IMG/VR virus record: IMGVR_UViG_3300042463_000067
Coordinates: 1 to 25,908 of that record
DNA: 25,908 bases
Reading direction: 5' to 3' (one strand)
Source of the DNA: a virus
Under the pieces are notes generated by a model. The model saw only the letters and a list, made by a program, of their open reading frames with translations, had not been told where the DNA came from and did not search any database. The position numbers were made by a program, and so were the translations under genes. How positions within the stretch are numbered: the first letter of the stretch is position 1; every line of letters begins with the position of its first letter. Shown piece by piece: positions 1 to 25,908 of this stretch.

Positions 1-2
1 CG

Positions 3-479
3 GTTACTGACTTAATAGAAACTGAATGTGGCGAAGATGCTATCAAGTTATATGAAGCTGGTTTAATCAATCAACACTCAATCGGTTTTAGTACGTTAAA
101 GTCGGATGTAAACCAAAAGACTGGTGTGCGTACAATTACAGAATTAAAACTATATGAAGGTTCAGCGGTTCTTTGGGGTGCTAATCCTGAAACTCCAACA
201 TTGGGTTTCAAGGGTGAGTTCAAAGAAACTAAAGAAAACTTATCAATAAGATTAGAAAACTTAATCAAGGCATTTAGAGGTGGTACATTCACAGATGACA
301 CCTTTGCTTTGATGGAGATTCAAATAAAACAAATACAAGCTGAATTATTAAGTTTGGAAATTACTGAAACAATCACTCAATCCGAGCCATCAATTGAGCC
401 GACACCAGAAGTTGAAGAAAAGAATAATGAAGAAGTATTAAAGGCAATTAAGCAATTTAACAATCTATTTAAAAAGTAA
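3..479 (+). CDS. Prohead serine protease, C-terminal part (partial)
   Basis: The frame is open from the first bases of the window, so the N-terminus lies outside it. The visible part carries LINQHSIGF at about residues 22-30. This corresponds to the 'G.SIGF' block of the HK97-type prohead proteases (family S78), whose serine is the nucleophile; the catalytic histidine would be upstream. A second family-like block is TELKLYEGSAVLWGANPET. The C-terminal ~60 residues are acidic and coiled-coil-like, as expected for the part removed during head maturation. The enzyme trims the capsid protein inside the assembling prohead. It stops two bases before the major capsid gene, the usual order. A GTG at 126 is in frame but is internal, because the homologous SIGF block lies before it. 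Confidence 0.85.
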   Translation, partial: VTDLIETECGEDAIKLYEAGLINQHSIGFSTLKSDVNQKTGVRTITELKLYEGSAVLWGANPETPTLGFKGEFKETKENLSIRLENLIKAFRGGTFTDDTFALMEIQIKQIQAELLSLEITETITQSEPSIEPTPEVEEKNNEEVLKAIKQFNNLFKK

Positions 480-481
480 AA

Positions 482-1576
482 ATGGAAAATTTAATCAACG
501 AAATGGCTGAGAACCTTAAAGGTTTTCAAGCTAATGCAGAAGCACAAATCAAAGAAGTGTCTGCACAAGTAACTGTTGTAAAAGATGAGTTACAAAAGCA
601 AATCGACTCTCAATTAGCTACACAAAAGAAAGCAGCTAAGAAAGAAGTTAAGTTTATGGATGAAGTTATTATGGAGAAATTAGATGGTAATTTCGATGCA
701 ATGGAGAAGTCTTTGAAGACTAATGGTAAGTTCCGTTTGGATTTATCTGATGTTAAGACAATGACTTTAAGTGGTAACTTAACTGGTGATTCTCAAGCAT
801 CTTATGCTCCGAACCCAGCTATCCAACCAGCACAAAGTTTAAACTTTAGAGATTTAATCCCTACTGTTAGAAGTGAGACTGGATTGTATGTTTACTATCG
901 TGAGAACGCTGGTTTGACTAACAACATTGCTGCTCAAACTGAAGGAAGTGATAAAGGTGAGAACAACTACTCTTTAACTGAAGTTAAAGTTGTAAATGAC
1001 TACCTTGCTGGTTTCTCTACTTTCTCTAAGCAAATGTTGAAGTCATTACCTTTCTTGACTCAAACTTTACCAAGAATGTTACAAAGAGATTTCTTCAAGG
1101 CTGAGAACGCTGCGTTTTTCTCTACTGTATCTGGTGCTGCAACAGGTTCAACTACAACTGCTGAAACTAACGATTTGTTACAATTAGTAGACTACATCGC
1201 TAACCAAAAGACTGCGAACTTTGTTCCTTCTTATGCTTTAGTATCTCAAACGCAAATGGGTCGCTTATTGAAAGCAACTATTGCTGCTGGTTACTATGCT
1301 GGTGCTGGTAGTGTTGTAGTAAACCCTAATGGTGGTATTACAATCTGGGGTGTTCCAGTTGTATCTGCATCTTGGGTAACTGATGACAAAGTATTAATCT
1401 TTGACAATAGCTACTTAGAGAGAGTTGAAGTTGAAGGTTTAGCTATCGAGTTCTCTTATGAGAATGGAGATAACTTCCAAAAGAACTTGGTAACTGCTCG
1501 TATTGAGTGTTACGAAGACATTAACTTAATGTTGACTACATCTGCAATCTTTGCTGATATGGGTAACGTAGGTTAA
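482..1576 (+). CDS. Major capsid protein, HK97 fold
   Basis: A 364-residue protein placed directly after the prohead protease. The first ~55 residues are Lys/Glu/Gln-rich and coiled-coil-like, which fits the delta/scaffold domain of HK97-type capsid precursors. The mature-like part begins near residues 105-125 (SYAPNPAIQPAQSLNFRDLIP) and contains the family pattern of an N-arm, ETGLYVYYRE, TEGSDKGE and a long A-domain region with NPNGGITIWGVPVV. The precursor is probably cut by the upstream protease just before the N-arm; the exact bond cannot be read from the sequence. The gene is followed by a strong intrinsic terminator, so it ends a head transcription unit. Identification rests on position, length and these segments. 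Confidence 0.9.
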   Translation: MENLINEMAENLKGFQANAEAQIKEVSAQVTVVKDELQKQIDSQLATQKKAAKKEVKFMDEVIMEKLDGNFDAMEKSLKTNGKFRLDLSDVKTMTLSGNLTGDSQASYAPNPAIQPAQSLNFRDLIPTVRSETGLYVYYRENAGLTNNIAAQTEGSDKGENNYSLTEVKVVNDYLAGFSTFSKQMLKSLPFLTQTLPRMLQRDFFKAENAAFFSTVSGAATGSTTTAETNDLLQLVDYIANQKTANFVPSYALVSQTQMGRLLKATIAAGYYAGAGSVVVNPNGGITIWGVPVVSASWVTDDKVLIFDNSYLERVEVEGLAIEFSYENGDNFQKNLVTARIECYEDINLMLTTSAIFADMGNVG

Positions 1577-1600
1577 TCTTAAGGATTAGTAAATAAATGA

Positions 1601-1627
1601 CCCTCACCAATTCGGTGGGGGTTTTTT
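1601..1627 (+). terminator. Intrinsic terminator after the capsid gene
   Basis: CCCTCACC (1601-1608), loop AATTC, GGTGGGGG (1614-1621), then a run of six T. The stem is 8 bp with one G-T pair. It lies 24 bases after the capsid stop codon and just before a -7 promoter element, so it separates head genes from connector and tail genes. Confidence 0.9.
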
Positions 1628-1643
1628 ATTGGAATAAATTAAG

Positions 1644-1651
1644 TAATTTTG
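1644..1651 (+). promoter_or_regulatory. Candidate Bacteroidetes -7 promoter element
   Basis: TAATTTTG matches the Bacteroidetes sigma -7 consensus TAnnTTTG and lies between a terminator and the connector gene start at 1664. The expected start point would leave a leader of about 6 bases. No clear -33 TTG is visible at the usual spacing, so the call rests on the -7 element and the position. Confidence 0.5.
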
Positions 1652-1663
1652 TAAAAAAAGGAT

Positions 1664-2206
1664 ATGTCTTATTCTAATTATATTAATGACTTTAGTGCCG
1701 TTCCTATCGCACCAATAGTAGAGCCAGTTACATTAGCGGAAGCAAAATTATATTGCCGTGTTACAACAAGTGCTGAAGATACTTTGATTACTTTGATGAT
1801 TACACAAGCAAGAGAAGCTATCGAAGTGGCAACAGGATTGAGTTTGATACCAAAAGACATAACTACTTACTTTAACAACGTAAGTGGTAATTTTGACATT
1901 CCATTTGGACCAGTTGACATTGATACGTTTGAGTTGTTTGATATGGAGCAAGATGCTTTAGAGATTACGACACCAAACCTACAATTGATAGGTAATGAGT
2001 TCCCTAAACTATCTTCACCAAGATATGCCAACTTAAAGGCTACTTATGAGGCTGGATATACAACTATTCCTAAAGACCTTAAATTAGCTATATTAGACCA
2101 AATCTCTTATGACTACGAAAATAGAGGATTAGATGGCGATTCTGGTATTTGTGAGAAATCTTGGAAAGCGTGTCAAAGATGGACAAGAATAAGCCCAATT
2201 TTATAA
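1664..2206 (+). CDS. Head-tail connector protein (gp6-like)
   Basis: A 180-residue protein. Near the N-terminus it has EPVTLAEAKLYCRV (about residues 20-33), followed by acidic and helical segments and QAREAIEVATGLSLIPKDI. This is the characteristic pattern of the phage gp6-like head-tail connector family (helical bundle, 'Vtl.eaK.hLRv…D..I…l..AAr..iE..tgr'). Such proteins form a ring under the portal that joins the head to the neck. The C-terminal half holds the second family block (KLAILDQISYDYENRG). It starts a row of neck genes in the usual order: connector, head closure, HK97 gp10-like, tail terminator. Confidence 0.8.
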   Translation: MSYSNYINDFSAVPIAPIVEPVTLAEAKLYCRVTTSAEDTLITLMITQAREAIEVATGLSLIPKDITTYFNNVSGNFDIPFGPVDIDTFELFDMEQDALEITTPNLQLIGNEFPKLSSPRYANLKATYEAGYTTIPKDLKLAILDQISYDYENRGLDGDSGICEKSWKACQRWTRISPIL

Positions 2207-2207
2207 T

Positions 2208-2549
2208 ATGAAGTTAGGAAAAGCGAAAGCAAACTACGTTGATGCCAACACGATGACTCGTGAGGTCTTAATCTATGCTCCAACAAGGACAAGTGATGGT
2301 CAAGGTGGGTTCATTACCACATTTGCCCTACAAAGCACAGTTTGGGGTGATTTAAGACCAGATAATCAAAATCGTGAGATAGATGACTCGGAATTGCAGT
2401 TCGACCAAAGAAACAGGCTTTACATTCGTTTTGGAGTTAACATAAACAATTCCTACGAGGTTGATGTTGAAGGTTCAAGATATACGATACATTCTATTAA
2501 GAACGTTGAGAACCAAAATAGGTTCTTGGAGTTAATAATTTACAAATAA
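2208..2549 (+). CDS. Head closure / head-tail adaptor protein
   Basis: A 113-residue, mostly beta protein. It carries the pattern of the SPP1 gp16/HK97 gp7-like adaptor family: an early strand with MTREVLIYAPTRTSDGQGGF, a tryptophan-containing strand (VWGDLRPDN) and a terminal half with RLYIRFGVNI…YTIHSIKNVENQNRFLELII. Members close the head exit channel and dock the tail. It begins one base after the connector stop, and its own TAA shares an A with the next ATG (TAATG), which indicates translational coupling. Confidence 0.75.
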   Translation: MKLGKAKANYVDANTMTREVLIYAPTRTSDGQGGFITTFALQSTVWGDLRPDNQNREIDDSELQFDQRNRLYIRFGVNINNSYEVDVEGSRYTIHSIKNVENQNRFLELIIYK

Positions 2550-3097
2550 TGGCTGGGTTTACTTTTGACATAGGTAATTTGTCGGATGTTCTTAAGAAAC
2601 TTGATACTTTAGATGCTAAAGTGCAACAAGGGGTAAAGGATGAAATAAATGCTTCGGCATTAAATATACAAAGTGGAGCAAAGAGATTAGCACCTGTAAA
2701 CTTTGGAACTTTAAGGAATAGCATCTACTTAAAAGAACAAAAGGTTGAGAAAGGAATTGTTTTTACTGTTGGTGCAAAGGCTTCTTATGCTGCTTATGTA
2801 GAATTTGGCACAGGTGGTAAAGTAAGTATTCCAGCTGGATATGAGGAGTTAGCTGGTTCGTTTAAAGGCAGAAAAGGTGGAAAATTAGATGATATGGTTG
2901 AGGCTTTAATGAAATGGGGAATAAGAAAAGGATACATTCAAGCTGGAGAAGGTGCTAAAAGACACGCTTTTTATATGGCTCTTAAAATCCTTAAAAATGG
3001 ATTAAGTCCACAACCTTTCTTAATACCTTCTTTTGAAACAGAAAAGCCTAAATTGATTAAGAACATATTAAACGTAATGAAGAATGTTAAATCCTAA
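2549..3097 (+). CDS. HK97 gp10-like neck/tail component
   Basis: A 182-residue protein. After an N-terminal helix (KLDTLDAKVQQGVKDEINASALNIQSGAK) comes APVNFGTLRNSI and then ASYAAYVEFGTGGK. This order (helix, 'aPvdtG.LrnSi', 'Y.a.yvEfGT') is diagnostic of the HK97-gp10 family, which is involved in the head-tail junction or tail completion. The C-terminus has a second conserved piece, PQPFLIPSFE. It overlaps the next gene by 14 bases. The middle part (about residues 105-145, GSFKGRKGGKLDDMVEALMKWG…) is longer than in short members of the family. Confidence 0.8.
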   Translation: MAGFTFDIGNLSDVLKKLDTLDAKVQQGVKDEINASALNIQSGAKRLAPVNFGTLRNSIYLKEQKVEKGIVFTVGAKASYAAYVEFGTGGKVSIPAGYEELAGSFKGRKGGKLDDMVEALMKWGIRKGYIQAGEGAKRHAFYMALKILKNGLSPQPFLIPSFETEKPKLIKNILNVMKNVKS

Positions 3098-3491
3098 TAT
3101 TGAGATAAAAAAGTGGTTTTATACAAACTTGACAAGTGCAAGTGGATTAGTTGTTTACGATGGTTTTGCTCCAGAGGGTGCTGGTGATGAGTATATTGTT
3201 ATGACTGGTAGAACATCAAGTCAAGAACAAGGCAAAGCTGGATATACAAATAGTATTTCAATCGTAGTTGATATTATTACAAAAAATGCTAACTTTGGAT
3301 ATAAACGTGCTGAAACTATAAGCGATTTAGTGTTGGATGATATAAACTCGGATTCAGTTATAACCCTATCAAATGGGTTTACTGCTTCAAGTTTAAGTGT
3401 AGAAAGCATTAGAAACTTAGATGGCTTAAACCCTTTAGATAACGTTTTTAGAGTATTAATAACATATAACATAACCATAACTCAAAATTAA
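3084..3491 (+). CDS. Probable tail terminator / tail completion protein
   Basis: A 135-residue alpha/beta protein. An N-terminal helix (NPNIEIKKWFYTNL) is followed by alternating strands, with DEYIVMTGRTSSQEQGKAGYTNSISIVVDIITKN, then a helix (RAETISDLVLDDI), and it ends with a strand (FRVLITYNITI). Its size, its position between the gp10-like gene and the major tail gene, and its fold pattern fit the tail-terminator family (lambda gpU / DUF3168 type), which caps the finished tail tube. Sequence similarity alone is weak, so the call depends largely on gene order. Confidence 0.6.
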   Translation: MLNPNIEIKKWFYTNLTSASGLVVYDGFAPEGAGDEYIVMTGRTSSQEQGKAGYTNSISIVVDIITKNANFGYKRAETISDLVLDDINSDSVITLSNGFTASSLSVESIRNLDGLNPLDNVFRVLITYNITITQN

Positions 3492-3502
3492 AATTAAATA
3501 AA

Positions 3503-3955
3503 ATGGCAGAAACAAAAGTAAGCGGTAGAGATTATATCCTCTTAGCTGACATTAACAATGATGGAACATTCAAGCCTGTTGCTTGTTTGACTACCAACTC
3601 TTTGACATCAACTTTAGGAACAATTGATGCAACTTCTAAGTGTGGAGACCAATATACTCCAAATCAATCTTTTAACCAATCTTTCGAGTGTGAAGGATTT
3701 GCGATTGATGAAACTGGTACTCCTTCTAAAGATAGTTACCAACAATTGTATACTGCTCACGCTGCACAAACTTTGTTTGCAATTAAAATGGGTAAAGCCG
3801 TTCCAGTTGCTGGTGATATCACTTATGGTGGTGCTGGTCAATTAGTATTTATTAGCAACTTTAATGTTAATGCTGCTGATAAAGATGATGTGAAGTTTAC
3901 TGCAACTTTCGTTGTAAGTGTACCTCCTATCACTCAAACTGAAACTGGAGTTTAA
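3503..3955 (+). CDS. Major tail (tube) protein
   Basis: A 150-residue beta-rich protein that begins MAETKVSGRDYILLADINNDGTF…ACLTTNSLTSTLGTIDATSKCG. This matches the plan of TP901-1-like tail tube proteins: a 'G.d..L' start, a first strand ending before '.id.Tsk', then a 'gq.f..s.eG' strand (NQSFECEGFAID). It sits exactly where the tube gene is expected, after the tail terminator and before the G/T chaperones and the tape measure. The A-rich leader (AAATTAAATAAAATGG) and close packing fit a highly expressed structural gene. A second protein with the same opening pattern is encoded at 8622-9314; position favours this one as the main tube subunit. Confidence 0.7.
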   Translation: MAETKVSGRDYILLADINNDGTFKPVACLTTNSLTSTLGTIDATSKCGDQYTPNQSFNQSFECEGFAIDETGTPSKDSYQQLYTAHAAQTLFAIKMGKAVPVAGDITYGGAGQLVFISNFNVNAADKDDVKFTATFVVSVPPITQTETGV

Positions 3956-3970
3956 TTAAAATAAAAAACT

Positions 3971-4345
3971 ATGTTCGAATTAAAGACTAACAACAACACA
4001 ATCCACCTAAAGTGGGGTACTTGGTCAATGCGTGAGTTTACTAAACAAAACAATATCGGTATTGATGAGTACTTTAAAGTTCTTTCAACGGCTCAAACAA
4101 GTTTGGACATTATAGTTCAGCTTGTTTATATTGGTTACAAATCTGTTTGTGTAAGCAAGAAAGATGAAGTAATATATACAATTGATGATGCTTGTGAATG
4201 GATAGATGAAGTGGGTTCTATTTTTAGCGAAGAAGGTCAAATAATTGACTATTTAAAATATGTCGTTGAAAGTACAGTCCACACCATTACAGGTGTAAAG
4301 AAAGAAGAAGAAAAAAAAAAGCCTAACAAAGCTAAGCTGGGATGA
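3971..4345 (+). CDS. Tail assembly chaperone, G-like
   Basis: A 124-residue protein between the major tail protein and the tape measure, where lambda has G and GT. It starts MFELKTNNNTIHLKWGTWSMREFTKQNNIGIDEYF, with a beta N-terminus and then helices, and ends in a Lys/Glu-rich tail (KKEEEKKKPNKAKLG). The tail is encoded by an A-run. G-like chaperones bind the tape measure and recruit tube subunits. The last ~45 bases overlap a second reading frame that continues through a T-like domain, so a fraction of ribosomes probably makes a longer G-T fusion. The role is inferred from order and architecture. Confidence 0.7.
   Translation: MFELKTNNNTIHLKWGTWSMREFTKQNNIGIDEYFKVLSTAQTSLDIIVQLVYIGYKSVCVSKKDEVIYTIDDACEWIDEVGSIFSEEGQIIDYLKYVVESTVHTITGVKKEEEKKKPNKAKLG
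4311..4320 (+). promoter_or_regulatory. A10 slippery run, probable frameshift site for the G-T fusion
   Basis: Ten consecutive A follow GAAGAAG inside the 3' end of the G-like gene (zero frame reads GAA AAA AAA AAG). The T-like domain is open in the +1 (equivalently -2) frame from 4299. It contains no start codon before its first conserved residues, so slippage of the ribosome, or of RNA polymerase, on this run is the simplest way to express it. Confidence 0.65.
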
Positions 4346-4640
4346 TATCTTAGTTAAAGCTGCTGAATGTGGGATAAGACCAAATGAATTTTGGGATATG
4401 ACTTGGAAGGACTTTTCCATTATCGTTTTAGGTAAGGAAAGAAACGAGTTAAACGAATGGGCAAGGACAAGAAACCTTGCCTATATTGTATACTTAAGTT
4501 CCACAACCGAGAAAACTCCTAAAAGTATGAAGGCTTTTTGGAGTATACCAGAGTTAGATGATATAGATAATGATGTAGAAAGAGTGATGATAACGGATGA
4601 ACAATTGGCAAGGACACTTAAATTGTACGGAGCAAACTAA
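4311..4640 (+). CDS. T-like domain of the G-T tail assembly chaperone (expressed by frameshift)
   Basis: The frame is open from the TAA at 4296 to 4640. Before its only early ATG (4398) it encodes SLTKLSWDDILVKAAECGIR, followed by PNEFWDMTWKDFSIIV. The pattern 'W..l...a…G..P..FW.mT..e' is typical of the T-part of siphovirus tail chaperones (small proteins with the FW…MT block). Starting at 4398 would delete the tryptophan helix and FW block, leaving only 80 residues. I therefore annotate the frame from the slippery run; the full product would run from 3971 with the shift at 4311-4320. The domain is thought to bring tail tube subunits to the chaperone-coated tape measure. It ends 5 bases before the tape measure gene. 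Confidence 0.65.
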   Translation, partial: KKKSLTKLSWDDILVKAAECGIRPNEFWDMTWKDFSIIVLGKERNELNEWARTRNLAYIVYLSSTTEKTPKSMKAFWSIPELDDIDNDVERVMITDEQLARTLKLYGAN

Positions 4641-4645
4641 TAAAG

Positions 4646-6397
4646 ATGGCAGAAATTATAGATTTAAATATTAATATTGGTGCTAATACTACTGACTTTG
4701 AAGGTTCGTTACAAAAAGCACAAAATCTATTAAAACAATTTGAAGCAGCCTTAAAGAAAGCTACTAACGTTGGAGAGATTAATTATTTGAATACTCAAAT
4801 AAAGAATCTAAATGGCACAATTACATCTTTGAATCAAAAGATGAATACAATTGGTAGACCAACTGCCGATGCTACAAATGCTTTATCAAACTTATCAAGG
4901 GTTGCACAAGATGCTCCTTATGGATTTATAGGTATTGCAAATAACTTAAACCCTTTATTAGAATCATTTCAAAGATTATCAAAAGAAAGCGGAAGTTCAT
5001 CACAAGCATTAAAATCAATGGTTGCAGGATTAACTGGTCCAGCTGGTATTGGTCTTGCTTTAGGTGTTGTATCTTCTTTGGCGGTTACATATAGTAAAGA
5101 AATAGCTGATTTCTTTAAAGGTCCAACAGATGAATTAAAAAAGTTTAGAGAAGAATTAAATAAACTTAATGCTGATGTTTATAAGGTTGCTGGAGAAGCA
5201 CAAGCTAATAGGTCAAAAGGTATTAATTTAGTTGATGTAATTGTTGGAAAAGACCAAACTGCTGCTAAAACTGCATTAAAATCCTTACAAGACTTATATA
5301 CAAAAAATGCTGATATACAAAATGCTAAATTAGGTCAAGATAGAGCATACTACACAAGTTTAGTAAACTTAGCATCATTACAAGAATTAGCTATTGGTAA
5401 AGAAGCTAATAATGAAGACCAATTAAAGCAATTACAAGTAAAGCGTAAACAATTATTAGCACAACGCAATGCTGAACTAAAAGAAGCTGAAAAATTAGAA
5501 TCTATATTTGGTTTCCCTAAAGCAGTAAGAGTTAGTGCAGAAAAAATGCGTGTTGGAATTAAGTATGATGCTGAATTAGAAACACTTGACAAACTTATTG
5601 CACAAGCAGAATTAAAAAATAAAGAATTTGTAAAAGCGGTAAGTGAATTTGAAACTCCAGACCCAAAAAAAGGTCCTTCTCCTATTGTAAACTACGCAAG
5701 AGAAGAAAATAAGCAACTTAATTTAGAGTTAGCTAAAATGAAGGCTCTTAGGGAGAAAATGAAATCAATAGGATTAGAGCCTTTAGATTTATTTGAATTA
5801 CCATCTGAACAAAAAGCAAAAGATGATAAAAGAAAAGCATATTTTGAAAAACAAGCTAAAGATTTATTAGAATCAACACAAAAAAGCGGTGGTTTTGGTG
5901 CATATATGCAAGGTTTATTTAAAAAAGATAAAAGTGCTATTGATGCGGATGAAGCGGAAAAAAAGAGAATTGATGATTTAAGAAAGTCATATACAAATTT
6001 TGCAGATACAATCTCTGGTAGTGTAACAAATTCATTAATGGGAATGTATGAAGCTATGCAAACTGGTCAAAAGCCATTAGAAGCCATTGGGGATATGTTT
6101 GCTAATATAGGTAAACAAATAGCTGCTGCCGTTATTCAAGCATTAATATTCCAAGCTATATTAGAAGCCTTCCCAGCATTGAAAGGTCTTTTTGCTGCCA
6201 CAGGTGCGTTAAGTTCTGCATTTGGTGCTGCAAGAAATTTAGCACCAACTAATTTAGGTCAAACTAAACCAACCTCGTTTAATACAGGAAATATGACAAA
6301 TAGTGTTAATTCTAATGGTCAATTTGTATTAAGAGGACAAGACTTAGTTTTAGCAATGCAAAGGTCTAATTCTTCATTAAATATAATTAGGGGTTAA
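4646..6397 (+). CDS. Tail tape measure protein
   Basis: A 583-residue protein directly after the chaperones. The N-terminal ~75 residues are coiled-coil (FEGSLQKAQNLLKQFEAALKKA…), then come VAQDAPYGFIGIANNLNPLLESFQRL and a hydrophobic segment (about residues 127-150, GLTGPAGIGLALGVVSSLAV). A long Lys/Glu-rich helical region of about 300 residues follows. The C-terminus has a second hydrophobic, Ala-rich stretch (about 490-530). This is the standard tape measure architecture: it sets tail length and is ejected ahead of the DNA. Its length suggests a tail of somewhat under 100 nm by the usual rule of about 1.5 Å per residue. It shares one base with the next start. Confidence 0.85.
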   Translation: MAEIIDLNINIGANTTDFEGSLQKAQNLLKQFEAALKKATNVGEINYLNTQIKNLNGTITSLNQKMNTIGRPTADATNALSNLSRVAQDAPYGFIGIANNLNPLLESFQRLSKESGSSSQALKSMVAGLTGPAGIGLALGVVSSLAVTYSKEIADFFKGPTDELKKFREELNKLNADVYKVAGEAQANRSKGINLVDVIVGKDQTAAKTALKSLQDLYTKNADIQNAKLGQDRAYYTSLVNLASLQELAIGKEANNEDQLKQLQVKRKQLLAQRNAELKEAEKLESIFGFPKAVRVSAEKMRVGIKYDAELETLDKLIAQAELKNKEFVKAVSEFETPDPKKGPSPIVNYAREENKQLNLELAKMKALREKMKSIGLEPLDLFELPSEQKAKDDKRKAYFEKQAKDLLESTQKSGGFGAYMQGLFKKDKSAIDADEAEKKRIDDLRKSYTNFADTISGSVTNSLMGMYEAMQTGQKPLEAIGDMFANIGKQIAAAVIQALIFQAILEAFPALKGLFAATGALSSAFGAARNLAPTNLGQTKPTSFNTGNMTNSVNSNGQFVLRGQDLVLAMQRSNSSLNIIRG

Positions 6398-8604
6398 TGG
6401 CATACGAAATAAAATATAGAATCACGGCAGCAACAAAATCAGATGTTACAAGTGTAGTAAATATTTATGAGGATGGTTACGATGGAGAGATAATAGAATA
6501 TCCTTGTATTAATTTACAAATACAATATGTACCACGTTCAGATGATACTTTTGAACCTATTTATGTAAGTACTTTAAGTGTTGCAATTGATGTTACTGAT
6601 GATGTGGCAAATATGCCAGACTTTACAACATTGAATGATAGAAAGTATTTTGTAAGAGTTTTAAGTGGTGCTAATATAGATTGGCAAGGATGGATACTAA
6701 GCGACAATGTTCAATATGTTTTTTCAACAGGTCGAAAACAATTAGCTTTTAATGCTATTGATGGATTAGGTATATTAGAAAGAATACCTTTTTTTATAAC
6801 TGATGATACAACATTAGTTGATATCTTTACGGCTATTTTTTACATAAAGACTGCTTTATTAAAATTAGAATATCCTTTAGATTATGATATTGTAAGTGGT
6901 GTAAGTTTTTATGCTGATGGAATGGATAATAGAATAGATGACCCAAGTGCTGATACATTAGGGCAATCATACATAAATTATGCAACTTTTATTGATGATA
7001 ACCAAAATGCAACGAATTGTCTTGATGTATTAACAAAGATTGTTAGGTCATTTGGTTCAAGATTATTCCAAGCTAAGGGAAACTTTTACATTGTTCCTTT
7101 AACTCAATTTGCACAAGAATCTTATTATGTTACTATTTATAATAGTAATGGAACAGTATTTGATGATGCAATCTATGAATCAACAGGAAACATTGAAGGA
7201 TTTACCTCAAATACAAGCGGTTTATACTTTGTAGATAATAGTCAATTTAAATTAATTAAAAAGGGTTTTAATAAGATTAGATTTGATAAAGTAATTGAAT
7301 ATCCGAGTAACTACATTACTAACTGGGATTTAAAGAATTACGAATTTGTAAGCCCATTAGTAAGTAATGCATTTTCTTGGGATGAGGAAAGATTTGTTGA
7401 TGGAATAATTTATGTAAAGTCATATCCAGAAAAAAGATATAATTCTTTTATTATGCAGTATTCTATTTCAAGTCCATATACTGCATTGGTTAGACCAATA
7501 AATTTACCAAAAGTAAACACAAGTGATGTATTAAAGTTAACTATGGATGTAGCTGGATTAGGAGTACCAGCAAGTGGACCAGATGCTTTATTTATTCTTA
7601 AAATATTAGTTGATGATGGAGTTAGTTCTGTATTTTTAGATAACAATAAACAATGGGTAAATACAACTTTTAATGACCATTATTATTTTTATCCATTTAG
7701 TTCAACAGACCCTAAAGTAAATTTAGAATTGATTATGCCTTTGTTACCAATAGGCGGTGATTTAACTATTGAGTTAATTTTATGCTCTACTCCAGCACCT
7801 TATTGGAAATCAACTGTTGGTTCAATTGAGGCAAGTAACTTTCAATTAACTGTTGAAACATATTTTAAGCAAGTAACAACAGAGAGTTTTATCAACGATT
7901 CAAACGAATATGTTTTAGAGATTGACCTTCCATTAGGATTTAATGATATTAATGATGGATTCTTTTCATATAGAGGATTTTTAAGCGATGCAAGTGGATT
8001 AAACTTAAAGAATTGGTACAGGCAAGAATATCTAACAGATACTTATAGAAGTTTAAGTGAGTTAGTGGTTAGGCAATATTCAAACTGCTTAAATAAAAAC
8101 ATTATAAACTTGGATGCTTCTTTTATGAGTATGGAAACAACTGATGGTAGATTTAGCGGTGCAATGAGAATAACGGCAAGTGATTTAGACCCAGCACAAA
8201 TAAGTGTAAATAATAAGAAATACATAATAGGTAATTCAACAATTGATTTACCTAATGATGTTATTACGGCTACTTTATTAGATATTAACCCAGAGAATGT
8301 AGAAACTACAATGACTACTATTTACGATAGTAATAGCTTACCAACAGAGGTTACAGGATTTGCACACTTTAGGTCTAATGGTTATGTAACTAAAGAAGCT
8401 GCTTTGGCTGCACCTTTAACAAGTAATTTAGTTTATTTAGAACAAGCTGGTGTTCCTTCTGTTGGAGATTTCTTCTATCAAAGTGAATTGTTAATTGTTG
8501 GATTTAATGGTGCAAATATTTGGTGGAAGGTTTTAGTAACAGATACTTACTTCCAAGCATACAGAATAAGTGGTGCTGGGGAAATATTAGAAACATTCGG
8601 ATAA
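6397..8604 (+). CDS. Large tail-tip / baseplate protein
   Basis: A 735-residue, beta-rich protein immediately after the tape measure (its ATG begins with the last base of the preceding TAA). The N-terminal ~130 residues (IKYRITAATKSDVTSVVNIYEDGYDGEIIEYPCINLQIQYV…WQGWILSDN…) resemble a distal-tail (Dit)-type or hub N-terminal domain. They are followed by a helical piece with CLDVLTKIVRSFGSRLFQAKGNFYIVP, a common block in Bacteroidetes phage tail proteins, and then several beta domains. In siphoviruses this place is held by Dit/Tal proteins that cap the tube and bind the fibres. The exact subtype cannot be decided here. Confidence 0.6.
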   Translation: MAYEIKYRITAATKSDVTSVVNIYEDGYDGEIIEYPCINLQIQYVPRSDDTFEPIYVSTLSVAIDVTDDVANMPDFTTLNDRKYFVRVLSGANIDWQGWILSDNVQYVFSTGRKQLAFNAIDGLGILERIPFFITDDTTLVDIFTAIFYIKTALLKLEYPLDYDIVSGVSFYADGMDNRIDDPSADTLGQSYINYATFIDDNQNATNCLDVLTKIVRSFGSRLFQAKGNFYIVPLTQFAQESYYVTIYNSNGTVFDDAIYESTGNIEGFTSNTSGLYFVDNSQFKLIKKGFNKIRFDKVIEYPSNYITNWDLKNYEFVSPLVSNAFSWDEERFVDGIIYVKSYPEKRYNSFIMQYSISSPYTALVRPINLPKVNTSDVLKLTMDVAGLGVPASGPDALFILKILVDDGVSSVFLDNNKQWVNTTFNDHYYFYPFSSTDPKVNLELIMPLLPIGGDLTIELILCSTPAPYWKSTVGSIEASNFQLTVETYFKQVTTESFINDSNEYVLEIDLPLGFNDINDGFFSYRGFLSDASGLNLKNWYRQEYLTDTYRSLSELVVRQYSNCLNKNIINLDASFMSMETTDGRFSGAMRITASDLDPAQISVNNKKYIIGNSTIDLPNDVITATLLDINPENVETTMTTIYDSNSLPTEVTGFAHFRSNGYVTKEAALAAPLTSNLVYLEQAGVPSVGDFFYQSELLIVGFNGANIWWKVLVTDTYFQAYRISGAGEILETFG

Positions 8605-8621
8605 TTGATTAAATTTGTAAT

Positions 8622-9314
8622 ATGGCAGCAGTAAATGGTAAAAACGTAATGCTTTATTGGCATAGAACAGATGTAGACCCAGAGGTGGATGTTGCATTTG
8701 CTTGTAGTACAAATTGTGCTTTTAATGTAAGCGTAGACCAAAAAGAGGTAACAAGCCAGTCAAGTGCTTGGTTTAGAGAATTTAAGAACGATGTAGCTAC
8801 TTGGAATGTAACCTGTGATGGGTTGATTATTTTGAGTGGTTTTTCTTATTTATTTATGCTTGAAAAACAGTTATCAAGAACACCAATAGAGATTAAGTTT
8901 GTGGTGGATAACGGAGTTGATGGTTTAACAATTATTAATGGAATTTGTAATATATCAAGTTTATCAATAAATGCTCCTATGAGGGATGTGGCTACATATA
9001 ACGTAAGCCTACAAGGTAGCGGTGCATACAATACAACAGGAACAGAGGTTGACCCAAGCGGTGTTATTATCGTAGGTGCTAACCCTGTTAAAACAAAAGG
9101 TTACACGGCAAGTGGTGGAGAAACTTCAATTACTTTTGCTGACACGATTGGTTATGCTTGTTTATACGTTTCAAGAGGTGGTGTGGATGCACAAAACATT
9201 TTAACAACAGGAGTTCCAACAGGAGATGATGTGAAGTTTGTGAGTGCGACAGGAGTTCTTACTTTTGGTAGAGCATTAGCAGCTGGGGAATATATTAGAG
9301 GATTATTTCAATAA
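8622..9314 (+). CDS. Second tail-tube-like (TP901-1 major tail family-like) protein
   Basis: 230 residues. The first ~140 follow the TP901-1/Phage_tail_2 pattern closely: GKNVMLYWHR, then an ACSTNCAFNVSVDQKEVTSQ strand, then WFREFKNDVATWNVTCDGLI, and RDVATYNVSLQGSG at the end of the domain. The C-terminal ~80 residues (PSGVIIVGANPVKTKGYTASGGETSITFADT…LTFGRALAAGEYIRGLFQ) form a separate small beta domain, possibly exposed on the tail surface. It lies after the tail-tip protein rather than in the usual tube position, and the protein from 3503 has the same opening plan. It may be the true tube, a minor tube ring or a tip adaptor for the fibre encoded next. Confidence 0.55.
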   Translation: MAAVNGKNVMLYWHRTDVDPEVDVAFACSTNCAFNVSVDQKEVTSQSSAWFREFKNDVATWNVTCDGLIILSGFSYLFMLEKQLSRTPIEIKFVVDNGVDGLTIINGICNISSLSINAPMRDVATYNVSLQGSGAYNTTGTEVDPSGVIIVGANPVKTKGYTASGGETSITFADTIGYACLYVSRGGVDAQNILTTGVPTGDDVKFVSATGVLTFGRALAAGEYIRGLFQ

Positions 9315-9320
9315 AATATT

Positions 9321-12300
9321 ATGAGTCAATTACAAGTAACAGGAGAAGCAAAGATTAGGGATATTCAAGGTCCAGTAGTGTCTAATAGCGGTGTTATAAC
9401 TGCTTTAGATGGTGATGCTTCTCAATATGTACGAGGAGATGGTACTTTAGCTGACTTTCCTACATCAACAGGTGGAGGTAGTTCGGTTTCTTATTATCTT
9501 AACTCAAGTGTAAGTCAAGGTACAATAGGAGGGGTTGCTTATAGACAATTAGGTAAAACACCTATCGCTGGTGCTGGAACTGATATTGTTATATCTTCAA
9601 ATGGATATGTAGCGAGTTACTTAACCGATGCTAATGACCCAGCTTTATTAGAAGTACCAGCTGGTAACTTTAATTGCGAGTTCTATTTTAGTGTAAATAA
9701 CAATACAGGAAATCCTTTTGTTTATGCAGAGGTTTACAAATATGATGGAACAACTTTTACCTTAATAGGTACAAGCGTTGGAGTTCCAGAATACATTACA
9801 GAAGGAACTGTAATTAACCCTTACTATTTTGCTATCCCAGTTGCTCAAAGCGTATTGACTGTTACAGATAGAATAGCGATTAGAATCTATGTAAACGTAG
9901 ATGGTAGAACAGTTACTTTACATACTGAAAATAATCATTTGTGTCAAGTAGTTACTACTTTCTCAAAAGGATTAATCTCTTTAAATAACCTTACAAGACA
10001 AAACCAATTCTTTGCGACAGGAACAAGTGGAACTGACTTTGGGATATCTTCAAGTGTAGCTACGCATACTTTTAACCTACCTATTGCTTCGGCTACAAAT
10101 ACTGGTAAGTTAAGTTCAACAGATTGGAGTACGTTTAATAACAAGCAAAACACAATAACTGACCCAATTACAGGAACAGGAAATAGTACACAAATTGCTT
10201 ATTTTAATAGTCCTACAAGCATTACAAGTGAGGCAGCGTTTAACTACGATGCTTCTACGAATAGACTTGGAGTTAATACTTCAGTTCCAAATGCGACTAT
10301 TGGAGCAAACGCTGGTACTGATAGCGGTTACTCTTTGTTGCTTAAAAATGACAACGCAAACTATAATGGTATCGGATTCGGTACTGATTCAACATACGGC
10401 AACTTAATCTCAACTGAAAAGTTGGGAACTGCACCAGCAAGGAATTTAACCTTGTTAAACCAAAGCGGTTACATCTCAATAACAGAGGTTGGTAATTTAG
10501 GGGTAAACATTTTAAACCCTAATACAGGCTTAGACATTTATAATGGCACAAGTGCCTTCTTATGGCTTCATACGGCTAACTCTGGCATTACAGGAACAGA
10601 TGGTGTTAGATTGGCTTTATTTAGCACTAATGCTGCTAATTTAAGGAACTACGAAGGTGCGTTTAGCATTACGGCTGAAGGTGATTTCTCAATCATTACT
10701 TTAGGTGCTGAAAACCTAAGAGTAAATAGTGCCGATGGTAGTATTTATCAATCTAAGGTTGCTAATGCAATGCTTAAATCTGTAAGTGGTGTAATTACTG
10801 CTGCCGTTGCAAATACGGATTATCAATCACCAATTAGCTTAACAACAAGTGGCTCAAGTGGTGCAGCTACTTTCTCAAGCAATATTTTAAACGTACCTAA
10901 TTACACTTTAAGTGGTTTAGGTGGTGTACCTACATCAAGAACTTTAAGTATTAATGGAGTTTCTTATGATTTGAGTGCTGATAGAAGCTGGACAATTACT
11001 TCTGATATTACTGGTAGTGGTGCAGATGGTAGAGTTGCTTATTGGAATGGTACAAATAGCATCACATCGGAAGCTGGGTTTATTTACGATGCATCAACAA
11101 ATAGATTAGGGGTTAACACAAGCGTACCTAATGCGACAATAGGTGCTGATGCTGCTTTAAATAGCGGATATGGTTTGCTTATCAAAACAGGTGCTTCTAA
11201 CTATAACGGAATAGGAATCGCAATAGATTCTACTTATGGTAACACAATAGAAACGGCTAAATTAGGAACTGCATCTGCAAGAAACTTGACTTTACTTAAT
11301 CAAAGTGGATTTGTTTCACTTACTGAATCTGGTGCTTTTGGTGTGGGTATATTGACTCCTAATAACGGAATAGATATTTACAATAGCACTCAAAGTCAAT
11401 TATGGTTACATAATGCTGCAAGTGGTCTTACTGCTACCGATGGTGTAAGATTAGCTTTGTTCAATAACTTATCTGCTAATTTAAGAAACTTTGATGGTGG
11501 ATTAAGTTTAACGGCTGAGGGAGATTTCCAAATTATAACTATTGGAGCAGAGAATTTTAGAATAAATAGTGCAAACGGATTCGTTGGAATAGGTAATCCA
11601 GCTTCTTTAACTTCATTATTAACTGTTAATGGTTCTATAACACAATCAGTAACATCTGCTTTGTTAAAAACTAATGCGAGTGGTACAATTGTAGCGGCGG
11701 TTGCTGGAACGGATTATGTTACTCCTTCTGGATTAAGCGGATATGTTCCAACAAGTAGAACAATAACAATCAATGGAACATCTCAAAGTTTAGTTGCTGA
11801 TTCAAGTTACACTGTTGGTACTTTAAGAGGAAATGGAGTTAGTGGTAGAATACCATTTTATGATGGTACACAAACTTTTAGCAATAGTTCAAATTTTATT
11901 TGGGATGATGTAAATGGATATTTAGGTGTAAATAATACTCCACAAATTCCTCTTGATGTATTAGGTGCTGGATTTAATGTATCTGGTACTAATATGAATA
12001 TTGTTGCAAGATTCACAAAAGATAAAAGTTCTACATTTAAAGGAATAGGTTTAGGATACGATACTTCAAGTCAAACAGGTATTATTTATGCTGATACTGC
12101 TACAACTTCTATACCATCAAACATTGCTTTTTGGACTTTAGGTAGTGGTGTTTATACTGAAAAAATGCGTATTACTGGTGCTGGTAACGTTGGAATTGGA
12201 ACGAGTACAATAGGTAGCGATTTTAAATTAGCAGTTTATGGCAGTAATTCTTTAATGGCTTTTCAAAATGCTAATACTGGTCAAGGTAATGGCGATGGAT

Positions 12301-13328
12301 TTATAGTAGGAAGTTTTGGTAATGTTGATGCTTACTTGTATAATTATGAGAATGCAAACATAATTATGGGTACAAATGCAACTGAACGTATGCGTATCAC
12401 AAGCGGTGGCAACGTTGGAATCGGAACGAGTAGTCCAACACAAGGTAAATTACAAGTAGAAAATAGCGGAGGTGATACATTAGTAAATATAAACAATATT
12501 ACTACTAATGGTTCAGGTTTATATATGACTGTATATACAAGTGGTTCATTAGTAAGTTCAGGAAGAATATTGCAAGATAATTCAGGCGGTATGAGATTCT
12601 ACACAGGTACTACAAGCGATACCGAAAAAATGAGAATCACATCGGGGGGTTATTTAAAAGCAAGTAATACAGGAACATATAGAGGTTCAACAGACCCATA
12701 TCACGAATTTGTACAAACGGCTAATGATAGAAATACAATATTTAGAAGTACAAATGCAAGTTATACAAGTAATATGTTATTGCTTGATGCAGTTAGGTCA
12801 GCAAATAGTGCTTATAGTTTTTTATTTGCTAATAGCGGAGATAATACAGATAGAGAATTTGATTTAAAAGGTGATGGTAATGGTTATGCAGATGGTGCTT
12901 GGACTGGTGGAGGTGCTGACTATGCAGAATATTTTGAATGGGAAGATGGAAACATTAACAATGAAGATAGAAGGGGAATGTCAGTTTCTTTAGTAGATAA
13001 TAAAATTAAAATAGCCGAAAAAGGAGAAGTTATTATAGGTGTAATTTCAGGTAATGCTTCAATAATTGGAGATGCTGCTTGGAACAAATGGAGTGGTAAA
13101 TATTTAAAAGATGATTTTGGTTCTTATATTTTAGATGAAGATGGGTATAGAACTTTAAATCCTAATTACAATGCTGATGAATTATATATTCCAAGAGAAC
13201 AAAGACCAGAATGGGGTGTTGTTGGATTAGTTGGGAAGCTATCTGTTATAAAAGGTCAACCAACTATGCCTAATTGGATTAAAATGAAAAACATTTCTGA
13301 TAATGTTGAACAATGGTTAATTAAATAA
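9321..13328 (+). CDS. Tail fibre with internal duplication and C-terminal autoprotease-like (Peptidase_G2) domain
   Basis: 1335 residues, the largest gene here. The N-terminus (MSQLQVTGEAKIRDIQGPVV…YVRGDGTLADFPTSTGG) is a typical tail-fibre attachment region. The centre holds two tandem ~220-240 residue units (about 283-502 and 563-800), followed by shorter fibre repeats of the type EKMRIT.GGNVGIGTS. From about residue 1198 comes GADYAEYFEWEDGN…EDRRGMSVSL…IIGVISGN…W..KYLKDDFG, which matches the Peptidase_G2 / intramolecular chaperone domain of phage appendages. That domain helps a trimeric fibre fold and then cuts itself off. It is likely the receptor-binding fibre. Assignment of the C-terminal domain rests on the motif order; the cleavage site is not determined. 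Confidence 0.8.
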   Translation: MSQLQVTGEAKIRDIQGPVVSNSGVITALDGDASQYVRGDGTLADFPTSTGGGSSVSYYLNSSVSQGTIGGVAYRQLGKTPIAGAGTDIVISSNGYVASYLTDANDPALLEVPAGNFNCEFYFSVNNNTGNPFVYAEVYKYDGTTFTLIGTSVGVPEYITEGTVINPYYFAIPVAQSVLTVTDRIAIRIYVNVDGRTVTLHTENNHLCQVVTTFSKGLISLNNLTRQNQFFATGTSGTDFGISSSVATHTFNLPIASATNTGKLSSTDWSTFNNKQNTITDPITGTGNSTQIAYFNSPTSITSEAAFNYDASTNRLGVNTSVPNATIGANAGTDSGYSLLLKNDNANYNGIGFGTDSTYGNLISTEKLGTAPARNLTLLNQSGYISITEVGNLGVNILNPNTGLDIYNGTSAFLWLHTANSGITGTDGVRLALFSTNAANLRNYEGAFSITAEGDFSIITLGAENLRVNSADGSIYQSKVANAMLKSVSGVITAAVANTDYQSPISLTTSGSSGAATFSSNILNVPNYTLSGLGGVPTSRTLSINGVSYDLSADRSWTITSDITGSGADGRVAYWNGTNSITSEAGFIYDASTNRLGVNTSVPNATIGADAALNSGYGLLIKTGASNYNGIGIAIDSTYGNTIETAKLGTASARNLTLLNQSGFVSLTESGAFGVGILTPNNGIDIYNSTQSQLWLHNAASGLTATDGVRLALFNNLSANLRNFDGGLSLTAEGDFQIITIGAENFRINSANGFVGIGNPASLTSLLTVNGSITQSVTSALLKTNASGTIVAAVAGTDYVTPSGLSGYVPTSRTITINGTSQSLVADSSYTVGTLRGNGVSGRIPFYDGTQTFSNSSNFIWDDVNGYLGVNNTPQIPLDVLGAGFNVSGTNMNIVARFTKDKSSTFKGIGLGYDTSSQTGIIYADTATTSIPSNIAFWTLGSGVYTEKMRITGAGNVGIGTSTIGSDFKLAVYGSNSLMAFQNANTGQGNGDGFIVGSFGNVDAYLYNYENANIIMGTNATERMRITSGGNVGIGTSSPTQGKLQVENSGGDTLVNINNITTNGSGLYMTVYTSGSLVSSGRILQDNSGGMRFYTGTTSDTEKMRITSGGYLKASNTGTYRGSTDPYHEFVQTANDRNTIFRSTNASYTSNMLLLDAVRSANSAYSFLFANSGDNTDREFDLKGDGNGYADGAWTGGGADYAEYFEWEDGNINNEDRRGMSVSLVDNKIKIAEKGEVIIGVISGNASIIGDAAWNKWSGKYLKDDFGSYILDEDGYRTLNPNYNADELYIPREQRPEWGVVGLVGKLSVIKGQPTMPNWIKMKNISDNVEQWLIK
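10167..11720 (+). repeat. Tandem protein repeat inside the tail fibre (two units, 840-base period)
   Basis: Unit 1 is 10167-10826 and unit 2 is 11007-11720. Both encode the order ITG.G…SITSEA.F.YDASTNRLGVNTSVPNATIGA, GY.LL.K…NYNGIG, LGTA.ARNLTLLNQSG, G.DIYN, DGVRLALF, LTAEGDF.IIT.GAEN and AAVA.TDY. The spacing of matching codons is 840 bases (10245 and 11085 for the YDAST tyrosine). Unit 2 has an extra segment (FVGIGNPASLTSLLTVNGS). The units agree as protein but differ at most synonymous positions. Confidence 0.85.
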
Positions 13329-13339
13329 AATAAAATAAT

Positions 13340-13666
13340 ATGAAATACTGGTACATTAATCAATTAGACTGCGTTCCTCAAGATGGTGATTTAACTGACT
13401 TTGTGGTTGTCGCACATTGGACTCGCTTAGCAAAAGAAACAATCAACGAGAAAGAATACCAAGCAAATGTCTATGGCGCACAATCATTCTCAAAGGATGA
13501 TGTTGCTAACTTTATACCTTACGAGGACTTAACCTATGACATCGTTTGTGGTTGGTTGGATGCTTCTTTAGATGTAGAGGCTTTAGACCTTAATTTAGAC
13601 CAACAAATAGAGAATCAAGTTAACCCACCGATTGTTGTATTGCCGTTACCTTTTACAAATCCGTAA
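13340..13666 (+). CDS. Small acidic protein after the fibre gene, function unknown
   Basis: 108 residues: MKYWYINQLDCVPQDGDLTDFVVVAHWTRLAKETI…, then an acidic C-terminal half (DASLDVEALDLNLDQQIENQ) and a proline-rich end (PPIVVLPLPFTNP). It has no signal peptide or membrane segment. It follows the tail fibre by 11 bases with an A-rich leader (AAATAAAATAAT-ATG). Small genes in this position often encode fibre assembly chaperones or accessory tail proteins, but I do not recognise a motif that proves it. Confidence 0.6.
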   Translation: MKYWYINQLDCVPQDGDLTDFVVVAHWTRLAKETINEKEYQANVYGAQSFSKDDVANFIPYEDLTYDIVCGWLDASLDVEALDLNLDQQIENQVNPPIVVLPLPFTNP

Positions 13667-13684
13667 TTAAATTGAATATTTAAC

Positions 13685-13692
13685 TATATTTG
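13685..13692 (+). promoter_or_regulatory. Candidate -7 promoter element before the lysis region
   Basis: TATATTTG fits TAnnTTTG and lies 17 bases before the ATG at 13710, giving a leader of roughly 11 bases. It falls in the short gap after the tail genes. There is no convincing -33 TTG at the normal distance (a TTG at 13672-13674 is too close), so confidence is moderate. Confidence 0.4.
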
Positions 13693-13709
13693 TATATAAA
13701 ATAAAAACT

Positions 13710-13853
13710 ATGATAACAATTAACGAAACACAAATCAAGGAATTAGAAGCGTTTATCAACACTATCCCAACTGCTTATGGTTTACCATTATTGCAGTTCT
13801 TAGGTAAGTTAAATGCAGAACAAAATCCACCACAAGAATCAACTGAAGCGTAA
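13710..13853 (+). CDS. Small protein of unknown function (47 aa)
   Basis: ATG at 13710 reads MITINETQIKELEAFINTIP, then TAYGLPLLQFLGKLNAEQNP and a short polar tail ending TEA. It is soluble, with an N-terminal helix and a hydrophobic middle, and has no cysteine or signal peptide. The A-rich leader with ATAAAAACTATG fits local starts, and the stop TAA shares its last A with the next ATG, so it appears to be translationally coupled to the membrane protein that follows. It opens the lysis region, but no role can be assigned. Confidence 0.55.
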   Translation: MITINETQIKELEAFINTIPTAYGLPLLQFLGKLNAEQNPPQESTEA

Positions 13854-14026
13854 TGGTACATAATAGCAATCAATCGGACTTATTAACTATTGTTAGCGGA
13901 ACATCCGCCTTTATTAGTGTTGCGAATGTGCAACCCATAGTTTCTTTGATAGCGAGTTTGATTGCTATTATTTCTGGTCTTTTAGCTGCAAGATATTACA
14001 TCAAAGCGACTAAAAAGTTCAAGTAA
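13853..14026 (+). CDS. Small single-pass membrane protein, holin-like candidate (57 aa)
   Basis: ATG at 13853 overlaps the previous stop (TAATG), and its own stop overlaps the next ATG at 14026. The product has a polar N-terminus (MVHNSNQSDLLTIVSG), one strong hydrophobic segment at about residues 27-49 (VQPIVSLIASLIAIISGLLA) and a basic end (YYIKATKKFK). This topology, N-out with a positive C-terminal tail in the cytoplasm, is seen in small phage holins and pinholins. A holin role is inferred from topology and from its place in the lysis region; no family motif is visible. A second holin candidate is at 15471-15701. Confidence 0.6.
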   Translation: MVHNSNQSDLLTIVSGTSAFISVANVQPIVSLIASLIAIISGLLAARYYIKATKKFK

Positions 14027-14574
14027 TGTACAAGAATATAGTAATAGCGATATTGGTTATTATTGTATTTCTTTTCATAAAGGACAAATCTTCATACATA
14101 GGTCAACCATCGGTTATTATAGATACCGACACAGTTTACCAACAGAAAACTTTTACTAAGTTTATCAAAGGGAAATCAATCCCTTTTGTCGTTTTAGACA
14201 CAATCTACAATATTGATGAGGTTCACGATACAATTACCATCGTTAAAGACTATAACCAAGTAAAGGTTTATTCCGATACTATGCGCATAGATTCATTAGG
14301 ATACGCATATATCCAAGATACAATAAGCCAAAATAAGATACAAGGCAGAGGTTTTAGTGCCAATTTTAACCTACCGACTATAACAATTACCAAAGTAATT
14401 ACTCCAAAGCCTAAAAGCGAGGTTTATTTGGGTGTTTTAGGCGATTTAAGGGCATTTGACAATAAAGTAGGCTTAGGACTTGGTTTAGGGTTTAAAACGG
14501 CTAAAAAAGGCTTATTTACGATAAACGCAACTACAAATCATTATTCATTGGGTTATTATATAAAATTGTTCTAA
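14026..14574 (+). CDS. Membrane-anchored envelope protein of unknown function (182 aa)
   Basis: One N-terminal membrane segment (MYKNIVIAILVIIVFLFIKD) is followed by a periplasmic part rich in Asp/Thr/Ile repeats (VIIDTDTVYQQK…VLDTIYNIDEVHDTITIVKD…DTMRIDSLGYAYIQDT). The last ~65 residues (VITPKPKSEVYLGVLGDLRA…VGLGLGLGFKTAKKGLFTINATTN…YIKLF) look like amphipathic beta strands with Gly-rich turns, as in outer-membrane-interacting proteins. An inner-membrane anchor joined to an outer-membrane-like end would be a spanin-like way of bridging the envelope. This is inference only; no known family is recognised. Confidence 0.6.
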   Translation: MYKNIVIAILVIIVFLFIKDKSSYIGQPSVIIDTDTVYQQKTFTKFIKGKSIPFVVLDTIYNIDEVHDTITIVKDYNQVKVYSDTMRIDSLGYAYIQDTISQNKIQGRGFSANFNLPTITITKVITPKPKSEVYLGVLGDLRAFDNKVGLGLGLGFKTAKKGLFTINATTNHYSLGYYIKLF

Positions 14575-14575
14575 A

Positions 14576-14845
14576 ATGGCATTACCTGTATCGTTCAAGG
14601 ACTTCGCAAAAAATCCTGTTGTAGCTACTTTATTTATTGTTCTATGTGGCATATCTGCATTGTATATTGATGTGCGTTCTACGTTTAAAGACCAGATAAC
14701 AAGTCAAGGTGTTAAAGTGGAAAAATTAGATGAAAAGGTAGACATTATGCAAGTGGCATTAAGGAGATGCGATTCCTCTTTGGCATCTGCAACGGCTAAG
14801 TTAAGCACACTTGAAAGTTTAGGTAAAATTCAATCTATTAAGTAA
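14576..14845 (+). CDS. Inner-membrane protein with coiled coil, i-spanin-like candidate (89 aa)
   Basis: A short N-terminus (MALPVSFKDFAKNP) precedes one membrane segment at about residues 15-31 (VVATLFIVLCGISALYI). A ~55-residue helical heptad-like periplasmic part follows (DQITSQGVKVEKLDEKVDIMQVALRRCDSSLASATAKLSTLESL). An N-terminal anchor plus a coiled coil is the layout of Rz-type inner-membrane spanins. The neighbouring gene, whose ATG overlaps this stop (TAATG at 14843-14847), encodes a secreted coiled-coil protein, which strengthens a two-part reading. The same layout also occurs in tail or holin accessory proteins. Confidence 0.6.
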   Translation: MALPVSFKDFAKNPVVATLFIVLCGISALYIDVRSTFKDQITSQGVKVEKLDEKVDIMQVALRRCDSSLASATAKLSTLESLGKIQSIK

Positions 14846-15171
14846 TGAAATACTTATTATTTATATTTTTAATGGGTTGTACGGCATCGGCTCAAAACCA
14901 AAGCGAGGAAACAAAAGAAGATATAGAGTTCCAAAAGTTAATGAATAAAGTATCTGAAACAAACGATTTGTCGGTACAAGTACAAGCTAAGGCGAGTAAA
15001 AAAGAAGCGGAGTTGGTACAAAAGGCGGTGGAAACTATAAAGGAATTAAAAACAGAGGTAACAACATTAAAAACGGAATTAAGTGAAGTCAAAGCAACTT
15101 TGGATAGTGTTAGTAATGATACTGGTGTCAGTTTCAAGTTATTCGCAATACCCACAAATAAGGAAAATTAA
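14845..15171 (+). CDS. Secreted coiled-coil protein, possible lipoprotein / o-spanin candidate
   Basis: 108 residues. The signal sequence MKYLLFIFLMGCTASAQNQ can be read two ways: a lipobox (LMGC, cysteine at 12) giving a lipoprotein, or signal peptidase I cleavage after ASA, which is common in flavobacteria. After it comes an almost continuous charged helix (EETKEDIEFQKLMNK… to …SEVKATLDSVSNDTG) with heptad character. If lipidated it would suit an outer-membrane spanin partner for the preceding membrane protein. Its last 89 bases are overlapped in another frame by the next gene, an arrangement reminiscent of Rz/Rz1 but only partial. Confidence 0.6.
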   Translation: MKYLLFIFLMGCTASAQNQSEETKEDIEFQKLMNKVSETNDLSVQVQAKASKKEAELVQKAVETIKELKTEVTTLKTELSEVKATLDSVSNDTGVSFKLFAIPTNKEN

Positions 15172-15469
15172 ACAAGATTCGGTAGTTATAATGACCATTC
15201 AGCAAGGTAAAGAAATAAACGCTTTGTATTTGGGTTATAACAAGACAATAGATTCATTAAAAATTAAAACAAGATATTATGATTCAGCAATTAATCAAAT
15301 TAGTAAAAAGCAAGATACAATCAACATTTACAGATATCATATCCAAAATACTAAACCAGCCACAGGAATCGACCAAGAGTTCAAAGAAGCCTTTGAGAAA
15401 GAAAAAGGGATAAATAGGTTATGGACTTTAGTATTGTTTATGACATTAGTACTTATTAAAACACAGTAA
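15083..15469 (+). CDS. Secreted protein with C-terminal membrane anchor, overlapping the preceding gene
   Basis: 128 residues in a frame different from 14845-15171, starting 89 bases before that gene ends. The N-terminus is a signal peptide with a flavobacterial-type cut (MKSKQLWIVLVMILVSVSSY-SQ). The middle is helical and polar (IQQGKEINALYLGYNKTIDSLKIKTRYYDSAINQISKKQDTI), and the C-terminus has a second hydrophobic segment (LWTLVLFMTLVLI). A periplasmic helix tethered to the inner membrane by its C-terminus would match one half of an envelope-bridging complex. The start at 15083 is supported because any later start would lose the signal peptide. Confidence 0.6.
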   Translation: MKSKQLWIVLVMILVSVSSYSQYPQIRKIKQDSVVIMTIQQGKEINALYLGYNKTIDSLKIKTRYYDSAINQISKKQDTINIYRYHIQNTKPATGIDQEFKEAFEKEKGINRLWTLVLFMTLVLIKTQ

Positions 15470-15470
15470 T

Positions 15471-15701
15471 ATGAAATGGATAGCAAATTTATTATCGGAT
15501 GAAAGAGGTTCAATTAGCACAAAGAGAGTTATAGCTTTATTGAGTGCGTTGTTTTTATGTATTACTTTATTGGCTAATTCTTTTAGTCATTTAGAAGTAG
15601 CACCCAGCGACAAACTTGTAGATGCAGTTATGGCTATATGTATAGCAGCAATGGGTTCAAGCACTATTGACAAATTCTCAACAAAGAAAGATGCCGAATA
15701 A
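15471..15701 (+). CDS. Two-segment membrane protein, probable holin
   Basis: 76 residues: MKWIANLLSDERGSISTKRV, a membrane segment at about residues 20-40 (VIALLSALFLCITLLANSF), a short loop, a second hydrophobic segment at about 51-65 (VDAVMAICIAAMGSSTI), and a charged tail (DKFSTKKDAE). Two helices, a short length, an N-terminal 'SDE.G.iStKR' block and a position just before the cell-wall enzymes fit class II phage holins, which open the inner membrane at a set time. It begins one base after the previous stop, and its last 11 bases overlap the next tiny gene. Confidence 0.55.
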   Translation: MKWIANLLSDERGSISTKRVIALLSALFLCITLLANSFSHLEVAPSDKLVDAVMAICIAAMGSSTIDKFSTKKDAE

Positions 15702-15774
15702 CGAAAAACGAGCATTAATTATTGGCTTTATCTTTTGGATAATAGCTTTAACTTATTTTATTTATAAATTATGA
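15691..15774 (+). CDS. Tiny single-pass membrane protein (27 aa)
   Basis: ATG at 15691 encodes MPNNEKRALIIGFIFWIIAL followed by TYFIYKL and TGA. Almost all of it is one membrane helix behind a short polar head. It overlaps the preceding holin-like gene by 11 bases and the following endolysin start by ATGA, so it fills the gap between two coupled genes exactly. Its position suggests a lysis accessory or antiholin role, but nothing in the sequence proves that. It is too short for routine gene callers. Confidence 0.5.
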   Translation: MPNNEKRALIIGFIFWIIALTYFIYKL

Positions 15775-16235
15775 AACTATCAGCACACTTAGATTTAAGC
15801 GAGGTTATTCGTAGCGAATCAGCAAAGAGAAACGGAATTAGCAATATGCCTATCCCTTTACACATTGAGAACTTTAAGTTATTAGCCGAGAAAGTATTTG
15901 AGCCTGTTAGATTACACTTTGGAGTGCCTATTCACATATCAAGCGGTTATCGTAGTATAGAACTCAATAAATGCATTGGTGGTTCATTAACCAGTCAGCA
16001 TTGCACAGGTGAGGCAATAGATATTGATATGGATGGTTCTACAAGTGGTGTAACCAACAAAATGGTATTTGATTACATTAAAGACAATTTAGTTTTTGAC
16101 CAGCTTATATATGAGTTTGGCGATAGCAAGAATCCAGATTGGGTTCACGTTTCTTATGAGTCAACAGGTAAACAAAGAAAGCAAGTATTAAAGGCAATAA
16201 GGGTTAATGGTAAAACAACATACCAAAACTACTAA
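15771..16235 (+). CDS. Endolysin, M15 family peptidase (D-Ala-D-Ala carboxypeptidase-like)
   Basis: 154 residues carrying the M15 zinc peptidase motifs in order: SSGYRS (57-62), SQHCTGEAIDID (75-86, with zinc ligands His77 and Asp84), IYEFG (catalytic Glu115 candidate) and DWVHVSY (third ligand His126). Such enzymes cut peptide cross-links of peptidoglycan. It has no signal peptide, so a holin would be needed for access to the wall, and holin candidates lie just upstream. Its start overlaps the tiny membrane gene by ATGA. The length is typical of single-domain phage M15 endolysins such as the Peptidase_M15_3 type. Confidence 0.9.
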   Translation: MKLSAHLDLSEVIRSESAKRNGISNMPIPLHIENFKLLAEKVFEPVRLHFGVPIHISSGYRSIELNKCIGGSLTSQHCTGEAIDIDMDGSTSGVTNKMVFDYIKDNLVFDQLIYEFGDSKNPDWVHVSYESTGKQRKQVLKAIRVNGKTTYQNY

Positions 16236-16236
16236 T

Positions 16237-16833
16237 ATGATTTCCAAAAAGGCTATTGAACTAATTATCAAACACGAGGTTGGAGGTAGAGCCGTTTATG
16301 AACGCAGATACCAAAAGCCTATCTTAACCGAGAACGGAGTAGTTATCGGAATAGGATACAATTTGAGTGAGGTTAGGGATAATAAATTCTTTAGCGATTG
16401 GGATGGCTTAAATTTAAACTTCTTACACGCATTAAGAAAAGTAGTCGGTATAAAAGGTGAAGCCGTTAAATCAATGATGCGAGGCGAAATACTACAAGTT
16501 AGGATTCCGTACAATTTTGCGTACGATGTATTCGTTAATAAGTCGCTACCTAAGTATTACGCTATGACAAAGGCAATTTACCCAGAGATAGATATGTTAA
16601 ATGAGGACACAAGAGGTGCTTTGGTTTCTATGATTTATAACAGAGGAAACAAATTAGATGGCGATAGTAGAAAGGAAATGAGGGCAATAGTTGACCTTGT
16701 GGCAAAAGCGGATTACGAGGGCATTGCCGACCAAATAGAAAGAAGCAAAAGATTATGGGAAAATGTAGGCTTAGATGGATTGGTCAAACGTAGAGAAGAA
16801 GAAGCGGATTTGATTCTAAACTCACTAACCTAA
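16237..16833 (+). CDS. Lysozyme-like muramidase (GH24/pesticin-like)
   Basis: 198 residues. The N-terminus, MISKKAIELIIKHEVGGRAV, places Glu14 where T4-type lysozymes have their catalytic acid ('…E…'). It is followed by ENGVVIGIGYNL (GxGY/H block) and later by ALVSMIYNRGNKLDGDSR and a C-terminal RREEEADLI, all in the order seen in the pesticin-like/GH24 group. I chose the ATG at 16237, one base after the peptidase stop (TAATATG, a junction used repeatedly here). An upstream in-frame GTG/ATG at 16207 would add 10 residues overlapping the M15 gene. The phage thus appears to have two wall enzymes in a row; it could alternatively be a virion-associated lysin. Confidence 0.75.
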   Translation: MISKKAIELIIKHEVGGRAVYERRYQKPILTENGVVIGIGYNLSEVRDNKFFSDWDGLNLNFLHALRKVVGIKGEAVKSMMRGEILQVRIPYNFAYDVFVNKSLPKYYAMTKAIYPEIDMLNEDTRGALVSMIYNRGNKLDGDSRKEMRAIVDLVAKADYEGIADQIERSKRLWENVGLDGLVKRREEEADLILNSLT

Positions 16834-16842
16834 AATAAACCT

Positions 16843-17883
16843 ATGACAACAACAAAAAAAAAGGGCGGAAGCAAAACCACAATGAGTGGTCAGATAGTCT
16901 TGGACTATTTAGCCAAATATCCTCAATGGATGCCATCTAACACTTTGGCTTCTTTGATTATGAAGGAGCAATCTGCACACTTTGACAATCAAGAGAATGT
17001 TAGATACTTGATAAGATATTACAGAGGTAAAGTCGGAGATGATAAAGCATCAAGAGGAAAGAATACACAATTTATAGAAGATTTTAAGCGTACAGGTTCA
17101 CACTTTGTGCAACCGCCTACTTGGGTAGAGGAGAAGGTTATTTATTGTTTGCCATTAGGAATTAAGAAGATGGGATTTATAAGCGATTTACAAGTGCCGT
17201 TCCACGACCCAAAGGCAATTGATGCTTGTTTTAAATACTTGCTGGACCAGAAGATTGATTCATTATTTATCAATGGAGATTTGGTTGACTTTTATCAATT
17301 GAGTGATTTCCAGAAAGACCCAAGAGTAAGAAAGTTTGATGAAGAATATGAGGCGATTATTGAGATGCTTGGATTTATAAGAGCAACATTTCCTTTGATT
17401 CCTATTTATTATAACTTAGATGCAAATCACGAATTTAGGTATGAAAGGTATATGAGAACGAAAGCACCAGAATTATTAGGGTTAAATGGTAAGTTTGACA
17501 TTGAGGAAATATTAATGCTAAATACTTTTAACATTATTCCGATTAAGAACATAGACCACGTTAAGTTTGGCAAATTACCTATCATTCACGGAGATACTAC
17601 ATTTAGAAGGGGTAGTGGTGTAAATCCAGCAAAGACCCTTTACGATAGGGTTAAGCAGTCGGCAATTGCTTCGCACGTTCACCAAGTACAATCTTACACA
17701 ACAAAAAATCAATTTGATGAGGAAGTATTTACTTGCTGGACCACAGGACATTTAATGCATCCAAACGTGGAATATTGTAAGCACGTTGATAATTACTCAC
17801 AAGGGTTTGCGATATTAGAAAAGGATGTCGAGGGTTACTATTCGGTACAAAATAAAAGAATTTATAAAAACAAAATCTTCTAA
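16843..17883 (+). CDS. Calcineurin-like metallophosphoesterase
   Basis: 346 residues. The N-terminal ~100 (lysine-rich start, then MSGQIVLDYLAKYPQWMPSNTLA…) may be a small DNA-binding helical domain. The phosphoesterase part shows FISDLQVPFHD (112-122), NGDLVD (144-149), DANHE (193-197), HGD (249-251) and SHVH (277-280). These are the metal-binding motifs of the family (D-x-H, GDxxD, GNHE, H, GHxH). The first motif has Gln117 where His is usual, with HD four residues later. Phage enzymes of this type act on nucleic acids or phosphoproteins; the substrate cannot be stated. It lies after the lysis genes and is A-rich at the start (ACAACAAAAAAAAAG). Confidence 0.8.
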   Translation: MTTTKKKGGSKTTMSGQIVLDYLAKYPQWMPSNTLASLIMKEQSAHFDNQENVRYLIRYYRGKVGDDKASRGKNTQFIEDFKRTGSHFVQPPTWVEEKVIYCLPLGIKKMGFISDLQVPFHDPKAIDACFKYLLDQKIDSLFINGDLVDFYQLSDFQKDPRVRKFDEEYEAIIEMLGFIRATFPLIPIYYNLDANHEFRYERYMRTKAPELLGLNGKFDIEEILMLNTFNIIPIKNIDHVKFGKLPIIHGDTTFRRGSGVNPAKTLYDRVKQSAIASHVHQVQSYTTKNQFDEEVFTCWTTGHLMHPNVEYCKHVDNYSQGFAILEKDVEGYYSVQNKRIYKNKIF

Positions 17884-17884
17884 T

Positions 17885-18076
17885 ATGAGATACCCTAAAA
17901 ACTTTGCAAAATTGACACCAATACAACAAGAGCAATGGTTAGTTACTAAACTAATTGAACTCCACAACTTAGAGCAAGAGATTAAGTTAACCTTAGGCAA
18001 GATAAGAGGTGGCGAGAAACTTATATTTAAAGAAATAGATAGACCAGACTTAGCTTTAATGAAAGATGAAGATTAA
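17885..18076 (+). CDS. Small protein of unknown function (63 aa)
   Basis: ATG at 17885 follows the previous stop by one base (TAATATG). The product, MRYPKNFAKLTPIQQEQWLV…, is mostly helical (KLIELHNLEQEIKLTLGKIRGG) and ends EIDRPDLALMKDED. The longer reading from 17825 would overlap the phosphoesterase by 59 bases and is unnecessary. The motif 'lTp.qQe.wL…k…le.e…' is common among short phage proteins of this host group, but I know no function for it. It overlaps the next gene by 11 bases. Confidence 0.6.
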   Translation: MRYPKNFAKLTPIQQEQWLVTKLIELHNLEQEIKLTLGKIRGGEKLIFKEIDRPDLALMKDED

Positions 18077-18335
18077 AGTAATATATCGCAAATTAGGTAG
18101 GGAACAAGCACACGGCATTGCTGAAAGTGATGGTGTTGTGTATATTGACTCACGACTAAAGGGCAAGAAGCAGCTTGAAATCTTGTTGCACGAGTGCTTA
18201 CATATACTCAATCCAATGGATGATGAAGAAGCCATTATAGAGAAAAGCGTAACTTTATGTAAGGTTCTTTGGCAGCAAGGATACCGAATGGTAGACAATT
18301 CTAATGATACACCATTACAAGATGGTTCTAAATAG
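18066..18335 (+). CDS. Small HExxH metalloprotease-like protein
   Basis: 89 residues. MKIKVIYRKLGREQAHGIAESDGVVYIDSRLKGKKQLEILLHECLHILNP contains the zinc-binding motif H42-E-C-L-H46, followed by acidic residues at 53-55 and Glu59 that could supply the third ligand. A strand ('vYIDsrlkgk') before the HExxH helix is the minimal core seen in ImmA/IrrE-, SprT- and WSS1-like peptidases. The substrate is unknown; phages sometimes carry such proteins to cut host regulators. It is the last gene before the tandem terminators and so ends the late transcription unit. Confidence 0.65.
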   Translation: MKIKVIYRKLGREQAHGIAESDGVVYIDSRLKGKKQLEILLHECLHILNPMDDEEAIIEKSVTLCKVLWQQGYRMVDNSNDTPLQDGSK

Positions 18336-18351
18336 TTGTTGGTTCATAGTT

Positions 18352-18379
18352 CCCCAGTCCTAAAAAGCTGGGGTTTTTT
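18352..18379 (+). terminator. Intrinsic terminator 1 of the tandem pair
   Basis: CCCCAG (18352-18357), a 10-base loop, CTGGGG (18368-18373) and six T. The stem begins 16 bases after the stop of the HExxH gene, and the structure ends the late operon. Confidence 0.9.
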
Positions 18380-18382
18380 ATA

Positions 18383-18390
18383 TATCTTTG
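18383..18390 (+). promoter_or_regulatory. Candidate promoter -7 element between two terminators
   Basis: TATCTTTG is an exact match to the most common Bacteroidetes -7 form. It begins right after the T-run of terminator 1 and is followed 30 bases later by terminator 2, with no gene between. No -33 TTG is seen at 17-23 bases upstream. If active it would yield only a very short RNA unless terminator 2 is read through. Confidence 0.45.
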
Positions 18391-18419
18391 TCGTTCATAT
18401 TGGAGAACTTAGGTTTAGA

Positions 18420-18449
18420 CCCCGATTTATTCTTATTTCGGGGTTTTTT
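18420..18449 (+). terminator. Intrinsic terminator 2 of the tandem pair
   Basis: CCCCGA (18420-18425), a 12-base A/T-rich loop, TCGGGG (18438-18443), then six T. An A-T pair can extend the stem at the base (18419/18444). The sequence differs from terminator 1, so it is not a simple copy. Confidence 0.88.
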
Positions 18450-18506
18450 ATGCCATTTATCCTTATTATTTGCCGTTCATCACATTTATTTAAAATAATT
18501 GGCTTG

Positions 18507-18540
18507 TTTGATAAAGTTATAAGGTTTTACCCTATCTTTG
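18507..18540 (+). promoter_or_regulatory. Early promoter for the replication/recombination operon
   Basis: TTTG (18507-18510), 22 bases, then TATCTTTG (18533-18540). Both elements and their spacing fit the Bacteroidetes -33/-7 promoter. The predicted start near 18547 leaves an ~18-base A/C-rich leader before the ATG at 18565. It lies after two terminators and before a long co-directional gene row, so it is the best candidate for the early promoter. Confidence 0.75.
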
Positions 18541-18564
18541 ATTTCATAAACCAAAACAAACAAT

Positions 18565-18855
18565 ATGAAAACAGTTACACAAAAAGAATTACAAATGTTA
18601 CACGACATCTATAATGAACAAAATACAGATAGTTGTGGTAATTACAAAGTTGAATCAAACGAGCAAAAAGGTCTAATTGGCTCTTTAGTAAAAAAAGATT
18701 TAGTTTTTGATGCATTTGAAGGAGATACATTTGGTAAGAATTGGCAGTTTACAAAGTACTCATTTTGTTGCTCTATGGAAGGAATTAATGTTTTATCAGA
18801 AAATGGTTTTGATGTATCACATTTAATTGAATATTACCAACTATATCAATCATAA
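18565..18855 (+). CDS. First early gene, unknown function (96 aa)
   Basis: A 96-residue soluble protein: MKTVTQKELQMLHDIYNEQN, then KGLIGSLVKKDLVFDAFEGD and a C-terminal part with two adjacent cysteines (YSFCCSMEGINVLSENGFD). It resembles short winged-helix-like folds in its helix-helix-strand order (ELQMLHDIY / GLIGSLVKKDLV / ..INVLSENGF), but no clear DNA-binding motif is visible. As the first gene behind the strongest promoter it may act immediately after infection, on the host or on early regulation. The leader AAACCAAAACAAACAAT-ATG recurs before other early genes. Confidence 0.65.
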   Translation: MKTVTQKELQMLHDIYNEQNTDSCGNYKVESNEQKGLIGSLVKKDLVFDAFEGDTFGKNWQFTKYSFCCSMEGINVLSENGFDVSHLIEYYQLYQS

Positions 18856-18912
18856 AATAAGTTAGGGGTGCGGCTAATCAACGCACAATTTAATAAACCA
18901 AAACAAACCAAT

Positions 18913-19041
18913 ATGAACAGACTAAAAACTTCACAAGAGAAAGCAAACGAACGCTACCAATCCGAAAGCATCAAACCTATGTATGCTTTTATCATTGTAT
19001 TAATCGCATTTTTAATTACCGCAATCCTTCAAAACATTTAA
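18913..19041 (+). CDS. Small membrane protein (42 aa)
   Basis: ATG at 18913 encodes MNRLKTSQEKANERYQSESI, then KPMYAFIIVLIAFLITAILQ and NI. A charged cytoplasmic-type N-terminus is followed by one membrane helix at about residues 22-40. It has its own A/C-rich leader (AAACCAAAACAAACCAAT) almost identical to that of the preceding gene, and a small hairpin (GTGCG 18868-18872 / CGCAC 18882-18886) lies in the gap before it. Early small membrane proteins of phages sometimes exclude other phages or alter the host envelope; here the function is unknown. Confidence 0.55.
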   Translation: MNRLKTSQEKANERYQSESIKPMYAFIIVLIAFLITAILQNI

Positions 19042-19043
19042 CT

Positions 19044-19211
19044 ATGAACGCAATTGAAACATTTATTTATACATTAGAAACTCAATTAAAAACAATGCCA
19101 GATGGCTATACTAAGCAAACAGTTGTAGCTTGTAAAGAACTTGCAGAAGGCATAAACGCAATTTATGAAAACGCTAATAACAACATTAGTCAGCCAACAA
19201 ATAAAGACTAA
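19044..19211 (+). CDS. Small early protein, unknown function (55 aa)
   Basis: ATG at 19044, two bases after the previous stop, encodes MNAIETFIYTLETQLKTMPD, GYTKQTVVACKELAEGINAI and a polar tail (YENANNNISQPTNKD). It reads as a helical soluble protein with regular hydrophobic spacing, which supports real coding. Its last 47 bases overlap the start of the ribbon-helix-helix gene in another frame. No family is recognised. Confidence 0.5.
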   Translation: MNAIETFIYTLETQLKTMPDGYTKQTVVACKELAEGINAIYENANNNISQPTNKD

Positions 19212-19383
19212 CCTACAAACCGAAGCCGACTCAAAAGGTATAACCTTAAGTAAGTTGGTTTATAAAATCCTAAAACAATATGAGCAAACTAATCTATCAA
19301 GAGAAACAACTGAAGTTGCACAAAAGAGCAACAATGCTACTGGAACTGCTAAAACAAGCACAAGGAAGGCAAAATCTATTTGA
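19165..19383 (+). CDS. Ribbon-helix-helix DNA-binding protein (candidate)
   Basis: 72 residues. The first ~45, MKTLITTLVSQQIKTNLQTE, then ADSKGITLSKLVYKILKQYE, fit the Arc/CopG-type ribbon-helix-helix plan: a short strand, helix 'IKTNLQTEADSKG', a turn 'ITLS', and helix 'KLVYKILKQY'. The remaining ~27 residues are a Thr/Lys/Ser-rich tail (TTEVAQKSNNATGTAKTSTRKAKSI) encoded where the next gene overlaps by 104 bases. Such proteins usually act as small dimeric repressors, so this is the best candidate transcription regulator of the early operon. There is no adjacent toxin. Confidence 0.55.
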   Translation: MKTLITTLVSQQIKTNLQTEADSKGITLSKLVYKILKQYEQTNLSRETTEVAQKSNNATGTAKTSTRKAKSI

Positions 19384-19576
19384 GGCTGACCTTGCTGAAT
19401 GGAGGCGAGGACTGGATGACACAAGGACAATGATTAGCGAAGAAGATTTACTAATCAAGGTTGCAAGGATGAATGACATCCAGCGTAGAATCCTTAAAAG
19501 CTACCATTTTCTTATCCTTGACCTTTATACATTAACAGAGGAGTTTATGCTCCCAATTAACCTTTTACACTTTTAA
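19280..19576 (+). CDS. Helical early protein, unknown function (98 aa)
   Basis: 98 residues beginning inside the previous gene: MSKLIYQEKQLKLHKRATML, then LELLKQAQGRQNLFEADLAEWRRGLDDTRTM…, LLIKVARMNDIQRRILKSYHF and DLYTLTEEFMLP. It is strongly helical with coiled-coil character in the first 50 residues. The C-terminal part, fully outside the overlap, shows the same composition, which argues that the frame is coding throughout. The function is unknown. It ends one base before the next start (TAATATG). Confidence 0.55.
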   Translation: MSKLIYQEKQLKLHKRATMLLELLKQAQGRQNLFEADLAEWRRGLDDTRTMISEEDLLIKVARMNDIQRRILKSYHFLILDLYTLTEEFMLPINLLHF

Positions 19577-19577
19577 T

Positions 19578-19811
19578 ATGACACCAAAAGAAAAAGCAAA
19601 ACAATTAATAGAGTCTATGGCATTTAGTTGTAGAGAATGTGATTACGAAGCTAAAGCTAAACAATGTGCATTAATAGCAGTAGATGAGATGATAGCAGAA
19701 TTAGCTTTTATAAGAAATTATGATGAAGAAATAGATGAAAAAATGATAATAAAAATAGACCAAAGACAAGATTTTTTAATAGAAGTTGAAAAAGAAATAG
19801 AAGCATTATGA
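19578..19811 (+). CDS. Small helical protein with CxxC, unknown function
   Basis: 77 residues: MTPKEKAKQLIESMAFSCRE, CDYEAKAKQCALIAVDEMIA, then acidic helices ending VEKEIEAL. The pattern 'tPkekAkeL…a…KqcAliaVDEi' is familiar from many short proteins of Bacteroidetes phages, but no function is known. The cysteines (18, 21, 29) could bind metal, although there is no fourth clear ligand. It overlaps the next gene by ATGA. Confidence 0.6.
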   Translation: MTPKEKAKQLIESMAFSCRECDYEAKAKQCALIAVDEMIAELAFIRNYDEEIDEKMIIKIDQRQDFLIEVEKEIEAL

Positions 19812-20248
19812 GTAAAGAAGTCCACAAGACATATATGGCAGAACTTGAAATAGAGGTTTTGCGTGATAAAAACAAAGAACTAAAAAAAGAGATAAATCAA
19901 TTAAAGGATTTATTAGACAAACATTTAAACATAAAAACAATAAGAATGGACAAGGAACAACAGAAAGAGTATGCAGTTCAAATAGCCGAAAAAGTATGCA
20001 ATTACTACCAAATTAAGTACGGACAAATGATGTCTAAATACAGAGGCGAGGAAGTTACTTTGGCAAGGCAAATGACTATGTATTTTACTAAAGAAAAAAC
20101 GGAGTTAAATGGCGAGGAAATAGCAAAATTGTTTAATAGGGATAGAACAACAGTTTTACATTCAATATCCAAGATTAAGGGTCAGCTATCAAATAAGTTC
20201 GATGATACCATAAAAAACGACATTTTCAACCTAAATGTGCTACTTTAA
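19808..20248 (+). CDS. Coiled-coil protein with DnaA domain IV-like DNA-binding segment
   Basis: 146 residues. Residues ~10-45 form a Lys/Glu/Leu coiled coil (ELEIEVLRDKNKELKKEINQ…). Residues ~78-125 read RGEEVTLARQMTMYFTKEKT, then ELNGEEIAKLFNRDRTTVLHSISKI. This matches the DnaA C-terminal domain (helix 'R..evv.aRqiamYl.re.t', then 'eIg..fgrDHTTVlHa..ki'). The signature RDRTTVLH lies at 111-118, with Arg where DnaA has the DNA-contacting His. No AAA+ domain is present. It may bind an origin or a promoter, or compete with host DnaA for its boxes. It sits upstream of the recombination and replication genes. Confidence 0.75.
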   Translation: MSKEVHKTYMAELEIEVLRDKNKELKKEINQLKDLLDKHLNIKTIRMDKEQQKEYAVQIAEKVCNYYQIKYGQMMSKYRGEEVTLARQMTMYFTKEKTELNGEEIAKLFNRDRTTVLHSISKIKGQLSNKFDDTIKNDIFNLNVLL

Positions 20249-20299
20249 TTTGGTTATTAACACTAAACTACCTAATTTTAAACTCTAAAACCAACCAAT

Positions 20300-21019
20300 A
20301 TGAATGACCAACAACTGGCTAAAAAGCCACAACTTTCGTACACGAAAGACCAAGTAGAGTTGATTAAATCGCAGATTGCTCCAGAGGCAACAGTTGATGA
20401 ACTAAAACTCTTTCTTTACCAAGCACAACGCACAGGACTTGATGCATTATCAAGGCAAATTTATTGCATCCACAGGAACGTAAAAACCCCAAATGGATGG
20501 AGTAAAAAAATGACAATCCAAACAAGCATTGATGGATTCCGAGTAATCGCTGAACGTAGCGGAAACTATGGTGGACAAAGCGAACCAATCTTTGTAGAAC
20601 AAGATGGTAAGTTAATATCTTGTAAGGTTTCAGTATTTAGATTTCACGGAGAAACAAGATATGAAGCAGCAGTAGGAGTTGCTTACTGGGATGAGTATTG
20701 CCAAAAGACAAACGATGGGAAACCTATGGGTTTATGGGCAAAAATGCCACATACGATGTTGTCAAAAGTGGCAGAAGCATTGGCACTTCGTAAAAGCTAT
20801 CCACAAGATTTAAGCGGACTTTATACAGGCGATGAAATGGCACAATCAACAGAGGAAACCCCAGCTTACATTAAGACTCACGAAAATTTAGAGGACTTAG
20901 AGTTAGCGATTGATTTGTGCATAAATACTACTGAATTAAGTCAACTTTACGCACTAAATAGCGAACTTGCAACTAAAGATGTAACTAAATTATTTACCAA
21001 GAAAAAACAAACTTTATGA
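20300..21019 (+). CDS. bet: Phage recombination protein Bet (RecT/Red-beta superfamily annealase)
   Basis: 239 residues. Recognisable segments are DQVELIKSQIAPEATVDELK, LFLYQAQRTGLDALSRQIYCIHR, MTIQTSIDGFRVIAERSGNYGGQSEP, ACWD-like GVAYWDEYCQK, LWAKMPHTMLSKVAEALALRKSYPQDLSGLYTGDEM. This is the full core of the Bet family, which binds single-stranded DNA and anneals complementary strands. The last ~45 residues are a helical tail. The A/C-rich leader (AAAACCAACCAAT-ATG) follows a 51-base gap after the previous gene. A partner exonuclease is not visible in the window. Confidence 0.92.
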   Translation: MNDQQLAKKPQLSYTKDQVELIKSQIAPEATVDELKLFLYQAQRTGLDALSRQIYCIHRNVKTPNGWSKKMTIQTSIDGFRVIAERSGNYGGQSEPIFVEQDGKLISCKVSVFRFHGETRYEAAVGVAYWDEYCQKTNDGKPMGLWAKMPHTMLSKVAEALALRKSYPQDLSGLYTGDEMAQSTEETPAYIKTHENLEDLELAIDLCINTTELSQLYALNSELATKDVTKLFTKKKQTL

Positions 21020-21261
21020 CACCATTAAATAAATTATGGGATTTAAGAGAAGCAGTTAAGTTCTGGAATTACAAAGTAGAAACAAGCTATCCTCAAAACG
21101 CAAGTGAAATGATTCATCAATTAAATTTAGCTAAGTATAAACTTAAACTACATAAACAAAAACACTTTCCAGAGTTATTAGAGCAACCTAAAAGAGATTA
21201 CATTCCCTATCAAATGTTGGCTGATAAATTTGAAGTATTTGAAAACTATTTAAACGATTAA
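21016..21261 (+). CDS. Small protein next to bet, unknown function (81 aa)
   Basis: 81 residues: MTPLNKLWDLREAVKFWNYK, then ASEMIHQLNLAKYKLKLHKQKHFPELLEQP and a C-terminal piece DYIPYQMLADKFEVFENYLND. It is helical and rich in Lys/Leu, without cysteines or membrane segments. It overlaps bet by ATGA, so it is co-translated with it and probably serves the same recombination/replication module. No known family is recognised. Confidence 0.55.
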   Translation: MTPLNKLWDLREAVKFWNYKVETSYPQNASEMIHQLNLAKYKLKLHKQKHFPELLEQPKRDYIPYQMLADKFEVFENYLND

Positions 21262-21263
21262 TT

Positions 21264-21446
21264 ATGCCATACTCAACTTGCTGCGGAGCAGAAACCGATA
21301 TGACTGAAATCGACATTTGTCCAGAGTGTTTAGAGCATTGCGATTGGGAAGATGAAGAAGAAGAATTAACAATAGAAGAATTAGAACAAGATAGACAAAA
21401 TGAAATAGCATTAGAACAACAACAATTAAATAAACACGAAAACTAA
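21264..21446 (+). CDS. Small zinc-binding acidic protein (60 aa)
   Basis: 60 residues. The N-terminus has two cysteine pairs (MPYSTCCGAETDMTEIDICP, then ECLEHC), enough for one zinc ribbon or knuckle. The rest is a very acidic helix (DWEDEEEELTIEELEQDRQN…) ending in Gln/Asn/Lys. Similar 'CCGA…CP.C.EHC' mini-proteins are frequent in phages of this host group. An acidic tail behind a zinc finger could mimic DNA or contact a basic partner, but this is inference. It starts two bases after the preceding gene. Confidence 0.6.
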   Translation: MPYSTCCGAETDMTEIDICPECLEHCDWEDEEEELTIEELEQDRQNEIALEQQQLNKHEN

Positions 21447-21451
21447 AAACA

Positions 21452-21724
21452 ATGATTGTATTAAACATTTGCAAAGAAGAAATCAACTGGAAAGAAGCTA
21501 AGAACGGCAAAAGTTACGCAAACGTAGCTACCGACTTTCTTAAACAACCAGATGAAAAAGGAAATACCCACACAGTATGGAACAACCAAAGCCAAGAAGA
21601 AAGAGCCGAAAAAGCAAAGAAAAACTATTGTGGTAGAGGTAAACAAGTTTCTTATAATGCACCAACTGCTAAGAAGGAATTTGCCGTAAACCAACAGGAA
21701 AGCGAAGATGATTTACCATTCTAA
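21452..21724 (+). CDS. Small protein with SSB-like DDLPF C-terminal tail
   Basis: 90 residues: MIVLNICKEEINWKEAKNGK, SYANVATDFLKQPDEKGNTH, TVWNNQSQEERAEKAKKNYC, GRGKQVSYNA… and finally …QESEDDLPF. The end is the acidic tip typical of bacterial single-strand DNA-binding proteins (…DDLPF), the docking peptide for SSB partners. The front part is too short for a full OB fold, but it has strand-like pieces (SYANVATDF, HTVWN). It could be a reduced SSB or a decoy that carries the SSB tip. The location between bet and the replication genes supports a DNA-metabolism role. Confidence 0.6.
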   Translation: MIVLNICKEEINWKEAKNGKSYANVATDFLKQPDEKGNTHTVWNNQSQEERAEKAKKNYCGRGKQVSYNAPTAKKEFAVNQQESEDDLPF

Positions 21725-21775
21725 AACAACCCCTCGTTGGGCGATAACGTAAAGCGCAAATTTAAACCTACAACT

Positions 21776-21970
21776 ATGAGCCAAAACCAACAAATTGCAA
21801 ACTACCTAAATAAAGGTAGAAAATTAACACCTATTGATGCACTTAACAAGTTCGGATGCTTTAGATTAGCAGCACGAATAGCAGACCTTAGAAACGATGG
21901 TATGAGCATAAAAACTACCATTGTTAAGCTAAAAAATAAGAAACAAGTAGCACAGTATTCAATTAATTAG
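21776..21970 (+). CDS. Small helix-turn-helix (winged) protein
   Basis: 64 residues from the ATG at 21776: MSQNQQIANYLNKGRKLTPI, DALNKFGCFRLAARIADLRN, DGMSIKTTIVKLKNKKQVAQ, YSIN. The order 'IanYL..G..LTp.dAL..FGcfRLAaRI.dLr..G..I' is a helix-turn-helix followed by a beta wing, known from many phage genes as a short HTH protein. An in-frame TTG at 21737 could lengthen it by 13 residues, but ATG with a standard leader (CCTACAACT) is more likely. It may act in excision, packaging or regulation; a 12-bp palindrome lies 21 bases after its stop. Confidence 0.65.
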   Translation: MSQNQQIANYLNKGRKLTPIDALNKFGCFRLAARIADLRNDGMSIKTTIVKLKNKKQVAQYSIN

Positions 21971-21990
21971 TTTAACTTCGTACAAAGGAT

Positions 21991-22073
21991 GTAGGATATC
22001 CTAACTCAAACTTATTGGCTCAAAGCTGAAACCCTAATCCTACTGGGGTGGATGCCGAGAGCCTTTTTTATTT
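21991..22073 (+). promoter_or_regulatory. Candidate attenuator / structured leader before the replication gene
   Basis: Two mutually exclusive folds can be drawn. Fold A pairs GTAGGAT (21991-21997) with ATCCTAC (22037-22043), 7 bp, with a small hairpin GGCT/AGCT (22017-22020 and 22024-22027 region) inside. Fold B pairs GGCTC (22017-22021) with GAGCC (22059-22063) around ACCC (22031-22034)/GGGT (22046-22049), followed directly by TTTTTTATTTT up to the ATG at 22075. Fold B has the look of a terminator and fold A would prevent it. The ATCCTAC strand of A lies in the loop of B, so a pseudoknot is a third possibility. Confidence 0.45.
21992..22003. promoter_or_regulatory. 12-bp perfect palindrome, candidate operator
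   Basis: TAGGATATCCTA is a perfect inverted repeat with no central gap, found in the gap between the helix-turn-helix gene and the replication gene. It could be the site of a dimeric regulator. It also overlaps the 5' strand of the proposed leader stem, so the two readings compete. No -7 promoter element lies beside it. Confidence 0.35.
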
Positions 22074-22074
22074 T

Positions 22075-22725
22075 ATGGCTAAAGACCCAGCAGTGTTATT
22101 TTACACAAGCGATTTTCTTAGTGGCACTTTCACAATGGATAATGAACAGGTCGGTAAATACATTCGACTTTTGTGCTTACAACATCAAAAAGGTAAATTA
22201 ACTCAAAAGGATATGCTAAGCATATGTAAAGCATATGATAATGAGATTTGGGATAAATTTAAAGTTGAAGATGGTTTATACTACAACGATAGAATGTATA
22301 ATGAAACTATTAGAAGGCAAAAATTTAGTGAAAGTAGAAGAAATAACGCTAAATCATCTAAAAAAGAAAGCACTAGCGAAGCATATGCTAAGCATATGGA
22401 AACTGAAACTGAAAATAGAACTATAACTATAAATGAAAATATAAATATAGATTTTGAATGGTTTTGGAATGAATATGATAAAAAGATAGGAGATAAGCAA
22501 AAGCTAAAAAAGAAGTGGAATAAATTAACTGATGAAGAAAGGCAAAATGCGATGAATTATCTTGACCTTTACAAGCAATCAGTACAAGACAAACAATTCC
22601 GTAAAAACCCAGAAACCTTTTTAAACAACAAATCTTGGAACGATGAAATCATTAACCGAAGTATTACCACAAGCCATAAACTCTCTTACGCAGAACGAGA
22701 GGCTAATGCACTTAGAAGTCTATAA
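22075..22725 (+). CDS. Phage replication protein (O-like, origin-containing)
   Basis: 216 residues from the ATG at 22075: MAKDPAVLFYTSDFLSGTFT, MDNEQVGKYIRLLCLQHQKG, LTQKDMLSICKAYDNEIWDK… The N-terminal ~80 residues are the 'fyp.dfl..t..m..e..G.Yi.Ll' winged-helix module of phage replication and primosome proteins (DUF1376-like). After a polar linker rich in Ser/Glu/Asn, a C-terminal part (FEWFWNEYDKKIGDKQKLKKKWNKL…YKQSVQDKQFRKNPETFLNNKSW) resembles the DnaD/O-type C-terminal region. An upstream in-frame start at 22048 would read through the leader hairpin and is rejected. The gene carries iteron-like repeats, like lambda O. Confidence 0.7.
   Translation: MAKDPAVLFYTSDFLSGTFTMDNEQVGKYIRLLCLQHQKGKLTQKDMLSICKAYDNEIWDKFKVEDGLYYNDRMYNETIRRQKFSESRRNNAKSSKKESTSEAYAKHMETETENRTITINENINIDFEWFWNEYDKKIGDKQKLKKKWNKLTDEERQNAMNYLDLYKQSVQDKQFRKNPETFLNNKSWNDEIINRSITTSHKLSYAEREANALRSL
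22210..22459 (+). repeat. Iteron-like repeats and A+T-rich stretch, candidate origin of replication
   Basis: A 17-base palindromic element occurs twice: GATATGCTAAGCATATG (22210-22226) and CATATGCTAAGCATATG (22382-22398), 16 of 17 bases identical. Extra half-sites AGCATATG lie at 22230-22237 and 22380-22387, so AGCATATG occurs four times in two pairs, each pair 11 bases apart. The two 17-mers are read in different codon frames (DMLSIC versus AYAKHM), so the DNA and not the peptide is conserved. Immediately downstream, 22399-22459 is roughly four-fifths A+T. Repeats plus an A+T-rich stretch inside the initiator gene is the lambda ori layout. Confidence 0.6.
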
Positions 22726-23377
22726 TAAACTTGAACCAGATGAATTAAAGGTTGTGGTTGCTTTAGATACAATGAGTGTTGGCAGATGTTCTCCTATTGA
22801 GGTTAGAGAGCATTTAAAAACTTGTGTTGCATTTAGCGGATGTCAAACACCTACAATAGAGTTATTTCAATTCCTTTGCGAATTTGTAATTAAGAACTAT
22901 GGTAACTATAAACTAAAAGAACTTGGAGTAGCTTTTGAACTTTATGCAATGGGGAAATTATCTGTTGACAAATCGATTATGTTTACCCCTAAATTCTTTG
23001 GCGATGTGATGGCAGCTTATAAGCCAATAGCTTTGCAAGTAAGACAAAAGACTTATGTAGAACCACAACCAGTAGAAGTACCTAAAATCAATGATGATGA
23101 AATCATTGAGGCATTGTACGAAAACTGGAATAAGTCGGCTAAAAGAGGATGGGAGTTACTAAATACGATGGCTTTTGATGTACTATGGAAACGAAAGGAA
23201 CTAAACAAGGAGAATCTAAGCCAAGAGAAGGCTGACCAGATAAAGAAAAAGATTATAGCACATTACAAGGTAACGGCTAAAACACCTAAAGACTTGGAGA
23301 AATTAAATAACGAAATATTTATCAAAAACGAGTGCAAAAGATATACTTTGTACCTATTTTTACAAAATCAACTATGA
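22643..23377 (+). CDS. Replication-associated protein, possible helicase-loader-like
   Basis: 244 residues starting 83 bases before the O-like gene ends, in another frame: MKSLTEVLPQAINSLTQNER, then KLEPDELKVVVALDTMSVGR, and a helical domain with TIELFQFLCEFVIKNYGNYKLKELGVAFELYAMGKL. The C-terminal half is Lys/Glu-rich (KRKELNKENLSQEKADQIKK). The position straight after the initiator is that of helicase loaders (lambda P), but no Walker motif or loader signature is visible. A shorter start at Met22 (22706) is possible; the longer one reads like protein. The block 'fa.ElyamGkl…ft.kffg.Vl.aY' recurs in Bacteroidetes phage proteins of unknown function. Confidence 0.6.
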   Translation: MKSLTEVLPQAINSLTQNERLMHLEVYNKLEPDELKVVVALDTMSVGRCSPIEVREHLKTCVAFSGCQTPTIELFQFLCEFVIKNYGNYKLKELGVAFELYAMGKLSVDKSIMFTPKFFGDVMAAYKPIALQVRQKTYVEPQPVEVPKINDDEIIEALYENWNKSAKRGWELLNTMAFDVLWKRKELNKENLSQEKADQIKKKIIAHYKVTAKTPKDLEKLNNEIFIKNECKRYTLYLFLQNQL

Positions 23378-23493
23378 AACAATTAACATTTATTTACGAA
23401 TTGATAAAGTTTATGATGATATCAGTTCCTTTAGCTTGTTGCATTTATTTAACGGCACATTTATATTTTGAAATAAAACGATTATTGAGATGA
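23374..23493 (+). CDS. Small membrane protein (39 aa)
   Basis: ATG at 23374 (ATGA overlap with the previous stop) encodes MKQLTFIYELIKFMMISVPL, ACCIYLTAHLYFEIKRLLR. One membrane helix spans about residues 13-30, with a basic C-terminal end. The stop overlaps the next start by ATGA, so the three genes 22643, 23374 and 23490 are tightly coupled. No function is recognised. Confidence 0.5.
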   Translation: MKQLTFIYELIKFMMISVPLACCIYLTAHLYFEIKRLLR

Positions 23494-23687
23494 CAGGAAT
23501 AGACAATAACATTGAGGTTAAATTAATTTATTTAGATACAAAAGAAGAAATATGGTTTAGGTCAATAGCAAAGGCGATTAGGTTTTTAGGTACTGACTAC
23601 AAAACCATAATGACCTATATGAACCCAATTAACAAAAAACGATACAAGCATAACGATAGATTATGTGTTGTTAGATTGAAAAAGTAA
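23490..23687 (+). CDS. Small NUMOD-like / DNA-binding-like protein (65 aa)
   Basis: 65 residues: MTGIDNNIEVKLIYLDTKEE, IWFRSIAKAIRFLGTDYKTI, MTYMNPINKKRYKHNDRLCV, VRLKK. The arrangement 'v.v.d…e.…f.Sia.Aa.flg.….ti.…n..k.ykg.…v.r' resembles the small modular DNA-binding repeats (NUMOD1 type) found beside homing endonucleases and in phage proteins. No nuclease motif is attached. The next gene, however, is a zinc-finger nuclease-type protein (NinG). The assignment is tentative. Confidence 0.5.
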   Translation: MTGIDNNIEVKLIYLDTKEEIWFRSIAKAIRFLGTDYKTIMTYMNPINKKRYKHNDRLCVVRLKK

Positions 23688-23702
23688 CCCTAATTTTGCT
23701 TT

Positions 23703-24062
23703 ATGCCATTGATACCTTTACCAAAGTTGTTAGAAAAGACCCAAAAGGTAGTCAATGCTTATATAAGGAAACGAGATGAAGGATTGCCTTGTATTAGTTG
23801 CGGAAGCTATAATGGTAATCAAGCTGGACATTACTTTACTGTTAAAGGTTATTCCTCTTTAAGATTTAACGAATGGAATATCCATTTACAATGTGCTGGA
23901 TGCAATATGTTTAAGCACGGCAACCAAGCAATGTACCGAATAGGACTTGTAGAAAGGATAGGGGAAAAAGCGGTGAAGGAGTTAGAGTTTGAAGCGGTTA
24001 ACAATAGGCTAAAGAAATGGACAAGAACTGAATTAAACGAATTAATTGACAGATACAAGTAA
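23703..24062 (+). CDS. ninG: NinG/Rap-type recombination nuclease
   Basis: 119 residues. The signature CISCGS (30-35), NQAGHYFTVKGYSSLRFNEW and NIHLQCAGCNMFKHGN is that of lambda NinG (Rap): four cysteines (C30, C33, C64, C67) holding zinc around an HNH-like core with His43. Lambda Rap cuts branched DNA such as D-loops and Holliday junctions and supports Red recombination, which fits with Bet upstream. The C-terminal helix is KKWTRTELNELIDRYK. The protein is shorter than lambda NinG (about 200 residues) but contains the complete zinc core. A TAATTTTG with TTG 20 bases upstream lies just before the gene, too close for a normal leader. Confidence 0.85.
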   Translation: MPLIPLPKLLEKTQKVVNAYIRKRDEGLPCISCGSYNGNQAGHYFTVKGYSSLRFNEWNIHLQCAGCNMFKHGNQAMYRIGLVERIGEKAVKELEFEAVNNRLKKWTRTELNELIDRYK

Positions 24063-24222
24063 CATATTTGAAACGTGCAAAGAGCAAGAAATAGCTGGTT
24101 ATCCTTGCTATGTTTTTGACATTGATGGTACTACGCATTATGTATTTGGTGAAACACAAGAACAAAGATTTGATTTTATGGCAGACCTAATAAACAACTA
24201 TAATGGCAAAATTAGACAGTAA
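24046..24222 (+). CDS. Small protein with TTG start, unknown function (58 aa)
   Basis: A frame opens after a TAA at 24043-24045. TTG at 24046 is the only early start codon, and the frame then encodes TDTSNIFETCKEQEIAGYPC, YVFDIDGTTHYVFGETQEQR, FDFMADLINNYNGKIRQ. The next in-frame ATG would leave only 14 residues. The composition is protein-like, with two cysteines (11, 21) and alternating strands and helix. Its last 20 bases overlap the next gene, and it overlaps ninG by 17 bases, so it fills the gap between coupled genes. The non-ATG start is the least certain point. Confidence 0.5.
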   Translation: MTDTSNIFETCKEQEIAGYPCYVFDIDGTTHYVFGETQEQRFDFMADLINNYNGKIRQ

Positions 24223-24322
24223 AGGGAAACAATCATTTGGCAAAAGAAAGTGTGGTAAGTACAAAAAGACATCTGGTCCAAAGGACAAGGCAGTTAAACC
24301 ATATAACAGACAAGGCAGATAA
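24203..24322 (+). CDS. Very basic small protein (39 aa)
   Basis: ATG at 24203 encodes MAKLDSKGKQSFGKRKCGKY, KKTSGPKDKAVKPYNRQGR. About a third of the residues are Lys or Arg and there are few hydrophobic ones, so it is probably a disordered nucleic-acid-binding peptide. Its stop TAA shares the final A with the next ATG (24322). No family is recognised; similar 'GKRKCGKykKtsGPkdk…YnrQGR' peptides may be a conserved small phage gene. Confidence 0.5.
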   Translation: MAKLDSKGKQSFGKRKCGKYKKTSGPKDKAVKPYNRQGR

Positions 24323-24513
24323 TGAAAGATACATACGGAAAGAAGCTATATACTTGTAAATGCGGTTCAGTTACCGAAGGCTATGTTTGGTTTGGTAAAA
24401 TAAAAGAAACCCAATTTGAATGTACTAAGTGCGGAAAATGGGTTGGCTATGAAAACTTAGATAAAAAAGTAGATAGTATTATTTCAATACGAACTCCAAC
24501 AAAAAACCGATAA
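24322..24513 (+). CDS. Small zinc-ribbon protein (63 aa)
   Basis: 63 residues: MKDTYGKKLYTCKCGSVTEG, YVWFGKIKETQFECTKCGKW, VGYENLDKKVDSIISIRTPT, KNR. The pairs C12-K-C14 and C34-T-K-C37 on two beta knuckles form a zinc ribbon. Such mini-proteins near terminase genes probably bind nucleic acid or another protein; the partner is unknown. The stop shares a base with the ParB-like start (TAATG). Confidence 0.6.
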   Translation: MKDTYGKKLYTCKCGSVTEGYVWFGKIKETQFECTKCGKWVGYENLDKKVDSIISIRTPTKNR

Positions 24514-24947
24514 TGAACATCAACGAAATTAAACCTAATCCAAACAATCCAAGAAAGATTGATGCTGATGACTTTGCTAAGTTGGTTAAGTCTATACAAG
24601 AAGACCCAAAGCTATTAGAAGCAAAACCATTAATCATAGATGAAGATAATGTAATCTTAGGAGGCAATCAAAGATATCGTGCTTGTTTACAATTAGGCAT
24701 CCAAGATATTCCTGTGATTAAAATGGCTAACTTAACCGAGCAAGAGAAAAAGAAATTACTTGTAATTGATAACACTCACTATGGAATGTGGGATATGGAT
24801 ATGTTAGCTAACAATGATTGGCAATTAGAAGATTTAAGCGAATGGGGTGTTAATGTTGACTTCTTAGTACCAAGTAATAATGAACCAAAAGCAATAGACA
24901 ATACTAAAAAAGGAAAGGTTTGCCCTAATTGTGGCTTATCTTTGTAA
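24513..24947 (+). CDS. ParB-like N-terminal domain protein
   Basis: 144 residues. MNINEIKPNPNNPRKIDADD, then FAKLVKSIQEDPKLLEAKPL, IIDEDNVILGGNQRYRACLQLG and TEQEKKKLLVIDNTHYGMWDMDML follow the ParB/sulfiredoxin domain: 'i.i..l.pnp.NPR', 'l..Si…', the nucleotide-binding box GGNQRYRA at 50-57, and a final helix. The C-terminus ends CPNCGLSL, a possible half zinc knuckle. In phages such proteins often sit just before the terminase genes and may serve DNA modification, packaging or nuclease functions. The CTPase box is present but the DNA-binding HTH of chromosomal ParB is absent. Confidence 0.8.
   Translation: MNINEIKPNPNNPRKIDADDFAKLVKSIQEDPKLLEAKPLIIDEDNVILGGNQRYRACLQLGIQDIPVIKMANLTEQEKKKLLVIDNTHYGMWDMDMLANNDWQLEDLSEWGVNVDFLVPSNNEPKAIDNTKKGKVCPNCGLSL
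24937..24944 (+). promoter_or_regulatory. Candidate -7 promoter element for the terminase operon
   Basis: TATCTTTG, identical to the elements at 18383 and 18533, overlaps the last codons of the ParB-like gene. The predicted start leaves about 13 bases before the ATG at 24964. A TTTG at 24919-24922 is only 14 bases upstream, shorter than usual, so the -33 part is uncertain. Confidence 0.5.
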
Positions 24948-24963
24948 AAACAATGGAAATACA

Positions 24964-25311
24964 ATGGCTGGAATAGATAACTTAGTACACTTTGAAAAAG
25001 GGCAATCTGGAAACCCAAATGGTAGACCTAAAGGAGTTCAAAACTCAAAGACTCGTTTACTTAGATTGCTTGAATTAGTACAAAAAAGAAGAAACCCAAT
25101 TACAGGAGAAGATGAAGATTTTACTGTTCTTGAATTGATGGATATGCAAATGATATCAAAAGCATTAAAGGGAGACCAAAGAGCATACGAAGCAGTAGTG
25201 GATAGATTAGAAGGCAAACCTAAGCAAACAACCGACATAACCGCTGACATTAAGGGTAATGTGCAAATCACAATAGAACCAGATGCAGATTGTCAACCAA
25301 TTAAAGATTAA
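24964..25311 (+). CDS. Small terminase subunit-like protein (DUF5681-type N-terminus)
   Basis: 115 residues from the ATG at 24964: MAGIDNLVHFEKGQSGNPNG, RPKGVQNSKTRLLRLLELVQ… The opening FEKGQSGNPNGRPKG is the hallmark of DUF5681 proteins, which are encoded right before phage large terminases. The middle (DFTVLELMDMQMISKALKGDQRAYEAVVDRLEGKPKQ) is helical and ends in the typical '.l.dRleGkp.q' block. It probably recognises the packaging start on phage DNA. An earlier in-frame start at 24931 would overlap the ParB gene and remove the promoter leader, so it is less likely. It overlaps the large subunit by 29 bases. Confidence 0.75.
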   Translation: MAGIDNLVHFEKGQSGNPNGRPKGVQNSKTRLLRLLELVQKRRNPITGEDEDFTVLELMDMQMISKALKGDQRAYEAVVDRLEGKPKQTTDITADIKGNVQITIEPDADCQPIKD

Positions 25312-25908
25312 GGCTACACCTGTCTTTTATGCCAATAAAAAGGCATACGAGGAAGGATATCCTATTATATGCAATGAAGGTGGTTCAAGGTCAAGTAAAA
25401 GTTATTCAGTAGTTCAGTTACTTATACATATTGCAATAAGCAATCCTAATACAAGAATTTCGTGCGTTTCTCATTCCCTACCACATATCAAGCGTGGTGT
25501 TTATAGGGATTTCAAAAACATACTTGAGCAATGGAATATATGGGATGAAAAAGATTTCCGATACACTGATTTCATTTATACATTTAAGAACGGCTCATAC
25601 ATTGAGTTATTTGGATTAGAAGACCCAGACAAAGCAAAAGGACCAGCAAGGGATATATTATTCGTAAACGAGGCAAACCTAATTAGTAAGGCTTTGTTTG
25701 ACCAGCTTTTGATTCGTACTACTGGTCAATCATTCTTAGACTGGAATCCAGCGGACTTTATTTCTTGGGTTTATGAGGTAGCCGATAACCCAAAGAACAA
25801 GCGCATACATTCAACTTACCTTAACAACATCTCAAACCTAAGCGAAAGCCAAATAAGAAACATTGAGCAATACAAAGACTTACCAGATGACTTTATGTGG
25901 AAGGTTTA
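25283..25908 (+). CDS. Large terminase subunit (partial, N-terminal ATPase part)
   Basis: ATG at 25283 opens a frame that runs off the window end (208 residues seen). It reads MQIVNQLKIKATPVFYANKK, AYEEGYPIICNEGGSRSSKS. GGSRSSKS at 33-40 is the Walker A of PBSX/T4-type large terminases ('GG.RSSKS'), preceded by 'tp.f…' as in this family. The Walker B with catalytic glutamate is DILFVNEAN (124-132), and ELFGLEDPDKAKGPARD before it is the usual adenine/arginine region. The motor pumps DNA into the prohead; the nuclease domain lies outside the window. It starts 29 bases inside the small subunit gene. Confidence 0.92.
   Translation, partial: MQIVNQLKIKATPVFYANKKAYEEGYPIICNEGGSRSSKSYSVVQLLIHIAISNPNTRISCVSHSLPHIKRGVYRDFKNILEQWNIWDEKDFRYTDFIYTFKNGSYIELFGLEDPDKAKGPARDILFVNEANLISKALFDQLLIRTTGQSFLDWNPADFISWVYEVADNPKNKRIHSTYLNNISNLSESQIRNIEQYKDLPDDFMWKV

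Follow-up and report, generated by a model that had tools for sequence, protein, structure and literature searches.

A probable lambda/SPP1-style replication origin within the initiator gene of an undescribed DUF1376-like phage family

Where does a phage begin to copy its DNA when its replication gene itself carries a set of short DNA repeats, and which protein reads those repeats? This question is raised by one gene in a stretch of viral DNA of 25,908 nucleotides (IMG/VR record IMGVR_UViG_3300042463_000067), hereafter the window. A sequence-only reading of the window had proposed that a lambda-like origin is hidden inside this gene, marked by two 17-bp palindromes and an A+T-rich stretch behind them. 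Our analysis favours a related and more specific answer, to which we assign a probability of about 0.83: the initiator gene, a member of an undescribed DUF1376-like family, would contain a replication origin in the style of lambda and SPP1. The features on which the argument turns are collected in Table 1.

Table 1. Positions of the initiator gene, its repeats and the neighbouring features; positions are those of the window unless a contig is named.
Feature	Position	Strand	Description
Leader RNA	21985-22066	+	Two hairpins, then a U-run directly before the start codon; 7-nt complementary loops
Initiator gene	22075-22725	+	216 aa; N-terminal winged-helix-like, DUF1376-like domain 1-93; linker 94-122; C-terminal primosomal part ~123-193
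Iteron cluster 1	22205-22237	+	AAAAGGATATG, CTAAGCATATG, TAAAGCATATG at 11-bp steps; codons 44-55, predicted helix-turn-helix
Iteron cluster 2	22377-22398	+	CGAAGCATATG, CTAAGCATATG; codons 101-108, disordered linker
A+T-rich tract	22399-22458	+	A-rich on the + strand; 81.7% A+T; candidate unwinding element
Downstream gene	22643-23377	+	Overlapping, 244 aa, all-helical; kept behind every N-terminal type examined
Further leader copies	L040:2912-2998; L058:2908-2998; L060:2911-2998; L069:681-768; L073:2484-2571; L195:2910-2998

The two 17-bp copies, CATATGCTAAGCATATG (22382-22398) and GATATGCTAAGCATATG (22210-22226, matching at 16 of 17 positions), lie 172 bases apart, just where the sequence-only reading had placed them, and their codon offsets of 0 and 1 confirm its remark on different reading frames. 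We found a third copy at 22221-22237 that matches at 15 of 17 positions. When up to three mismatches were allowed, the 17-mer had six matches on both strands of the 25.9 kb, all of them within the initiator gene; shuffled sequences gave a mean of 0.13 matches and never reached six. Likewise, every one of the five occurrences of AGCATATG in the window falls in the initiator gene (chance mean 1.09). Direct-repeat analysis placed successive copies 11, 11, 150 and 11 bases apart, which bears out the paired 11-bp geometry proposed earlier; the two clusters are 150 bp apart, start to start. Two details of the earlier description had to be revised. The unit is better written as an 11-bp iteron, NNAAGCATATG, than as a 17-bp palindrome, the palindromic look of the 17-mers arising because the CATATG core is itself palindromic; and the count of two copies becomes five units, arranged as three plus two. 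Steps of 11 bases shift the reading frame, and the units accordingly occupy all three codon frames.

The protein encoded by this gene appears to be built for DNA binding at one end and for replication at the other. AlphaFold2, supplied with a 59-sequence alignment, predicted a confident winged-helix-like N-terminal domain (block pLDDT about 92-96) with helices at residues 23-39, 44-51 and 56-59 and strands at 63-65 and 68-70, then a disordered linker (101-122) and a helical C-terminal domain. The codons of cluster 1 coincide with helix 2 and the turn of the predicted helix-turn-helix. A structure search of the PDB returned mostly winged helices with weak scores, headed by those of origin-recognition-complex proteins (best Z 5.0 over 68 residues, rmsd 3.2); at the level of sequence, neither the initiator alone nor the 59-sequence profile found a solved relative. 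The N-terminal domain resembles DUF1376 (PF07120), the family of YdaU-like phage proteins, over residues 9-77, a weak match (E 2.5e-4) whose 21.8 bits lie below the Pfam gathering cut-off of 30.1, as do the scores of the relatives. No description of iterons or of a DNA-binding function in DUF1376/YdaU genes was found in the openly accessible literature searched, and DUF1376 was absent from 14 control genomes, so that no model-organism homologue was reached by that route. For the C-terminal part, PHROG gave matches to primosomal and replication-initiation families (9 of 10 members), which backs the replication role that had been assigned to the gene. In an alignment of ten lineages, no column is invariant between Gly40 and Lys61, and invariant residues stand on both flanks. 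Thus, the protein stretch overlapping cluster 1 is the part that differs between lineages.

Membership of the lambda-O family by homology was considered and rejected: the initiator has no match to the Pfam family for phage replication protein O, its C-terminal half matches general PHROG replication-initiation families, and its N-terminal domain is DUF1376-like.

Immediately behind cluster 2, the 60 bases singled out by the sequence-only reading are indeed A+T-rich (81.7% against 66.1% for the window, the 98.9th percentile), and the 80-bp stretch from 22409 is the third least stable in the window. GC and AT skew are positive throughout the window and are uninformative for origin mapping. The scheme that we favour is as follows. 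The N-terminal winged-helix domain would bind the 11-bp iterons in its own coding sequence, its targets being the two linker iterons as well as the three that overlap the helix-turn-helix codons. Protein on the linker iterons would then melt the adjoining A+T-rich tract. Recruitment of the host helicase would fall to the C-terminal domain, probably together with the downstream gene product. Binding at cluster 1 may either pair with cluster 2 through a DNA loop or have a regulatory role. The same iterons, bound by the same domain, might instead form an intragenic operator for autoregulation or silencing, with the origin elsewhere; two separated clusters in one gene would suit a repression loop, and a promoter-proximal RNA leader is also present. 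We consider this unlikely. An A+T-rich tract directly behind cluster 2 recurs in 66 relatives, at 79% A+T against 68% for the gene, a feature that speaks against an operator, and this tract, the C-terminal primosomal domain and the precedents of lambda and SPP1 together favour an origin.

In lambda, the iterons are each about 18-19 bp long, and lambdoid phages are known for type-specific swapping of the origin segment. The central part of gene O holds both the O-binding iterons and an A+T-rich tract (PMC7466680; see also PMC3349717). The window phage shares this anatomy: its initiator gene harbours iterons and an A+T-rich tract between the DNA-binding N-terminal and the C-terminal parts, the tract adjoins the iterons on the C-terminal side, and the segment likewise behaves as a swappable module. 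Lambda differs in having four iterons in one cluster, whereas in the window phage the units are 11 bp long and split between two clusters (3+2), of which one overlaps helix-turn-helix codons. Thus, what stands of the lambda-like origin is its anatomy, with iterons and an A+T-rich tract inside the gene; the iteron length, the number of clusters, the cluster in helix-turn-helix codons and the lack of a lambda-O match set the window phage apart. In Bacillus phage SPP1, gp38 binds direct repeats of oriL within gene 38, and a phage-encoded helicase loader is required for replication as well (PMC6316719). The likeness again lies in an initiator gene that contains direct repeats together with an A+T-rich unwinding element. 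Unlike the window phage, in which no second site was seen, SPP1 possesses oriR as a second origin and encodes a DnaB-type helicase of its own. We know of no counterpart of the upstream cluster, cluster 1, in lambda or SPP1. Origins inside initiator genes are already known; as far as the literature searched goes, the family, the two-cluster layout of 11-bp units, the cluster in helix-turn-helix codons and the lineage-wise replacement of iterons with the DNA-binding half are new.

Relatives at 53-66% identity lack AGCATATG and have a different repeat of 10-12 bp at the same two places, namely in the predicted helix-turn-helix codons and in the linker behind. We identified AGGTCATATGAC at 12-bp steps in type B (L043, L062 and L127), AACCATTAGGTT and AACCTAATGGTT in type C (L044), ATCATATG in L193 and CTACATATGTAG in L096. 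A member from the Prevotellaceae, L097, has two copies of AAGATAACCCAA in the helix-turn-helix codons and three more in the linker, and L102 has two copies of GCCGTGGCA at each of the two places. Others have the linker cluster only, with AATACCACGGT three times (L108) and ATACCAAA four times (L100), both at 11 bp. The sequence-only reading had looked to relatives that keep the protein and lose the palindromes as the case that would speak against it; the distant relatives carry a substitute repeat instead, at the same two places, which favours the reading. Under permutation of synonymous codons, repeats proved to be in excess (p≤0.01) in 34 of 70 dissimilar genes, and part of this excess stems from simple low-complexity (GAAAAT)n linkers. 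Across 21 lineages, the best similarity between cluster 1 and cluster 2 was higher when both came from one gene (11.7) than when they came from different genes (8.3; p=0.0001, 10,000 permutations), and the two clusters do not match each other in about half of these lineages. The helix-turn-helix cluster is hence common, not universal.

Comparison of types B, C and F of the close group with the window at the nucleotide level gave a sharp mosaic. The C-terminal domain is 94-97% identical and the downstream gene 82-93%, whereas the N-terminal half is 58-67% identical, shuffled sequence giving 59%. These identities indicate that the DNA-binding domain has been swapped together with its iterons. 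The DNA-binding half and the iterons thus appear to be exchanged as a unit while the C-terminal half, the downstream gene and often the leader stay constant, with the caveat that the iterons sit in the N-terminal coding DNA, which makes their transfer with the domain partly unavoidable. The N-terminal domain of type F is unrelated to that of the window, and its linker has GTATNNATAC at exact 11-bp steps. Geobacillus virus E2, Psychrobacillus PVJ1, Exiguobacterium 137 and Listeria LP-030-3 have N-terminal domains with 40-57% identity to that of type F and share its linker motif GTATNNATAC; a sister group (Geobacillus PK5.1 and D6E, Bacillus 268TH008 and Clostridioides CD1801) has ACGATACGT in its place. 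The replisome organisers of Geobacillus virus E2, Listeria LP-030-3 and similar phages resemble the window initiator in having iterons at 11-bp steps in the linker, between the N-terminal domain and an A-rich tract; they differ in their unrelated N-terminal domain and their iteron, and no cluster in the DNA-binding domain was noted. Further N-terminal types occur behind the same leader RNA. When the replication region of the window was compared with GenBank phages at the DNA level, no match emerged. As a separate observation, several linker iterons in isolated Firmicutes phages (L201-L208) precede (AAAGAA)n-like tracts.

The pairing of domain and repeat also bears on whose sites these are. It is known that parS sites are palindromic, and proteins with a ParB N-terminal domain (24513-24947) and with a DnaA-domain-IV-like part (19808-20248) are encoded nearby; one of these, or a host factor, might be the true reader of the repeats. 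We regard this as highly improbable, given that the iteron type tracks the N-terminal type of the initiator in spite of the likeness of the C-terminal halves and next genes, and that one N-terminal family retains its motif across phyla in linkers that otherwise do not match. The 11-bp signal is very probably the landing site of the initiator protein itself.

The repeats are real and are under selection at the DNA level, as the sequence-only reading had argued from the frames. We compared each gene with a null in which codons were shuffled among identical amino acids, such that the protein and the codon counts were preserved. The initiator gene had 23 repeated 9-mer pairs against 6.4 expected (z 5.4), a clear outlier among 42 ORFs; the runner-up, ORF 16843-17883, was the only other one with a repeat excess (23 against 10.7, z 3.0). 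Frozen iteron codons in relatives point the same way. Among 67 distinct N-termini with at least 60% identity across the N-terminal 92 residues, the ratio of synonymous diversity to expectation fell to 0.30 over codons 46-55, where it reached its minimum among all windows of codons, and was 0.75 elsewhere, with kinship left out of the counts (no tree) and neighbouring codons in the same sequences as the control. Within cluster 1, Ser49 is AGC in 67/67, Tyr54 TAT in 67/67, Ala53 GCA in 66/66 and Ile50 ATA in 65/66, and Lys45 is AAG in 66/66, although AAG is the minor codon. By contrast, codons above the two free bases of the unit vary (Leu48 CTA, TTA or CTT; Cys51 TGC in 34 and TGT in 33), a pattern that agrees with the 11-bp unit. 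At the linker site (47 sequences), GCA is used in 44/44 and CAG for Gln in 10/10; Lys is AAG in 36/37, against a usage of 0.28, and TAT occurs in 46/47, against a usage of 0.56. Close relatives thus retain the sites codon for codon, in line with the synonymous-position conservation that had been proposed as a check. The least probable alternative, in which protein or codon constraint (a repetitive linker plus helix residues) or action in the mRNA produces the repeats, draws on lineages that repeat residues in frame (HMxG, KITQ), one of which, L043, has p=0.09 under codon permutation, and it can be set aside because the units occupy three frames, the window gene passes codon permutation and a rare AAG is fixed while spacer codons vary.

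A bolder proposal is that the origin is self-referential, the DNA that encodes the specificity-setting helix-turn-helix being itself a binding site of the same domain. We hold this tentatively and lean against it. If it were true, a single change or recombination would alter reader and site together, the family could diversify into many iteron types with the helicase-loading half constant, and the helix-turn-helix codons would be a rare case in which the reading head and its target are the same stretch of DNA. Irrespective of this proposal, the many lineages in which a DNA-binding domain can be matched to its iteron make a specificity code directly testable. The iterons also offer a way to place origins from sequence in uncultured phages and prophages of Bacteroidota, Clostridia and others, a large group in which we found no described initiator or origin.

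The gene overlapping the end of the initiator gene encodes, to judge from its position, a candidate partner or helicase loader; its product matched no known family, and a structure search gave nothing above Z 3.0. Elsewhere in the window, the 146-aa product of 19808-20248 has DnaA domain IV in its C-terminal part (Bac_DnaA_C, E 1.6e-20) without the ATPase domain, and possibly binds host DnaA boxes. The ParB N-terminal-domain protein of 24513-24947 (144 aa) is without an evident helix-turn-helix domain.

Upstream of the initiator gene, the loops of the two leader hairpins, GTAGGAT (21991-21997) and ATCCTAC (22037-22043), are exact complements and could form a 7-bp kissing-loop pairing. We detected this arrangement in 50 of 64 distinct viral leaders and in none of the shuffled leaders. 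The loops covary in at least eight pairs (GTAGGAT, GTCGGAT, GTCAGAT, ATGGTAC, ATGCGAC, GTTGCAG, GTCGCAT and GTCGTAT, each with its exact complement), and the leader is common to phages with unrelated initiator N-terminal domains. It had no match in Rfam and no description in the literature searched, and we propose it as a candidate for an undescribed cis-regulatory RNA. The leader also stands ahead of genes that are not of the DUF1376 type (L051:1969, L074:1845, L219, L225, L276, L215 and L224). These include a methyltransferase-like protein (MEINKIYNEPCLET), MKVLIACEESQAVT and an initiator-like type, MAKRFTDTEKWKKP, in the linker of which ACAAGCCCC is repeated at 11 bp.
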